Below are positions 1-35,463 of a stretch of 35,463 nucleotides of DNA, piece by piece. The notes under the pieces were generated by a model. That model was not told the DNA's origin, did not search any database, and saw only the letters and a program-made list of their open reading frames with translations. This stretch comes from a virus. The stretch covers positions 1-35,463 of IMG/VR virus record IMGVR_UViG_3300006919_000022; one strand, given 5' to 3'. How positions within the stretch are numbered: position 1 is the stretch's first letter; each line of letters starts with the position of its first letter. Position numbers and translations under genes: made by a program.

Positions 1-123
1 TCCATCACAACCAACTGGATGTTACAATACAATTCAGATGCATACCTTTACGGTAGCCTGATGCACGCAGCCCCATACCTGGGAGAAGATCAGCGTGCGC
101 AAATCTGGGCGTCGTTGTATAAA
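1..123. repeat. Left copy of 123-bp terminal direct repeat
   Basis: Bases 1-123 are identical to 35341-35463. The repeat lies inside a protein-coding gene (the adaptor), and joining the two copies restores one uninterrupted reading frame. The simplest reading is an assembly overlap from a circular or terminally redundant phage genome, so one copy should be dropped, giving 35,340 bp. A true packaged terminal repeat in the middle of a head gene would be unusual. Confidence 0.95.
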
Positions 124-207
124 AACGCAATAGATGCTATAAATCTTGAAGATGATAAAGCCAAGGCGAGCGGCGCAGCCCATCGCATGAGAATTAGGAG
201 CTTCTGA
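1..207 (+). CDS. Head-to-tail adaptor protein, C-terminal part (starts at 34930)
   Basis: This is the last 68 codons of the adaptor gene that begins at 34930. The frame is open from base 1 and ends at TGA 205-207, which overlaps the ATG of the next gene. An internal ATG at 19 should not be taken as the start. The tail segment (residues about 138-205) is helical and ends in a basic stretch, HRMRIRSF. The cut is only an effect of where the circular genome was opened. Confidence 0.8.
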   Translation, partial: SITTNWMLQYNSDAYLYGSLMHAAPYLGEDQRAQIWASLYKNAIDAINLEDDKAKASGAAHRMRIRSF

Positions 208-638
208 TGGCAAGTTTTACGAAGGTAAATGATTTCGTCAAAAATATGGCGAACGCGATGGATTTAGACGCAGACACGTTGGCGGTTGCATTGTCTAACA
301 CTGATCCAACAGCGGGAACAGATGTAACAGCAGATGGCAACGGCGTTTTAGCGAACATCAGCGAAATCTCTTACACAAACCTGTCATCGCGCACACTGAC
401 TACGGTCACAAGCACACAGACAGGCGGCACATACAAGCTATCTGCGGATGACTTGACGCTAACTGCATCAGGTGGCTCAGTAGCAGCGTTTCGCTATGTT
501 GTGATCTACAACGACACGCCAACATCACCAGCCGATCCTGTGATCGGATATTACGACTATGGGACATCCTTGACCTTGAACGATGGTGATACATTCACAA
601 TCGACATTGGGACAAACGGCATCCTAACAATGGCATAA
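207..638 (+). CDS. Putative virion structural protein
   Basis: 143 aa; the start overlaps the preceding stop (TGATG), so it is translationally coupled to the adaptor. The first 30 residues look helical and the rest is Thr/Gly/Ser-rich beta-type sequence without Cys. I do not recognise a named domain. Similar small beta proteins are found between adaptor and fiber genes of marine podoviruses, and the place in the late operon suggests a minor tail or head-decoration protein. That role is inference from position only. Confidence 0.6.
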   Translation: MASFTKVNDFVKNMANAMDLDADTLAVALSNTDPTAGTDVTADGNGVLANISEISYTNLSSRTLTTVTSTQTGGTYKLSADDLTLTASGGSVAAFRYVVIYNDTPTSPADPVIGYYDYGTSLTLNDGDTFTIDIGTNGILTMA

Positions 639-650
639 TGGAGGGTCATC

Positions 651-2672
651 ATGGCTAAACTTTTTAACAGGGCCAAGATGACGACATCCACTACTGGTAG
701 CGGCACAGTCACTCTTGGTGGTGCGTCTGTGGGCTACCAATCATTCGCAGATGCGGGTGTTTCTGATGGTGATGTCGTTCAATACGTTATTGAGGAAGGT
801 GGCAATTTTGAGATTGGCACGGGTACTTATAGCGCAACTGGCACATCACTAACACGCAGCCCGACAGAAAGTAGCAACTCAAATGCAGCTATCAGCTTGG
901 GTGGAGCGGCAACCGTATCTATCACGGCGGTTGCTGATGACCTTAATCGCTTGCAGTACGAAGGTTCTACTAAGGTTGCGCCTACGTCAACGGGTGCTAC
1001 GGTAACAGGAAATCTAGCTGTCACTGGCACGGTAGACGGGCGCGATGTTGCAACGGATGGCACAAAGCTAGATGGCATTGAAGCAGGCGCAGATGTAACC
1101 GACACTGCAAACGTCACAGCGGCAGGCGCTTTGATGGACAGTGAGGTGACAAACCTTGCACAAGTAAAAGCGTTTGATAGCTCAGATTATGCGACAGCGG
1201 CACAGGGTACGACAGCGGATGCGGCATTAGCGCGTTCTGGCGGTACTATGACAGGTGCCATTACGTTTGCATCGGGTCAGACGTTTGATGGTCGTGATGT
1301 ATCTGCGGATGGTTCGAAGCTAGACGGTATCGAAAGCGGTGCGACAGCGGATCAAACTGCTGCTGAAATTAGGTCGCTTGTAGAAAGCGCGACAGACAGT
1401 AACGTATTTACTGATGCTGACCACACAAAGCTGAACGGGATTGAAACGGGCGCTACGCAAGATCAAACAGCCGCAGAAATATTAACAGCGATCAAGACAG
1501 TAGACGGTTCAGGTTCAGGGCTAGATGCGGATACGCTAGATGGTAGCCATGCAAGTGCATTCTTGACGGGCAACCAGACAATTACGCTGTCAGGTGATGT
1601 GAGCGGCTCTGGTACAACATCAATTTCAGTTTCTCTAGCATCTGATAGCGTAGGTGCAGCAGAGATTGCAGCAAATGCGGTTGGCGCGTCTGAGCTAAAC
1701 GTAACAGGTAACGGTACAACATCACAGTTTTTGCGCTCTGACGGTGATGGCACATTCACTTGGGCAACGCCTACAGACACTAATACTACTTATTCTGCTG
1801 GGACAGGGTTATCATTAAGTAGCACTACTTTCAGTCACTCTGATACCTCTACTCTGTCTGGTACATACGGTTCAACAGCAGACGGTACAAAGATTGACCA
1901 GATTACTGTTGATGCTTTAGGCCACGTCACAGCTATTACAACAGGTGCAACAGGTGACATTCAAGGTGTTACTGCTGGGTCTGGTCTTACTGGTGGTGGT
2001 ACATCAGGTACAGTAACTATTAGCCACGCAGATACATCTTCACAAGCATCTGTGAACAACTCTGGTCGTACTTATATCCAAGACATTACGCTAGACACTT
2101 ATGGTCACATCACAGGTATTACATCTGCGACTGAGACTGTTGTAAACACAAATACAACGTATTCAGCGGGGACAGGTTTAGACTTATCGGGCACAACTTT
2201 CAGTATCGAAAGTGATTTGCGTGGCGAAGTCACACTTATGGGGAACAGCACATCAAACTACATTCAGTCAACTAATACAAAAGTAGCGTTTTACTTTGGT
2301 GGTCTTGAAGAATTTAGATTTGATAGTTCAGGAAATCTTCATGCAGACGGAAACGTAGTTACTAACTCAACAACGATTTCGTCAGACGAAAACCTAAAAG
2401 ATAACATAAAGATTGTGGATGGTGCATTGAGTAAGCTGCATCAGCTTCGCGGTGTTACATTTGATTGGAAGCGGGACGGTCAGTCTAGCGCAGGGGTTAT
2501 TGCGCAAGATGTTATGAAAGTTATGCCAGAAGCAGTTTTGAGTGTTGAAGGGTTGAAGAACAACGAAAGCCACCTCACGGTAAATTATTCTGCGCTAACA
2601 TCTATTTTGATCGAAGCAATCAAAGAACAGCAAGAGCAAATCGACGCTTTGAAGAAACAACTTAATGGCTAA
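651..2672 (+). CDS. Tail fiber with C-terminal peptidase S74 chaperone domain
   Basis: 673 aa, start preceded by GGAGGGTC. The N-terminal 100 residues are a beta-rich attachment-like region. The middle is repetitive fiber sequence: three copies of a K-L-D/N-G-I-E-x-G-A motif (around residues 138, 222 and 267) and two NTTYSAGTGL segments (around 380 and 505). The C-terminus carries the intramolecular chaperone: the SDENLKDNI motif starts at about Ser578, followed by the GVIAQDV segment. In this family the chaperone drives fiber trimerisation and then cleaves itself off at the conserved Ser. The protein likely recognises the host surface. The DNA here is visibly AT-richer than the genome's core genes. 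Confidence 0.9.
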   Translation: MAKLFNRAKMTTSTTGSGTVTLGGASVGYQSFADAGVSDGDVVQYVIEEGGNFEIGTGTYSATGTSLTRSPTESSNSNAAISLGGAATVSITAVADDLNRLQYEGSTKVAPTSTGATVTGNLAVTGTVDGRDVATDGTKLDGIEAGADVTDTANVTAAGALMDSEVTNLAQVKAFDSSDYATAAQGTTADAALARSGGTMTGAITFASGQTFDGRDVSADGSKLDGIESGATADQTAAEIRSLVESATDSNVFTDADHTKLNGIETGATQDQTAAEILTAIKTVDGSGSGLDADTLDGSHASAFLTGNQTITLSGDVSGSGTTSISVSLASDSVGAAEIAANAVGASELNVTGNGTTSQFLRSDGDGTFTWATPTDTNTTYSAGTGLSLSSTTFSHSDTSTLSGTYGSTADGTKIDQITVDALGHVTAITTGATGDIQGVTAGSGLTGGGTSGTVTISHADTSSQASVNNSGRTYIQDITLDTYGHITGITSATETVVNTNTTYSAGTGLDLSGTTFSIESDLRGEVTLMGNSTSNYIQSTNTKVAFYFGGLEEFRFDSSGNLHADGNVVTNSTTISSDENLKDNIKIVDGALSKLHQLRGVTFDWKRDGQSSAGVIAQDVMKVMPEAVLSVEGLKNNESHLTVNYSALTSILIEAIKEQQEQIDALKKQLNG

Positions 2673-2690
2673 TAGTGAAAGGACACGAAG

Positions 2691-3326
2691 ATGGCTATAC
2701 AGGTAGGCGGCTCAACCGTCATAAACAACAGCTTGCAGTTGCAAAATATTGCAAGTTTAGACAGCACGACAACCGCAACGATTGGTGCTGCGGCTGGTGG
2801 TGGTTTTGAGTTTATTGGTGAAACGACGATAACATCAGACACAAGTTACATCGACTACACGTTTCCATCAGGCTACAAAGGATTTAAGTTTATTCTGAAT
2901 CAGATGTGCCATCAAGACTCTAATGCTAATACTTACAGAGAATGTCGTGTAAGACTTACCAACAGTAGTGGTACGCTTATAACAGACAGCACACAGTACT
3001 TAAACGCAAACGCAAACAGATCAGGTATGAACCTAAGTTATTGGTGGGGAGCAGGGGGTAGCAACGGCGGTTATTATATGGGTGAACCATCATCCCCCAG
3101 AACAACTCTTCATTTAGAGGTATGGAACCCGTTGGATTCAAGCAAAGCGACTTGGGCTAGGGGCTGGCAGCTAGGTCTATTTTATATTAACTTCAATCAA
3201 GATTACATGGGTGAGAATTACCATATAATGAAAGACCCAGCGCAAAACAATGGTATACGTTTTTATCCTTCTTCTGGTCAATTTGATTCGACGATGCAAG
3301 GTTATCAAATATGGGGGTACAAGTAA
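2691..3326 (+). CDS. Putative tail fiber-associated protein
   Basis: 211 aa, start preceded by AAAGGACACGAAG. The N-terminus (MAIQVGGSTVINNSLQLQN) has the short beta pattern often seen where phage fibers attach to the tail. A Gly-rich hinge at about residues 33-40 leads to an aromatic, Asn-rich beta domain (many Trp, Tyr and Asn, one GGSNGGYYMG loop). No named domain is recognised; the C-terminal part could be a receptor-binding head. It sits between the S74 fiber and a tail assembly chaperone-like gene, and its base composition is low in GC, as is common for exchangeable host-range genes. Confidence 0.6.
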   Translation: MAIQVGGSTVINNSLQLQNIASLDSTTTATIGAAAGGGFEFIGETTITSDTSYIDYTFPSGYKGFKFILNQMCHQDSNANTYRECRVRLTNSSGTLITDSTQYLNANANRSGMNLSYWWGAGGSNGGYYMGEPSSPRTTLHLEVWNPLDSSKATWARGWQLGLFYINFNQDYMGENYHIMKDPAQNNGIRFYPSSGQFDSTMQGYQIWGYK

Positions 3327-3583
3327 TGCCTAAAGCGTTAGTAGATGGTGTATATGTAGACATTACAGATGAAGAAGCTGCGGCGGTTCAGTACGCCCCT
3401 GTAGAAGCTGAAGAGGCAGCGGTGCGGGCTAGGAGAGACGTTCTCCTATCAGAAACCGATTGGTGGGCAATGTCTGACCGCACGATGACCCAAGCTGAGA
3501 TAGATTACCGTCAGGCTTTGCGTGATGTACCAGCACAAGCAGGGTTTCCTGAAAACGTAACGTGGCCTACTAAACCTGAATAG
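3326..3583 (+). CDS. Phage tail assembly chaperone-like protein
   Basis: 85 aa from the ATG that overlaps the preceding stop (TAATG); an in-frame ATG 15 bases upstream is less likely. The C-terminal half has the order R-R-D-x-L-L-x-E-T-D-W, then Y-R-Q-A-L-R-D-V-P, then GFP and WP. That is the recognisable core of the Phage_tail_APC family (Mu gp-like, common next to fiber genes). Members of this family help fiber proteins fold or attach. The coupling to the upstream fiber gene supports this. Confidence 0.75.
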   Translation: MPKALVDGVYVDITDEEAAAVQYAPVEAEEAAVRARRDVLLSETDWWAMSDRTMTQAEIDYRQALRDVPAQAGFPENVTWPTKPE

Positions 3584-3593
3584 GATGTAATTT

Positions 3594-4436
3594 ATGCTTG
3601 GCTTTACCCCCATAGCCGCAACCCCGCTAGGCGCAACAAGCGCATTGCAGGGTCTGACGTTTGAATTAGACGCAGGCAGCTATGCGGTAAGCTATCAAGG
3701 TGCAGGCAAGCTAATTACAGACGTAGCACCTACAGGCGTATTTACGCTAGATGGTCGCGCGGTTGATTTCACAAAAATAATGAGCGTGGCGGTTGATGCT
3801 GGCACGTTTACCCTTACTGGCCAAGACGCAGGGTCAACACGCGGTTATGCGTTAAAGACTACGACAGGGTCTTACACGGTCACGGGACAAGATCAGACGT
3901 ACATTGTGCATGTCAGTATCCTAGCAGACGCGGGTACATTTACCGTCACAGGCCAAGAAATCGATGTAGACATCAGCGAAATTGTAACTGCGGGATCGTA
4001 CACGATCACTGGCCAAGATGTCGGATTGTTTGCCGCATACAACATAGGCGTAGACAGCGGGACGTTTACAGTAACTGGCCAAGAAATAGACGTTGATATC
4101 TCTGAAAGTTTTGATGCTGGATCGTTTACTTTAACTGGCAATGACATCGGCACAGTCATAGCAATGAATGTCGATCTAGCGTCAGGTTCGTTTGCACTGA
4201 CAGGCGAGGATGCGGCATTCTCTGTTGGTGTTAAGCTAGTTGCTGCAAACGGCTCTTATACTGTAACAGGGCAGGATATTACAGTTAACATCGCCATGAA
4301 CATCGATGCTCTATCTGGTTCGTATTCCTACACGGGCAAAGACATCATTGTGCGCGGCTGGCTGCGGCCCGTTCTTGACGCAGAGATTTGGACAGAGGTG
4401 CTTACCCAACCCGAAATATGGACGGACGCAGCATAG
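3594..4436 (+). CDS. Repeat protein with about eleven GTFTVTGQ-type units
   Basis: 280 aa. After a short N-terminus beginning MLGFTPIAATPLGA, nearly the whole protein is made of 20-22-residue repeats with consensus [A/S]G[S/T][Y/F]T[V/L]TGQ[D/E]. I count about eleven units between residues 26 and 255. Two units share the identical stretch GTFTVTGQEIDVDISE but use many different codons, so the duplication is old and the protein sequence is conserved. A repeating beta-strand rod or sheet is likely. The C-terminus is different and Trp-containing (EIWTEVLTQPEIWT). It is probably a minor tail or fiber-like virion protein; no named family is recognised with certainty. Confidence 0.7.
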   Translation: MLGFTPIAATPLGATSALQGLTFELDAGSYAVSYQGAGKLITDVAPTGVFTLDGRAVDFTKIMSVAVDAGTFTLTGQDAGSTRGYALKTTTGSYTVTGQDQTYIVHVSILADAGTFTVTGQEIDVDISEIVTAGSYTITGQDVGLFAAYNIGVDSGTFTVTGQEIDVDISESFDAGSFTLTGNDIGTVIAMNVDLASGSFALTGEDAAFSVGVKLVAANGSYTVTGQDITVNIAMNIDALSGSYSYTGKDIIVRGWLRPVLDAEIWTEVLTQPEIWTDAA

Positions 4437-4469
4437 CGTGATATCTTGCGTTTAACAAAGGATTAAAAC

Positions 4470-4832
4470 ATGCCACTTACCATAACAAAACCAGTCCCGG
4501 GCGGCGATGCTGATGCGTGGGGCGATAAAATTAACACCGCCCTTGATGAAATCGTTGACGCCGTAAACGGCAATGATGCCAACACGCCATTAAACCTTCT
4601 TGATGGCGCAACGGCTGAAACAGTAGTAAATAGTAAAGCTGTTATTTATGGGAATGCTGGAGAAGTTGTCGCAACATCTCTTGCCTTAGATAACGCAAAT
4701 GGTGATTGGACGTTTGAGGTTTCGTCGGACAAGCTAATCATTAAATACGGCGGCACGGCTAAGCTAGAAATAGACACAGACGGAAATTTTAAAGCTGTCG
4801 GCAATGTAGAAACGAACGGCACTATTTCGTAA
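4470..4832 (+). CDS. Small putative tail protein
   Basis: 120 aa with AAAGGATT upstream of the ATG. The first 40 residues (starting MPLTITKPVPGGDADAWGDK) contain a helix that resembles the start of many phage fiber-tip proteins. The remainder is beta-rich with the pattern K-L-E-I-D-T-D-G-N-F-K-A-V-G-N-V, also common in fiber or spike subunits. It could be a short fiber or a hub for the larger fiber. Function is inferred from pattern and neighbours only. Confidence 0.6.
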   Translation: MPLTITKPVPGGDADAWGDKINTALDEIVDAVNGNDANTPLNLLDGATAETVVNSKAVIYGNAGEVVATSLALDNANGDWTFEVSSDKLIIKYGGTAKLEIDTDGNFKAVGNVETNGTIS

Positions 4833-4845
4833 GGAGCGCCAATCA

Positions 4846-6756
4846 ATGGCACTGATACCGCTAGACATTCCGGCAGGATTTTATCGAAATGGTACGGACA
4901 TCGAGCAGGCAGGACGCTGGCGCGATGGATCTCTCGTGCGCTGGCGCGACAATTCATTACGCCCAATCGGCGGATGGCGAGATCGTAAGACGTCTTTTTG
5001 CACAAATCCAGTTCGCGGGATGCACGCATGGGAAGATAATACAGCCAACACATGGTTAGCGGGCGCGTCTCATGACGCAATTATTGTTATGACGGGCGCG
5101 GGCACTACAACAGATTTAACACCACTAGATTTGGCGACAGGTAGAGAGGACGCGGCGGCCAATGTTGGTTATGGAGGCGGTGCGTATAACACTGGAATAT
5201 ACGGCCAGCCAAGGCAGATAACACAAAACACTGTACCGCTAGAAGCAACCACAGTATCACTAGATAACTGGGGCGAATATCTACTTGCGTGTCACTATGA
5301 TGATGGACGCATACTGGAATGGCAAACCTCAACGGGGCTAGGTGACGAGTTAGTTTCGAACGGTGATTTTTCAACGATACCAGATACGTCATGGGATAAC
5401 GGGGGCGGTTTTTGGACAATTGCTAGTACAGGGACATACCCATACGCAGCAAGACACGAAAACCCCGGCCAGCAACAATTAACGCAAGAGATTAGCGTAA
5501 ACGCGGCAGAGCATCGCTTAACCTTTGATGTTGGCGGCCTTGGTAATAAAAGTGTAGTTGTTAAGGTGGGCGTCGATATCGACGGTGCGGGTGAAGTTTT
5601 GTATTTAAACGAAACAGTGCAAAATGGCTCGCACAGCTATGATTTCGACATCACAGACGCTGGAACAGTCACAATAATGTTTTACAAGTCTACATTTACA
5701 AACCCAGGTTCAGACACCCCAGAATTTTACATTGATAATGTTAGCCTGAAGAATTTTGCAACCTTAGCGGCAGTTCAGAACGCCCCTACAGACAACCTTG
5801 GCATAGTCGTAACCGAAGAGCGTTTTGTGTTTGCTCTTGGCGCGGGCGGCAATCCTCGCAAAGTGCAGTGGTGCGATTTTGAGAACAATACAGTGTGGAC
5901 GCCGTCGACAACTAATCAAGCGGGATCTCAGGAGCTGCAAACGTCTGGACAAATTATGCTAGGCATACGCACGCGTGGGCAAACGCTAATCCTGACAGAC
6001 ATAGACGCGCACGCGGCTCGATACTCAGGGCCGCCGTATATCTACAATTTCCAGAGAGTAGGCACGTCGTGCGGCGCCATATCGCGTAAGGCGGCATCCG
6101 ACGTCGACATGGGCGTATTCTGGATGGGCGATAGCGGGTTTTTCCGCTTTGATGGCAATTCAGTTTCTGAGCTAGGTTGCGATGTCCACGACTATGTTTT
6201 TGGCGACATAAACTTAGGCCAGAAATCAAAGATATGGTCTGTCGCAAATAGCAAGCACGGCGAGATTTGGTGGTTCTACTGCTCGTCAAGTGCAACCGAG
6301 ATTGATCGGTATGTCGCGTTTGACTACAAGGAAAACCACTGGCTAATCGGCGATCTGTCCCGCACGTCAGGCGTTCCGGGAGGAGTGTTTTCATACCCTA
6401 TTCTGGCGGGACATAACGCAGACAGCGATTTATATGATCACGAGGTCGGCGTAAACTTTGACGGCGCCACGACGTTTGCTGAGACGGGACCCATGAGCGT
6501 TGGAAATGGCGACAATATAACCAAGATTACAAAACTACTGCCTGACGAGAAGACGCAGGGGGACGTCAGCGTGACGTTCAAGACGCGCTTCTATCCAAAC
6601 GAAGCAGACGCAACGCACGGGCCATTTACTCCTGCTAACCCAACGTCTGTGCGTTTCTCAGGACGCCAATTTAGGATGCGTGTCGAGGGCGAGAGGTTGG
6701 CTGATTGGCGCGTTGGCACTATGCGCGTTGATGCAGTGTCTGGAGGGACGCGCTAA
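4846..6756 (+). CDS. Putative tail nozzle / DNA-stabilisation protein with inserted jelly-roll domain
   Basis: 636 aa, strong ribosome site AAGGAG. The opening residues (MALIPLDIPAGFYRNGTD, then RWRDGSLVRWRD) are a hallmark of a structural protein found in many marine podoviruses. I take it as the nozzle or P22 gp10-like packaged-DNA stabilisation protein, which folds as a beta-propeller around the tail channel. Residues about 167-303 (bases about 5344-5755) interrupt this: they begin ELVSNGDFS and end FYIDNVSLK, the typical ends of a carbohydrate-binding jelly-roll (CBM4/9-like). The stretch before (GRILEWQTSTG) and after (VQNAPTDNLGIVVTEE) reads as one continuous propeller. The insert may decorate the tail with a sugar-binding lobe. 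The exact family is inferred. Confidence 0.65.
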   Translation: MALIPLDIPAGFYRNGTDIEQAGRWRDGSLVRWRDNSLRPIGGWRDRKTSFCTNPVRGMHAWEDNTANTWLAGASHDAIIVMTGAGTTTDLTPLDLATGREDAAANVGYGGGAYNTGIYGQPRQITQNTVPLEATTVSLDNWGEYLLACHYDDGRILEWQTSTGLGDELVSNGDFSTIPDTSWDNGGGFWTIASTGTYPYAARHENPGQQQLTQEISVNAAEHRLTFDVGGLGNKSVVVKVGVDIDGAGEVLYLNETVQNGSHSYDFDITDAGTVTIMFYKSTFTNPGSDTPEFYIDNVSLKNFATLAAVQNAPTDNLGIVVTEERFVFALGAGGNPRKVQWCDFENNTVWTPSTTNQAGSQELQTSGQIMLGIRTRGQTLILTDIDAHAARYSGPPYIYNFQRVGTSCGAISRKAASDVDMGVFWMGDSGFFRFDGNSVSELGCDVHDYVFGDINLGQKSKIWSVANSKHGEIWWFYCSSSATEIDRYVAFDYKENHWLIGDLSRTSGVPGGVFSYPILAGHNADSDLYDHEVGVNFDGATTFAETGPMSVGNGDNITKITKLLPDEKTQGDVSVTFKTRFYPNEADATHGPFTPANPTSVRFSGRQFRMRVEGERLADWRVGTMRVDAVSGGTR

Positions 6757-7415
6757 TGCCAAGTCCGTCGCTCCCACCGATAGGCCCGGACTTAGCTCAG
6801 TGGGGTCGGCAGCTAACGCAATATTTGCAGACCAATCTGGCAAAGCTAGGATTCAAGACGACTGCCGACAGCCCAGCCGAAGACGGCGTTATTTTGTGGG
6901 ATCGCGCTAATAAGTACCCCGTCGTATCCAAGGACGGAGCGTTTGTGCAAATCGTCCTAGAGGATGGCCACGCATCGCTGTACCGCACAACGGACGTCAT
7001 AGCGGCCGCAGTAAACACTGCATACGCTATCCAGTATGACGCGCCGACGGGCAACGAGGGAATAACGCTAGACGGCACGGACGCCACGAAAATCGTATTT
7101 GAAAATGCGGGCGAATACCTACTGACGTTCTCAGCGCAGATATCTTCAACGTCGTCTAGCACGGTAAAATTTTACTTTTGGCCAAGGCTGAACGGCACCG
7201 ACGCGCCCAACAATACCATCGTTTACTCACTACACCAAAACGACGCGACGCAAGTGGTGTCGCGTGCGGCTAAGTTTGACGTGAGCGCGGGTGACTATTT
7301 ACAGGTCATGTGGGCAGTGGACAGCACGTCTGGCTATTTGGAAGCGATAGGCGCCACCGCGTTTTCCCCGGCGGCACCAGCAACCACGCTCCACATAACG
7401 CGCTTACATGGGTAG
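6756..7415 (+). CDS. Putative tail protein with C1q-like C-terminal domain
   Basis: 219 aa; its ATG overlaps the nozzle stop (TAATG). The N-terminal 60 residues contain an amphipathic helix (LAQWGRQLTQYLQTNLAKLG). From about residue 85 onward the pattern A-Y-A-I-Q-Y-D, G-I-T-L-D-G, F-E-N-A-G-E-Y-L-L-T-F-S-A-Q resembles the C1q/TNF-like trimeric jelly-roll found in phage tail tips. This would suit a trimeric tail or fiber component. The fold assignment is by pattern and is not certain. Confidence 0.6.
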   Translation: MPSPSLPPIGPDLAQWGRQLTQYLQTNLAKLGFKTTADSPAEDGVILWDRANKYPVVSKDGAFVQIVLEDGHASLYRTTDVIAAAVNTAYAIQYDAPTGNEGITLDGTDATKIVFENAGEYLLTFSAQISSTSSSTVKFYFWPRLNGTDAPNNTIVYSLHQNDATQVVSRAAKFDVSAGDYLQVMWAVDSTSGYLEAIGATAFSPAAPATTLHITRLHG

Positions 7416-7424
7416 GGTTCACGT

Positions 7425-7871
7425 TTGACCGATAATGTTGTAAAGTTGGAAAAAAGACAGGTCGTCAGAGTTGAGCCAATCGCGGAAGACGTCGACGTAG
7501 CGTTAGAGAAATCGCTGAAGATGTTGCTACCGTCAATTGAGGCATACGCCAGAAACGTATCGCTTGAGGACATTGTCGAGGATTTGCTTGAGCAGCGCAG
7601 CCTGCTATGGCACGTCTACATCGAGGACACGTTGGCCGCCGCGTTTACAACTAGCGTCGTGCGACACCCTCAGCGTCAAACGCTCTTCATTGAGTTTATG
7701 GGCGGCGTTGACATGAAAGTCTGGATGAAAGCGGCTTTGGCAGTATTGTCAGATGTTTGCAGAGCGGCAGGGCTTTCGGCGATTGAGGCGGATGGGCGAG
7801 TAGGCTTCAGTCGCTACGCAGAGAAAAATGGTTTTGTCGAAACGCATCGACACTTTGAAATGGAGATTTAG
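7425..7871 (+). CDS. GNAT-fold-like virion-module protein
   Basis: 148 aa starting at TTG 7425 (AGGG lies upstream; no in-frame ATG occurs before residue 33). The sequence runs helix, strand (WHVYIEDTLAAAFTTSV), strand (TLFIEFMGGV), helix, then FSRYAEKNGF near the end. This matches the late part of an acetyltransferase (GNAT) fold and looks like the small GNAT-like protein often found before internal virion protein genes in T7-like and marine podoviruses. No catalytic residues can be assigned. A virion assembly role is inferred from its position. Confidence 0.6.
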   Translation: MTDNVVKLEKRQVVRVEPIAEDVDVALEKSLKMLLPSIEAYARNVSLEDIVEDLLEQRSLLWHVYIEDTLAAAFTTSVVRHPQRQTLFIEFMGGVDMKVWMKAALAVLSDVCRAAGLSAIEADGRVGFSRYAEKNGFVETHRHFEMEI

Positions 7872-7873
7872 TC

Positions 7874-8686
7874 GTGGGCAGCAAATCAACGACAGTGTAC
7901 GAAACACAAAATACGACATCTGAAAAAAGGATGCCGGTGTTCCAAGAGGAGTTTCTAAAAGAGGATCTCCTCCCGGTTGCCCGCGAAATTGCAGGCAAGG
8001 AGTTCGAGGCTTACACGGGCGACCGTGTGGCGATGCCGACGGACTTGCAACAACAGGCGTACACTGGTTATGAGAATTTGGCACTGCCAGAATCCATGCG
8101 TGTCGCAATGGATCCCGCGGCGCGTCAGCAACGCCTCATGGAAATCCAAAATCAAATGGCGCCAGCGCTAAATCGCCAGTTTGCTCAGCAAGGCGTTGGC
8201 CAGCAGGCGCGAGCAATTCAGGCGGGAGCGTTTGGCGACCGTCGCGACGTATACGAGGGCGAGCGGCAAGCGGCGCTAGACGCCCAATCGTACAACCTAG
8301 CGGCGCAGGAGCTTGACCGCCAGGCGGCGCAGGGGCTGCAAGCGCTGCAAACTGAGCAGGCGATCCTAGGCGCGCAAATGGGCGCAGGAGAGGCGCGACG
8401 CACGCTAGAGCAGCAAGGATTAGACGTAGATTTTGCAGAGTTCATGCGCCAACAAAACTACCCGCTAACGCAATTTGGCGTCCTTACGGGCGCAGCCGGT
8501 GCGATCCCGTCGGGCTACGGCACAACGACAGGCACGTCGTCTGGGTTCTCGAACACAAGCGTGCGCGACCCATTAGCGGGCATCGGCATGGGATTGCAAG
8601 CGTTTGGCGGCTTGGGCATGGCGGGCTATGGGCCGTTTAGCGGGCTTGCCGGTCAAGGCCTAAAAGCTAACCCGCTAAGTTTCTAG
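7874..8686 (+). CDS. Putative internal virion / ejection protein (Gln/Ala-rich)
   Basis: 270 aa from GTG 7874, two bases after the previous stop. The central region (about 75-200) is a long Gln/Ala-rich helical segment with many QQ pairs, followed by a Gly-rich C-terminus (GIGMGLQAFGGLGMAGYGP) that could insert in a membrane. Small helical proteins with a Gly-rich tail, encoded just before two large helical proteins, are typical of podovirus ejection proteins that form a channel across the cell envelope. No domain is recognised by name. Confidence 0.6.
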   Translation: MGSKSTTVYETQNTTSEKRMPVFQEEFLKEDLLPVAREIAGKEFEAYTGDRVAMPTDLQQQAYTGYENLALPESMRVAMDPAARQQRLMEIQNQMAPALNRQFAQQGVGQQARAIQAGAFGDRRDVYEGERQAALDAQSYNLAAQELDRQAAQGLQALQTEQAILGAQMGAGEARRTLEQQGLDVDFAEFMRQQNYPLTQFGVLTGAAGAIPSGYGTTTGTSSGFSNTSVRDPLAGIGMGLQAFGGLGMAGYGPFSGLAGQGLKANPLSF

Positions 8687-8692
8687 GAGGCG

Positions 8693-9826
8693 ATGATGGC
8701 ACAATATCTACTCACGCAAGAAGACATCGACCGCCTAGGATTAATAGACGCGTTGCCTGACGACCCAGCAACGGATGAAGAGATGATAAAGCTAGGCATC
8801 AAGCCGGCCAACACGGCGCCAGATGGGTCGCCTATCGCGCCGCCAGATGTCCCAGTGGAGCAGCAAGTGACAGGCACCCCAGCGCCGATCACGCCACCAG
8901 CTCCCGCGCCTGCCAGCGGTGCCCAGGTGCCGTATAGCATGACGGAGCTTATGGCTGCGTTGCAGGGCGTGCAGGGGCTGCAAGCCGGGCAAGGGACGCA
9001 GGACGACCCATACAGCAAGATGAGCAAGACGCAGCGCCGGATGCTAGCGTTTGCCGCGATCAGCGACGCAGGCCGCGCGCTGCAAGGCAAAGAGGGCACA
9101 ATGGTGCAGTCTCTGCTTGGCGATTTTACAAAGCGTGCCGATCAGGCGCGTAAGGCGGCGGCGACAACGCAGGCGCGCGCAATGATGGGCATGGTCGCGC
9201 AAAACATTCAGGCTATTAAGGATCCGCGCGAGCGTCTGGAGCTGCTAAACAACTACATGATGCAGGGCGTGATTGATCCGAATATATATACGGCGATGGC
9301 GTCGCAGATAACTAACCAGATTAATGAGGTTAAGGCGGCAACAGCGGCTGCTACTGGCGCGGCTGGAGCGTTGAATACAATTCAAGATATCCAGAACATG
9401 GTATCTCAAAACGCAGGCCTGACAACTGGAGCTATGGGCTTTTTGTTGTCGAAGGTGCCATTTACTGAGGCTGCCGCTCTAACAGATTTGATCGACACAC
9501 TGCGTTCTAAGATGGCCCTAGGAGCGCTGCGAGAGTTAAAGGCTGGCGGCGCGACACTTGGCTCAGTGTCTGAAAAAGAGCTAGCATTGCTTGAGTCTGA
9601 TATTGCTAAGCTAAATCCTGCGCGGGGTGTTGAGTTCCTGACAGACCAATTGAACAAGGTTCAGAATAGGTACGAAAGCATTGTCCGCGACGCATACAAC
9701 AGAGACGACGTCGATAAGGCAAAACTGCTAGAGATTATTGGAGCTAGCCCCAATGCAATCCCAGAGTGGCTAGTAAAAAGCGCTAGCGGAAGCGGAAGCA
9801 TTGTCCCAAATGAAGAGGACCTATAG
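8693..9826 (+). CDS. Putative internal virion protein
   Basis: 377 aa, GGAGG ribosome site; two tandem ATG codons at 8693 and 8696 could both serve. Residues about 40-85 form a Pro/Ala/Thr-rich linker, after which the protein is mostly helical and Ala/Gln-rich, with K-M-S-K-T-Q-R-R-M-L-A-F-A-A at about 105. The middle (220-320) has a conserved-looking block ending in ARGVEFLTDQLNKV. It is probably the second of three ejection or core proteins. Function is inferred from composition and order. Confidence 0.6.
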   Translation: MMAQYLLTQEDIDRLGLIDALPDDPATDEEMIKLGIKPANTAPDGSPIAPPDVPVEQQVTGTPAPITPPAPAPASGAQVPYSMTELMAALQGVQGLQAGQGTQDDPYSKMSKTQRRMLAFAAISDAGRALQGKEGTMVQSLLGDFTKRADQARKAAATTQARAMMGMVAQNIQAIKDPRERLELLNNYMMQGVIDPNIYTAMASQITNQINEVKAATAAATGAAGALNTIQDIQNMVSQNAGLTTGAMGFLLSKVPFTEAAALTDLIDTLRSKMALGALRELKAGGATLGSVSEKELALLESDIAKLNPARGVEFLTDQLNKVQNRYESIVRDAYNRDDVDKAKLLEIIGASPNAIPEWLVKSASGSGSIVPNEEDL

Positions 9827-12028
9827 ATGGCAAACGAGAGCAATCCTGGTTACTGGCTAGATCAGGCGCGTAAAGCGGAGGCTGCGGGCAAATCGCAGTT
9901 GGAGGTTTTATCGCTAGTCGATAAGGCGCGTGCAGCAAAAAAGCGTAGGGAGCTAGAGGGTCGCGGCTACAAGGTTTTGGAAGAGTTTGACCAAGGGCGC
10001 ATCGTGCAGAGCGAGAGCGGCAAGATGACATACGCTGGGTCAGGTTTCTCTACGTCGGATCCCGCGGATATTGCATTGATCCGTGAGCTAGGTGGCAACG
10101 AGGCAGAATACATTAAGCAGAAAGAGGCGCGCAACGTAATCGGCCAGACCGGCGAGGGGCTTTCGCGCCTGACGTCTGCCATCAAGGGCATCCCGTTTAT
10201 CGGTGAATACTTTGACGAAATGGTCGGCGCAACGGTTGGCGATAAGCAGATGCAGCAAGCGCGCTTAGCGGCGCAGGCGCGTGAAGATATCGCGCCTGGC
10301 ACTGTGGCGGCGTCACGCGTCGCGACAGGCGTTGGCACGGCTATACCGCTAGCGGCAGGCCAGCTTGCAATGCTACCCGCAAATCTAGCGGGCCGCGTGT
10401 TAGGCGGTGCAGCGCTAGGAGCGGCGGAGGGTGGCCTTGAGGGCTACATTAGCGGCTACGGATCTGGCACAGACACAGCGTCTCGTCAAAAGGCGGCGGC
10501 CGAGCGTGGCGCAACTGGCGCAGCGTTTGGCGGAGCGCTAGGCGGCGCAGCTCCGCTTGTGACAGGCGCGGCGGGCCAAGTTGCGCGTCAGTTTATTGAG
10601 GCACCGGCAAAAGATGTCGGACGTAAAATTGGCGCCCAGGACCAAGCGCTAGAGCTGCTAAGCAGAGCGGCGGAGGTTGACGCGCCGACAGCGGCCGCAA
10701 ACCTAGAGCGCGCGGGTCAATACGCGTCTATGGGCCAGATGGGGCCGACAATGCAGGGGCTACTAGACATCGTGGCACAGTCGCCGTTTGGCGGCAGCAT
10801 CGCGCGTCAGAACATTGAGGAGGTCGCCGGTCAGGCGGGCGTTCAGTTCAACAATTTGCTAGACGACACCCTTGGCGGTCCAGTGGCCGCGCAACAAGTG
10901 AAAGACCTGTTGATGGAGACAACGTCGACAGCGCGCAAAAATGCATACGACGCAGCGTATGAGGCGACAATTGATTTTGGCCGCAAAGAGGCGGACGAAA
11001 TGCTCGATCTGCTAGAGCGCGTTAATCCGTCAATCCTAGATAAGGCGGCCAACATCGCGCGTATGGAGGGCGTCCCGTCCCTTAATAAGCTGGTCAAGAT
11101 TGGCGACGACGGCACCATCGAAGGGTTTACCGATTTGCCAGACATGCGTTTTGTGGATTATGTCACACGCGCGCTAAACGACGTCGAAGGTGTCGGCGCC
11201 GCAGAGGTCAAGAACGCACAGCGCTCACTGGCAGCGCAAATTCGCGAAAAGGCGGACAAGCTAGTGCCAGAATATGGGCAGGCGCGTGACTTAGCGGCAA
11301 GCGTGATCGACATTCGCAACGCAATTGACCTAGGCGAGACAATGCTGAAACCGGGCACTAAGGTGTACGACGTTGAGCTAGCCGTTAAGACAATGAAGGG
11401 CGCCGAAAAGAACGCTCTGAAGCAGGGCTTGCGCAGCTACTTAGACGAGACAATGGGCAACGTGAAAACGTCACTGACGGATCCAAATTTGGACGTCAGA
11501 GAGGTATTGCGTGGCCTCAAGGACCTGTCTAGCCGCAACAACCAGGCAAAGATCAAAGCGATCCTTGGCGATGCGGAGGCAAAAGAGTTCATGCGCCAGT
11601 TCGATGAGGTGTATTCAGCGATGAATATGCGCGCGTCGTCAGCGCGACAGTCAGCAACGCTGCCGCGTCAGATGTTCAAAGAAGCGGCCGAGGATATCGT
11701 AAAATCGAGAGAGACGACGGGTCAGCTAATGGGCGAGCGTGGGCCAATGACAGGCGCGATGGAATCATTCCGCCGGTCAATGCCTAACCAAGCGCCTAGC
11801 ACGACGGAATCAATGGAGCTGCTAGCGCGTGAGCTAGCGTTGCCACTGACGCGTCAGGTGTCTCTGGATGAGCTAATCCGTCAGCAACAACAGCTACGCC
11901 GTGCGGCGCCGCAATTGCAGCGTGGGCGTGAGGTATTCGAGGGTGCGTCTCGCGCCGGCACGGTAGCCGCTAAGGGGCTAACGCTCGGCGCGGTTCCTGG
12001 TCTGCTAGACTACTATAACAACCGTTAA
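9827..12028 (+). CDS. Large putative internal virion (DNA ejection) protein
   Basis: 733 aa, ATG directly after the previous stop. The N-terminus is charged and helical. Residues about 150-260 hold an Ala/Gly-rich hydrophobic region with several small-residue runs such as GAAFGGALGGAAP, suited to membrane insertion. The remaining 450 residues are amphipathic helices without Cys in the second half. Size, composition and place at the end of the late operon fit the large ejection protein of podoviruses (T7 gp15/gp16 analogues), without a recognisable enzyme domain. A separate transglycosylase-like protein is encoded at 28038-28568. Confidence 0.6.
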   Translation: MANESNPGYWLDQARKAEAAGKSQLEVLSLVDKARAAKKRRELEGRGYKVLEEFDQGRIVQSESGKMTYAGSGFSTSDPADIALIRELGGNEAEYIKQKEARNVIGQTGEGLSRLTSAIKGIPFIGEYFDEMVGATVGDKQMQQARLAAQAREDIAPGTVAASRVATGVGTAIPLAAGQLAMLPANLAGRVLGGAALGAAEGGLEGYISGYGSGTDTASRQKAAAERGATGAAFGGALGGAAPLVTGAAGQVARQFIEAPAKDVGRKIGAQDQALELLSRAAEVDAPTAAANLERAGQYASMGQMGPTMQGLLDIVAQSPFGGSIARQNIEEVAGQAGVQFNNLLDDTLGGPVAAQQVKDLLMETTSTARKNAYDAAYEATIDFGRKEADEMLDLLERVNPSILDKAANIARMEGVPSLNKLVKIGDDGTIEGFTDLPDMRFVDYVTRALNDVEGVGAAEVKNAQRSLAAQIREKADKLVPEYGQARDLAASVIDIRNAIDLGETMLKPGTKVYDVELAVKTMKGAEKNALKQGLRSYLDETMGNVKTSLTDPNLDVREVLRGLKDLSSRNNQAKIKAILGDAEAKEFMRQFDEVYSAMNMRASSARQSATLPRQMFKEAAEDIVKSRETTGQLMGERGPMTGAMESFRRSMPNQAPSTTESMELLARELALPLTRQVSLDELIRQQQQLRRAAPQLQRGREVFEGASRAGTVAAKGLTLGAVPGLLDYYNNR

Positions 12029-12201
12029 TCAGCTTTTGCCGGGCGCGTCTTGCGTGCGGCTTTAGCTTTATCTAGGTCGCGGTCTAACTCTTCAATGAGG
12101 GCCGCGGCCTTTTCACATGTCCGGTACATCGCCAAATTATTGTTAATGCGGTGCGGGTTTTTCAGTAAACGCACCAGTTCAGTTTGGTCGTCGGTAAGCA
12201 T
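12025..12201 (-). CDS. Small 58-aa protein, convergent to the late operon
   Basis: 58 aa on the minus strand, beginning MLTDDQTELVRLLKNPHR and ending in a Lys/Arg-rich tail (KAKAARKTRPAKAD). A very good ribosome site, AAGGAG, lies 6 bases before its ATG. The stop overlaps the stop of the large ejection protein gene by 4 bases, so the two genes converge. The protein is two charged helices; the basic end suggests nucleic-acid contact, but no family is recognised. It is likely expressed early, from the 12202-12275 region. Confidence 0.7.
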   Translation of the reverse strand: MLTDDQTELVRLLKNPHRINNNLAMYRTCEKAAALIEELDRDLDKAKAARKTRPAKAD

Positions 12202-12274
12202 CTATTACTCCTTTTTTGTTAACTATTTGCACAATCGGGGTTGCGCCACAATAGAAACATAAGATATTCCGAAT

Positions 12275-12382
12275 TTGAGATAAGCGCCCATTCCTACCCT
12301 AGCGCACTAGGGTGCCTCATGTTTATCTCTCCCTGTACTAGCCCCGCCCGGTTCTCCTCTTTTCCGGCGGGGCATTTTTTTT
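12275..12382 (+). ncRNA. Candidate structured RNA ending in an anti-SD-loop terminator
   Basis: The + strand can fold into two hairpins. The first has outer arms GAGATAA (12277-12283) and TTATCTC (12322-12328), and inside them a perfect 7-bp stem ACCCTAG-CGCA-CTAGGGT (12296-12313). The second is the strong terminator at 12341-12382, whose loop contains TTCTCCTCTTTT. A weak promoter (TTGCGC 12241-12246, 16-bp spacer, GATATT 12263-12268) would start a transcript at about 12275. The loop is the exact reverse complement of the extended ribosome site of the next gene. A free small RNA is a hypothesis; it may be only a late-operon terminator. Confidence 0.4.
12341..12382 (+). terminator. Rho-independent terminator after the late operon
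   Basis: GC-rich stem GCCCCGCCCGG / CCGGCGGGGC with one bulged C, a 12-base loop (12352-12363), then A and eight T (12375-12382). It would stop late + strand transcription before the early operon at 12441. The loop sequence is complementary to the ribosome-binding site just downstream. Confidence 0.85.
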
Positions 12383-12383
12383 C

Positions 12384-12421
12384 TTGCAACACCCCCTAAA
12401 TATATGTTAACAGAATGTTAG
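12384..12421 (+). promoter_or_regulatory. Early promoter region with CtrA-like box A
   Basis: TTAA (12407-12410), seven bases, TTAG (12418-12421) matches the alphaproteobacterial CtrA site TTAA-N7-TTAA in 7 of 8 fixed positions. TTGCAA (12384-12389) lies 17 bases before TTAACA and could be the -35 element; the -10 would then overlap the box. The box ends 19 bases before the ATG at 12441, so a bound regulator would cover the promoter core or the transcript start. A GANTC (CcrM) site, GAATC at 12434-12438, sits between the box and the ATG. Confidence 0.5.
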
Positions 12422-12440
12422 TACAGAAGAGGAGAATCAA

Positions 12441-12629
12441 ATGTCAGGTAAATCTTTAGAATCACGCGTCATCAAAGCAATCGAACATCTGCAATCAGTG
12501 ATTGATCGTCGTGGATTGGATAATGTTTCGGAAGAAACACGCCAAGCGTATCATGCGTTAGACGAATTGTATTGGGGTTTGAATGGCTCAATCGAAGACG
12601 GCAGCGCCGTCGTATTTTACACACCTTAA
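12441..12629 (+). CDS. Small early protein, first gene of the early operon
   Basis: 62 aa, strongly helical (KSLESRVIKAIEHLQSVIDR), acidic overall; no domain recognised. The ribosome site is the 10-base AAGAGGAGAA (12427-12436), an extended form shared by other early genes. It is the first gene after the terminator at 12341-12382 and the CtrA-like box, so it is likely among the first proteins made. Early podovirus proteins of this size often bind host enzymes, but there is no direct evidence here. Confidence 0.65.
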   Translation: MSGKSLESRVIKAIEHLQSVIDRRGLDNVSEETRQAYHALDELYWGLNGSIEDGSAVVFYTP

Positions 12630-12643
12630 TAGAGGAGAAGGTT

Positions 12644-13009
12644 ATGTCAGGTATTCAATTAAAAGCAGTTCGCGTAGCAAAAGGTGTCCCAGCTTGGGAC
12701 ATCATGCTTTCCTATAAAAACGGCGAAGAGCGTAACGTCGGCATGATGTCAGACTTTCCTATGGAAAAATCATATGTCTGCACACTACGCGCCGACGATG
12801 CCAACGCAGAGATAGAGCTACGTCACAAGGTGCGCTCAGATATGTTTGCGGCTATCCGTAAAGCCGTTGAAGAGCGCGAAGCGCGCCTAGATGAATGGCA
12901 CGAAGCGGAGAGCGTTTATCAAGCTGAAATGGCCGCCGATCTTGCGGCTGAGCAGTGGTGGGAAAACCGCTATGAGCATTTGGCAGAAGATCACGGGGAA
13001 CCTTGGTAA
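12644..13009 (+). CDS. Early operon protein, unknown function
   Basis: 121 aa from ATG 12644 with the extended ribosome site AGAGGAGAA (12631-12639). The frame is open further upstream to 12572, but that part overlaps the previous gene and lacks a ribosome site. The N-terminal 60 residues are beta-type (GIQLKAVRVAKGVPAWDIML, then YKNGEERNVG); the C-terminal part is a long charged helix rich in Glu and Ala. No family recognised. Its stop overlaps the next ATG (TAATG). Confidence 0.65.
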   Translation: MSGIQLKAVRVAKGVPAWDIMLSYKNGEERNVGMMSDFPMEKSYVCTLRADDANAEIELRHKVRSDMFAAIRKAVEEREARLDEWHEAESVYQAEMAADLAAEQWWENRYEHLAEDHGEPW

Positions 13010-13191
13010 TGGGCGACGCTGACGCAGTAGGGTGGGAGGCGAAGATCGCCTACCACCAGGCAAAGATAGACAAACTAGAGCGCGAAAACCGCGGCGTTCG
13101 CTCTAGCAGCATAAGCGCCGATACTGGCCACCACTACGGCTGGATCGCATACTACCGCGGACTATTGGAGGAAAACGATGCAGAAAAATAA
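13009..13191 (+). CDS. Small early coiled-coil protein
   Basis: 60 aa, ATG overlapping the preceding stop. Residues 8-27 form a short coiled coil (WEAKIAYHQAKIDKLERENR), followed by a Ser/Gly linker and a second helix with HHYGWIAYYRGLLEEN. The pattern resembles a helical hairpin. Function unknown; it is translationally coupled in the early operon and overlaps the next small gene by 14 bases. Confidence 0.6.
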   Translation: MGDADAVGWEAKIAYHQAKIDKLERENRGVRSSSISADTGHHYGWIAYYRGLLEENDAEK

Positions 13192-13279
13192 TTGGAACAA
13201 AGCAGGGTGGGAAGACTACGCCTGCTTTATTATTGCCGCCGCGTTTGCGGCAATCATGTGGGTGATTGTCTATGGCTAA
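13178..13279 (+). CDS. 33-aa membrane microprotein
   Basis: ATG 13178 with GGAGGA upstream encodes 33 residues: a polar, Trp-containing head (MQKNNWNKAGWEDY) followed by one transmembrane stretch (ACFIIAAAFAAIMWVIVYG). It overlaps the genes on both sides (14 bases upstream, 8 bases downstream ending ATGGCTAA), the layout of coupled phage operons. It could be a membrane effector such as a superinfection-exclusion or antiholin-like peptide. The role is speculation, but the reading frame, ribosome site and hydrophobic profile support a real gene. Confidence 0.6.
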   Translation: MQKNNWNKAGWEDYACFIIAAAFAAIMWVIVYG

Positions 13280-13466
13280 GTGGGATCTCTCAAAGCTGGA
13301 CATGGACCCAGACGTACCGGTCATCATTGGCCGCATTCAGCGAAAGGTCGAGGTGATGAGGCTCGATCAAAAATCATCGGGTTCTACCCGATATCACGAT
13401 AGCAACGAAATCCTGACATTACTGGATATGCTAAAACGCCATCTCAAAATAGAGGAGAAGAAATAA
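13272..13466 (+). CDS. Small early protein, unknown function
   Basis: 64 aa from ATG 13272, overlapping the 33-codon membrane gene; a TTG two codons upstream is also possible. The N-terminus (MAKWDLSKLDMDPDVPVIIG) is followed by a basic segment and a C-terminal Leu/Lys helix (ILTLLDMLKRHLKIEEKK). No family recognised. The last bases hold the ribosome site AGAGGAGAA (13451-13459) of the next gene. Confidence 0.6.
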   Translation: MAKWDLSKLDMDPDVPVIIGRIQRKVEVMRLDQKSSGSTRYHDSNEILTLLDMLKRHLKIEEKK

Positions 13467-14107
13467 TGGAAAACCTATCAAACCTAGAATGCGTGATCAC
13501 GCAGCTTCACGGCAAGGGCGGACGTGCGATCCGCGCCGACAACCTTGAGCAGGTATACATGGCCCGCTCACTGTGCCAGCTACTTATTGCGCTAGACTAT
13601 AAAGAGCGCGACCGGGTTGACCTGGACGTGCAGCCAAACGCCAACACGGAAAACAAATACGTCCCGTGGGTGGCGATGCACATTGCCCGCAAGGAGAACG
13701 TCGTCGCGCTGTCGAAGCCCGACCCGACGCCTACGGCTATCCCAGAATGGGCGCAACCCACGGCGGCACCTACGGCTATCGCTGACCAGATTTGCGGGAT
13801 CCTGCAAGACAACGCACGGCAGCAAGAGATGATGCTAGAGAAAGAGGCCGAGCCAAAGTGGGGCCACTGCTCACGCGACATGGTTGCGGATGCGCTAAAG
13901 CAGCTAGGCGGATTTGCTAGCACGCGCGAACTGGCGGACGCCGTTGGCCTAGAGGCGACTGCAAATTGCCGGTCGACGCTAGAGAAAATGTGGAAGACGC
14001 ACGAGGTTCTAAAGATTAGCGTGAACACCTACGGCAAGAAGGCCGCAGGGCGCACATACTGGGCGCGTGACTACGAAACCATCGACTATGTGCTTGGCGA
14101 TGAGTGA
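13466..14107 (+). CDS. Early protein with C-terminal winged-helix-like region
   Basis: 213 aa, ATG overlapping the previous stop, with the shared extended ribosome site AGAGGAGAA. Residues 1-80 are an unknown alpha/beta domain. Residues about 85-105 are a Pro/Thr/Ala linker. Residues about 135-205 (DMVADALKQLGGFASTRELA, then STLEKMWKTHEVLKI, then GRTYWARDY) have the order helix, helix-turn-helix, beta-wing of a small winged-helix DNA-binding domain. It may be an early transcription regulator. This is a structural inference from pattern. Confidence 0.6.
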   Translation: MENLSNLECVITQLHGKGGRAIRADNLEQVYMARSLCQLLIALDYKERDRVDLDVQPNANTENKYVPWVAMHIARKENVVALSKPDPTPTAIPEWAQPTAAPTAIADQICGILQDNARQQEMMLEKEAEPKWGHCSRDMVADALKQLGGFASTRELADAVGLEATANCRSTLEKMWKTHEVLKISVNTYGKKAAGRTYWARDYETIDYVLGDE

Positions 14108-14465
14108 GCCTATCCGCAGATCGTTGGAGGGCTTTCAGTGGCCCTCTAAGACGCCACCCACTGAGGACAGGTGGGTGCAGTGTCTATCGCTGATGCGTGA
14201 CGACGCGGAAGACTGCAATAAGCGCTACGTCAAGCGCATGGGCGGCGCTAATTGGATCGCTGGATTGAAGGGTAAGGCGGCCGGCGTTAAGGGCGGCAGA
14301 CCGTCGGAAAAGCCCAAGGTGATGCCACGCAACGCGCGCATCATTGAGCGATGCCTGGGCAAGGGTATGTCGCGCCGAGACATCGCAGACGTCGTGGGCG
14401 TCAGCCAGCAAGCGGTGTCGGACTACATGCGAAGGTACGGCCTACAAAAACAAGAGAAACAATGA
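14100..14465 (+). CDS. Helix-turn-helix protein at the end of the early operon
   Basis: 121 aa from ATG 14100, which overlaps the previous gene by 8 bases; the longer frame from 14067 lies inside that gene. Residues about 55-80 are Lys/Gly/Arg-rich. Residues about 85-115 contain a classic helix-turn-helix: R-N-A-R-I-I-E-R-C-L, then SRRDIADVVGVSQQAVSDYM. This is like the recognition helices of sigma-region-4 and resolvase-type proteins. It likely binds DNA as a regulator of the phage programme. A terminator follows directly. Confidence 0.7.
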   Translation: MSEPIRRSLEGFQWPSKTPPTEDRWVQCLSLMRDDAEDCNKRYVKRMGGANWIAGLKGKAAGVKGGRPSEKPKVMPRNARIIERCLGKGMSRRDIADVVGVSQQAVSDYMRRYGLQKQEKQ

Positions 14466-14470
14466 TATAA

Positions 14471-14492
14471 GGCCCCTATGGGGGCCTTTTTT
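14471..14492 (+). terminator. Rho-independent terminator of the early operon
   Basis: GGCCCC-TATG-GGGGCC (14471-14486) followed by six T (14487-14492), 5 bases after the stop of the helix-turn-helix gene. It separates the early operon from the HNH gene. Confidence 0.9.
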
Positions 14493-14508
14493 ATTGGAGG
14501 ACGTAGCC

Positions 14509-14868
14509 ATCCCTTACGCAGATAAAGAGCGCCAAAAAGCGTACAATAAAGAGTACCGTAAACAGTACTATCAAAAGAACAAGAGGAAGATACAGGACAG
14601 AATAAACAACTACCGCCGCCAGATGCGAATTGAATACCGGGAATGGAAATCGACGCTATCCTGCGTAAAGTGTGGATACTCGCACCCTGCCGCCATTGAT
14701 TTTCACCACGTCATAAAAAGCCCAGACAATCAGCGCGTCACTGACCTCGTGCGCAACGGCCGTTTTGGCGCAGCTAAGAAGGAGGCGTTAGAGCGTTGCA
14801 TCGTGCTATGTTCTAATTGCCACCGCGTGCTACATGATGAGGAGAATCGTGCGGAGAGCCAGAAATAG
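14509..14868 (+). CDS. HNH endonuclease (probable ATC start)
   Basis: 119 aa if read from ATC 14509. The N-terminal 45 residues are very basic and aromatic (PYADKERQKAYNKEYRKQYY). The nuclease core follows: CVKCG, DFHHV, then CIVLCSNCHRVLH, giving paired zinc-binding Cys and the catalytic His-His/His residues of an HNH fold. Related phage proteins commonly begin with Met-Pro-Tyr, which lines up with Ile-Pro-Tyr here. The ribosome site GGAGG (14496-14500) is 8 bases before ATC. The only other start, TTG 14494, overlaps the ribosome site itself and sits at the end of the terminator. It may be a free-standing homing nuclease. Confidence 0.75.
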   Translation: MPYADKERQKAYNKEYRKQYYQKNKRKIQDRINNYRRQMRIEYREWKSTLSCVKCGYSHPAAIDFHHVIKSPDNQRVTDLVRNGRFGAAKKEALERCIVLCSNCHRVLHDEENRAESQK

Positions 14869-14926
14869 TGTCGGGCTATACTGGGGACCAACAAAACCGC
14901 CCGTGGTATGGACGCGGCACGTTGAT

Positions 14927-15328
14927 TTACTCTCCGCTCCGTCGTTTTAATTTAGTGAGCGGTGCGGTCAACACTAAAATTGCGTTCCAGATAGCAATTC
15001 CCATTTGACTAGGCGTTGGCAGCAGCCAACCTAGTAGCGCAACCAGGATGAGCCACATGGGCGTGTCCTGGTTGTTCACTGTCACCGTCTCGGCGGGGCC
15101 TAGCTCAACCTCCTTGATCGTCTCCGTCTGGATCACGTCCCGCCCAGCGGAAGTCGTCGTCTCTTGCTTCACGGCTGTTTGTTCCACCTCGCGGGCGATG
15201 TTTGTACCAATCGGTGTCACGCTCACCCCACCAGATGGCGCCAAGAAAGACGGCAACCCCAAGCAGCCCCCAAGTAATAGGGGCAAACATATGACTAACC
15301 TTTTAACCATGCTTTGACGTCGAAGCAT
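14927..15328 (-). CDS. Candidate unimolecular spanin (lipoprotein with C-terminal membrane segment)
   Basis: 133 aa from the ATG at 15328 (AAGG 7 bases upstream). The N-terminus MLRRQSMVKR is positively charged and is followed by a hydrophobic stretch ending in a lipobox, L-L-G-G-Cys22. The middle (30-90) is polar with Thr/Val/Glu. The C-terminus has a strong membrane region (PMWLILVALLGWLLP and GIAIWNAILVLTAPL) and a basic end. A lipoprotein anchored in the outer membrane with a C-terminal inner-membrane anchor is the u-spanin layout (as in T1 gp11, of similar length). Its place directly after the endolysin supports a role in outer-membrane disruption. A nested frame is discussed in the findings. 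Confidence 0.65.
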   Translation of the reverse strand: MLRRQSMVKRLVICLPLLLGGCLGLPSFLAPSGGVSVTPIGTNIAREVEQTAVKQETTTSAGRDVIQTETIKEVELGPAETVTVNNQDTPMWLILVALLGWLLPTPSQMGIAIWNAILVLTAPLTKLKRRSGE

Positions 15329-15726
15329 GGGCACGCCTTGCTAGACACTTCATTATGGCCCCAGATTTTGCGGATTTTATGTTCGGCTTTCAGCTTGTCG
15401 ATTAGGTCGCATAATGCGACCTCTTGCGCTGGCGTAAAATTTTCAGAGAAATCATCGTCACGCGTTCCGCCGTGTCCGCCTAGCAAACAGATACCAACGG
15501 ATCCTTTGTTGTGTCCCTTAGCGTGCGCCGGGGTGCGTTCAATCGGGCGGCCGTTCTTCACCTCACCGTCACGACAGATAACGTAGTTGTACCCGATATC
15601 TGACCACCCCCGGTCTTGGACGTGCCACCGTTTGATTTCCGCGACCTTCTGGCCGTTAGATTTTCCCTCGTACCAACTGGGGCGCGTCGCGCTACAGTGG
15701 ATGCCAATGCTAGTTATTTTTCTCAT
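15295..15726 (-). CDS. Endolysin, N-acetylmuramoyl-L-alanine amidase (T7 lysozyme type)
   Basis: 143 aa. It matches the Amidase_2/PGRP family and is close in length to T7 lysozyme (151 aa). Zinc ligands can be placed at His10 (GIHCSAT), His124 (WGHNEVS) and Cys132 (KACPC), with catalytic Tyr46 (IGYNYVI) and Lys130. It cuts the amide bond between N-acetylmuramic acid and L-Ala in peptidoglycan. No signal peptide is present, so it depends on a holin. GGAGG lies before its ATG, and the ATG overlaps the stop of the holin-like gene (ATGA). Its end overlaps the spanin gene. Because no phage RNA polymerase is encoded, the polymerase-inhibiting role of T7 lysozyme is unlikely here. Confidence 0.93.
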   Translation of the reverse strand: MRKITSIGIHCSATRPSWYEGKSNGQKVAEIKRWHVQDRGWSDIGYNYVICRDGEVKNGRPIERTPAHAKGHNKGSVGICLLGGHGGTRDDDFSENFTPAQEVALCDLIDKLKAEHKIRKIWGHNEVSSKACPCFDVKAWLKG

Positions 15727-15935
15727 TTTTTCGTTCCTCCTGAGAACCCAAAGTATGAGCCAACAACCGCAGACAGCGACCCGTACATCATCATCAACAC
15801 GGCGCTAGCCTCGTTCATGCGTGCGGGGTCAAAGATGACCGCAAACGTCGATATAATCATCATGCCTAGGCAGGCCCACGTCATGCGTCGCTTATTTGTC
15901 TGGTACGTCTCTTTGTCTGGTATCAGCTCGTTCAT
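15723..15935 (-). CDS. Holin-like protein with two membrane segments
   Basis: 70 aa from ATG 15935 (GGAG upstream; an in-frame TTG at 15953 would add six residues). A polar N-terminus (MNELIPDKETYQTNKRR) precedes TM1 (MTWACLGMMIISTFAVIF) and TM2 (ASAVLMMMYGSLSAVVGSYF), with a short Lys-ending tail. This is the class II holin layout. It is immediately upstream of, and overlaps, the endolysin gene, and a strong promoter lies just before it. It likely forms the membrane lesion that releases the endolysin. Confidence 0.8.
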   Translation of the reverse strand: MNELIPDKETYQTNKRRMTWACLGMMIISTFAVIFDPARMNEASAVLMMMYGSLSAVVGSYFGFSGGTKK

Positions 15936-15962
15936 CCGCGTATTTCTCCGCAATTTTTTTTG

Positions 15963-16007
15963 ACGTCGTAATTATAACGATTTTATCGTTTTTGTCACAC
16001 ACGACGT
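15963..16007 (-). promoter_or_regulatory. Strong lysis promoter flanked by inverted repeats
   Basis: On the minus strand: -35 GTGACA (complement of 15993-15998), 16-bp spacer, -10 TATAAT (complement of 15971-15976), the best sigma-70-type promoter in the window. Perfect 7-base inverted repeats ACGTCGT (15963-15969) and ACGACGT (16001-16007) flank it exactly, and a second one (AACGAT-TTT-ATCGTT) fills the spacer. It would drive the holin, endolysin and spanin genes. The symmetric repeats look like operators for a dimeric regulator. Confidence 0.65.
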
Positions 16008-16010
16008 ATT

Positions 16011-16478
16011 TTACCACTTTTCTAGGTAAACGCCTAAATACCACAAAGCGAAAACTAAAAAGGTTACGGCGATGCCTATGCCTACCATTGTCGCTATTGT
16101 TTCCATGCGCTCCTCTCTAGCCTTTTCAGCGGCTATTTTGGCCGCCTTGCGCTGCTTGCGTGCCTCCGCCTGCCATTGCTGCCAGCGATCCCATGTGCCA
16201 GGGGGCGCGTACAGACGGCAATATGATTCGAGTTCAGCGCGCTTAGCCTTGAGTTTTTCTAATTGTTGGAACTCTTCCCAATCACCCTCTGATCCGCCAG
16301 TAATTGCGGTAAGTGGGCTATTCTTCTTACGCTGTACGGCTTCTTTTACATCTTCTTCCGCTGAAAGAAATTTGCCCACCGCGCTGATAAGGCCCGCAGT
16401 CTCCTTGCCATTGCCAAGAGCCTGACGGATAACCGAATAAGCGGCGTTCGCAGCGGCAATGCTTTCAAGTATAGCCAT
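16011..16478 (-). CDS. Coiled-coil protein with C-terminal membrane segment
   Basis: 155 aa. The N-terminus is Ala-rich and amphipathic (AILESIAAANAAYSVIRQAL). Residues 68-125 are a long charged coiled coil, interrupted by YCRLYAPPGTWDRWQQW. The C-terminus is one membrane segment (GIGIAVTFLVFALWYLGVYL). Its stop lies just upstream of the lysis promoter. A tail-anchored protein in a lysis cassette could be a holin regulator or an inner-membrane partner, but no family is recognised. Confidence 0.6.
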   Translation of the reverse strand: MAILESIAAANAAYSVIRQALGNGKETAGLISAVGKFLSAEEDVKEAVQRKKNSPLTAITGGSEGDWEEFQQLEKLKAKRAELESYCRLYAPPGTWDRWQQWQAEARKQRKAAKIAAEKAREERMETIATMVGIGIAVTFLVFALWYLGVYLEKW

Positions 16479-16479
16479 G

Positions 16480-16716
16480 TCATTTGTCCGCCATTTTCTC
16501 TAGCGTTAAACGGATTTGCTGGATGTTTTCGTCAATACGCGCCGACATGATAGCCTGCGTTTGTGTCGTATCTTCTAGCTTTTGGATCATGATTTCGTGG
16601 CGCGCTATGTTGCGAGTGTTTTCATCTACGCCACTGGCAAGCATAGACACATACCAAACGACGCCCGCTGCCTGCACGAAAACTGCTAAAATAATCCCAA
16701 GTTTTTCCATGTCCAT
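16480..16716 (-). CDS. Membrane-anchored coiled-coil protein, first gene of the minus-strand cassette
   Basis: 78 aa from 16716; a second ATG at 16710 could be the true start. One N-terminal membrane segment (LGIILAVFVQAAGVVWYVSML) is followed by a helical coiled-coil region with heptad-like spacing of Ile/Leu up to the end (MADK). This is the shape of XhlA/holin-associated or i-spanin-like proteins. It is encoded one base from the next gene, and it is divergent from the ribbon-helix-helix gene at 16809 across a shared regulatory region that holds a CtrA-like box. Confidence 0.6.
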   Translation of the reverse strand: MDMEKLGIILAVFVQAAGVVWYVSMLASGVDENTRNIARHEIMIQKLEDTTQTQAIMSARIDENIQQIRLTLEKMADK

Positions 16717-16758
16717 CCACCGCCTGGCCTTTTCAGAAATTTATCACAATGAACCCTA

Positions 16759-16796
16759 TTGCGCCATACCTAGGTCTGATGTTAACAGTCTGTTAG
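16759..16796. promoter_or_regulatory. Divergent control region with CtrA-like box B
   Basis: TTAA (16782-16785), seven bases, TTAG (16793-16796): the same 7-of-8 match to the CtrA site as box A, with the same flanks (TGTTAACAG...TGTTAG). As at box A, a TTGC-type hexamer (TTGCGC 16759-16764) lies exactly 17 bases before TTAACA. The box ends 12 bases before the ATG of the ribbon-helix-helix gene (16809) and lies 65 bases before the divergent membrane gene at 16716. A regulator bound here could control both directions. Confidence 0.5.
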
Positions 16797-16808
16797 ATGG
16801 AGGCTACA

Positions 16809-16976
16809 ATGACAGATACAAAACAAATCGGCCCACGCATCCGCGAGGATGTCTATGAGGCGCTACAACAACATTCGGACAAGACACGAACGCCAATGTC
16901 AAAGATGGTTGAATACGCTTTGATGGATCTTCTAAAGACAGCGGGGTATCAGTTCGAAAATGATTATCGGTATTGA
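16809..16976 (+). CDS. Ribbon-helix-helix DNA-binding protein
   Basis: 55 aa, GGAGG before the ATG. The order beta strand (QIGPRI), helix (REDVYEALQQHSDKT), turn (RTPMSK), helix (MVEYALMDLLK) is that of CopG/Arc-type ribbon-helix-helix proteins, which bind DNA as dimers through the paired strands. It is the first gene of the replication operon, directly after CtrA-like box B, so it may regulate itself or the phage early promoters. Its end overlaps the resolvase gene by 17 bases. The family match is by pattern and length. Confidence 0.7.
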   Translation: MTDTKQIGPRIREDVYEALQQHSDKTRTPMSKMVEYALMDLLKTAGYQFENDYRY

Positions 16977-17406
16977 TTGCGGCTATAGAACGGGCGGCGT
17001 TGCCTTAGTTGGGGATGATTGGGCAGAGGTCCATGATTTACCAACCTACGACGAGGGCGGTGTCGATGTGGTTGCGCTGATGGACATTTTGACATCGGTC
17101 GACCGGGTCGATCATATCTTTATCGAGAAGCAGCAAGCGATGCCAAAGCAGGGAGTGTCATCCACGTTCAAGCTGGGCTACGGGTTTGGCCAGATCGTGA
17201 CGACGGCTGCGCTATCGCGGTCCCGCTACACTCTGGTCACGCCTAACACATGGAAGCGCTCAATGAATTTGCCACGCGACAAGGACGCGGCACGGCGGAT
17301 GGCGCAGCAATGGTTTCCGGACCTTGCGTCGGAGCTGAAGCGCAAGAAAGACGAACACAAGGCCGAGGCGCTGCTCATCGCGCTGTATGGCAGGGGGAAG
17401 GCGTAA
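16960..17406 (+). CDS. RuvC-like Holliday junction resolvase
   Basis: 148 aa with an RNase H-type fold. Asp6 (IIGIDCGYRTGG) starts the first strand, Glu56 lies in FIEKQQAMPKQG, and the C-terminal KKDEHKAEALLIAL supplies the last acidic residues. These are the catalytic positions of RuvC. The phage enzyme would resolve branched DNA before packaging. It overlaps the upstream regulator gene and is coupled to the GIY-YIG gene (TAATG). Confidence 0.88.
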   Translation: MIIGIDCGYRTGGVALVGDDWAEVHDLPTYDEGGVDVVALMDILTSVDRVDHIFIEKQQAMPKQGVSSTFKLGYGFGQIVTTAALSRSRYTLVTPNTWKRSMNLPRDKDAARRMAQQWFPDLASELKRKKDEHKAEALLIALYGRGKA

Positions 17407-17921
17407 TGAAAACTGCTCTATACCGTCAGTACGATAAGGATGGAAAGCTGCTTTATGTCGGCATTTCGTTGAATTACGCGCGGCGGCTAAAGGAACATTA
17501 CAAGGGTTCTGCGTGGTTTCTTGACGTAGAAAAGATTACGCTTGAGTGGTTTGATACGCGCGATGATGCCCTGAAAGCAGAGCGCGACGCAATCAAATCG
17601 GAAAGCCCAGAGTGTAATATTCACTTACAGCGCGATGATGAGGACGTGTTTGATAAATGCTCTGATGTAAGAGATTTCCAAGGCATGAGCGCACTGCTCA
17701 TGCGCTACATTGAGCAAAAAAATAAAATCTTTTTAACAAAGGGCGACGTTGCGAATTGCATAGGCGTACCGACAAATGCTTTAAATGCATGGCTAAAAAC
17801 ACACAAATTAAAGCCAATGAAGCCCTTTGCGCCTGATCGTATTCAGGAGGTTTATTATATCGACGACGTGATTGACGCGATCCATAAAACTGTTTGGGAG
17901 GGACGCAATGCCAGTAGTTGA
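17406..17921 (+). CDS. GIY-YIG nuclease with C-terminal DNA-binding domain
   Basis: 171 aa from ATG 17406. Residues 4-21 (ALYRQYDKDGKLLYVGIS) carry the GIY and YIG equivalents (LYR and YVG), followed by R26/R27, K29-E30-H31 and the conserved AERDAIK Glu at about 60. The C-terminal half, from about residue 105, contains a helix-turn-helix segment (FLTKGDVANCIGVPTNALNA). The nuclease core is of the short bacterial/phage type (UvrC N-like). It may nick or resolve DNA with the neighbouring resolvase, or act as a homing nuclease. Its DNA looks somewhat AT-richer than the flanking genes. Confidence 0.8.
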   Translation: MKTALYRQYDKDGKLLYVGISLNYARRLKEHYKGSAWFLDVEKITLEWFDTRDDALKAERDAIKSESPECNIHLQRDDEDVFDKCSDVRDFQGMSALLMRYIEQKNKIFLTKGDVANCIGVPTNALNAWLKTHKLKPMKPFAPDRIQEVYYIDDVIDAIHKTVWEGRNASS

Positions 17922-18699
17922 GACAATGTCGAACGAGGAATACCACCTCGATCCGGCGCTGAGCGCCACGGGAGCTAAAACTATCGCGCTAGAATCACTG
18001 GCGCACTTTAAACACGCCAAGCGTAAGCCAAGCACAGCGTTTGATCTGGGCACGGCCGTGCATACGCTTGTGCTAGAGCCGCACAGATCCAAGACGGTCT
18101 GGTGCGGGCCGGAGACGCGCAGGGGCAACGCCTGGAAGGAGCAGAAGGACGCAGCCGACGCGGAGGGCGCCGTACTGCTGACAGAGGCGGACTATCATCA
18201 GGCGGTTGACATGGCGAACGCGGTGCGGTCGAATGCCGCAGCCGCGGCGCTGCTCAGTGGCGACCTGTTGGTAGAGGCAAGCGTGTTCTCACGCGACGAG
18301 GTCATCGGCGTTGACACGCGCTGCCGCCCAGACGGGTGGCGACGCGACATTGCCGCCGTGATTGACTTGAAGACGACAATAGCGCCCAGCCCTGAAGCGT
18401 TTGCGAAGCAGGCGGGCAATCTTGGGTATCATATCCAGGATCAGTTTTACCGCCGGACAATGATGTTGGACGGGCACGAGGTAGACAGATTTATCTTTAT
18501 CGCCGTGGGCAAGGAGGCACCCTACCCCGTCGGCGTATACGAATTGGACGCGGAGAGCCTACACGAGGGCGAGCTGGCGGTCCAATACGCGCTGGAGCAG
18601 TACGCAAGCGCGTTGAAGAGCAACGTGTGGGATTATGGGTACGGGGAATTGCAAACCCTGCGCATACCTAATTACGCGTTTAAATTTACGGCAAACTAA
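17908..18699 (+). CDS. PD-(D/E)XK exonuclease (RecB / exodeoxyribonuclease VIII-like)
   Basis: 263 aa from ATG 17908, which lies in the end of the previous gene. The RecB-nuclease motifs are in order: GTAVHTLVLE (His52), Glu123, RPDG (Asp142), IDLKT (Asp153, Lys155) and a downstream Q-x-x-F-Y-R-R. This is the pattern of phage exonucleases that resect double-stranded DNA for recombination. Next to an SSB-like gene and a resolvase it forms a small recombination module. I see no recognisable single-strand annealing protein. Confidence 0.88.
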   Translation: MPVVETMSNEEYHLDPALSATGAKTIALESLAHFKHAKRKPSTAFDLGTAVHTLVLEPHRSKTVWCGPETRRGNAWKEQKDAADAEGAVLLTEADYHQAVDMANAVRSNAAAAALLSGDLLVEASVFSRDEVIGVDTRCRPDGWRRDIAAVIDLKTTIAPSPEAFAKQAGNLGYHIQDQFYRRTMMLDGHEVDRFIFIAVGKEAPYPVGVYELDAESLHEGELAVQYALEQYASALKSNVWDYGYGELQTLRIPNYAFKFTAN

Positions 18700-18713
18700 G
18701 TCAGGAGACACAT

Positions 18714-19298
18714 ATGCCTATTTCATTTGGTTCCGGGGACGGAGAAAACACTGGTATCTACATTCGTGGCAACCTACCGCAAAATCGCTGGTGGGCGAAA
18801 ACGGAAGCGGGAGACGAGCCTATCGACATGGACCGCGGCTTTGCTATCGACATCGCCAACGTCACGTTCGGGTGGCTGCACATTGACGTCGGCATCCGCG
18901 ATTGGCAGCCGTGGCCATCGCCATCAACGCCAACGCCACGCCCGAGCGAAAACCACAAGAACGGTTTTGAGGCGACGTGCTGGCTGAGCGACGGCCGTGA
19001 GGCGACATTCAGCGGCAATTCGTATGGTCTGGGTCAGTTTATCGCTAAGCTGTACAATCAGGCTGAGCAGATGCCAGAGTGGAACCAAGGCATGGTGCCA
19101 GTGGTTCAGGTGACCGCGACGACGCCTGTCGTCATCGGCAAGGGCACGTCATACGACGTCGGCTTTAACATCGGCAAGTGGATCAACAAGCCAGCGGCCA
19201 ACGCAGCACCCGCAGCACCTGTGGCAGCGGCACCCGCGCCAACGCCTGCCCCTGCACCCGCAGCGGCGCCTGCCGGAGATGACAATTTCGGGTTCTAA
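18714..19298 (+). CDS. Putative single-stranded DNA-binding protein
   Basis: 194 aa, AGGAG ribosome site. The first 155 residues are beta-rich with aromatic residues spread through them (NRWWAK, FGWLHID, WQPWPS), as expected for an OB-like ssDNA-binding domain. Residues about 157-187 are a flexible Ala/Pro linker, and the end is acidic with terminal Phe (GDDNFGF), as in SSB proteins, where this tail recruits partner enzymes. It lies between exonuclease and primase-helicase genes. The fold is inferred; marine phage proteins of this shape are usually called SSB. Confidence 0.7.
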   Translation: MPISFGSGDGENTGIYIRGNLPQNRWWAKTEAGDEPIDMDRGFAIDIANVTFGWLHIDVGIRDWQPWPSPSTPTPRPSENHKNGFEATCWLSDGREATFSGNSYGLGQFIAKLYNQAEQMPEWNQGMVPVVQVTATTPVVIGKGTSYDVGFNIGKWINKPAANAAPAAPVAAAPAPTPAPAPAAAPAGDDNFGF

Positions 19299-19311
19299 CA
19301 AATGTAATAAC

Positions 19312-19335
19312 GTGGGGCGCGTCCGCGCGCCCCAC
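19312..19335 (+). promoter_or_regulatory. Perfect 10-bp intercistronic hairpin
   Basis: GTGGGGCGCG-TCCG-CGCGCCCCAC is a perfect 10-bp stem with a 4-base loop in the 60-base gap between the SSB-like and primase-helicase genes. There is no T tract after it, so it is unlikely to be a full terminator. It more likely protects the upstream mRNA or lets SSB be made in excess over the helicase. Confidence 0.7.
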
Positions 19336-19358
19336 TAATTGGCGCACAGGGATAATAA

Positions 19359-21554
19359 ATGTCAGACGCATATTTTAGCAAAGTGAGGGAGAGCGTTGTC
19401 GGCGAGGTCATGGCGACGCTAAAGGGCGGCAGAAACGAGACACTAAACAAGGCAGCGTACACGCTGGGCAGACACGCACACCTGTCGCCCGCAAACATTG
19501 ACGCCGCCATTGTTGAGCTGCACGGCGCAGCCAAGACAATCGGCCTGAACGACATCGAGATAAAGGCGACCATTGGGTCAGGATTTAAGCGTGGGGGCGA
19601 GAACCCCAAGGAGCTGAAGGATTCGGACACGACGCCATACACGGTGTCTGAGTTCGACCGACTGATCGGGCGCCTAGCGGCGCAGGACATGCTTGTCCGC
19701 GATGAGGAGACGCGCCAGGACAAGATTAAAAAGGCGAGCGAGGCGTGGGAGCGCGCGGTGCCTATCACGCGTGACAATAAGCTGGCGACGCGTCCGGCGT
19801 TGCTATACCTGAACAGCCGCGGGCTGCGCGCCAGTTCGGCGGTAGACGTGGCGCGGTACAGCCCGAGCGTCTACGACGGTCCGGCGATTATCTTTCCGGC
19901 GCGTGACCCAGAGGGCAATGTGCAGGGTATTCAGGCGGTATTGCTTACCCCTGAAGGAGAGAAGCGCGAACACAATGGGATCACGAAATATTCGCGTGGC
20001 GTATTGGCGGGAAATGTAATGCACATTGGCGATCCGCAATGCGGTAAGCCGATTTGCATTGTGGAGGGGCCCGAGGACGCGCTCAGCGTGCGTCAGGCGT
20101 GTCAAGACGACGCGGTTGTTGTCTGCACGTTCGGTAAGGCCGGCATGTCCACATACAACGCGCCACGGGCGTCAGACGTCACGATCTGCGCCGACCCTGA
20201 CCTAGACGTAGAAAAGGCGGCCGACGTATTGCGCGGCGACGGAAGTATTGCAGTCAGCGTAGTGCGGTTCGATACCCTCGGCATAGACAGCGTGAAGGAT
20301 GCCAACGACTACTTGCGCGAGGTCGGCGATGAGAAGCTGCGCGAGGCGCTAGCGATGGCAAAGCGCGTGGAAGAAGAAAAGCGCGAGCAACTGGCAAGCG
20401 AGATGCAGTGGCCGACGCCATACGAGCCAGTGGATCCCGCAAAGATACCGCCCAGGCGTTGGGTGTACGGCACGCACTACATCCGCGGCTACGTCAGCGT
20501 CGTGGCGGCGATGGGCGGCATAGGCAAGTCATCAATGCAGATGGTGGAGGCGGCTAGCGTGGCAATCAATCGCCCGCTGCTAGAGGAGCCGGTACGGGAG
20601 CAGACGAACGTGTGGATCATCAACTTAGAGGATCCGCTGGAGGAGATGCACCGCCGTTTCGCGGGCGTCATGATGCACTATGGCATCACAAACAAGGAGA
20701 TCGCCGGGCGTATATTCTTAGACGCCGGCCGCGACATCAACATCACGTTTGCCAAGCAGACGCGCGACGGCATCGAGGTGATGGAGGACATCGCGCAGCG
20801 CATGATCGCAAAGATAAAGGAGTGCGACATCGGATTGGTCCTCATTGACCCGTGGGTTGGTGCCAACGAAATCAACGAGAACGACAACAGCGCCATGAAC
20901 GCAGCGGTCGCGGTCGTGCGACGCGTGGCGGACGAGACGGACGCGGCGATCTGCTTGACGCACCACATACGCAAGACAAATGGCGAGGACGCTACCGTTG
21001 ATTCTATCCGCGGCGCGGGATCGTTAATCGGGGCGGCCCGTGCCGCGCGCGTGCTAAACCGTGTCAGCCAAGACGAGGCGCTCAAATTGGGCGTCACAGA
21101 GGAGGAGAGCCTGGGCATCATGCGGGTGGACGACGGCAAGGCAAACCTAGCCCCGCCGGCCGCAAAGGCGCTGTACCGGCGCATGGTCGGGGTGGAGCTG
21201 CCCAATGGGGAATACGTCGGGGTCGCGACGCCGTTTAAGCTGCCCGACCTGTTCGACGGGGTTAAAGCAAGGGACGCGATGGAGGTGCAGAAGCTGGTCG
21301 GGGCTGCGGCTGAGCGGGATGATCCGTACCGTCAAAACGTCCAGGCGAAGCAATGGGTCGGACATGCGGCGGCCAATGTGCTACAGTTAGACTTAGACAA
21401 GCCACACGAAAAAGCGCGCTGCAAGGCAATCGTCAAGAAGTGGTTGGAGACGGACGTCCTGCGAGCGGAGACGTGGCCAAGCAAGCGAGACGGGCGCGAC
21501 GTGCCAGTGGTTGTCGTTGGAACGTGGATCACAAGGGATGAGGCAGGGCTATGA
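19359..21554 (+). CDS. Primase-helicase (Toprim plus RepA-like AAA ATPase)
   Basis: 731 aa. Residues about 20-80 resemble the N-terminal accessory domain of bifunctional phage primases. A Toprim domain follows (IVEGPEDALS with Glu236; ICADPDLD with Asp279/Asp281). From about 360 there is a RepA/RecA-type ATPase (AAA_25): Walker A GGIGKSS (386-392), Walker B in VLIDPWVG (about 490), and an LTHHIRK sensor. I see no N-terminal zinc-finger of the T7 gp4 type. It should unwind and prime the phage DNA; since no DNA polymerase is encoded, the host replicase must extend the primers. It is the largest gene of the replication operon. Confidence 0.88.
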   Translation: MSDAYFSKVRESVVGEVMATLKGGRNETLNKAAYTLGRHAHLSPANIDAAIVELHGAAKTIGLNDIEIKATIGSGFKRGGENPKELKDSDTTPYTVSEFDRLIGRLAAQDMLVRDEETRQDKIKKASEAWERAVPITRDNKLATRPALLYLNSRGLRASSAVDVARYSPSVYDGPAIIFPARDPEGNVQGIQAVLLTPEGEKREHNGITKYSRGVLAGNVMHIGDPQCGKPICIVEGPEDALSVRQACQDDAVVVCTFGKAGMSTYNAPRASDVTICADPDLDVEKAADVLRGDGSIAVSVVRFDTLGIDSVKDANDYLREVGDEKLREALAMAKRVEEEKREQLASEMQWPTPYEPVDPAKIPPRRWVYGTHYIRGYVSVVAAMGGIGKSSMQMVEAASVAINRPLLEEPVREQTNVWIINLEDPLEEMHRRFAGVMMHYGITNKEIAGRIFLDAGRDINITFAKQTRDGIEVMEDIAQRMIAKIKECDIGLVLIDPWVGANEINENDNSAMNAAVAVVRRVADETDAAICLTHHIRKTNGEDATVDSIRGAGSLIGAARAARVLNRVSQDEALKLGVTEEESLGIMRVDDGKANLAPPAAKALYRRMVGVELPNGEYVGVATPFKLPDLFDGVKARDAMEVQKLVGAAAERDDPYRQNVQAKQWVGHAAANVLQLDLDKPHEKARCKAIVKKWLETDVLRAETWPSKRDGRDVPVVVVGTWITRDEAGL

Positions 21555-21781
21555 AGAGCGAAGACTTGATACACTTATTTACGGAGCGCAACGGGCAGCG
21601 TGAGCTGGTGCAGATCGACATGGAAAACATCGAGGGATGGGGCGTCATTGATCACGGGAGCGAGGAGGGCCACGGGATCATTGAGCTGCAATTTTTCGAC
21701 GGCCAGACGGAAACCGTCTTGATCGACCCAAACGCGTGGCGTTCAATCTTTGATCACTATTTATTGCGGGGGTGGGCATGA
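21551..21781 (+). CDS. Small protein after primase-helicase, unknown
   Basis: 76 aa; the ATG overlaps the helicase stop by 4 bases. It is beta-rich and acidic (GWGVIDHGSEEGHGIIELQF) with a C-terminal aromatic helix (WRSIFDHYLLRGW). No domain recognised. Coupling to the helicase suggests a replication accessory role, which is inference only. Confidence 0.6.
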   Translation: MKSEDLIHLFTERNGQRELVQIDMENIEGWGVIDHGSEEGHGIIELQFFDGQTETVLIDPNAWRSIFDHYLLRGWA

Positions 21782-22017
21782 GCAGACACACGCCAATGTC
21801 TAAGGCGAGGCATCCAGACGCGCCGCGTGAGCATTACGAGGTGGCGCACATTACGTTTGAGATAGATCCGGACGGCAAGACGTTCGCCCTGATACCGGGG
21901 CAGGCGCACCAGGCGAAGGATCGGCGGCCGCTATTCAGTGGCCACATAGACAAGGGGATGCACGAGCAGCTCAGGGAGCTAGCCTATCGCATCCGCCAGT
22001 TGGAGATGGACATATGA
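21778..22017 (+). CDS. Small protein of the replication operon, unknown
   Basis: 79 aa from ATG 21778 (ATGA overlap with the previous stop); a GTG two codons upstream is possible. The middle is a beta hairpin (HITFEIDPDGKTFALIPG) and the end an amphipathic helix (EQLRELAYRIRQLEMDI). No family recognised. It is the second of three consecutive coupled small genes. Confidence 0.6.
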   Translation: MSRHTPMSKARHPDAPREHYEVAHITFEIDPDGKTFALIPGQAHQAKDRRPLFSGHIDKGMHEQLRELAYRIRQLEMDI

Positions 22018-22229
22018 GCGACCGCATCGTGGGGCGCATTGTGTGGGACGAGGAGGAGCAAATGAGCAGGATCGAGTGGGACGCAAGTCAGATGCCAATG
22101 GGCAGCGCGGACGTCAACGATCAGCAGTTCGTCGTCGACGTCGTCGATGGCGTTAGCCAAGACATTGAGCTGATGGAGCTGATCGTCAATGCGCTGGTCT
22201 ATGCGGAATTTCAGGGGCGGATGCACTGA
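22014..22229 (+). CDS. Small acidic protein of the replication operon, unknown
   Basis: 71 aa, ATGA overlap with the previous gene. It begins with a beta segment (RIVGRIVWDEEEQMSRIEWD) and ends in an acidic helix (DIELMELIVNALVYAEFQGR). The strong negative charge is typical of small phage proteins that mimic DNA or inhibit host enzymes, but that is only a possibility. It is the last clear gene before the repeat-rich region. Confidence 0.6.
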   Translation: MSDRIVGRIVWDEEEQMSRIEWDASQMPMGSADVNDQQFVVDVVDGVSQDIELMELIVNALVYAEFQGRMH

Positions 22230-22230
22230 T

Positions 22231-22423
22231 GTATACACGCCCGTATATACGCCGTTGTGCGCAAAATAATACACACTACCGCACCTTGAAAACATGGTGC
22301 GGAAGACTGCCGAAGGTGCGGAGGAAACACCGTATTACGCCACCGCCGCACCACCTCGTATATATATACGAAGGTGCGGCGGGGGTTCGGGGTTCGGTAA
22401 TTAGTGCGGCACGCAAGGTGCGG
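22231..22423. other. Repeat-rich region, candidate replication origin
   Basis: About 200 bases between coding genes hold six copies of GGTGCGG plus one degenerate copy: three as AAGGTGCGG (22313, 22371, 22415), one ATGGTGCGG (22294), two inverted (22279-22285, 22346-22352) and AGTGCGG (22403). Two pairs form hairpins. One is 22279-22302 (7-bp arms). The other is 22345-22380, where the arms GCCGCACC/GGTGCGGC enclose the perfect palindrome TCGTATATATATACGA. Also present are GTATACACGCC/GTATATACGCC (22231-22253) and GGGGTTCGG repeated. A 65-codon frame (22229-22426) crosses it but looks like chance. Iterons plus an AT-rich unwinding element downstream of the primase-helicase fit an origin. Confidence 0.5.
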
Positions 22424-22453
22424 TAAAACGTGGGAGCGACAGGGGAGCTGGCA

Positions 22454-23062
22454 ATGGGACAGACTAAGCAACGTGTAAATAAAACTAACGCAAGGCAGCG
22501 CGGCAGAGATGCGGCTGGCCATGTTAAGGCGGGTGAGGATGCGTTCGCGATTAGCGCGGGCGTGTGGGGACAGTTGGCGCCGCTAGATCGGATAGCGCGG
22601 GAGAAGACGGCGAGGTGGGGCGATACGCTGCCCAGCTTGGTGGAGCCTGAACTGGCGGGACGGTTTGAGGCGGCCTACGAGCGGCTGAAGGAGCTGGTGG
22701 AGGCTAACGACGTCGTGGGCGTGAATAAGGTTGCCGCGCAGCTCATGAGGGCGTGGGACGTGCTAGAGCAGACCGCAGAGGCTGCGGGGCACAAGCCGCT
22801 ACCGCCGCACGCGTATTGCGTGGAAATTGACGGCGGGATAACATGCTTTGCGATGCACGGGTGGGCGGAGCTGCGTAAGAAGCACCCGCACTGGTGCGTG
22901 TACAGCTTTGAAGACGCGGCGCGGTTGCTGCGGTTCGATTGGACGGAGAAGATGCTAAACGAGGCGTACAGCGCGTTCCCGGATGCGAAGGTGACGCGCG
23001 TCATGCGTGATGGTGACAGCCGGATCAACTGGGATCTCGGCGGCGATGACATACCGTTTTAG
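22454..23062 (+). CDS. Unknown protein ending in an SSB-like tail (GDDIPF)
   Basis: 202 aa from ATG 22454 with GGGGAG upstream (a GTG at 22430 would add 8 residues). The N-terminus is basic (QTKQRVNKTNARQRGR), residues 60-115 are helical, and residues 120-185 are an aromatic/Cys-containing alpha-beta region (HAYCVEIDGGITCFAMHGWA). The last six residues, GDDIPF, almost equal the SSB C-terminal tip DDDIPF, which binds many replication enzymes. The protein itself does not look like an OB fold. It may imitate SSB to recruit host replication proteins; this is inference from the tail. Confidence 0.65.
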   Translation: MGQTKQRVNKTNARQRGRDAAGHVKAGEDAFAISAGVWGQLAPLDRIAREKTARWGDTLPSLVEPELAGRFEAAYERLKELVEANDVVGVNKVAAQLMRAWDVLEQTAEAAGHKPLPPHAYCVEIDGGITCFAMHGWAELRKKHPHWCVYSFEDAARLLRFDWTEKMLNEAYSAFPDAKVTRVMRDGDSRINWDLGGDDIPF

Positions 23063-23072
23063 GAGGTAGGAG

Positions 23073-23339
23073 ATGAACAGGTCAGAGATATTGCAGGAAG
23101 CAGAGCGGCTGATAAGCGGTGATCGTGCGGACGATTACGGCGACGCAAAGCGGAACTTTTTAGACATTGCGGCGTTGTGGTCGTCATATCTGGACGAGGA
23201 TATCACCGTCGTTGACGTGGCGAACATGATGATGCTGATGAAGATTGCGCGGACAAAGAAATCACCGGGCAAGGCGGATAGCTGGGTCGACATCTGCGGC
23301 TACTCAGCGCTAATCGGGGAGATCAAGACGGATGGCTAG
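23073..23339 (+). CDS. DUF6378-like protein
   Basis: 88 aa, GGAGG ribosome site. The order R-A-D-D-Y-G, N-F, I-A-A-L-W-S-S-Y-L, D-V-A-N-M-M-M-L-M-K-I-A-R, then D-S-W-V-D-I-C-G-Y-S-A-L is that of a common small all-helical phage family annotated DUF6378, of unknown function. The arrangement recalls MazG-type helical folds, but the nucleotide-binding acidic motif is not evident. Its end overlaps the small terminase gene by 8 bases. Confidence 0.75.
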   Translation: MNRSEILQEAERLISGDRADDYGDAKRNFLDIAALWSSYLDEDITVVDVANMMMLMKIARTKKSPGKADSWVDICGYSALIGEIKTDG

Positions 23340-23772
23340 AAGCGAGATAGCAACAGCAAAGCTGGCAGCGTTGGACAAGGTGGGAGAGGATGACCTGTTC
23401 GAGCTACTGGCGACGGGAACGTCAATGCGTGACCTGTGCAAGCAGCACGACGTAGGGCATAAGCTGTGGTATCGCTGGCTCGATAGCGCGCCTGGGCGTC
23501 GTGACAGGTACGAGGCAGCGCTGATGGAGGCTGCGCATTATTTCGCAGACAGAGCGGTTAAGACAGCGCAGATGACGGATCCATCAACGGTCAACGCTGA
23601 CCGGCTAAAGGTCGACACGGACAAGTGGATCGCGTCCAAGCTGAACAGCCAATACGACACGCGGCAGAAGGACGTCGCGATTAACATCAGCGTGAACGAT
23701 TTGCACGCGCAGGCAGCGCAGTTGCTTGGCGACGTGATCGAAGGGGAAGCGGAGGACGTGAGCGATGATTGA
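23332..23772 (+). CDS. terS: Terminase small subunit (Sf6-like)
   Basis: 146 aa. The N-terminal half is a helix-turn-helix DNA-binding region (DLFELLATGTSMRDLCKQHD, then LWYRWLDSAP), followed by a helical oligomerisation core (ALMEAAHYFADRAVK) and the NADRLKVDTDKWIASKLN block typical of Sf6/P22-like small terminases. The acidic tail (EGEAEDVSDD) would touch the large subunit. It recognises the packaging start on phage DNA. It lies 328 bases before the large subunit gene. Confidence 0.85.
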   Translation: MARSEIATAKLAALDKVGEDDLFELLATGTSMRDLCKQHDVGHKLWYRWLDSAPGRRDRYEAALMEAAHYFADRAVKTAQMTDPSTVNADRLKVDTDKWIASKLNSQYDTRQKDVAINISVNDLHAQAAQLLGDVIEGEAEDVSDD

Positions 23773-24100
23773 CGGTGAAAACACGCATCGGCATACGAAC
23801 GCGGACGCGTGCGCGCGCGTAACTGAACAGGCGTTCAATTGCAACCGTTTGACACAACATCTTGTGCCATTGCGCGCCGCGCATAGCTCGATAATACGAT
23901 GCATCGCGCAAACGCCTTATTTATATGTCGTATGCAAGAAGTGGAATTTAACATAATCGACATTATACGAGTGATCTATGCGCCTCGCGCATATCTGTGC
24001 CGCGAATCGCGTTTTGACCCCCCCCTTCTCGCGCGGCGACCCGGTGCAAATATCAATGACCTCCCCACAGCTCCCCGTAAAAAAAATTTAGGAGATCCCC
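23773..24100. other. 328-bp non-coding gap between terminase genes
   Basis: No convincing gene: short frames starting at 23765 and 23899 have no proper ribosome sites and unusual composition. It contains CACAA-CATC-TTGTG (23853-23866), the palindrome CGATGCATCG (23897-23906), an AT-rich stretch (23915-23975), a run of eight C (24018-24025) and a possible promoter for the large terminase (TTGCGC 23870-23875, 16 bases, TAATAC 23892-23897). Non-coding DNA between terminase genes is a usual place for a pac or cos site; this remains to be shown. Confidence 0.4.
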
Positions 24101-25519
24101 ATGTCACAACGCCCCCCTGAAAATCCGTTTCTCACGCTGATGAAGCGCTACCGTGATGACCCTGTCACGTTTGCCCATGAGGTCATCGGTTTGCAGCCTG
24201 ACGAGTGGCAGGAGGAGCTGCTCCGCGCCATCGCGGATCCAGAGAAGCGCCGCATCACCGTTCGATCTGGCCACGGCGTCGGCAAGTCCACGGCGGTCGC
24301 GATGGCCGCGATCTGGCACGTCCTGATGCGCGTGCCGTCGAAGACGGTTGTCACGGCCCCCACGTCGTCCCAATTGTTTGACGCCTGTTTCGCCGAAATG
24401 AAAAATGTGGCCAAGCGGCTAAAGCCCCCCTTTGATAAATTGTTGGAGATTAAATCGGACCGCATTGAATTGAAAAGCCAACCCGAGGCCACGTTTATTT
24501 CGTGCCGGACGTCCCGCGCCGAGCAGCCGGAGGCGTTGGCCGGCGTTCACAGTGAGAACGTGTTGCTCATTGCCGACGAGGCTAGCGGTGTCCCGTCGGC
24601 CGTGTTTGAGGCTGCCTCTGGGTCGATGTCCGGCCACAATGCGACCACGGTGCTGACGGGCAACCCCACGCGAAACACGGGGTTTTTCTATGACACGCAC
24701 AATCGGCTGCGCGATGATTGGTACACGATGCATGTGAGCTGCGTTGACAGCAAGCGCGTGTCCGACGATTTCGTCGAGGACATGAAGCGGCGCTACAGCG
24801 AGGACAGCCCCGCGTATCATGTGCGCGTCCTGGGCAACTTTCCCCCGTCTGAGGAGGATACTGTGATCCCTGTGGCGCTGATTGAACACGCGATGGCCAA
24901 CGACATCAAGATCCACGACGAGACGATGGGGTTTTGGGGCTTGGACGTCGCCCGACAGGGCAACGACAGCAGCGTGCTATGTAAGCGGCAGGGTCCCGTG
25001 ATCCACCCGCTCACGGTCTGGCGAAATCTCGATTTGATGCAGCTCACGGGCGCCGTCAAGGCCGAGTGGGACGCGACCCCGCCGTCCAGGCGCCCCTTGG
25101 AGATCATCGTGGACAGCAACGGCTTTGGTGCGGGTGTATTGGACCGCCTGCGCGAGCTGGGGCTGCCCGCGCGTGGATTGAACGTGTCTGAGAGGGCCAC
25201 GCAAAAGGAGACGTACCTGAACACGCGCGCTGAGCTGTGGTTTAAGTGCAAGACGTGGCTGGAGGGTATGGACGTTAAGCTGCCGCGCGATGACGCGCTG
25301 TATGCGGAGCTAGCGGCGCCCCGGTATCACTTTACGAGCGCGGGCAAGCTGCAAGTGGAATCGAAGGAGGCGATGAAAAAGCGCGGCGTGGCATCGCCCG
25401 ACCGCGCTGACGCCGTGTGCCTGGCGCTGGCCAATGACCACACGACGATGGCCTACGGAAGCGCGTCGAGCGGCTCATGGAGCCGCCCGTTGAAGCGTGG
25501 AATACGCGGTGTTGTTTAG
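24101..25519 (+). CDS. terL: Terminase large subunit
   Basis: 472 aa, TAGGAG ribosome site. The ATPase half has Walker A SGHGVGKST (56-64) and Walker B VLLIADE (154-160), with TGNPT as the coupling motif (185-189). The nuclease half has the RNase H-type acidic residues: Asp281 (GLDVARQG), Asp337 (VDSNGFG) and Asp435 (SPDRADAVCLA). It pumps DNA into the procapsid through the portal and cuts it. Length and motifs are normal. Its stop overlaps the stop of the convergent HNH gene by 3 bases. Confidence 0.95.
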   Translation: MSQRPPENPFLTLMKRYRDDPVTFAHEVIGLQPDEWQEELLRAIADPEKRRITVRSGHGVGKSTAVAMAAIWHVLMRVPSKTVVTAPTSSQLFDACFAEMKNVAKRLKPPFDKLLEIKSDRIELKSQPEATFISCRTSRAEQPEALAGVHSENVLLIADEASGVPSAVFEAASGSMSGHNATTVLTGNPTRNTGFFYDTHNRLRDDWYTMHVSCVDSKRVSDDFVEDMKRRYSEDSPAYHVRVLGNFPPSEEDTVIPVALIEHAMANDIKIHDETMGFWGLDVARQGNDSSVLCKRQGPVIHPLTVWRNLDLMQLTGAVKAEWDATPPSRRPLEIIVDSNGFGAGVLDRLRELGLPARGLNVSERATQKETYLNTRAELWFKCKTWLEGMDVKLPRDDALYAELAAPRYHFTSAGKLQVESKEAMKKRGVASPDRADAVCLALANDHTTMAYGSASSGSWSRPLKRGIRGVV

Positions 25520-26214
25520 CGTTGGAACGGGTCGTGCTGGTAGCAGGTCCTGTTCCAGTAGAACATTAGCCCCTCATCGACCATTAACTTGATAAACTTG
25601 TTTATGGTGCGTTCGGACGCGCCAATTTGAGCGCTGGCTTCTTTTTTTAGCTGCGCTCTTCTAACTGTTCCGTTATGCGACGACATTATCTGCTTGATCA
25701 CGAAGAAATAGTCTTCACGGTTGTTAAATGAGCGCATCTCATACGCCTTAGCTTTTTCGTAAACCTCGCCCCCAAGTGGCACGATAACGAGCTTTTCCTC
25801 AACGCCATCGCTTGTGGTTATCTTTATTGGCACTTGGATGCTCTCAATCTCGTATCCGTAGCCGTCTATAGTGTCTGCGATGCTAGATAGAAACACGTTT
25901 AAAAGTTTGCCAGTTGATACCTGTGTTGACTTCATCGCGTTGCGTACTTTTTCGGCTTTTCTGCTTGCGGTCGCGAGTAGCAGCCCCTCGTGCATTCGCG
26001 GCAGCCTGTTTCCAGATTTCTGCGAATTACATTTTAAGCAGCTCAGCGCGAGATTCTCAATATCACAGCTCCCGCCCGCGCACTTAGGCACAATGTGATC
26101 AATATGATATTCGTTAACAGCAACGTCGTTTCTGCAATATGCGCACTTATTGTTCCACGCATACTTAATTGCGTTTTTCTCTGACTGCGTCAGCTTTCTG
26201 CGTTGTAGCGTCAT
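25516..26214 (-). CDS. HNH endonuclease with C-terminal winged-helix-like region
   Basis: 232 aa on the minus strand. The nuclease core is at residues about 20-75: CAYC, YHIDHIVPKCAGG, IENLALSCLKCNSQKSG, a classic zinc-stabilised HNH. Residues about 175-220 (VIKQIMSSHNGTVRRAQLKK, then IGASERTINKFIKLMVDEGL) look like a helix-turn-helix/winged helix. The DNA is clearly AT-richer than the flanking terminase and head genes, a sign of separate acquisition. It faces the large terminase and overlaps it, as many free-standing homing nucleases do. The ribosome site is the extended AAAAGAGGAGAA shared with the early operon. Confidence 0.88.
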   Translation of the reverse strand: MTLQRRKLTQSEKNAIKYAWNNKCAYCRNDVAVNEYHIDHIVPKCAGGSCDIENLALSCLKCNSQKSGNRLPRMHEGLLLATASRKAEKVRNAMKSTQVSTGKLLNVFLSSIADTIDGYGYEIESIQVPIKITTSDGVEEKLVIVPLGGEVYEKAKAYEMRSFNNREDYFFVIKQIMSSHNGTVRRAQLKKEASAQIGASERTINKFIKLMVDEGLMFYWNRTCYQHDPFQR

Positions 26215-26244
26215 TGTTCATTCTCCTCTTTTTATGCTGTCATG

Positions 26245-26259
26245 TTAATAGATTGTTAA
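26245..26259. promoter_or_regulatory. CtrA-like box C (perfect TTAA-N7-TTAA)
   Basis: TTAA (26245-26248), seven bases, TTAA (26256-26259) is an exact match to the CtrA consensus in both orientations. On the minus strand it lies 30 bases before the HNH start codon. On the + strand it sits next to a possible promoter for the small RNA candidate (TAGACA 26262-26267, 17 bases, CATATT 26285-26290), where the box would be just upstream of the -35 element. Confidence 0.55.
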
Positions 26260-26261
26260 CA

Positions 26262-26290
26262 TAGACACAAGTACCATTTTCAGGCATATT
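26262..26290 (+). promoter_or_regulatory. Possible promoter of the small RNA candidate
   Basis: TAGACA (26262-26267; 5 of 6 to TTGACA), 17-bp spacer, CATATT (26285-26290; 4 of 6 to TATAAT). Transcription would begin at about 26297, which is just at the 5' side of the first hairpin stem. The CtrA-like box C ends two bases before it. Confidence 0.4.
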
Positions 26291-26291
26291 C

Positions 26292-26375
26292 TTGGCAGCG
26301 GCTTCTCTTACTCCTCCCACAAGCCGTAGAGCCAAAAGCTCCCCCGCGCTGATCTCCCACGGCGCGGGGTTTATT
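26292..26375 (+). ncRNA. Candidate 'cuckoo'/CcsR-like small RNA with anti-SD loops
   Basis: Two hairpins. Hairpin 1: CGGCTT (26299-26304) pairs perfectly with AAGCCG (26321-26326), extendable by TTGGC/GCCAA (26292-26296, 26331-26335); its 16-base loop contains ACTCCTCCCAC. Hairpin 2: CCCCGCGC (26342-26349) pairs with GCGCGGGG (26362-26369) around a loop containing CTCCCAC, followed by TTTATT as a terminator tail. Both loops therefore show C-rich anti-Shine-Dalgarno motifs. Alphaproteobacterial CcsR/'cuckoo' RNAs are known as short two-hairpin RNAs with CCUCCUCCC in the loops; the first loop matches 8 of 9. A promoter is present upstream. Host versions usually follow DUF1127 genes; none is here. 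Confidence 0.5.
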
Positions 26376-26424
26376 ATGCCCTGTTTTCATGTATTATGTG
26401 CATAACGAGCAGAGGGTTACCGAT

Positions 26425-26589
26425 ATGCCAAAAAAGGGCTTATATGCGAATATTCACGCTAAGCGTAAGCGTATTGCGAAGGGCAGCGGCGAAAAGATGC
26501 GCAAGCCGGGAAGCAAGGGCGCGCCGAGCGCTAAGGCGTTCAAGGCGGCTGCCAAGACGGCTAAGAAGAAATCAAAGGGTAAGAAGTGA
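26425..26589 (+). CDS. Small basic protein (MPKKGLYANI family)
   Basis: 54 aa from ATG 26425 (GAGG upstream); an upstream in-frame ATG at 26389 has no ribosome site and falls just after the RNA hairpin. The sequence MPKKGLYANIHAKRKR followed by an Arg/Lys/Ala-rich tail is a small basic protein I recognise from many marine podoviruses, usually near packaging and head genes. It carries a very high positive charge and probably binds DNA, perhaps as a packaged or head-associated protein. Function is not established. Confidence 0.7.
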   Translation: MPKKGLYANIHAKRKRIAKGSGEKMRKPGSKGAPSAKAFKAAAKTAKKKSKGKK

Positions 26590-26690
26590 TGTCCGCAACA
26601 ACGACAACTGGATTTAAGCCGTGCAAGGGCTGCAAGACGATTTCGAAATGCCGCGCGGGCGGTAAGTGCTACGGAAAGGCGCAGAAGTGA
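26589..26690 (+). CDS. 33-aa four-cysteine microprotein
   Basis: ATG overlaps the previous stop (TGATG). The 33 residues include C12-x2-C15-x5-C21-x5-C27 among Lys and Gly (KPCKGCKTISKCRAGGKC), a pattern suited to binding one zinc ion. It lies in a string of coupled small genes before the virion genes. The short length is a risk, but frame coupling and the Cys spacing support a real gene. It could be a zinc-ribbon-like nucleic-acid binder. Confidence 0.6.
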   Translation: MSATTTTGFKPCKGCKTISKCRAGGKCYGKAQK

Positions 26691-26694
26691 TGTA

Positions 26695-26886
26695 ATGTTC
26701 ACCGCGGTTGTTCTTCTCTGCGCCCAGGCAAATTGTTTTGCGATAGGCGGCCCAGCGTTTAAGACGGAGGATGAGTGCGCGGTGGATTTTATGATGAACG
26801 GGGTCCCGGCCCTACAATACAAATACCCAGCGCACGAGATCATAGAGGTCCAGTGCTACAGATGGGAAGAAAAGGTGAAATCGTAA
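26695..26886 (+). CDS. Small putative exported protein
   Basis: 63 aa. The N-terminus (MFTAVVLLCAQANCFAIGG) is a short hydrophobic stretch like a signal peptide without much positive charge. The rest is acidic with Cys (KTEDECAVDFM, EVQCYRW), which could form a disulfide outside the cytoplasm. No family recognised. If exported it could act in the periplasm, for example against superinfection; this is speculation. Confidence 0.5.
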   Translation: MFTAVVLLCAQANCFAIGGPAFKTEDECAVDFMMNGVPALQYKYPAHEIIEVQCYRWEEKVKS

Positions 26887-26887
26887 T

Positions 26888-27754
26888 ATGGGTTTTTTTG
26901 ACGATCTAGCGATGGGGCTTGGGTTCAAGGAGCGCACCCAAGATTATGACGCCCGCACGGCCAAGACAATTGCCGCCCAGGACGCCTACAAAAGCTCTGG
27001 CGGATCAGAGGCGCAAAAGGCACACGCTATGCTTATGGCGCGTAAAAATTTCGACGTCAACAGCGCGACCGGCAACGCTCGGACCTTCCTAGACCGCGCA
27101 GGCGCCAGAGGCGGGTACTCCCCCGGCGCCTACAGGCCCGCGGTGGCGCAAGACGACCGTCCGTTCATGCAGCGGCTGTTCACTAGCCCACAGGGCGCGG
27201 CTAGCCCTAATCCCTACGCTATCGGCCCTGCGTCGTTCAGCAAACCGCTACCCATGCCCGGATTGCTTGGCATCCTTGGCTATGCCTCGGGGCTGCTAGG
27301 GCCGAAAGAGCCGGGGACAGTTTCAGCGCCTGAAGGGCCAATGCGCGTGCGTCCGGCGGGCTACACGCCGCCACCAGCGCAAGTTGCGCCTAATATTGCG
27401 CTGCAACGGTTTGAGGCGCCCGACGCGAGAGCGATCCGCGCGGCAGAAGCTGCAAGATATTACACTGGCGCGGTGCCTGTGGCCGGCATGACCGACGACA
27501 TGATGGGACTACCGACAGGGCCTGTGACCACTACATCGCTCCTAGATGACTACGACTACCTGATGGATGATGGCATGCCCGCGGCAGTTGGACTTGCGCC
27601 AGAAACGTCTGACGCGCCTGCTGCTACGCCTGACCCAGAATATGAAGCATTTGTTGAGGCTGCAAAGCAAGATCCTATGTATGTTGGGATTGTAGATAAC
27701 CCAGAGGCGATGCGTAACATCTACAACATGTACAAAGATCAGATGGGTCAATAA
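26888..27754 (+). CDS. Unknown virion-module protein
   Basis: 288 aa. It starts MGFFDDLAMGLGFKERTQDY; the first 60 residues are helical, while residues 75-190 are Pro/Gly/Ala-rich with low complexity and little predicted order. The last 80 residues are acidic and helical, ending YNMYKDQMGQ. No domain recognised. It lies between the small basic genes and the transglycosylase-like gene, so it may be a minor virion or internal protein. Its stop overlaps the next start (TAATG). Confidence 0.55.
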   Translation: MGFFDDLAMGLGFKERTQDYDARTAKTIAAQDAYKSSGGSEAQKAHAMLMARKNFDVNSATGNARTFLDRAGARGGYSPGAYRPAVAQDDRPFMQRLFTSPQGAASPNPYAIGPASFSKPLPMPGLLGILGYASGLLGPKEPGTVSAPEGPMRVRPAGYTPPPAQVAPNIALQRFEAPDARAIRAAEAARYYTGAVPVAGMTDDMMGLPTGPVTTTSLLDDYDYLMDDGMPAAVGLAPETSDAPAATPDPEYEAFVEAAKQDPMYVGIVDNPEAMRNIYNMYKDQMGQ

Positions 27755-28038
27755 TGGCGGAGAAAAAAGATGCTAGGCTATCTCGCGTCGGCGTATCTGG
27801 CTATAACAAGCCAAAGAGAACGCCGAAACACCCGACGAAATCGCACGTCGTCGTGGCTAAAGAGGGCAGCAAGGTCAAGACTATACGTTTTGGTCAGCAA
27901 GGCGTGTCTGGCGCTGGGAAAAGCCCTAAAACGGCATCTGAAAAGGCACGCAAAAAATCTTTTAAAGCGCGTCACGCGAAAAACATAGCTAAGGGCAAAA
28001 TGTCCGCGGCATACTGGGCAGATAGGGTTAAGTGGTGA
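27754..28038 (+). CDS. DUF5872-like basic protein
   Basis: 94 aa. The conserved order R-L-S-R-V-G-V-S-G-Y-N-K-P-K-R-T-P, H-P-T-K-S-H-V-V-V-A-K, T-I-R-F-G-Q-Q-G-V, and the C-terminal K-S-F-K-A-R-H-A-K-N-I with AAYWADRVKW is that of a small basic family very common in marine phages (DUF5872 as I recall). Function is not established; its frequent place near portal and terminase genes suggests a head or packaging role. Confidence 0.75.
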   Translation: MAEKKDARLSRVGVSGYNKPKRTPKHPTKSHVVVAKEGSKVKTIRFGQQGVSGAGKSPKTASEKARKKSFKARHAKNIAKGKMSAAYWADRVKW

Positions 28039-28568
28039 TGGATACCGATTTTCGTAAGGCAATGCGCGACAGCGAGAGCAGCGGCATCAGTAACACGCTG
28101 CTAGAGCTAGAGGACGGCCGTCGCATGGCGGGGTTTTACCAATTCAGCGATGCACGCCTAAAAGATTTTAAGAAAGAAACGGGAAAGAAATTCACCCGCG
28201 ATGAGTTTTTGCGCGACCCCGCCTTGCAAAAAGAGGTCATGGACTGGCACGAGGGCGATATAATGAAATACGTCATCGACAACGGATTGGATTACTACAT
28301 CGGCCAAAATGTCGCAGGCGTAAACATCGATCCGGCGGCATTGACGGGTATGGCGCACCTAGGCGGACGCTTGGGGATGCGCGAGTTTCTTGAGACAGGC
28401 GGTCAATATGACCCCGCCGACAAATTTGGCACGAAAATTTCGGATTACGGCAAAAAGTTTTCTGGTTTGGATATGTACGGCCTGACGCCGTCATCTCCGC
28501 GCCCAAAATTGCGCCCCGGAACGACGTCGCCCCGACCAAAACTTAGACCAATAGGATTGCTAGACTGA
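28038..28568 (+). CDS. Virion-associated lytic transglycosylase-like protein
   Basis: 176 aa from ATG 28038 (TGATG overlap). It has a lysozyme-like pattern: R-D-S-E-S-S-G with candidate catalytic Glu13, then MAGFYQFSDARL (about 35-46), a long helical part, then GMAHLGG (about 108-114) and DPADKFGTKISDYGKKFSG. Similar proteins in Rhodobacter-type phages are annotated as transglycosylases; they would open the peptidoglycan locally during DNA entry. The C-terminal 25 residues are Pro/Arg/Lys repeats (PRPKLRPG, PRPKLRPI), likely a flexible tether. No signal peptide. Confidence 0.7.
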   Translation: MDTDFRKAMRDSESSGISNTLLELEDGRRMAGFYQFSDARLKDFKKETGKKFTRDEFLRDPALQKEVMDWHEGDIMKYVIDNGLDYYIGQNVAGVNIDPAALTGMAHLGGRLGMREFLETGGQYDPADKFGTKISDYGKKFSGLDMYGLTPSSPRPKLRPGTTSPRPKLRPIGLLD

Positions 28569-30256
28569 TGTCGACACTGTCAGAGTTTATATCGCGCCGC
28601 CGTGGCGAGGAACGCCGCGCACAGCTAAACAAATTGCTAAACTACTACATCCCGCCAAATCTACGCCCTGCGGCAAATTTTTTGGGTGGAATGACGCCGT
28701 CAGCGTCCTATGAGGGGGCAGTGCAGGGCTTTGATCAGGCATTAACGCCTGGCGCGTCTGTATCTCAGCGAGTTGGTGGTATTGGTCAAGGCTTAACAGG
28801 CACTGCGGGTATCGCCGCCCCTCTTGCAGTGGCTAAGCAAGCTGGGATGCCCGCAGCGCAGGCTGTGCAGGAAGCGTTCCAAGGATTTAGTACTGGCGCT
28901 AATTATGCGGGCGGCGTTTTGGCTGATCGCCTAACGCAACCAGGTCAGATGCCTACAACATACAGCAACCCGGTGCTAGCGCCGTTTGACGCAATTCGCG
29001 GCATGGGCGACAACGGCGGCCCGCCCCTGCGTGACCCACTTGCGTCGGTTGATGATGAGGCCCACAGCCTACCAAAGTATTCCGGTGCTGCGGAAAATAG
29101 AACAACGCCATATCCGCGATATCGCCCAGCAAAAACAACGGATCGTATGTCTCGCCTTGAAAGCGCGGTGGCGGACGTCAACAACCCGATCCGCAATGTT
29201 TTCGACAAGTATATCGAAAAAGGCATCACCCTGCGCGGCCCCGATTGGTATAACACCGAAGAGATGCGCGATTGGTTCGTCGGCTCTCTTGGCGAAAAAG
29301 AGGGCGACCGTCAGTGGCGTGAATTTATGGAGCTAATCGGCACTACGTCGACAGGCGCCAAGGTGCCGCAGAATATTCGCTTTGCGTCGTTCTACCGCGC
29401 GCTGTCGCCAGAGGATCGCACAGCGGTTGCTAGCCTAGTGAACGAAAAGGGCATCACGCCGCGCAAGGCTGCCGAGGAGCTTGGCGTCTTGCCGCCAAAC
29501 ATGCCCGAAAAATTTGGATACGGACACATTAAGCAGCGCAACATGGCGTCAAACGTCGTAAAGCGCGAGGAGGGCGAGTGGAGCCGTGAAATCCCAGAGG
29601 AGCTGACAGGCGCCGCTCGATCAAAGCGATTGCAGGCCAATCCAAAGGTGAAGGGCTTTGCTAACGATCTTCTGGGCGATGACACAAACATTGCCGCGGA
29701 CATGCACTTCATGCGTATGCTGGCAATGGCTGACGGTGGCGGTGATTTTTTAAGCGCTCAGGCTAAGCTATCAAAAGATGCATACGCGAAAGCCGCGGAA
29801 GCTATTGGGCCTCGTGCCATCAAAAAATATACGTCGACGCGTAAGGTTAATGGAAAACCTGTTTCTGAGGTCAATCTGAAAAAAGCGTGGGAAGACGGCA
29901 AAATCAATGACACGTCCATTTTCTCTAGCACGCCATCCGCGTGGGCAGATACGCCAAAGGCAAACGAATACGCTGCATACGAGGATATGGCGAAGCGCGT
30001 AGCGGCTGAATACGATATGACGCCGGCACAGTTTCAGGCTGCCCTGTGGATGGGCGCCGGTGATATCACTGGGCTAGCGGATGAGAGCCAAGGCACGTTT
30101 ATGGAGCTATTCCGCGTGGCGCTGGATAATCGCGCCGCGGAGCGTGGAATCTCACGGCGTGAGATGTTAGAAGATTTTATAAATAATAAGGGCGTGCTAG
30201 CTGTTCCTGCGGGTGCAGCAATTAGCGGCGGCATCCTTGGCGAAGAGGAACAGTGA
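28568..30256 (+). CDS. Large unknown protein upstream of portal
   Basis: 562 aa, coupled to the gene before it and to portal (TGATG on both sides). Residues 35-130 are Ala/Gly-rich and partly hydrophobic, followed by a Pro-rich linker. Residues 190-500 are a well-ordered region with NIRFASFYRALSPEDRTAVA and EKGITPRKAAEELGVLPPN. The C-terminus has a short hydrophobic Gly-rich end (GVLAVPAGAAISGGILG). I do not recognise a family with confidence. It may be an ejected internal protein, since it combines membrane-active ends with a large soluble part. Confidence 0.55.
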   Translation: MSTLSEFISRRRGEERRAQLNKLLNYYIPPNLRPAANFLGGMTPSASYEGAVQGFDQALTPGASVSQRVGGIGQGLTGTAGIAAPLAVAKQAGMPAAQAVQEAFQGFSTGANYAGGVLADRLTQPGQMPTTYSNPVLAPFDAIRGMGDNGGPPLRDPLASVDDEAHSLPKYSGAAENRTTPYPRYRPAKTTDRMSRLESAVADVNNPIRNVFDKYIEKGITLRGPDWYNTEEMRDWFVGSLGEKEGDRQWREFMELIGTTSTGAKVPQNIRFASFYRALSPEDRTAVASLVNEKGITPRKAAEELGVLPPNMPEKFGYGHIKQRNMASNVVKREEGEWSREIPEELTGAARSKRLQANPKVKGFANDLLGDDTNIAADMHFMRMLAMADGGGDFLSAQAKLSKDAYAKAAEAIGPRAIKKYTSTRKVNGKPVSEVNLKKAWEDGKINDTSIFSSTPSAWADTPKANEYAAYEDMAKRVAAEYDMTPAQFQAALWMGAGDITGLADESQGTFMELFRVALDNRAAERGISRREMLEDFINNKGVLAVPAGAAISGGILGEEEQ

Positions 30257-32382
30257 TGGACTACGAAATTTCCGAATTGGCGGCGCAGCTAGAAGCCGAG
30301 ATGAACCCCGACGCAATGAGCGATGATGAGCTGCAAGGCATCGTCGGCAAGGAGCTAGAGGACGCCATTGATTACGCGGATAATTATGTGTCTCCACTAC
30401 GCGCCACCGCGACAGAATATTACCGAGGCGATCCGTTCGGCAACGAGGAAGAGGGCCGCAGCCAAGTGGTCAGCATGGACGTGCGTGACACCGTGCAGGC
30501 GATCATGCCGTCGCTAATGCGCATTTTCCACAGCACCGAGAACACAGTTGAATACGCGCCCCAGGGGCCAGAAGACGTGGCCGCGGCTAAGCAGGCGACG
30601 CAATACGCAAACTACATCATCAATCGCGATAACAACGGGTTCCTGCACATGCACGCCGCGTTCAAGGACGCGCTGATCCGTAAGGTTGGCATTTTGAAGT
30701 GTTACTGGGACGACCAGACGCGCATTGAGACAACAGACCTCACTGGCCTCGATGACGCCGCGCTAGCGGCGCTTTACGCGGATCCTGACGCCGAAATATC
30801 AATCGTGGCATCTGAGCCTATCGGCGATCCTGACTTTGACCCTATGACCGGGGAAATCCTGCCCGCGCCCATGATGCACTCCGTGCGCGTTAGCTATACA
30901 TACCCTGATGGCCGTGTGAAGCTAGAGGCGGTGCCCCCGGAAGAGTTCCTGATTTCGCGTGAGGCGAAGGACATCACGACGTCGGATTATGTGGCGCACC
31001 GCCGCATTGTGACCGTGTCTGAGCTGGTTGCGATGGGATACGACGCTGACGAGGTGCAGGGCCTAGCGTCAGCGCACGACGACATGAACACCAACGTCGA
31101 ACGCCACACGCGCAACCCGTCCCTGATTAACGAGATGAACGAGCGCGACGATCCCGCGATGCGCAAGATATTATACGTCGAAAACTACATCAAAGTGGAC
31201 TACGACGGAGACGGCATTGCGGAGTTGCGCAAAATCTGCACGGCCGGCGACGGCAACGAAATCCTGATGAACGAACCCTGCTCGATTGTGCCGTTCGCGT
31301 CGTTCTGCCCCGATCCAGAGGCGCACGACTTTTTTGGCATGTCAGTGGCGGACGCCGTCATGGATATCCAGAAAATCAAATCGTCGATCATGCGCAACAC
31401 GCTAGACAGCTTGTCCATGTCAATTCACCCACGCGTCGCCGTAGTTGAGGGCATGGTTAACCTGGAGGACGTTTTGTCGACTGAGGTTGGCAGTGTGATC
31501 CGCCAGAGAGCCGCCGGACAGGTGCAGCCCATGACAATGCCGTTTGTAGGGCAGCAAGCGTTCCCAGTGTTAAAGTATATGGACGAGGTCAAGGAGAGCC
31601 GCACAGGCATCTCAAAGGCATCTGCGGGGCTAGACGCCGGCGCATTGCAATCATCCACCGCAGCGGCCGTTAACGCCACTGTGAGCGCCGCCCAGCAACA
31701 CATTGAGCTGATTGCGCGCATTTTTGCAGAGACAGGCATGAAGCAGCTCTACAAGATCGTGCTAAACCTGATCACGACGCACCAGGATCAGCCGCGCATG
31801 GTCCGCCTGACAAATGAATTTGTGCCAATTGATCCGCGCGTGTGGAACGCCAACATGGATGTCTCAATCAACGTCGGCCTAGGCCGCGGCACAGATACTG
31901 AGCGGATGATGCTGCTACGCCAGATCGGCGACATGCAGAAAGAGGCAATCTCGACAATGGGCCCTGTCAATCCGTTGACAGACATGGTCAAGCTATCGAA
32001 CACGCTAAAAGCGATGACGGAGCTAGCCGGGTTCAAGGACGCGTCGCAATTCTGGTCAGACCCGACGCAGTATCAGGCGCCGCCTAAAGAAGATAAGCCG
32101 GACATAAATGAACAGTTGATCATGGTTCAGATCCAACAGATCCAAGCGGACATCCAGAAAAAGGCAGCCGAGCTGACGCTGGAACGCGAAAAGATGATGA
32201 TGGAAGACGACCGCAAGCGTGACGAGCTAGACGCTGAGTTATTCGTCAAGGCGGAGGAGCTGCAAGCTAAGTACGGCACGCAGATGAACGTCGAGGACGT
32301 CCGCGCGCAGCTAGCGATGAACCGCGAGATGTTGCGGGCGCAGACAGAGGTCATCAAGGGCGCAATAGACGATGAAGAGTAA
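30256..32382 (+). CDS. Portal protein (P22-like)
   Basis: 708 aa from ATG 30256. The features of P22-type portals are visible: an N-terminal region with SPLRATATEYYRGDPFG, then the S-M-D-V-R-D-T-V-Q-A-I-M-P-S-L-M core (about 75-92), an inner domain with ILKCYWDD, and ARIFAETGMKQLYKIV (about 493). The C-terminal 100 residues are a charged helical barrel region (about 600-700). Twelve copies should form the ring through which DNA enters and leaves. The position before scaffold and capsid genes confirms the assignment. Confidence 0.9.
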   Translation: MDYEISELAAQLEAEMNPDAMSDDELQGIVGKELEDAIDYADNYVSPLRATATEYYRGDPFGNEEEGRSQVVSMDVRDTVQAIMPSLMRIFHSTENTVEYAPQGPEDVAAAKQATQYANYIINRDNNGFLHMHAAFKDALIRKVGILKCYWDDQTRIETTDLTGLDDAALAALYADPDAEISIVASEPIGDPDFDPMTGEILPAPMMHSVRVSYTYPDGRVKLEAVPPEEFLISREAKDITTSDYVAHRRIVTVSELVAMGYDADEVQGLASAHDDMNTNVERHTRNPSLINEMNERDDPAMRKILYVENYIKVDYDGDGIAELRKICTAGDGNEILMNEPCSIVPFASFCPDPEAHDFFGMSVADAVMDIQKIKSSIMRNTLDSLSMSIHPRVAVVEGMVNLEDVLSTEVGSVIRQRAAGQVQPMTMPFVGQQAFPVLKYMDEVKESRTGISKASAGLDAGALQSSTAAAVNATVSAAQQHIELIARIFAETGMKQLYKIVLNLITTHQDQPRMVRLTNEFVPIDPRVWNANMDVSINVGLGRGTDTERMMLLRQIGDMQKEAISTMGPVNPLTDMVKLSNTLKAMTELAGFKDASQFWSDPTQYQAPPKEDKPDINEQLIMVQIQQIQADIQKKAAELTLEREKMMMEDDRKRDELDAELFVKAEELQAKYGTQMNVEDVRAQLAMNREMLRAQTEVIKGAIDDEE

Positions 32383-32614
32383 GCAGCAAATCATAGACGA
32401 CGGTCAGGAGGCTAAGCGCCTCCTGGACGACACTGATCTAAGCCGTTTCTTGGACGAGATTAAAGGGGATTGTTGGGTGCAGTTCGAGGCGACTGCCCTA
32501 GACGACAGAGAGGGCCGGGAGGCCATTTACATGACATTGCGGGGGGTTGAGACGGTGCGCCAATCGCTCCGAGCAATGGTGGACAACGCGACTATTGAAA
32601 AACGAGAGAAATAG
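32372..32614 (+). CDS. Small protein between portal and scaffold
   Basis: 80 aa; the start lies 11 bases inside the portal gene end. It is all helical and charged, with KQQIIDDGQEAKRLLDD at the start and RGVETVRQSLRAMVDN at the end. Small helical proteins in this slot occur in many podoviruses, but no function is firmly known. It may help head assembly. Confidence 0.6.
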   Translation: MKSKQQIIDDGQEAKRLLDDTDLSRFLDEIKGDCWVQFEATALDDREGREAIYMTLRGVETVRQSLRAMVDNATIEKREK

Positions 32615-32637
32615 CCGCATAATATGGAGTTAATGAG

Positions 32638-33621
32638 ATGTCAGAAGACAACAACCCGCGAGGGACTGATCTGAACAGCGCTCAACAAGCAATCAGCGCC
32701 ATACTCGCGCCCCAAGAGGATACCGCGACTGAGCCTGAAGCGCCGGAGGTCGAAGCGACAGAGGAATTTGTCGAAGAGGCCTATGAACCACAATCTGAGC
32801 CGGAAGGTGACGAGGAGGTTCAACTTGAAACCGAGGACCACGAGGATCAAGACGACGACGCATCTTTCGACCTACTGACCGCGACGGTTGAGGTAGACGG
32901 CGAAGAGATTACCGTTGAAGAATTGAAACGAGGAAATCTAAGGCAGAGAGATTACACACGCAAGACACAGGAATTGGCGGAAGCACGAAAGCTGATGGAA
33001 GCCGAATATCATGAGATTGCGAGTGAGCGGGCACAATATGCTCAACTATTGCCTGCATTGCAGCAACGGTTAGAGCAGAACGAGCAAGAACCTGATTGGG
33101 ACACTCTGTACGACATGGACCCCCAACAGGCAGCAAAGGCAGAGCGCCAGTGGCGCGCGCAGCAAGATCAACGCAAAGAGCAGATCGAAGCTGTGAAAGC
33201 CGAGCAGCAACGGATGCAAGCGATGCAGCAGCAACAGGTGGCTCAATACCAAGAGCAATACATTGCACAGCAACGCGAGGTCCTGCCGGATATTATCCCA
33301 GAGTGGCGCGATACAAAGGTGCGTCAGCGGGAGACAGGCGAGCTAAGAAATTTCCTCCTGCAAGAGGGTTTCTCCGCCGAAGACATATCCGGGTTAGCAA
33401 ATGCAACGCTCGTAAAGCTGGCACGCAAGGCAATGCTATACGATCAAGGACAAACCCGGGCGACGCAGGCGAAAGCTAAGCCGAAGCCGAAATCCAAGAC
33501 GTTAAAGGCAGGGTCGCGCGGATCGCAGCCAAAGCCGAAAGGCGCCCGTATCCAAGCGCTACAGCGCGCACAGTCTGGTCGCGTCAGTGATGCCGCGGCT
33601 GCAATTAAAAATCTTCTATAG
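32638..33621 (+). CDS. Scaffolding protein
   Basis: 327 aa. Residues 20-85 are extremely acidic and disordered (many Glu and Asp). Residues 85-105 give a short beta segment (TVEVDGEEITVEELKRG). Residues 100-225 are a long Gln/Glu/Ala coiled coil, and the last 60 residues are strongly basic (KAKPKPKSKTLKAGSRG). Acidic start, coiled-coil middle and basic capsid-binding end are typical of podovirus scaffolds, and it sits directly before the capsid gene. It guides procapsid assembly and then leaves. Confidence 0.85.
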   Translation: MSEDNNPRGTDLNSAQQAISAILAPQEDTATEPEAPEVEATEEFVEEAYEPQSEPEGDEEVQLETEDHEDQDDDASFDLLTATVEVDGEEITVEELKRGNLRQRDYTRKTQELAEARKLMEAEYHEIASERAQYAQLLPALQQRLEQNEQEPDWDTLYDMDPQQAAKAERQWRAQQDQRKEQIEAVKAEQQRMQAMQQQQVAQYQEQYIAQQREVLPDIIPEWRDTKVRQRETGELRNFLLQEGFSAEDISGLANATLVKLARKAMLYDQGQTRATQAKAKPKPKSKTLKAGSRGSQPKPKGARIQALQRAQSGRVSDAAAAIKNLL

Positions 33622-33630
33622 GAGGCCATT

Positions 33631-34584
33631 ATGGCTATCGTAACAAACACCTTCACTAGCTTTGATGCCAAAGGCATACGCGAAGAGCTTAGTGATGTGA
33701 TCAACATGATCTCCCCCGAGGATGTCCCGCTGCAAAGCAACATCGGTTCAAAGAACGTAAGCAACACTTATTTTGAGTGGCAGCACGATTCGCTGGCGGC
33801 TGTTGACACTACAGCGCGCATTGATGGGGACGACGTATCAGCGTTTGATTCAACATCAGCGACTACACGCGTAGGTAACTACACGCAGATCCTACGTCGC
33901 TCAGTCATCGTCGCGGACAACCTAGGTTCACAAGACCTTGCGGGCCGGAATGACGAGATGGCAATGCAAATCGCTAAGCGTGGCCGTGAGTTGAAGCGTG
34001 ACCTAGAATCAGTTCTCACGGCGAATAATGCCGCCGTTGCCGGGAACTCATCTACAGCGCGCGAAACAGCGGGCCTAGGTGCGTGGATCGCGACAAACGA
34101 CGTCCTAGGTTCAGGCGGTGCATCACCAACTGGTGACGGCTCTGACGCGCGTACAGACGGCACACAAGCTGCGTTCACTGAGGCAATGCTAAAATCAGCA
34201 ATGCAGGCGGCGTACACAGCGGGTGGTCAGCCATCAATCCTTATGGTTGGTCCGTTCAACAAAACACAAGTATCTGGTTTTGCGGGTATCGCGGCACAGC
34301 GTTACCAAGCGCCATCAGACGCACCGACAACAATCATCGGCGCGGCTGACGTTTACTTGTCAGATTTTGGCACATTGAACGTCGTTCCTAACCGCTTCCA
34401 GCGTGAGCGTGACGCGTGGCTACTTGACCCAGAATATGCGTCAGTTTGCTACCTACGTCCGATCCAGAAAGTGGATCTTGCGAAAACAGGCGACGCGTCT
34501 AAAGCGATGTTGCTTGTCGAAGCGGGCCTAGAGGTAGGCGCAGAGGACGCACACGCAGGCGTGTTCGACCTTACAACTTCATAA
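33631..34584 (+). CDS. Major capsid protein (SU10-like, HK97 fold)
   Basis: 317 aa with a very strong ribosome site (AGGAGG, 33622-33627 region). The N-terminus (MAIVTNTFTSFDAKGIREEL) and the blocks P-L-Q-S-N-I-G, E-W-Q-H-D-S-L, and GNYTQILRRSVIVADN are those of the SU10 major capsid (DUF5309) family. The P domain includes SILMVGPFNKTQVSGFAG, and the end reads KAMLLVEAGLEVGAEDAH. A terminator-like hairpin follows, as is usual for a gene that must be highly expressed. Confidence 0.92.
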   Translation: MAIVTNTFTSFDAKGIREELSDVINMISPEDVPLQSNIGSKNVSNTYFEWQHDSLAAVDTTARIDGDDVSAFDSTSATTRVGNYTQILRRSVIVADNLGSQDLAGRNDEMAMQIAKRGRELKRDLESVLTANNAAVAGNSSTARETAGLGAWIATNDVLGSGGASPTGDGSDARTDGTQAAFTEAMLKSAMQAAYTAGGQPSILMVGPFNKTQVSGFAGIAAQRYQAPSDAPTTIIGAADVYLSDFGTLNVVPNRFQRERDAWLLDPEYASVCYLRPIQKVDLAKTGDASKAMLLVEAGLEVGAEDAHAGVFDLTTS

Positions 34585-34591
34585 TATTGTC

Positions 34592-34620
34592 GGGGCGGCT
34601 ACGGTCGCCCCTACTCTTTT
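34592..34620 (+). terminator. Terminator-like hairpin after the capsid gene
   Basis: GGGGCG (34592-34597) pairs with CGCCCC (34606-34611) around an 8-base loop, followed by TACTCTTTT. With a 6-bp stem and broken T tract it is likely a partial terminator that lowers transcription of the genes after the capsid gene. Confidence 0.7.
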
Positions 34621-34630
34621 GGAGGACACG

Positions 34631-34933
34631 ATGACTAAGCGACTATTCAGTCACGACGCCGAGCAGGGCATCACGAAATATTGGCACGTCAACGGCAACG
34701 GGGAGTATGTTGTTGAGACGGTGCAGGACGTTAGCAAGATCGCCGATTTTAACAAGCGACAGTACAACGAAACCCCCGACAAATATAGCGACGTCAACAA
34801 GGTGGCATCAATCCCGCTTTCAGTGTATTATCAGCTCAAGCAGCAAGGTATAGCGGACGACCCGGTGGCCTTGAAGAAGTGGTTGAACGATAGCGACAAC
34901 CAGGTATTTAGAACAAGGGCGGGCAAGCTGTGA
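34631..34933 (+). CDS. Small protein between capsid and adaptor
   Basis: 100 aa from ATG 34631 with GGAGG upstream. The first half is beta-type (GITKYWHVNGNGEYVVETVQ). The second half is helical, with S-I-P-L-S-V-Y-Y-Q-L-K and ALKKWLNDSDNQVFRTRAGK. It resembles a conserved short protein found after the capsid gene in marine podoviruses, perhaps a head decoration or completion factor. Its stop overlaps the GTG of the adaptor gene. Confidence 0.65.
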   Translation: MTKRLFSHDAEQGITKYWHVNGNGEYVVETVQDVSKIADFNKRQYNETPDKYSDVNKVASIPLSVYYQLKQQGIADDPVALKKWLNDSDNQVFRTRAGKL

Positions 34934-35463
34934 GCATTACGACCTACGATGAACTGAAATCCTCGATCGCGGATTTTCTCAACCGTGATGACCTGACGTC
35001 TGTTATACCGACGTTTATTTCGCTGTCTGAGACAGACATGAACCGCAAGGTGCGCCACTGGCGCATGGAGGACCGCGTTGTAGCAACACTGGATACGCGC
35101 TACACCGCCCTGCCTACAGACTTTATTGAGGCGCAGCGTGTTATGATTACAGCGCCGGCTGTGACGCGCTTAGAGATGATTACACAGGGCGATTTGATGG
35201 ATCGTAGGTCGGCAGACGATACGGCTAAAAAGCCAGCCTACTACGCAATTGTGGATGGCGCTTTTGAGGTATACCCGACGCCAGATCAAAACTACACTAT
35301 GGAAATCCTGTATTATAAGCGGATCCCGTCACTATCTACATCCATCACAACCAACTGGATGTTACAATACAATTCAGATGCATACCTTTACGGTAGCCTG
35401 ATGCACGCAGCCCCATACCTGGGAGAAGATCAGCGTGCGCAAATCTGGGCGTCGTTGTATAAA
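34930..35463 (+). CDS. Head-to-tail adaptor protein, N-terminal part (continues at base 1)
   Basis: GTG start at 34930 overlaps the stop of the preceding gene (GTGA). Joined across the circle junction the protein is 205 aa. It is mostly helical, with an N-terminal part beginning MSITTYDELKSSIADFLNRD and a middle with the ALPTDF segment. This pattern is typical of the phage adaptor (P22 gp4-like, 'phage_adaptor') family, which binds below the portal ring and joins it to the tail. Its position shortly after portal, scaffold and capsid genes fits that role. Family assignment is from memory of the pattern; the C-terminal part lies at 1-207. Confidence 0.75.
   Translation, partial: MSITTYDELKSSIADFLNRDDLTSVIPTFISLSETDMNRKVRHWRMEDRVVATLDTRYTALPTDFIEAQRVMITAPAVTRLEMITQGDLMDRRSADDTAKKPAYYAIVDGAFEVYPTPDQNYTMEILYYKRIPSLSTSITTNWMLQYNSDAYLYGSLMHAAPYLGEDQRAQIWASLYK
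35341..35463. repeat. Right copy of 123-bp terminal direct repeat
   Basis: Exact copy of bases 1-123. It shows that the right end of the window runs directly into the left end. The adaptor gene starting at 34930 therefore continues at base 1 in the same frame (34930 to 35341 is 137 whole codons). Confidence 0.95.

Follow-up and report, generated by a model that had tools for sequence, protein, structure and literature searches.

The window, that is, the whole stretch of DNA analysed here, is a virus record of 35,463 bases with a podovirus-like gene set that includes portal, SU10-type major capsid protein, terminase, primase/helicase and tail-fibre genes. The terminase gene on the plus strand is followed by an HNH endonuclease gene on the minus strand, a 210-base gap holding the RNA described here, and the late module, giving the following features.

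24101-25519, plus strand: terminase gene.
25516-26214, minus strand: HNH endonuclease gene with a GAGGAG ribosome site, the divergent neighbour in an exchangeable cassette, outside the RNA.
26245-26259, plus strand: CtrA-type box TTAATAGATTGTTAA (TTAA-N7-TTAA), almost touching the -35 box.
About 26260-26290, plus strand: predicted promoter P1, CATAGAC-N17-GCATAT (TAGACA-17-CATATT), with the layout of the NfeR1 promoter.
26294-26377, plus strand: small RNA with predicted limits (starting around 26294-26298 and ending within the T-rich tail), based on the R1 match and a fold z of -3.88.
26298-26327, plus strand: hairpin 1, stem GCGGCUU/AAGCCGU (26298-26304 with 26321-26327), loop CUCUUACUCCUCCCAC.
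26311-26318, plus strand: anti-Shine-Dalgarno (anti-SD) motif CUCCUCCC in the hairpin 1 loop.
26329-26341, plus strand: short helix 2, GAGC-CAAAA-GCUC (GAGC 26329-26332 with GCUC 26338-26341), evident in relatives.
26342-26369, plus strand: hairpin 3, the GC-rich terminator stem (26342-26351 with 26360-26369), loop AUCUCCCA.
26354-26358, plus strand: anti-SD motif CUCCC in the hairpin 3 loop.
26370-26377, plus strand: T-rich tail TTTATTAT, whose first bases may also serve as the -35 of P2.
26390-26397, plus strand: TGTATTAT, the conserved -10-like box of a putative late promoter P2, at a distance of 22 nt from the terminator stem.
26425-26589, plus strand: first late gene, encoding a 54-aa basic protein (MPKKGLYANIHAKRKRI..., PHROG 16028), with counterparts 3' of the RNA in relatives.

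The 54-aa phage protein encoded next to the RNA gave no Pfam match. The HNH gene is missing from the terminase-RNA interval in most relatives, in which this interval is a hot spot for the exchange of cassettes of minus-strand genes, HNH among them. In L079-L081, several exchanged cassettes have GGGGAGCnnnGCTCCCC terminators behind their genes.

The original prediction placed two hairpins with C-rich loops and a U-rich tail in the gap, and all of these are present. The plus strand of 26262-26385 folds with a minimum free energy (MFE) of -42.5 kcal/mol, compared with -29.4 ± 3.4 kcal/mol for shuffled sequences (z -3.88; 0 of 200 shuffles as good), and the minus strand of the RNA region folds less well (z -1.76). 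The two-hairpin layout itself proved incomplete, with relatives revealing the third short helix between the hairpins; in the lineage of the window, helix 2 has an alternative in which GCCAA pairs with UUGGC of the 5' end. The MFE fold does include a proposed outer pairing of GGCATA with TATGCC. Because this stem runs into the -10 box and relatives have not conserved it, we rejected it as probably not belonging to the RNA.

We collected 80 relatives by a terminase search of IMG/VR. In most of them the 230 bases ahead of the small basic late gene share one layout, namely xGCGGx...xCCGCx with a C/U-rich loop, GAGC...GCUC, and a CCCC...GGGG terminator with a CUCCC-type loop. A covariance model (R1) built from 13 sequences, one of them that of the window, matches 26292-26379 with 61.1 bits. 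It found 64 matches over 86 sources on the terminase side; on the portal side there were 36 over 80, many of the sources without a match being contigs that end too early. Altogether, related IMG/VR phages, which are uncultured and mostly marine, carry 55 distinct RNA sequences, and the place of the RNA ahead of the late genes is fixed in most lineages. Among 22 longer records that we checked whole, all 19 long IMG/VR records contain a match, with G046 and G047 having it at another locus (stems AGAGCC/GGCUCU and CCCCGAGC/GCUCGGGG, loop CUUCCUCCCAA); three Manatee Spring phages with about 51-56% identical terminases, also checked whole, gave no R1 match. Distant relatives with 71-81% terminase identity carry either versions that follow the terminase closely and differ in their stems but have similar loops (L201, L207 and L208) or a ACUCCUCCUCU stretch in single-stranded RNA (L205 and L210). 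One relative (L012:3326-3409) keeps only the terminator hairpin with its CUCCC loop, hairpin 1 and helix 2 being swapped for other sequence. The L028/L037 lineage has an anti-SD hairpin RNA with different stems elsewhere in the genome, near an early gene block (L189:4071-4145 and L190:3948-4022, both minus strand). Two further matches were discarded: that in phiM5 (18.6 bits) has no anti-SD loop on inspection and a fold z of -1.5, and that in L218 (17.6 bits) is a chance match to C-rich sequence. A search for similar DNA in phages and plasmids returned chance matches only.

Hairpin 1 of the diverged members was misplaced in the MAFFT alignment A1, and we therefore used the model-based alignment A3. 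In this alignment, which was fitted to the model structure and has 46 distinct but related rows, 96.8% of cells pair and double-sided changes occur in 13 of the 20 pairs, so that the compensatory changes sought by the original prediction are indeed found in related phages. Every one of the six modelled pairs of hairpin 1 shows such double changes. The covariation score was 0.223, compared with 0.109 ± 0.007 for shuffles and 0.002-0.041 for slid structures, and RNAalifold predicted 18 pairs from A3, 12 of them with double changes. All three helices are conserved in A3 with strong covariation. Furthermore, G-U cells outnumber A-C cells in A3 (45 vs 7), which argues for a plus-strand RNA over either a minus-strand RNA or a hairpin formed in DNA. 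The element is a real, conserved phage RNA gene.

The YUCC/CUCCC motif stays unpaired while the stems differ between lineages, and the anti-SD loop survives replacement of the stem, for example in L201, L207, L208 and L189. Loops of the anti-SD type are found in 15 of 19 terminators of the element; of the other terminator-like hairpins of these phages, 13 of 336 have one. The hairpin that bears the motif is not always the same one, and a few members have a weak motif; in the L062-L075 lineage it has gone from the terminator loop, with UUCCUCCCC in hairpin 1 and a new UUUUCCUU loop on helix 2. We also considered whether the element is an insulator only, in which a strong terminator shields the late operon from read-in out of the early cassettes, perhaps together with a DNA or protein site, and the loops are kept by descent. 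The gene-exchange hot spot upstream and the fusion of the terminator to P2 would fit such a role, but the covariation of hairpin 1 and helix 2, the excess of G-U over A-C and an anti-SD motif that outlives its stems make it very improbable.

Rfam at its gathering threshold gave no match in the window. When the gap alone was scanned with cmscan, ar14 (RF02344) was the sole notable match, at 24.2 bits (E 0.0093 in a 301-base search) against a cut-off of 58.8; ar14 also stays below the cut-off in all 45 related records, a handful of which show a weak match at the element. The RNA is therefore cuckoo/NfeR1-like by anatomy, and these results do not support placing it in the ar14 family. The cuckoo/CcsR likeness claimed originally thus holds for the covarying stems, the kept loop motif and the choice of ar14 among the Rfam models, but the match is too weak for assignment. 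CcsR/cuckoo RNAs have a two-hairpin layout with C-rich loops, which the phage RNA shares with CcsR1-4 of Rhodobacter sphaeroides, and differing stems around kept C-rich anti-SD loops, a cuckoo trait, are found in the phage RNA as well. Co-transcription with the DUF1127 protein CcaF1 is not found, the neighbours being the HNH gene and the gene of the 54-aa phage protein. CcsR1-4 have the DUF1127 gene ccaF1 upstream in an RpoH-driven protein-sRNA operon (PMC10253847), which is absent in the phage, and the phage RNA is present in single copy at a late-gene junction. The alpha-r14/NfeR1 RNAs (RF02344) of Sinorhizobium and other Rhizobiales resemble the phage RNA in their C/U-rich anti-SD loops, GC-rich terminator hairpin, variable stems with kept loops and sigma-70 promoter type, but they consist of three hairpins, each with CCUCCUCCC in its unpaired parts (PMC10746234). 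The phage RNA instead has CUCCUCCC once, in hairpin 1, and CUCCC once, in hairpin 3, and its helix 2 lacks an anti-SD motif here and in most lineages; it is also phage-encoded, with a CtrA-type box upstream. In Caulobacter crescentus, the SisA-D siblings carry a 10-mer anti-SD signature and repress many mRNAs (PMC12559287). The phage RNA is like them in having an anti-SD signature, whereas they are Hfq-bound host RNAs under nutrient control. To our knowledge, few phage-encoded sRNAs are known, and these come mostly from phages of enterobacteria and vibrios. We found no anti-SD RNA of alphaproteobacterial phages in the literature searched, which is weak evidence of novelty, most subscription journals lying outside the search, and a review of phage-derived sRNAs does not mention Alphaproteobacteria (PMC12197685).

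The promoter match TAGACA-17-CATATT is present as originally described, and P1 is a near match in sequence to the sigma-70-type NfeR1 promoter, CTTAGAC-N17-CTATAT (PMC10746234). The TTAA-N7-TTAA box upstream is the CtrA consensus (PMC9437464). Allowing up to one mismatch, it occurs in 43 of 53 distinct upstream windows, compared with 4.5% of random windows; exact sites number 25 within 140 bases upstream of the RNA versus 17 elsewhere in the same loci, and none of the other TTAA spacings tested rose above 5 upstream. The box points to an alphaproteobacterial host, and CtrA may control the RNA, as far as sequence can tell. A second exact TTAA-N7-TTAA site lies at 4452-4466 of the window, ahead of a gene at 4470. 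In L062-L075, several of which have no nearby CtrA-type box, an inverted repeat AGTTTGCGAAAAA...TTTTTCGCAAACT sits directly 5' of the -10 box and is a possible regulator site. A contig in a GTDB Opitutae MAG (L082) contains the RNA within a closely related phage, with a terminase identity of 87%; it could be a hint to the host, and is probably a misbinned phage contig.

Behind the terminator stem, TGTATTAT follows at a spacing of 22 bases in 42, 23 in 4 and 24 in 3 of 49 distinct loci. Given this fixed spacing, the T-rich tail of the terminator probably has a second function as the -35 region of P2. Lambda 6S RNA (pR'-tR') is a short terminated late leader, and the phage RNA is likewise short, terminated and just 5' of late genes, with promoter, short RNA and terminator directly ahead of them. 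The main rival explanation is a terminated leader of this kind, in which the P1 RNA stops until antitermination and has no targets. The fixed order of promoter, short RNA, terminator and late genes and the presence of the terminator in nearly all relatives are what it would predict. However, the separate, conserved P2-like box behind the terminator, a difference from lambda, suggests that the late genes have a start of their own; hairpin 1 and the anti-SD loops, also unlike lambda, are conserved though a leader does not need them; and G046 and G047 have the element elsewhere. We therefore consider a late leader unlikely.

The ribosome site GGAGUAA of a minus-strand gene (12025-12201) had been proposed as a target, and an 8-nt match between AGGAGUAA of this gene and UUACUCCU exists, making it a predicted target by sequence match. 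In a co-evolution test on the phages' own genes, own loops had no significant advantage over those of other lineages (p 0.08 and 0.12), which leaves both this target and the proposed GAGGAG sites of early genes unconfirmed. With gene starts called by a simple script instead of a trained gene finder, pairing with own loops is stronger for early plus-strand genes than for late genes (mean -10.7 vs -8.7 kcal/mol; pooled p 6e-8), a direction seen in 8 of 9 genomes. After subtraction of 16S pairing the difference is nominal, and only in the window (p 0.035) and G006 (p 0.026), so the gap may reflect only stronger SDs of early genes.

A locally acting antisense RNA would instead use its hairpin 3 loop to pair with the SD of the adjoining divergent early gene, in some lineages by loop-loop contact. 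In L008, L010, L013, L016, L022, L030 and L044 (minus strand), this SD is located within a six-base loop that is complementary to the hairpin 3 loop and is closed by a small stem varying with compensation (GUGC[UGGGAG]GCAC or GCGC[UGGGAG]GCGC). An 8-nt match to the hairpin 3 loop, GCCUCCCA/UGGGAGGC, is found in L008, L010, L013, L022, L030, L044 and others, and the divergent neighbour ranks first in L008, L016, L017, L030 and L044. Averaged over 39 loci, however, the divergent gene ranks at percentile 0.42, close to chance, and the window's own neighbour (HNH, GAGGAG) ranks 20 of 53. We thus rejected the adjacent gene as a universal target and regard a purely local action as improbable.

Taken together, a conserved hairpin RNA with loops able to pair with ribosome sites, like those of alphaproteobacterial stress RNAs, suggests that these phages, while infecting, probably turn down the translation of selected genes. 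We consider it likely that the element is a stand-alone phage gene for an anti-SD sRNA, which acts in trans and lowers the translation of early mRNAs of the phage, of mRNAs of the host, or of both. Such a gene would be transcribed into an RNA of ~80 nt from a promoter of the host sigma-70 type that lies next to or 3' of the CtrA-type box, with a start at the base of hairpin 1 and a stop at hairpin 3. Its C/U-rich loops would act as anti-SD seeds, pairing in trans with G-rich ribosome-binding sites and blocking translation initiation as NfeR1 and cuckoo RNAs do. We infer that early phage genes and host mRNAs are the targets, and their repression would help the shift from early to late expression. 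It is tempting to speculate further that these RNAs form a widespread phage family, undescribed so far, which imitates the anti-SD stress RNAs of the host, is turned on by CtrA, a regulator of the host cell cycle, and moves ribosomes from early phage (and host) to late mRNAs, a possible but doubtful extension.

The covariance model can now be used for searching more phages. Among the regulators of alphaproteobacteria, anti-SD sRNAs form an important class. The RNA, if it acts as proposed, would be a direct translational lever for the phage, to be used on the host as well as on the phage's early-to-late switch, while the CtrA-type box would tie phage timing to the host cell cycle.
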